From Actinomycetota bacterium (GTDB lineage: Bacteria > Actinomycetota > Actinomycetes > Actinomycetales > Microbacteriaceae), in NCBI GenBank assembly GCA_009704605.1, contig WLDW01000018.1, forward strand, positions 1-10,599: DNA of 10,599 nucleotides. Direction: 5' to 3'. Of the stretch, positions 1 through 10,599 are shown piece by piece. Position numbers and translations under genes: made by a program. Position 1 is the first letter of the stretch; the number at the start of each line of letters is the position of its first letter. Below the pieces are notes generated by a model, which worked only from the letters and a program-made list of their open reading frames with translations, ran no database searches and was not told the DNA's origin.

Positions 1-1022
1 AGCGGCTCGCTAGGGGTTCCCGGTACCGAAGCGTTTGTCCAACGGGTTTCAACATTGGCTTCTTTGATTCGAACCAGGGCAAGCTTCACGGCAACATCGA
101 AAGAAGTCAGGCCAGCAGCGGAAGGAGGAATTAGCTCATTGATGTTTGATGGCGCAGCAACCACCTCGTGTTTGAGGCTCTCAACGAGTCTTCGGGCAAG
201 TCGGTAAGGAACCGGAGTAACGAGTCCAACCCAACCGCTAGAGAGTCTTGGCGTCAAAACTGGAATCGGAATAATGATTCTTCGCTTGAGTCCAGCAGCG
301 GCTGCGTAGTGTTGCATCATGTCGGCGTAGGTAAAGATGTCAGGGCCTGCAATATCGAAAACACCCTGAGCGGAAGAAGGCAATCCGGCTGCGCCAATCA
401 GATACCGAAGCACATCGCGAACCGCAATGGGTTGAATTCGGTTGTTCACCCACTTAGGAGTAGTCATAATCGGCAAGCGCTCCGTTAGATAGCGAAGCAT
501 TTCAAATGAAGCAGAACCTGAACCAATTACTACCCCAGCTCGAAATTCGATTGTTGGAACACCCGATTGGGCAAGTATTGCTCCAGTGTTCATTCGAGCA
601 CTCATGTGATCGGATAGTTCTTCGGTGCCGTTGATGATCCCGCCAAGATAAATGATTCGAGAAACCTTTGCGCCTGATGCCGCGTCAGCAAACATCTTGG
701 CCATCTTGAGCTCTGACGCTTCAAAGTCGTCTTTAACAAGAAGTGAGTGGATTAGATAGTAAGCGACGTCTATGCCAGCAAGTGCTTGCTCTAATGCTTT
801 CTCGTCGTGAGCGTCTCCCTCGACGACCTCAACCTGACTAATCCAGGGATATTGTGTCAAACGCGAAGCGTTTCTTGCGAGCACTCTGACTCGGTAGCCA
901 AAGGTGAGAAGTTCTCTAATTAGCCTTCCGCCGATGTAACCATTGGCTCCAGTGACCAGGCAAAGGGGGGCCAGTCCATTGGTTTTGACAGGTAATGGCA
1001 GTCCCTCGGTGATTTCGGTCAT
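1..1022 (-). CDS. NAD(P)-binding SDR-like protein, YbjT/DUF2867 type (3' end missing)
   Basis: This leftward gene starts at ATG 1020-1022 and runs off the left edge after 340 codons. The N-terminus has a Rossmann nucleotide-binding motif, T-G-A-N-G-Y-I-G-G (residues 24-32, G25-x2-G28-x2-G31), after a short leader. Further family signatures are YYLIHS (88-93), the LGG strand end (126-128), RAGVVIGSGS (161-170) and WVNNRIQPI (191-199). The classical SDR Tyr-x3-Lys pair is not visible; the equivalent stretch reads SDHMSAR (137-143), so an ordinary dehydrogenase reaction should not be assumed. Residues 323-340 (VETRWTN through PSEP) resemble the linker into a C-terminal DUF2867 domain, which would lie outside the window. 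Known relatives, such as E. coli YbjT, are poorly characterised. A GAAGG Shine-Dalgarno-like stretch lies upstream but is rather far (12 bases) from the ATG. It is divergent from the drug exporter. Confidence 0.85.
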   Translation of the reverse strand, partial: MTEITEGLPLPVKTNGLAPLCLVTGANGYIGGRLIRELLTFGYRVRVLARNASRLTQYPWISQVEVVEGDAHDEKALEQALAGIDVAYYLIHSLLVKDDFEASELKMAKMFADAASGAKVSRIIYLGGIINGTEELSDHMSARMNTGAILAQSGVPTIEFRAGVVIGSGSASFEMLRYLTERLPIMTTPKWVNNRIQPIAVRDVLRYLIGAAGLPSSAQGVFDIAGPDIFTYADMMQHYAAAAGLKRRIIIPIPVLTPRLSSGWVGLVTPVPYRLARRLVESLKHEVVAAPSNINELIPPSAAGLTSFDVAVKLALVRIKEANVETRWTNASVPGTPSEP

Positions 1023-1047
1023 AGCTAATTATTACCTTCTATGGCCT

Positions 1048-1065
1048 TTGAATCAGTTCAATCTA
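1048..1065 (-). promoter_or_regulatory. Putative promoter -10 with overlapping inverted repeat, upstream of the SDR-like gene
   Basis: On the minus strand a TAGATT hexamer (1060-1065) fits the actinobacterial TANNNT -10 pattern and would start transcription near 1053, about 30 bases before the ATG at 1022. A short inverted repeat, TTGAA-TCAG-TTCAA (1048-1061), overlaps the end of the -10 and the predicted start site, a typical operator position. The arms are only 5 bp and no -35 is recognisable, so this may be chance. Confidence 0.3.
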
Positions 1066-1110
1066 TTTGGACACCTAAGCTAAGGGCAGCGAATCTCCTC
1101 CTTGCTCCCA

Positions 1111-1138
1111 TAGACTTTGAGACGGCTAGTTCCTAGCC
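1111..1138 (+). promoter_or_regulatory. Putative promoter and operator-like inverted repeat for the drug exporter
   Basis: A TAGACT hexamer (1111-1116) is a plausible -10 for the rightward exporter gene, giving a start near 1123 and a leader of about 66 bases. Directly at that position lies an inverted repeat with perfect 6-bp arms, GGCTAG-TTC-CTAGCC (1124-1138). Exporter genes of this class are often controlled by a local repressor, so an operator is plausible; no regulator gene is visible in the window. The same TAGACT hexamer occurs upstream of the heliorhodopsin and the CorC-like gene. No -35 match is visible. Confidence 0.35.
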
Positions 1139-1188
1139 CAAGCAATCTAGTAGGCATCAGCTAGAAATAATCAGAAATCAGGAATCAA

Positions 1189-2820
1189 TTGACAAAAGTT
1201 CGCAATCGCTGGGTAGGACTTGTTTTCATATCCATGGCCATATCCCTCGTGATTATCGATGGCACAATCGTAAACACCATTTTTCCCTCCATTATTAATG
1301 ACCTAGGTCTTACCTCAACTGAGGTTCAGTGGGTTCAGGAAAGCTACGTTCTAGTCTTTGCTTCCCTTCTTCTGGTTTGGGGTTCACTCGCTGACAGGTT
1401 TGGTCGAAAGCGCCTGCTGAGCATTGGAATCATAATTTTCATCCTCGCTTCGGTTTGGGCTGGGGTTGCGGAAACATCGAATGTCTTAATTCTTGCCAGA
1501 GTCATCCAGGGCATCGGTGGCGCGATGGTGCTTCCAACTACCCTGTCTCTTCTTAATGCCACCTTCCAAGGTAAAGAACGCGGAATTGCGTTTGCTGTCT
1601 GGGGTGCCACCATCGGTGGCATGGTTGCTGTTGGTCCAGTTCTTGGTGGCTGGCTGGCAACTGACTTCAGCTGGCGTTGGGCCTTTGGTGTCAACTTGCC
1701 ACTGGGAATCATTATCTTGATGGGTCTTGCATATTATGTTTCAGAATCTAAAGCACCACAGCGTGCCGGCGGTATTGACTTTATTGGTGCAGCTATCTCG
1801 GTAGTAATGTTCTCAACATTGGTTTTTGGTCTAATTGAAGGCCGCATCTATGGCTGGTGGGAAATCAATCCAAACAACCAGTTCCAAATTGGTAACTTTG
1901 CCTGGCCCACAACAGGAATCTCAGTTATCCCGATAGCGCTACTTATCTTTGTGGTTTCTGCGGTGGTTTTTGTTCTTTGGGAAAGAAGGCGTGAGGCCGA
2001 GAAGAAGAACGTGCTTTTGGACTTGGGGCTATTCAAGATCGGTTCGTTTAGAAACGGTTCGATAGCTGCACTGATTATCTCTATGGGAGAGTTTGGAATC
2101 TTGTTTGCGATTCCGCTTTGGTTGCAGAACGTAATTGGCCTTAGCCCAATTTCTTCCGGTTTAGTTCTGCTATGGCTAGCGGCCGGAGCATTCTTGGCCT
2201 CCGGTGTTGGTGGTGCCCTAAGTGGCAAGCTACCGCCGGCAAGAGCAGTTCAAATAGGTGTCGGGCTTGAGCTCATTGGAGTTTTGGGTGTAGCCCTCTT
2301 TGCCTCCACCGAAGCTGGCTGGGCAATTCTTGCGCCGTTCTTGTTCCTTTATGGAATAGGTATTGGTTTAGCTACCGCTCAGCTAACGGGAGTAATCATG
2401 GTAGATGTTCCAATGACCAGCACCGGTCAAGCTTCTGGTTCGCAGTCAACTGTTAGACAAGTTGGCTCGGCTCTTGGTGTAGCTGTTCTTGGAACACTTT
2501 TGTTTACTGGAACACAGGTTTCCATGGAGCAAAGACTTAGTGATCTAGATGTTCCAAGTGCTCAAAGCGTTGTGTTAGTTGATGCTGTGGTTGATTCTGC
2601 AGGATCGGTTATTCCGCAACTAACTGATGGTCTTGTAGCGCAGCAGGTCCCCCAGGAACTAGCTGAGGACATAACAACAGCAGCCGGGGACGCCTTCACA
2701 GATGGTGCTAAGTGGGCAGCGTGGTCAGCGGCAGGATTCCTGCTCTTGGGCTTTGCCTCTACTTTCTATCTTGGTTCACTAAAGACCAAAACCAAGCGCA
2801 AGTCAGCCAAGAAGAGCTAG
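1189..2820 (+). CDS. DHA2-family (EmrB/QacA-type) 14-helix MFS exporter
   Basis: This is an integral inner-membrane drug:proton antiporter of the major facilitator superfamily, 543 residues, the usual size for the 14-helix DHA2 group. Visible motifs are D1 in helix 1 (D24-GTIVN, then P33), motif A between helices 2 and 3 (G65-x-LADRFGRKR, 65-75), motif B (R104-VIQGIGGAM) and antiporter motif C in helix 5 (GPVLGGWL, 149-156). A conserved later stretch runs from GVIMVDVP (401-408) through STGQASGS to TVRQVGSALG (421-430). A hydrophilic loop at about 445-508 precedes the last helix, and the C-terminus is lysine-rich (532-542). The start is TTG 1189, with AGGA at 1180-1183 five bases upstream; the next Met (residue 16) would cut into helix 1. 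The substrate cannot be told from sequence. Confidence 0.93.
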   Translation: MTKVRNRWVGLVFISMAISLVIIDGTIVNTIFPSIINDLGLTSTEVQWVQESYVLVFASLLLVWGSLADRFGRKRLLSIGIIIFILASVWAGVAETSNVLILARVIQGIGGAMVLPTTLSLLNATFQGKERGIAFAVWGATIGGMVAVGPVLGGWLATDFSWRWAFGVNLPLGIIILMGLAYYVSESKAPQRAGGIDFIGAAISVVMFSTLVFGLIEGRIYGWWEINPNNQFQIGNFAWPTTGISVIPIALLIFVVSAVVFVLWERRREAEKKNVLLDLGLFKIGSFRNGSIAALIISMGEFGILFAIPLWLQNVIGLSPISSGLVLLWLAAGAFLASGVGGALSGKLPPARAVQIGVGLELIGVLGVALFASTEAGWAILAPFLFLYGIGIGLATAQLTGVIMVDVPMTSTGQASGSQSTVRQVGSALGVAVLGTLLFTGTQVSMEQRLSDLDVPSAQSVVLVDAVVDSAGSVIPQLTDGLVAQQVPQELAEDITTAAGDAFTDGAKWAAWSAAGFLLLGFASTFYLGSLKTKTKRKSAKKS

Positions 2821-2851
2821 CTCTCTTATCCGTGAAACTCAGGCGCGAGCC

Positions 2852-2882
2852 TAGACTAAAAGCAATAACCATTACGAAGGGG
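2852..2882 (+). promoter_or_regulatory. Putative heliorhodopsin promoter (-10) and ribosome binding site
   Basis: TAGACT at 2852-2857 fits a TANNNT -10, predicting transcription from about 2864 and a leader of roughly 27 bases. The leader contains a strong Shine-Dalgarno, GAAGGGG (2876-2882), eight bases before the ATG at 2891. The 70-base gap from the exporter stop contains no convincing terminator, so readthrough from the exporter is also possible. Confidence 0.4.
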
Positions 2883-2890
2883 TATCACTG

Positions 2891-3694
2891 ATGGCACAGA
2901 AAAAGCGCTCAGTTGCTGAGCAAATCAAAAGACTAAGAACTTACAACATTGTTGCGGGTTTGTTGCACTTGTTCCAGGCCGTAGCTTTTGGCTACGCACT
3001 ATCGCTACTGGATAACCAAGTTCTGTTTGGCACCACAGTTGATTACATGACAGGCCCTCCGGGCTCACCACTACCAACTGAGCGCGTAGTTCTTTTCGAG
3101 GTAAACCTTGGAATTGGAGTAGTGGCCTTCTTAGCTCTATCGGCTTTCTTCCACTTCTTGATTTCTTCCCCCCAGTTCTTTGGAAAATACTCCAAGGGTC
3201 TGAAACAAAACCGGAACTACTTCCGTTGGGTCGAGTACTCCCTGAGCTCATCAGTAATGATTTGGCTTATTGCCCAGCTAACTGGAATCTCTGATTTCTC
3301 AGCACTGGTAGGTATCTTCGCGGTAAACGCCTCGATGATTTTCTTTGGAGCCCTGCAGGAGAAGTACGAAACTCCTGGAAACGGCCAAGGCTTGCCATTT
3401 ATCATGGGATCCATCACCGGAATTGTTCCTTGGATCCTTATCGGTGTCTACACCTTGCAGCCAGGCTCCACTAGCGCGGCAGAGGTTCCAGGATTTGTTA
3501 TCGGAATCATTATTTCGCTCTTTGTGTTTTTCAACACCTTCGCAATCAACCAGGCGTTGCAATACAAGCAGTGGGGTTCATGGGCAAACTACCTAAAGGG
3601 AGAAAGAACTTACATAACTCTTTCTTTGGTAGCCAAGAGCATTCTTGCTTGGCAAGTATTCTCCGGAGCAATCATTCCGGCCCTTACCGCCTAG
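2891..3694 (+). CDS. Heliorhodopsin
   Basis: This is a seven-helix retinal-binding membrane protein of the heliorhodopsin family, 267 residues, a normal length. The retinal Schiff-base lysine is K249 in the last helix, in SLVAKSILAWQ (245-255). The likely counterion is E115, in FRWVEYSLSSS (111-121), the family's helix-3 signature. Other recognised residues are H26 (GLLHLFQ), H88 (FFHF), E157 (LQEKY) and Q255; E115, H88, E157 and K249 all sit a constant eight positions after their counterparts in 48C12 as I remember it. The lysine/arginine-rich N-terminus (K4, K5, R6, K13, R14, R16) agrees with the family's inverted, N-inside topology. The helix A-B loop carries GPPGSPLP (55-62). Typical members are slow-photocycle light sensors rather than pumps, and partners are poorly known. 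The start is supported by GAAGGGG. The DoxX-like gene follows nine bases later. Confidence 0.96.
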   Translation: MAQKKRSVAEQIKRLRTYNIVAGLLHLFQAVAFGYALSLLDNQVLFGTTVDYMTGPPGSPLPTERVVLFEVNLGIGVVAFLALSAFFHFLISSPQFFGKYSKGLKQNRNYFRWVEYSLSSSVMIWLIAQLTGISDFSALVGIFAVNASMIFFGALQEKYETPGNGQGLPFIMGSITGIVPWILIGVYTLQPGSTSAAEVPGFVIGIIISLFVFFNTFAINQALQYKQWGSWANYLKGERTYITLSLVAKSILAWQVFSGAIIPALTA

Positions 3695-3703
3695 ATAAAT
3701 AGA

Positions 3704-4117
3704 TTGAAATTAGCTCGACTGCTAGCGAGGGTGGCACTTGGTGCCGCCCTCGTTTATGCAGGAATCGGACACCTTACATTTTTACGTCAAGAGTTCCAGG
3801 CCCAAGTTCCGGTATGGCTACCACTGGATCCAGACTTTGTAGTTTTGGCCTCTGGTGCTGTTGAGATAACTCTTGGCCTTGGACTGCTGAGCGCTGGACG
3901 CATTGCTTCTTACTTCGGAATCGTTACGGCACTGTTTTTTATCGCCATCTTTCCTGGCAACATCAACCAATATGTCGAAGGTATCGACGCTTTTGGTTTA
4001 GACACCGACCAAGCCAGGCTCACCCGATTGTTTTTCCAGCCTCTATTAGTTGCCTGGGCACTATGGTCCACTTCGGCTATCGGAGTTCTCAAGAAGTTGC
4101 TCTCTAGATCCAAATAA
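3704..4117 (+). CDS. DoxX-like small membrane protein
   Basis: A 137-residue protein with about four membrane segments (roughly 7-25, 46-63, 70-86, 110-128). Family-like motifs are AGIGHL with H23, QVPVWLP (34-40), SGAVEITLGLGLL (50-62) and FPGNINQYV (83-91), matching the DoxX/DoxX-like superfamily layout. Members are named after a thiosulfate:quinone oxidoreductase subunit and some take part in oxidative-stress complexes; most have no known activity. It begins nine bases after the heliorhodopsin stop, so the two are very likely co-transcribed. The start taken is TTG 3704-3706, with no clear Shine-Dalgarno in front, suggesting translation coupled to the upstream gene. A GTG at residue 10 is an alternative but would shorten helix 1. 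The tail is basic (K130, K131, R135, K137). Confidence 0.8.
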   Translation: MKLARLLARVALGAALVYAGIGHLTFLRQEFQAQVPVWLPLDPDFVVLASGAVEITLGLGLLSAGRIASYFGIVTALFFIAIFPGNINQYVEGIDAFGLDTDQARLTRLFFQPLLVAWALWSTSAIGVLKKLLSRSK

Positions 4118-4123
4118 CGCCCT

Positions 4124-4134
4124 TAGAATTAGGG
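4124..4134 (+). promoter_or_regulatory. Possible short-leader promoter for the TerC-like gene
   Basis: TAGAAT (4124-4129) fits TANNNT and ends nine bases before the ATG at 4139, which would give a near-leaderless transcript. The AGGG at 4131-4134, four bases from the ATG, could instead be a weak ribosome binding site for readthrough from the DoxX-like gene. The two readings are not exclusive. Confidence 0.3.
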
Positions 4135-4138
4135 TCTT

Positions 4139-5131
4139 ATGGATTCCCCCTCATACTTCTGGTTTCAGGCTATTTCCTCTGGTGTTTTAGTGACAATACT
4201 GATCGCAGATCTGCTTCTAGCGGCAAAACGTCCACACATCCCCTCCGCCAAAGAATCAGCAGGCTGGGTCGGTTTCTACGCTGGACTGGCTTTGGTGTTC
4301 GCAGCTGTCCTCTGGCTGCTAGTTGGTCACATACAAGCAACCGAGTTCATTGCCGGTTGGCTAACAGAGTATTCACTCTCAATTGACAACTTGTTCGTTT
4401 TTGTTCTGATCATGTCCAGATTTGCTGTTCCAAGGATTTATCAACAGCAGGTGCTGATGGTTGGAATCATTATGGCGCTAGTTCTTCGAGGTTTGTTTAT
4501 CCTGGTTGGGGCAGCCCTTATTGAACAGTTCAGTTGGATCTTTTACCTCTTTGGTGCCTTCTTGCTATACACCGCCTATCACCAGGCATTCCGAACACAC
4601 GAGGATGAACATCAAACCGAGTCGAAGCTAGTTCAACTTCTTCGTAAGCGAGTACATGTTTCTGACGACTTCGATGGTGCAAAGCTAACAACAGTTGTAA
4701 ATGGTCGCAGGGCCTTTACGCCGATGCTTGTGGTGTTTGCGGCCATTGCAATCACAGATGTGATGTTTGCCTTTGACTCAATTCCAGCAATCTTTGGTAT
4801 CACAACAGATCCCTTCATTGTCTTTACAGCAAACCTGTTTGCGCTGATGGGTCTTCGCCAGTTGTACTTCTTACTGGGTGGGCTACTTGACCGGCTTGAA
4901 TATTTGAAGTATGGAATCTCATTTATCTTGGCGTTTATTGGTTTCAAGCTGATCACACATGCGATGCATGTGAATGAGCTGCCATTTATCAACGGCGGAC
5001 AACACATTGAGTGGGCTCCAAACATCGATAGCATCACTTCCCTCGGGGTGATTGTTGCCTCTATTGCGGTTTCAGCAATTGTGAGCGTTATTGCAGCAAC
5101 TTCACAGAGTAAGAAAGAGCAGAAGAGGTAG
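4139..5131 (+). CDS. TerC/Alx-family membrane protein (probable metal exporter)
   Basis: A 330-residue integral membrane protein with the two TerC-family acidic signatures: EYSLSIDNLFVFVLI (E77, D83, N84) in the first half and TDVMFAFDSIPAIFGI (D207, D213) in the second. About seven to nine hydrophobic helices are visible, with a charged cytoplasm-like loop at 151-190 (HEDEH, then the basic LLRKR). Family members in E. coli (Alx) and Bacillus (the YceF/YkoY group) act in manganese export, and the name comes from tellurium resistance; the substrate here is inferred from family only. The ATG at 4139 lies 21 bases after the DoxX-like stop. No yybP-ykoY manganese riboswitch fits in that gap. The peptidase-like gene follows after two bases, indicating one transcript. 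Confidence 0.92.
   Translation: MDSPSYFWFQAISSGVLVTILIADLLLAAKRPHIPSAKESAGWVGFYAGLALVFAAVLWLLVGHIQATEFIAGWLTEYSLSIDNLFVFVLIMSRFAVPRIYQQQVLMVGIIMALVLRGLFILVGAALIEQFSWIFYLFGAFLLYTAYHQAFRTHEDEHQTESKLVQLLRKRVHVSDDFDGAKLTTVVNGRRAFTPMLVVFAAIAITDVMFAFDSIPAIFGITTDPFIVFTANLFALMGLRQLYFLLGGLLDRLEYLKYGISFILAFIGFKLITHAMHVNELPFINGGQHIEWAPNIDSITSLGVIVASIAVSAIVSVIAATSQSKKEQKR
5121..5128 (+). promoter_or_regulatory. Ribosome binding site inside the end of the TerC-like gene
   Basis: AGAAGAGG (5121-5128) forms the last codons of the TerC-like gene and sits five bases before the ATG at 5134. It fixes that start and shows that the two genes are translated from one message. Confidence 0.65.
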
Positions 5132-5133
5132 CC

Positions 5134-6792
5134 ATGAGAGACAAGTCCGCGATAGACAACCTGGCAGATAGCTACCTAGCGCAATTGGCTGCCAACTACC
5201 CAAGTTTTGCCACCAGCATCGGCCTGGCCTCTGGCGCGGCAGACATGGACGATTACTCCCCCGAGGCCATTGAGCGAGATCTAAAACTAGACCAATCGAC
5301 CCTTTCAGCTCTTCAAGCCTTAGAGCCTAGAGATGATGTTGACCAAGTAACCAAGGACGCCCTTAGCCAGCAGCTAATTCTGGATATCGAATTACACGCT
5401 GCGGGATTGCAGTACAGAGACTTGAATAACATCGCATCTCCTGCCCAAGGCATTAGAGATGTATTTCATGTCTCCCCGACCGCCACCGTGACCGATTGGG
5501 AGAACCTTGCCTCAAGAATGCGAAAAGTCAAAGATTCCCTTGTCGGCTACCAAAAGACACTAACGATTGGATTTGAAAAAGGTGACGGGCCAGCAAAGCG
5601 TCAGTTGCAAGAAGTGATTACCCAAGTAGGGCAGATTAATCAGCCTGAGGGTTTCTTCCATGAGTTCGCCAAAGGCGCCACAGCCGATCAGGAGCTCTCT
5701 ACAGCCCTGCGCGAGGAATTAGTTGCTGCTGCTCAAGTCGCCACCGATGCCTACGCAGCATTTGGAGATTTTCTAAAAAGTATGCTGCCAAAGGCTAGCG
5801 AGCAAGACGCTATCGGTCGAGAAAGATACCGATTACTTAGCAAGAGTTTCCTAGGCGCAGAAATTGATCTTGATGAGACTTACAAGTGGGGTATAGAAGA
5901 ACTAGCCCGCGTGGTAACCGAGCAAGAAGCTGTTGCTAAAGAGATCCTTCCTGGAGCAAGCGTTGCAGAGGCGATTGCTCATTTGGAGAACTATCCGACA
6001 ACCAAGCTGCATGGCACTGATGAATTACAGAAGTGGATGCAACGCCTAAGCGATAAGGCCATTGAAGATCTTGGAAAGACGCATTTTGACATTGCAGAGC
6101 CTCTTAGAAAGCTCGAGTGCATGATCGCACCAACCAAGCACGGAGGAATTTACTACACCGGTCCAAGCGATGATTTCTCCAGACCGGGAAGAATGTGGTG
6201 GTCTGTTCCTGATGGTGTCGAATCTTTCGATACTTGGCGTGAAACCACAACCGTTTATCACGAAGGAGTCCCTGGTCACCACCTACAGGTAGCACAAGCT
6301 ACGTATATACGCGAAACTCTAAACGATTGGCGTCGCTTGGCTTCATGGACCTCCGGTCACGGCGAGGGCTGGGCGCTTTATGCCGAGCGCCTAATGGATG
6401 AACTTGGTTACCTTGCAACTCCTGCAGATCGTCTTGGAATGCTAGATGGCCAGCGAATGCGAGCTGCTCGAGTCGTTCTGGATATTGGAGTGCACCTAGG
6501 TAAGCCAAAACTGGATGGGACTGGGGTTTGGGACTTTGACTACGCACTTGAGTTCATGTCAAAAAACGTGAACATGAGTCCAGAGTTTGTCCGCTTTGAG
6601 GTGACCAGATACTTTGGTTGGCCAGGACAAGCCCCAAGCTACAAAATTGGTCAGCGGATTTGGGAACAAATCCGAGATGACTACCAGGCTCGCAAGGGTT
6701 CCGAGTTCGATATGAAGAAGTTCCACTCAACGGCACTGAACCTGGGTGGCTTAGGGCTGGACGCTCTCAAAGAAGCGATGTCTAGGGCCTAG
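5134..6792 (+). CDS. DUF885-family putative zinc metallopeptidase
   Basis: A 552-residue soluble protein of the DUF885 family, close to the usual length. The key signature is HEGVPGHHLQ (H376, E377, H382, H383), the HExxPGH variant of a zinc-peptidase motif with one residue more between the first His-Glu and the second His than classical HExxH. It is followed by the downstream acidic segment GHGEGWALYAERL (408-420, E411 the likely third ligand), as in gluzincin-like enzymes. Other conserved parts are GIYYTGPS (338-345) and RYFGWPGQAPSYKIG (nucleotides 6607-6651). The N-terminal ~200 residues are mostly helical and lack a signal peptide, so it is probably cytoplasmic. Substrates are unknown; peptides are likely. 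The start has AGAAGAGG five bases upstream, overlapping the preceding gene. Confidence 0.9.
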   Translation: MRDKSAIDNLADSYLAQLAANYPSFATSIGLASGAADMDDYSPEAIERDLKLDQSTLSALQALEPRDDVDQVTKDALSQQLILDIELHAAGLQYRDLNNIASPAQGIRDVFHVSPTATVTDWENLASRMRKVKDSLVGYQKTLTIGFEKGDGPAKRQLQEVITQVGQINQPEGFFHEFAKGATADQELSTALREELVAAAQVATDAYAAFGDFLKSMLPKASEQDAIGRERYRLLSKSFLGAEIDLDETYKWGIEELARVVTEQEAVAKEILPGASVAEAIAHLENYPTTKLHGTDELQKWMQRLSDKAIEDLGKTHFDIAEPLRKLECMIAPTKHGGIYYTGPSDDFSRPGRMWWSVPDGVESFDTWRETTTVYHEGVPGHHLQVAQATYIRETLNDWRRLASWTSGHGEGWALYAERLMDELGYLATPADRLGMLDGQRMRAARVVLDIGVHLGKPKLDGTGVWDFDYALEFMSKNVNMSPEFVRFEVTRYFGWPGQAPSYKIGQRIWEQIRDDYQARKGSEFDMKKFHSTALNLGGLGLDALKEAMSRA

Positions 6793-6815
6793 GCCAAGGA
6801 TCCTGGTGCTAACCT
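6786..6815 (+). promoter_or_regulatory. Extended -10 promoter giving a leaderless hydrolase mRNA, with nearby palindromes
   Basis: TGC-TAACCT (6807-6815) is an extended -10 (TGN-TANNNT) ending exactly six bases before the ATG at 6822, so transcription should begin at or next to the start codon. No Shine-Dalgarno precedes that ATG, which supports a leaderless message. Just upstream are two perfect palindromes, GGCCTAGGCC (6786-6795, containing the peptidase stop codon) and AGGATCCT (6797-6804), which sit where a -35 or an operator would be. Confidence 0.5.
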
Positions 6816-6821
6816 TTTGTC

Positions 6822-7835
6822 ATGCGCGCATCAAAGTGGATAGCAATAACAGCCGGAGTTTTAGTTGTCATCGTTTCCGGTGGCGCACTTGCCGCCGGTG
6901 AATACGTTTACACCTCAGGAACCGTGGTTCCATGTGCAATAAACGAGGATGACTTAGCCAACTCCCCTGAGGCTTTTTATACCCCCGCTTCTGGAAACGG
7001 TCCTTTCCCGGGATCTGGTTGGGACAAGTGGGTTGATTACGATCTAAGCGCTTGGTGGCTAACTGACAACAACTATGACGCGGTTGAGATACCGGTCAGC
7101 GAAGAAGTTACTCTTTCAGCCTGGTGGATTGAGCCAGAGGTTTCCAATGGAAAAACAGTTATTGTCACCCACGGTATTGGCACTTCACGAAGAGATTTCA
7201 ACGCGCTACTTCCGTCCGCCATGCTGGTAAAAAATGGTTTCCAGGTACTACTAGTTGACACTCGTGACACCGGAGAATCCACCTGCACCGACGGTCGTCA
7301 CTCGGCGGGTCAAGAAGAATCAACAGACTTTGCAGCCGTTGCCGATTGGTTAATAGACTCCAAGGGTGTCAAGCCGGAATCGCTTGGCATGTACGGGGTC
7401 TCTGGCGGAGCTGTAGCAACGTCACTACTTCCCGCAAAGACCGAGAATGTTTCGGCCTTCGCGATGGAGGGAACAATCTTTGATTTCAATGCTGCTGCGA
7501 CTAGAGAAGTTGAGTTCCAGGGCTTTCCTGGTTTCTTGTGGCAACTGGCTCAAATCTCCGCTCAACTGTTTCACGGCGTGAACCTGACCGAAACTTCAGT
7601 AATGCAAGGAATTGAGGCTGCCGGTGATCGACCGATGCTTATTCTTCACGGGGATGTCGATCAGAGGCTGGATTATCAGTCATCGGTGGACTTCTATAAC
7701 TACGCCAAACAGCAGGGATCCGATATCACACTTGAGACCTTTAAGGGCTCTGATCATACAGAGGGAATGCTTAAGGAGACCCAGCGATACGCGGATTTAC
7801 TATCGGGCTTTTTTGATAGGGCACTAACTAAGTAG
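6822..7835 (+). CDS. Exported or membrane-anchored alpha/beta hydrolase
   Basis: A 337-residue serine hydrolase of the alpha/beta fold. An N-terminal hydrophobic segment (about 6-26, after R2 and K5) is a signal peptide or anchor, placing the enzyme outside the membrane. The oxyanion-hole strand is VIVTHGIGTS (113-122), the nucleophile elbow is MYGVSGGA with S194, the probable acid is D280 in LHGDVD (275-280; D278 is an alternative), and the catalytic His is H312 in GSDHTEG (309-315). The stretch LLVDTRDTGES (143-153) is also typical. Two cysteines (C38, C155) in the exported part could form a disulfide. The insert at about 45-95 is rich in aromatic residues. The substrate cannot be named: esterase, lipase or peptidase are all open. 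It appears to have its own leaderless promoter. Confidence 0.88.
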   Translation: MRASKWIAITAGVLVVIVSGGALAAGEYVYTSGTVVPCAINEDDLANSPEAFYTPASGNGPFPGSGWDKWVDYDLSAWWLTDNNYDAVEIPVSEEVTLSAWWIEPEVSNGKTVIVTHGIGTSRRDFNALLPSAMLVKNGFQVLLVDTRDTGESTCTDGRHSAGQEESTDFAAVADWLIDSKGVKPESLGMYGVSGGAVATSLLPAKTENVSAFAMEGTIFDFNAAATREVEFQGFPGFLWQLAQISAQLFHGVNLTETSVMQGIEAAGDRPMLILHGDVDQRLDYQSSVDFYNYAKQQGSDITLETFKGSDHTEGMLKETQRYADLLSGFFDRALTK

Positions 7836-7842
7836 TCAGCTG

Positions 7843-9123
7843 CTAGATGATTCTCGTAGCGAGTATCTTGTCTATTCGACGGCCATCCATGTCAACAACT
7901 TCTAGCTTCCAATCCTGAAGAACTACGCTGTCGCCAGCTACTGGCATCTTGCCCAGTAGTAACAAAATAAGTCCACTTACAGTGTGGTAGCGACCCTTGT
8001 CTTGCTCAGGTAGCTCATCAATAACAAGGCAATCCTTGATCTCAGGTATTGAGGTGTCCCCCTCGAATAGCCACGAGCCATCGTCTCGTTGAACTGGATC
8101 GGTGGCCTCTTCACCTTCAGTTACGATTTCACCAATCAAAGTGTCGAAGATGTCTTGAATGGTGACAAGACCCTCGAGGCCACCATACTCATCCACAACA
8201 AAAGCGATGTGTGTACGGGACTCTTTGAACTGATCCAGTAGGTCCATTCCAGTAAGGGTCTCAGGAACATAAAGCGGTGGCTCCAGGTTGTCCTGCAAGC
8301 TGAGCTTTTCTCCTCTGGCAACAGTTGAAAGTGCAGTCTTGGCACTTAGCACTCCAATAATTGAGTCCAAGCCGCCATCACACACTGGAATCCTGGACCT
8401 AACCGACTGTGCAATCAGGTTGAAACTCTCTGCCTCAGGGTCATTGATATCAACGAAAACTATTTCAGATCTAGGGACCATCAACGAGCCCAGTTTCCTA
8501 TCGTCCAGGCGGAAGACGTTTTTCACCAATTCGCGCTCTTGGTCTTCAATTAATCCAGCAACCGAACCCTCGTCCAAGATCGCCTCGATCTCGTCCTCGG
8601 TTACGGTGGCCTCCTTGTGCTTACCGACACCAAACAGTCGAAGAAGTGTGTTTGTGGTTACGGTCAAAATCACCACAAATGGCTTGGTGACCTTAGAAAG
8701 AATAAGCATCGGTGTGGCAATTACTGCTGCGATTTGCTCCGGATTGGACTGGCCGATTCGCTTTGGAACTAGCTCCCCGACCGTGATGGCAATGAAAGTA
8801 ACAATTAGCACAACGAAGACAGTGGCTGATACATCTGCTACCCCGTCTATGACCCCAACACTTTGAAGCCAAATAGCCAATGGCTTAGCAAAGATGGACT
8901 CTCCCACGATTCCGCTCAGTAGACCAATCGAGGTGATACCGATTTGAATGGTCGAGAGAAATTGGGTTGGGTCCTCGCTGATGCGCATTGCTACTTCAGC
9001 AGATTTCTTGCCGCGTGCAGCCATCGCCGAAAGCTTGGCGCGTTTTGAGGTAAGTAGAGCAACCTCTGACATGGCAAGAAGGCCATTAATGAGTATGAGA
9101 GAAAACAGCAGGATTATTTCCAA
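7843..9123 (-). CDS. CNNM/CorC (HlyC) family CBS-domain transporter
   Basis: A 426-residue membrane protein annotated elsewhere as a hemolysin-family or HlyC/CorC protein. The order is a DUF21/CNNM membrane domain (about 1-195, with NGLLAMSEVALL at 13-24 and GELVPKRIGQSNPEQIA at 116-132), a paired CBS regulatory domain (about 215-335, with MVPRSEI at 215-221 and HIAFVVDEYGGLEGLVTIQD at 305-324), and a C-terminal CorC_HlyC domain (about 345-424, with WLFEGDTSI and SGLILLLLGKMP). Relatives bind adenine nucleotides through CBS and are linked to magnesium or other divalent-cation transport; true hemolysin activity is unlikely. The start is TTG 9121-9123, because an in-frame stop lies four codons upstream and the next Met (18) is inside helix 1. 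The ribosome site is weak (AGG, three bases away). The stop lies 7 bases from the convergent hydrolase stop. Confidence 0.93.
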   Translation of the reverse strand: MEIILLFSLILINGLLAMSEVALLTSKRAKLSAMAARGKKSAEVAMRISEDPTQFLSTIQIGITSIGLLSGIVGESIFAKPLAIWLQSVGVIDGVADVSATVFVVLIVTFIAITVGELVPKRIGQSNPEQIAAVIATPMLILSKVTKPFVVILTVTTNTLLRLFGVGKHKEATVTEDEIEAILDEGSVAGLIEDQERELVKNVFRLDDRKLGSLMVPRSEIVFVDINDPEAESFNLIAQSVRSRIPVCDGGLDSIIGVLSAKTALSTVARGEKLSLQDNLEPPLYVPETLTGMDLLDQFKESRTHIAFVVDEYGGLEGLVTIQDIFDTLIGEIVTEGEEATDPVQRDDGSWLFEGDTSIPEIKDCLVIDELPEQDKGRYHTVSGLILLLLGKMPVAGDSVVLQDWKLEVVDMDGRRIDKILATRII

Positions 9124-9219
9124 GGACCTGTTTCATTCACCCCAATTGCTATTCGAACGTTGAGAGACAATAATCGCAGAAAAATTGGCCTCGTGGGACA
9201 AATTCCAGCATTTTCTCGG

Positions 9220-9225
9220 AGTCTA
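9220..9225 (-). promoter_or_regulatory. Putative -10 for the CorC-like gene
   Basis: TAGACT on the minus strand at 9220-9225 repeats the hexamer found before the exporter and the heliorhodopsin. Transcription would begin near 9213, leaving a leader of about 90 bases. No -35 is recognisable and the long leader shows no riboswitch that I know. Confidence 0.3.
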
Positions 9226-9239
9226 ATGACATCGCCCTT

Positions 9240-9255
9240 AAACCAGACCCGGTTT
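9240..9255 (-). terminator. Weak hairpin after the YqhA-like gene
   Basis: AAACC-AGACCC-GGTTT (9240-9255) is a 5-bp inverted repeat located 15 bases after the YqhA-like stop. It has no run of T after it on the minus strand, so it is at best a weak or factor-assisted terminator. Confidence 0.2.
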
Positions 9256-9269
9256 GTCCTTATCAAAGT

Positions 9270-9791
9270 CTATTTTGAGCGAAGCTGGGGTTTTTTGGAT
9301 GACTTCGCTTTGGCAAACGACGCTTTCGCTTTGGTCTCTTCTTTACGGGTGGCAAGGGCAAACAAGGCAAGGCCAGCTACCATTGCTCCTGCCCCAACTC
9401 CATAAGCCACCACCTCGGCCGCACGATTGGTGTCTACAAACACACCCACAAATACCACTGCGATGATGGCCACGACAACACCAATCAACTTGGACTTTAG
9501 ATCATCTAAGTCTCGTACCTCCAGCCACACTGGAACCTCAAGTCGAGGGTCAACAAAAAGCTCATACAGTCCATAGCCAATTACAAGAAGCACGGTTCCT
9601 AAAAGGATTGCATCAACCGCAGTCAAAATATCAACAATGGTGTCTTTTAGATAAGAGTTGTTCGAAATGGCCTCGACAACAATCATGCCGATTGATATTG
9701 ACCCCTGAGCCATCAAGAGCAAGGCTCCGATGATTGAAGCGATGGCTGGAACGATAACCGCGTAACGGGTAATACCTAAGATTTTGCGCAT
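9270..9791 (-). CDS. YqhA/UPF0114-family membrane protein
   Basis: A 173-residue membrane protein of the UPF0114 (YqhA) family. The family core is clear: a first hydrophobic pair (about 10-28 and 52-72), GLYELFVDPRL (74-84), WLEVRDLDDLKSKLIG (89-104), then two more helices (about 102-119 and 128-147). No biochemical role is established for the family. An added C-terminal tail (149-173) is very lysine-rich, with AKA repeats, and is longer than I would expect for the E. coli-type protein. The ATG at 9789-9791 is 34 bases after the LysE-like stop. Only GGG three bases upstream resembles a ribosome site, so the start may be weakly translated or coupled. It is probably co-transcribed with the LysE-like gene. 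Confidence 0.85.
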   Translation of the reverse strand: MRKILGITRYAVIVPAIASIIGALLLMAQGSISIGMIVVEAISNNSYLKDTIVDILTAVDAILLGTVLLVIGYGLYELFVDPRLEVPVWLEVRDLDDLKSKLIGVVVAIIAVVFVGVFVDTNRAAEVVAYGVGAGAMVAGLALFALATRKEETKAKASFAKAKSSKKPQLRSK

Positions 9792-9825
9792 TTACCCATG
9801 GTACTAGCCACCAGCCCAAACAACC

Positions 9826-10428
9826 CTAAAAGCTGTAGAAGGCCAGCAATATTGCGATGCTAAACATCACAACCGCAATGAGGATATCCAGAACTTTCCA
9901 GAAAACTGGTTTGGACATGAACCTGGAAGCTGCCTTAGCCCCGAAGCCAATTGAGCTAAACCAAACAAAGCTTGAAACCGCAGCCCCTAGGGCAAACCAC
10001 CACTTATCTGGCCCAAATTGATTGCCGATCGAGCCAAGCAAAATCACGGTGTCCAAGTAAACATGCGGATTCAAAAAGGTAAAGCCAAGAACAGACAAGA
10101 CAACGGTCTTTGCACTGCCGCTTTGAACCCCCGAAGCATCAAGCACCTGAACCTTGAAAGCAGATCTTAGGGACCTGATTCCAAACCATGTCAGGTATAA
10201 AACGCCAAACCAGCGAATAATCTCCAGTAACCAAGGAAGACCAGAAATTAGTGCTCCAAGGCCCGCAACACCCAAAACAATCAAAGCTGCGTCCGAAACG
10301 GCACAAATAGCAACAACAAGTAGAACGTGTTTTCTTGTTAGGCCTTGCCTTATCACAAAGGCGTTTTGGGCACCGATTGCAATAATCAGGGATAACCCGG
10401 TGAAGAACCCAGAGAGTGAAGCAATCAT
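9826..10428 (-). CDS. LysE/ArgO-family basic amino-acid exporter
   Basis: A 200-residue, six-helix exporter of the LysE family. Family signatures are GAQNAFVIRQGL (19-30) in the first helix and loop, SDAALIVLGVAG (45-56, with D46), YLTWFGIRSLRSA (78-90) and FLNPHVYLDTVILLGSIG (118-135, with N120, P121 and D126). These match the LysE/ArgO branch that exports lysine or arginine, as opposed to the RhtB branch; the exact substrate is inferred. No LysG/ArgP-type regulator lies beside it in the window. The start ATG 10426-10428 has no Shine-Dalgarno but is preceded by a well-placed -10, so it is probably translated from a leaderless message. YqhA follows 34 bases downstream. Confidence 0.92.
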   Translation of the reverse strand: MIASLSGFFTGLSLIIAIGAQNAFVIRQGLTRKHVLLVVAICAVSDAALIVLGVAGLGALISGLPWLLEIIRWFGVLYLTWFGIRSLRSAFKVQVLDASGVQSGSAKTVVLSVLGFTFLNPHVYLDTVILLGSIGNQFGPDKWWFALGAAVSSFVWFSSIGFGAKAASRFMSKPVFWKVLDILIAVVMFSIAILLAFYSF

Positions 10429-10434
10429 TATTTC

Positions 10435-10440
10435 AGCTTA
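10435..10440 (-). promoter_or_regulatory. -10 promoter giving a leaderless lysE-like mRNA
   Basis: TAAGCT on the minus strand (10435-10440) fits TANNNT and ends six bases (GAAATA) before the ATG at 10428. This is the same spacing as TAACCT before the hydrolase gene. No ribosome binding site is visible in between, supporting leaderless translation. Confidence 0.45.
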
Positions 10441-10475
10441 CGCTGTGCCCTCGGCAGGAATCGAAACTGAAACCA

Positions 10476-10534
10476 AAAGATTAGAAGGCTAAGAGTGTGT
10501 GCCGAGTCCGCTCTAACTCTGGCTTCTAATCTTT
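10476..10534 (-). terminator. Long inverted repeat, possible terminator of the right-edge gene
   Basis: Two perfect 12-bp arms, AAAGATTAGAAG (10476-10487) and CTTCTAATCTTT (10523-10534), enclose 35 bases. Inside them a second 5-bp pairing (AGAGT 10492-10496 with ACTCT 10516-10520) extends the stem after a small internal loop. Read leftward, the first arm lies in the last codons of the upstream gene and the second ends in CTTTT before GG, which suits an imperfect intrinsic terminator ahead of the lysE-like promoter. The stem is AT-rich for a terminator and unusual in overlapping coding sequence. Confidence 0.5.
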
Positions 10535-10599
10535 GCTGCCCGAACTATCCGCATGACAATGCCAACCAAAATCAATAAATAGACCAGTAGCGAAAAAAC
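10513..10599 (-). CDS. C-terminal end of an unidentified membrane protein
   Basis: The last 28 codons of a leftward gene that enters from the right edge and stops at TAG 10513-10515. The visible part starts FSLLVYLLILVGIVM, which looks like a membrane helix, and continues RIVRAAKIRSQS, a basic tail consistent with a cytoplasmic C-terminus. Another minus frame is also open over part of this stretch but lacks membrane character, and no plus-strand frame gives a sensible gene. The family cannot be identified from so little. Its 3' end forms one arm of the long inverted repeat. Confidence 0.45.
   Translation of the reverse strand, partial: VFSLLVYLLILVGIVMRIVRAAKIRSQS

Follow-up and report, generated by a model that had tools for sequence, protein, structure and literature searches.

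The window, by which we mean the whole stretch of 10,599 nucleotides that was analysed, contains a heliorhodopsin gene (heR) on the forward strand at positions 2891..3694. The gene is a single intact ORF with an ATG start codon at 2891 and a stop codon at 3692-3694, and it encodes 267 aa. Profile searches placed its product over the cut-offs of both PF18761 of Pfam (310.2 bits, cut-off 26.7, E 1.1e-92) and the NCBIfam equivalog NF038020 (332.3 bits, cut-off 100, E 1.7e-99), with each model covered nearly end to end, and E values of this size exclude a chance match. A chance ORF or a pseudogene was considered as well and was ruled out by the one unbroken ORF in which every compared residue is retained. 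As the initial annotation had proposed, the product of 2891-3694 is a heliorhodopsin. Heliorhodopsins are widespread light-absorbing membrane proteins whose purpose is unsettled.

Further genes follow heR on the same strand. A TTG codon 9 bp after heR starts doxX (3704..4117), which encodes a DoxX-like membrane protein of 137 aa. After another 21 bp comes terC (4139..5131), encoding a TerC/Alx-family metal homeostasis membrane protein (Pfam TerC, 175.8 bits; TIGR03718, 362.3 bits). With their common strand and gaps of 9 and 21 bp, heR, doxX and terC form a putative single unit. The genes for a DUF885 protein (5134..6792, 2 bp after terC; Pfam, 524 bits) and an alpha/beta hydrolase (6822..7835, 29 bp after the DUF885 gene; Pfam Peptidase_S9, 57.5 bits) are candidate members of the same unit. 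The window's DoxX-like protein scored 21.9 bits against Pfam DoxX, under the gathering cut-off of 23.6. Since its homologue at locus L087 also fell short (21.5 bits) and that at L088 passed (31.6 bits), DoxX-like is the safe name. Of 299 genomes sampled across the family, 177 had a DoxX homologue.

An MFS transporter gene lies 70 bp upstream of heR. The sequence preceding heR contains TAGACT (2852..2857, forward strand), a candidate −10 element for the heR transcription unit, and GAAGGGG (2876..2882, forward strand), the likely heR ribosome-binding site, which ends 8 bp before the ATG. TAGACT and AAGGGG are the main blocks common to the aligned upstream regions of the window and two close relatives, L002 (uncultured Micrococcales) and L003 (Rhodoluna sp. 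MAG), whose heliorhodopsins are 82-83% identical to that of the window. In all three, TAGACT lies 27-33 bp ahead of the start codon, even though the sequence farther upstream and the upstream genes differ. We counted TAGACT in the 86 of 89 loci that had sufficient sequence before heR and whose match began at residue 1. Within the stretch 28-60 bp before the ATG it occurred in 3 of these 86 regions (0.33 expected), and the three were the window, L002 and L003, which form one clade on the heliorhodopsin tree (99/93). A scan of 2700-7000 for sigma-70 promoters and terminators gave chance-level results only (3 versus 3.6 expected and 5 versus 4.7, respectively) and did not flag TAGACT. Because TAGACT and AAGGGG are kept in the three loci despite differing upstream genes, we infer that heR probably has its own promoter and leads its transcription unit.

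The heliorhodopsin of the window and 48C12 share 148 of the 253 residues aligned by HMMER (58.5% identity). The three best sequence matches among solved structures were 48C12 or an identical sequence (6su3, E 2.4e-86; 9ljj; 6uh3), followed by three other heliorhodopsins (6is6, 7clj and 9vfc). All six signature residues named in the initial annotation were recovered, namely (window/48C12) H26/H23, H88/H80, E115/E107, E157/E149, K249/K241 and Q255/Q247. The constant eight-residue offset that it had described for the later residues also held, being +8 from H88 onward, with H26 at +3. The five extra residues of the window protein appear as alignment gaps of 3, 1 and 1, located between helix A and the end of ECL1. 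K249, claimed in the same annotation to be the Schiff-base lysine of helix 7, aligned with K241 of 48C12 and falls in the final long helix of the fold model described below (H234-266). Its codon is 3635..3637 (forward strand), and lysine occupies this position in 89 of 89 sequences. The protein has both the Schiff-base lysine of helix 7 (K249) and the glutamate counterion of helix 3 (E115).

We compared 21 positions of 48C12, those named in papers or in the initial annotation, and all 21 are identical in the window protein. The proton relay of 48C12, as far as given in the available part of PMC9726877, includes N16, Q26, S76, Y92, R104, S111, E230, S237 and W246, and each of these residues is identical in the window heliorhodopsin. 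The same is true of the H23/H80 proton cluster and of the E149/E230/R104/Y92/N16 network (network per the same source). When the window heliorhodopsin was aligned with 88 relatives (89 sequences), 15 of 18 checked positions were invariant; the others were Q29 (88 of 89), L126 (88 of 89) and W254 (87 of 89).

An AlphaFold2 model of the heR product was built with only 20 aligned sequences and had a mean pLDDT of 83 and a pTM of 0.81. Its long helices are H8-38, H73-92, H110-130, H136-159, H168-189, H201-226 and H234-266, and short helices were predicted at 94-105 and 229-232. Two strands (E45-52 and E64-72) lie at the place of the 48C12 ECL1 hairpin, a loop described in PMC6951262. The model has seven helices and the ECL1 beta hairpin in common with 48C12 (PDB 6su3, 6su4 and 6uh3; 9ljj aligns identically). 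The best Foldseek matches in the PDB were seven chains of 48C12 or its sequence (TM by query 0.84-0.88, the top 48C12 crystal structures reaching 0.87-0.88), and three archaeal heliorhodopsin entries came next (0.82-0.84). A type-1 rhodopsin was rejected: among the best 50 of 461 matches, type-1 rhodopsins had a TM by query of at most 0.64 and 9-15% identity, compared to 0.82-0.88 for heliorhodopsins. The amino acid sequence has a Lys/Arg-rich N-terminus and Lys/Arg-rich inner loops, which bears on its putative N-in topology, inverted relative to type-1 rhodopsins.

The bacteriorhodopsin proton donor D96 and residue D212 are replaced by L126 and S245 in the window heliorhodopsin, and 48C12 shows the same replacements (L118 and S237; PMC6951262). 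The viral heliorhodopsin V2HeR3 has been reported as a light-activated proton transporter (PMC9448325), and the window protein might likewise carry out light-driven proton transport. However, it is close to bacterial 48C12, in which neither pump nor channel activity was observed, and it matches the L118 and S237 that are cited to explain non-pumping (PMC6951262, available part); we therefore regard proton transport as very unlikely. The heR protein is an ordinary new member of a known family and, judging from that family, most likely a non-pumping signalling rhodopsin. We are fairly confident that this heliorhodopsin has a non-pumping sensory role.

The assembly that contains the window (G000) comprises 916 kb in 142 contigs, is rated 72% complete, and has one heliorhodopsin and one type-1 rhodopsin. 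The host is a small-genome aquatic-type actinobacterium; the nearest matches bearing a name came from a Rhodoluna sp. MAG and an uncultured Micrococcales bacterium, and Microbacteriaceae are numerous among the relatives. The type-1 rhodopsin (L082, G000:C70:3938-4609) scored 124.6 bits in a 254-aa frame that includes the helix RYVDWFLTVPLLLVE. By the motif rule we take the D-T-E of this helix to mark a proton pump, probably of the actinorhodopsin type. The retinal synthase gene blh (PF15461) was not found in this 72% complete genome, so that the chromophore may need an outside source. The search was able to detect blh, since 10 of the 48 heliorhodopsin genomes of the family scored over the cut-off. 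Phytoene synthase was not found in the assembly either, which may reflect an assembly gap because all six of the other genomes searched from the genus have it. Second or only-weak PF18761 matches (about 23-127 bits) were seen in several genomes of the family, among them G084, G139, G283, G248, G277, G066, G189, G275 and G235, and possibly constitute a divergent heliorhodopsin-like group.

The initial annotation had also held that each genomic context of a heliorhodopsin is informative, and here the context is indeed the only part that carries novelty: the heR-doxX-terC arrangement is new, while the protein family and the presence of TerC beside heliorhodopsin (PMC11109279) were already known. 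A doxX gene stands directly 3′ of heR in the window, in L002 and L003, and in one other genus (L088). In these same-strand pairs doxX starts at +10 (window), +7 (L002), +8 (L003) and +4 (L088) relative to the heR stop codon. L002 and L003 resemble the window in the order heR-doxX and in the upstream TAGACT and AAGGGG; unlike them, the window has terC after doxX.

We kept as relatives the best 80 of 420 matching stretches, and among these 80 a DoxX homologue was found in the flanks of six (L002, L003, L061, L069, L071 and L073). The arrangement varies. Loci of the g74 group have doxX upstream of heR with a gene between the two (PfkB in L069; DUF998, on the other strand, in L091), and in G104 doxX is divergent relative to heR. 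A separate sample was drawn from the family: 60 genomes had a PF18761 match, of which 12 with weak or partial matches (≤105.7 bits) were left out and 48 were used. The two samples overlap, as at least L061 and L089 (G189) share the same heR. DoxX homologues were contained in 34 of the 48 heliorhodopsin genomes. In six of these 34 (the window's genome G000, G104, G272, G189, G235 and G275) the distance between doxX and heR is no more than about 2.5 kb, compared to 0.12 expected under uniform placement, with DoxX and the distance threshold having been picked after the window was seen and with genes on different contigs scored as not near. Counted by genus, 4 of 16 genera show doxX near heR, and 3 of 15 do so when the genus of the window is excluded (P 1.8e-5, or 1.4e-4 if any genus member may score). 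Strict adjacency, i.e. the next gene on the same strand, occurs beyond the window's genus in one genome, G272, versus 0.008 expected. In the remaining 28 of 34 genomes doxX is not near heR, many of these being cases of separate contigs in a draft assembly. In other families of the order, 24 heliorhodopsin loci were searched for DoxX up to 1.5 kb from heR, and none had it; one of them (L109) has only 437 bp downstream. On a heliorhodopsin tree of 40 of the 89 sequences, chosen by hand, the doxX-near label needs 4 changes, 3 of them forced by well-supported branches. A DoxX tree, calculated as a test of joint transfer, had mostly weak branches and placed the window DoxX without clear grouping with the copies of its own genus. 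The finding that heR adjoins doxX more often than chance in related bacteria suggests a possible functional link.

DoxX genes were also encountered in other settings within the genus. In G249 (L093, 2683-3090) a distant DoxX_2 gene (47 bits) starts 142 bp after a divergent heliorhodopsin. In L131 (G092, 4436-7114) and L132 (G154, 4860-7538) doxX follows genes for a CrtI-like desaturase and a UbiA prenyltransferase, hinting at a carotenoid link. Neither genome has a heliorhodopsin match; the families were scanned in L131, where CrtI was below cut-off, and L132 was read by position.

None of the texts covered by a literature search pairs heliorhodopsin with DoxX, which the supplementary tables of the context studies may nevertheless list. 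In the texts as available, DoxX and rhodopsin occurred together only in an M. tuberculosis genome annotation, and no useful report on DoxX in actinobacterial oxidative stress emerged. A mycobacterial DoxX protein is described as part of a membrane oxidoreductase complex with SodA and SseA (PMC10943396, available part). The likeness to the window is a DoxX-family membrane protein, by family name; unlike in that complex, no SodA or SseA family match was found among the ten window proteins scanned.

Pairs of loci with and without heR were identified in two genera. In genus g67, G231 (L139) has a fumarase/aspartase-type lyase gene followed after 4 bp by doxX, and G272 (L088) has the lyase gene followed after 14 bp by heR and after another 3 bp by doxX. 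The two lyase genes share 79% DNA identity, and the doxX genes share 76% over a 280-base part; G231 is not one of the 60 genomes that matched heliorhodopsin. The example from the window's own genus is G010, which contains doxX-terC and has no heliorhodopsin match; its TerC and that of the window are 77% identical. These loci indicate that doxX also stands without heR and that heR comes and goes beside doxX. Neither doxX nor terC requires heR, as both are present without it in the same genus (L127).

The other genes of the window were also sought near the heliorhodopsin genes of relatives. In the available flanks of the best 80 of 420 relatives, which are incomplete since many contigs are short, no match was found for the SDR, DUF885, alpha/beta hydrolase, CNNM and LysE proteins, MFS had only distant matches in 3 of the 80 (24-29% identity), and UPF0114 was matched in 1 of the 80. 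Counts from neighbour clustering were set aside, as the naive gene caller placed heR in 62 of 81 loci and missed GC-rich ones. In G287 of the same genus, one stretch (L128, 5962-9650) contains homologues of the alpha/beta hydrolase, doxX, UPF0114 and lysE genes, and no match to heR, terC, DUF885 or CNNM was found there. Its gene content indicates that the region has been rearranged within the genus.

The patchiness of heR bears on how its neighbours are to be read. The protein could be a sensor with doxX and terC as chance neighbours, heR being readily gained and lost and landing in permissive operon gaps, and its partner being soluble or encoded elsewhere. Only 3 of 7 sampled members of the window's genus have heR, its own genome counted, and the neighbours differ even within the genus, being the ZIP transporter in L092 and the DoxX_2 protein in L093. 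Published partners, moreover, include glutamine synthetase and an ABC transporter, as far as the available parts of the sources go. Against chance, the recurrence of doxX exceeds the uniform-position model, and a distant DoxX-family gene also stands behind the divergent G249 heliorhodopsin. We give this explanation slightly less than an even chance.

The terC gene deserves separate consideration. TerC proteins are described, in the sources as available, as metal transport or metalation proteins. TerC is among ten frequent heliorhodopsin neighbours, and a TerC operon group has been published (Cho et al. 2024, PMC11109279), the only source in our literature search with heliorhodopsin and TerC together. 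As in that group, heR and terC of the window are near each other and on the same strand; the window differs in having doxX between them, and DoxX is absent from the main text of PMC11109279, as far as available. The partner could be TerC, with light modulating metal export or metalation and doxX merely lying between. Among the best 80 of 420 relatives, 7 have TerC no farther than about 1.5 kb from heR and two more have it at 3.9-5.9 kb; TerC is also near heR in 1 of 24 other-family loci (L104; L079 is a partial match) and in G181, the placements occurring in all four relative orientations. However, G000 and G181 are the only ones of the 48 heliorhodopsin genomes with TerC near heR, and the available flanks of the heR-doxX loci L002, L003 and L088 gave no TerC match. 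The heR-side TerC of Cryobacterium and Arthrobacter represents a different subgroup, sharing 36-43% identity with that of the window; its full-length copies share 65-73% identity with the one in L041, to which L077 aligns in two pieces only. We consider TerC as the partner unlikely. Another metal-transport neighbour was seen in G287, where a convergent ZIP metal transporter gene (L092, 3031-3858) adjoins the heliorhodopsin gene.

The reading that we prefer, and hold to be probable, is that heR encodes a functional heliorhodopsin serving as a light sensor or regulator rather than a pump, within a putative heR-doxX-terC unit. By analogy with 48C12, light would isomerise retinal on K249, and the Schiff base proton would reach first E115 and then the H88/H26 water cluster, with no net release. 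The helix bundle would then move, at W254 on the outside and at N19-Y100-E238-R112-E157 on the inside. Judging from the gene context, heR would lead the transcription unit heR-doxX-terC, and the light signal would most likely act on the co-made membrane proteins, DoxX first and TerC second. Both DoxX and TerC are tied elsewhere to redox or metal homeostasis. Whether either protein is the physiological partner of heR is nevertheless doubtful, because of the 28 genomes in which doxX is not near, the loci of other families without DoxX, and the intervening gene in the g74 group.

Partners named so far for heliorhodopsins include photolyase besides those mentioned above, in the available parts of the sources. 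A gene-context study of monoderms suggested a role of heliorhodopsins in mitigating oxidative stress (PMC8612252), and heR transcript levels increase in darkness in a different freshwater actinobacterium (PMC8591293), both sources being available in part. A more speculative proposal, which we think improbable, is that heliorhodopsin and DoxX make up a light-controlled membrane redox unit, to which TerC would add metal control in the window's species, heR having been inserted immediately 5′ of doxX more than once in this family because the two proteins cooperate. If this were true, heliorhodopsins would gain a redox partner undescribed in the literature searched. The protein alone adds one member to its family. 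The recurrent doxX neighbour, together with the pair of loci with and without heR, offers a small testable lead that would tie membrane redox or metal homeostasis to the sensing of light, in agreement with the oxidative-stress suggestion published for the family (PMC8612252).
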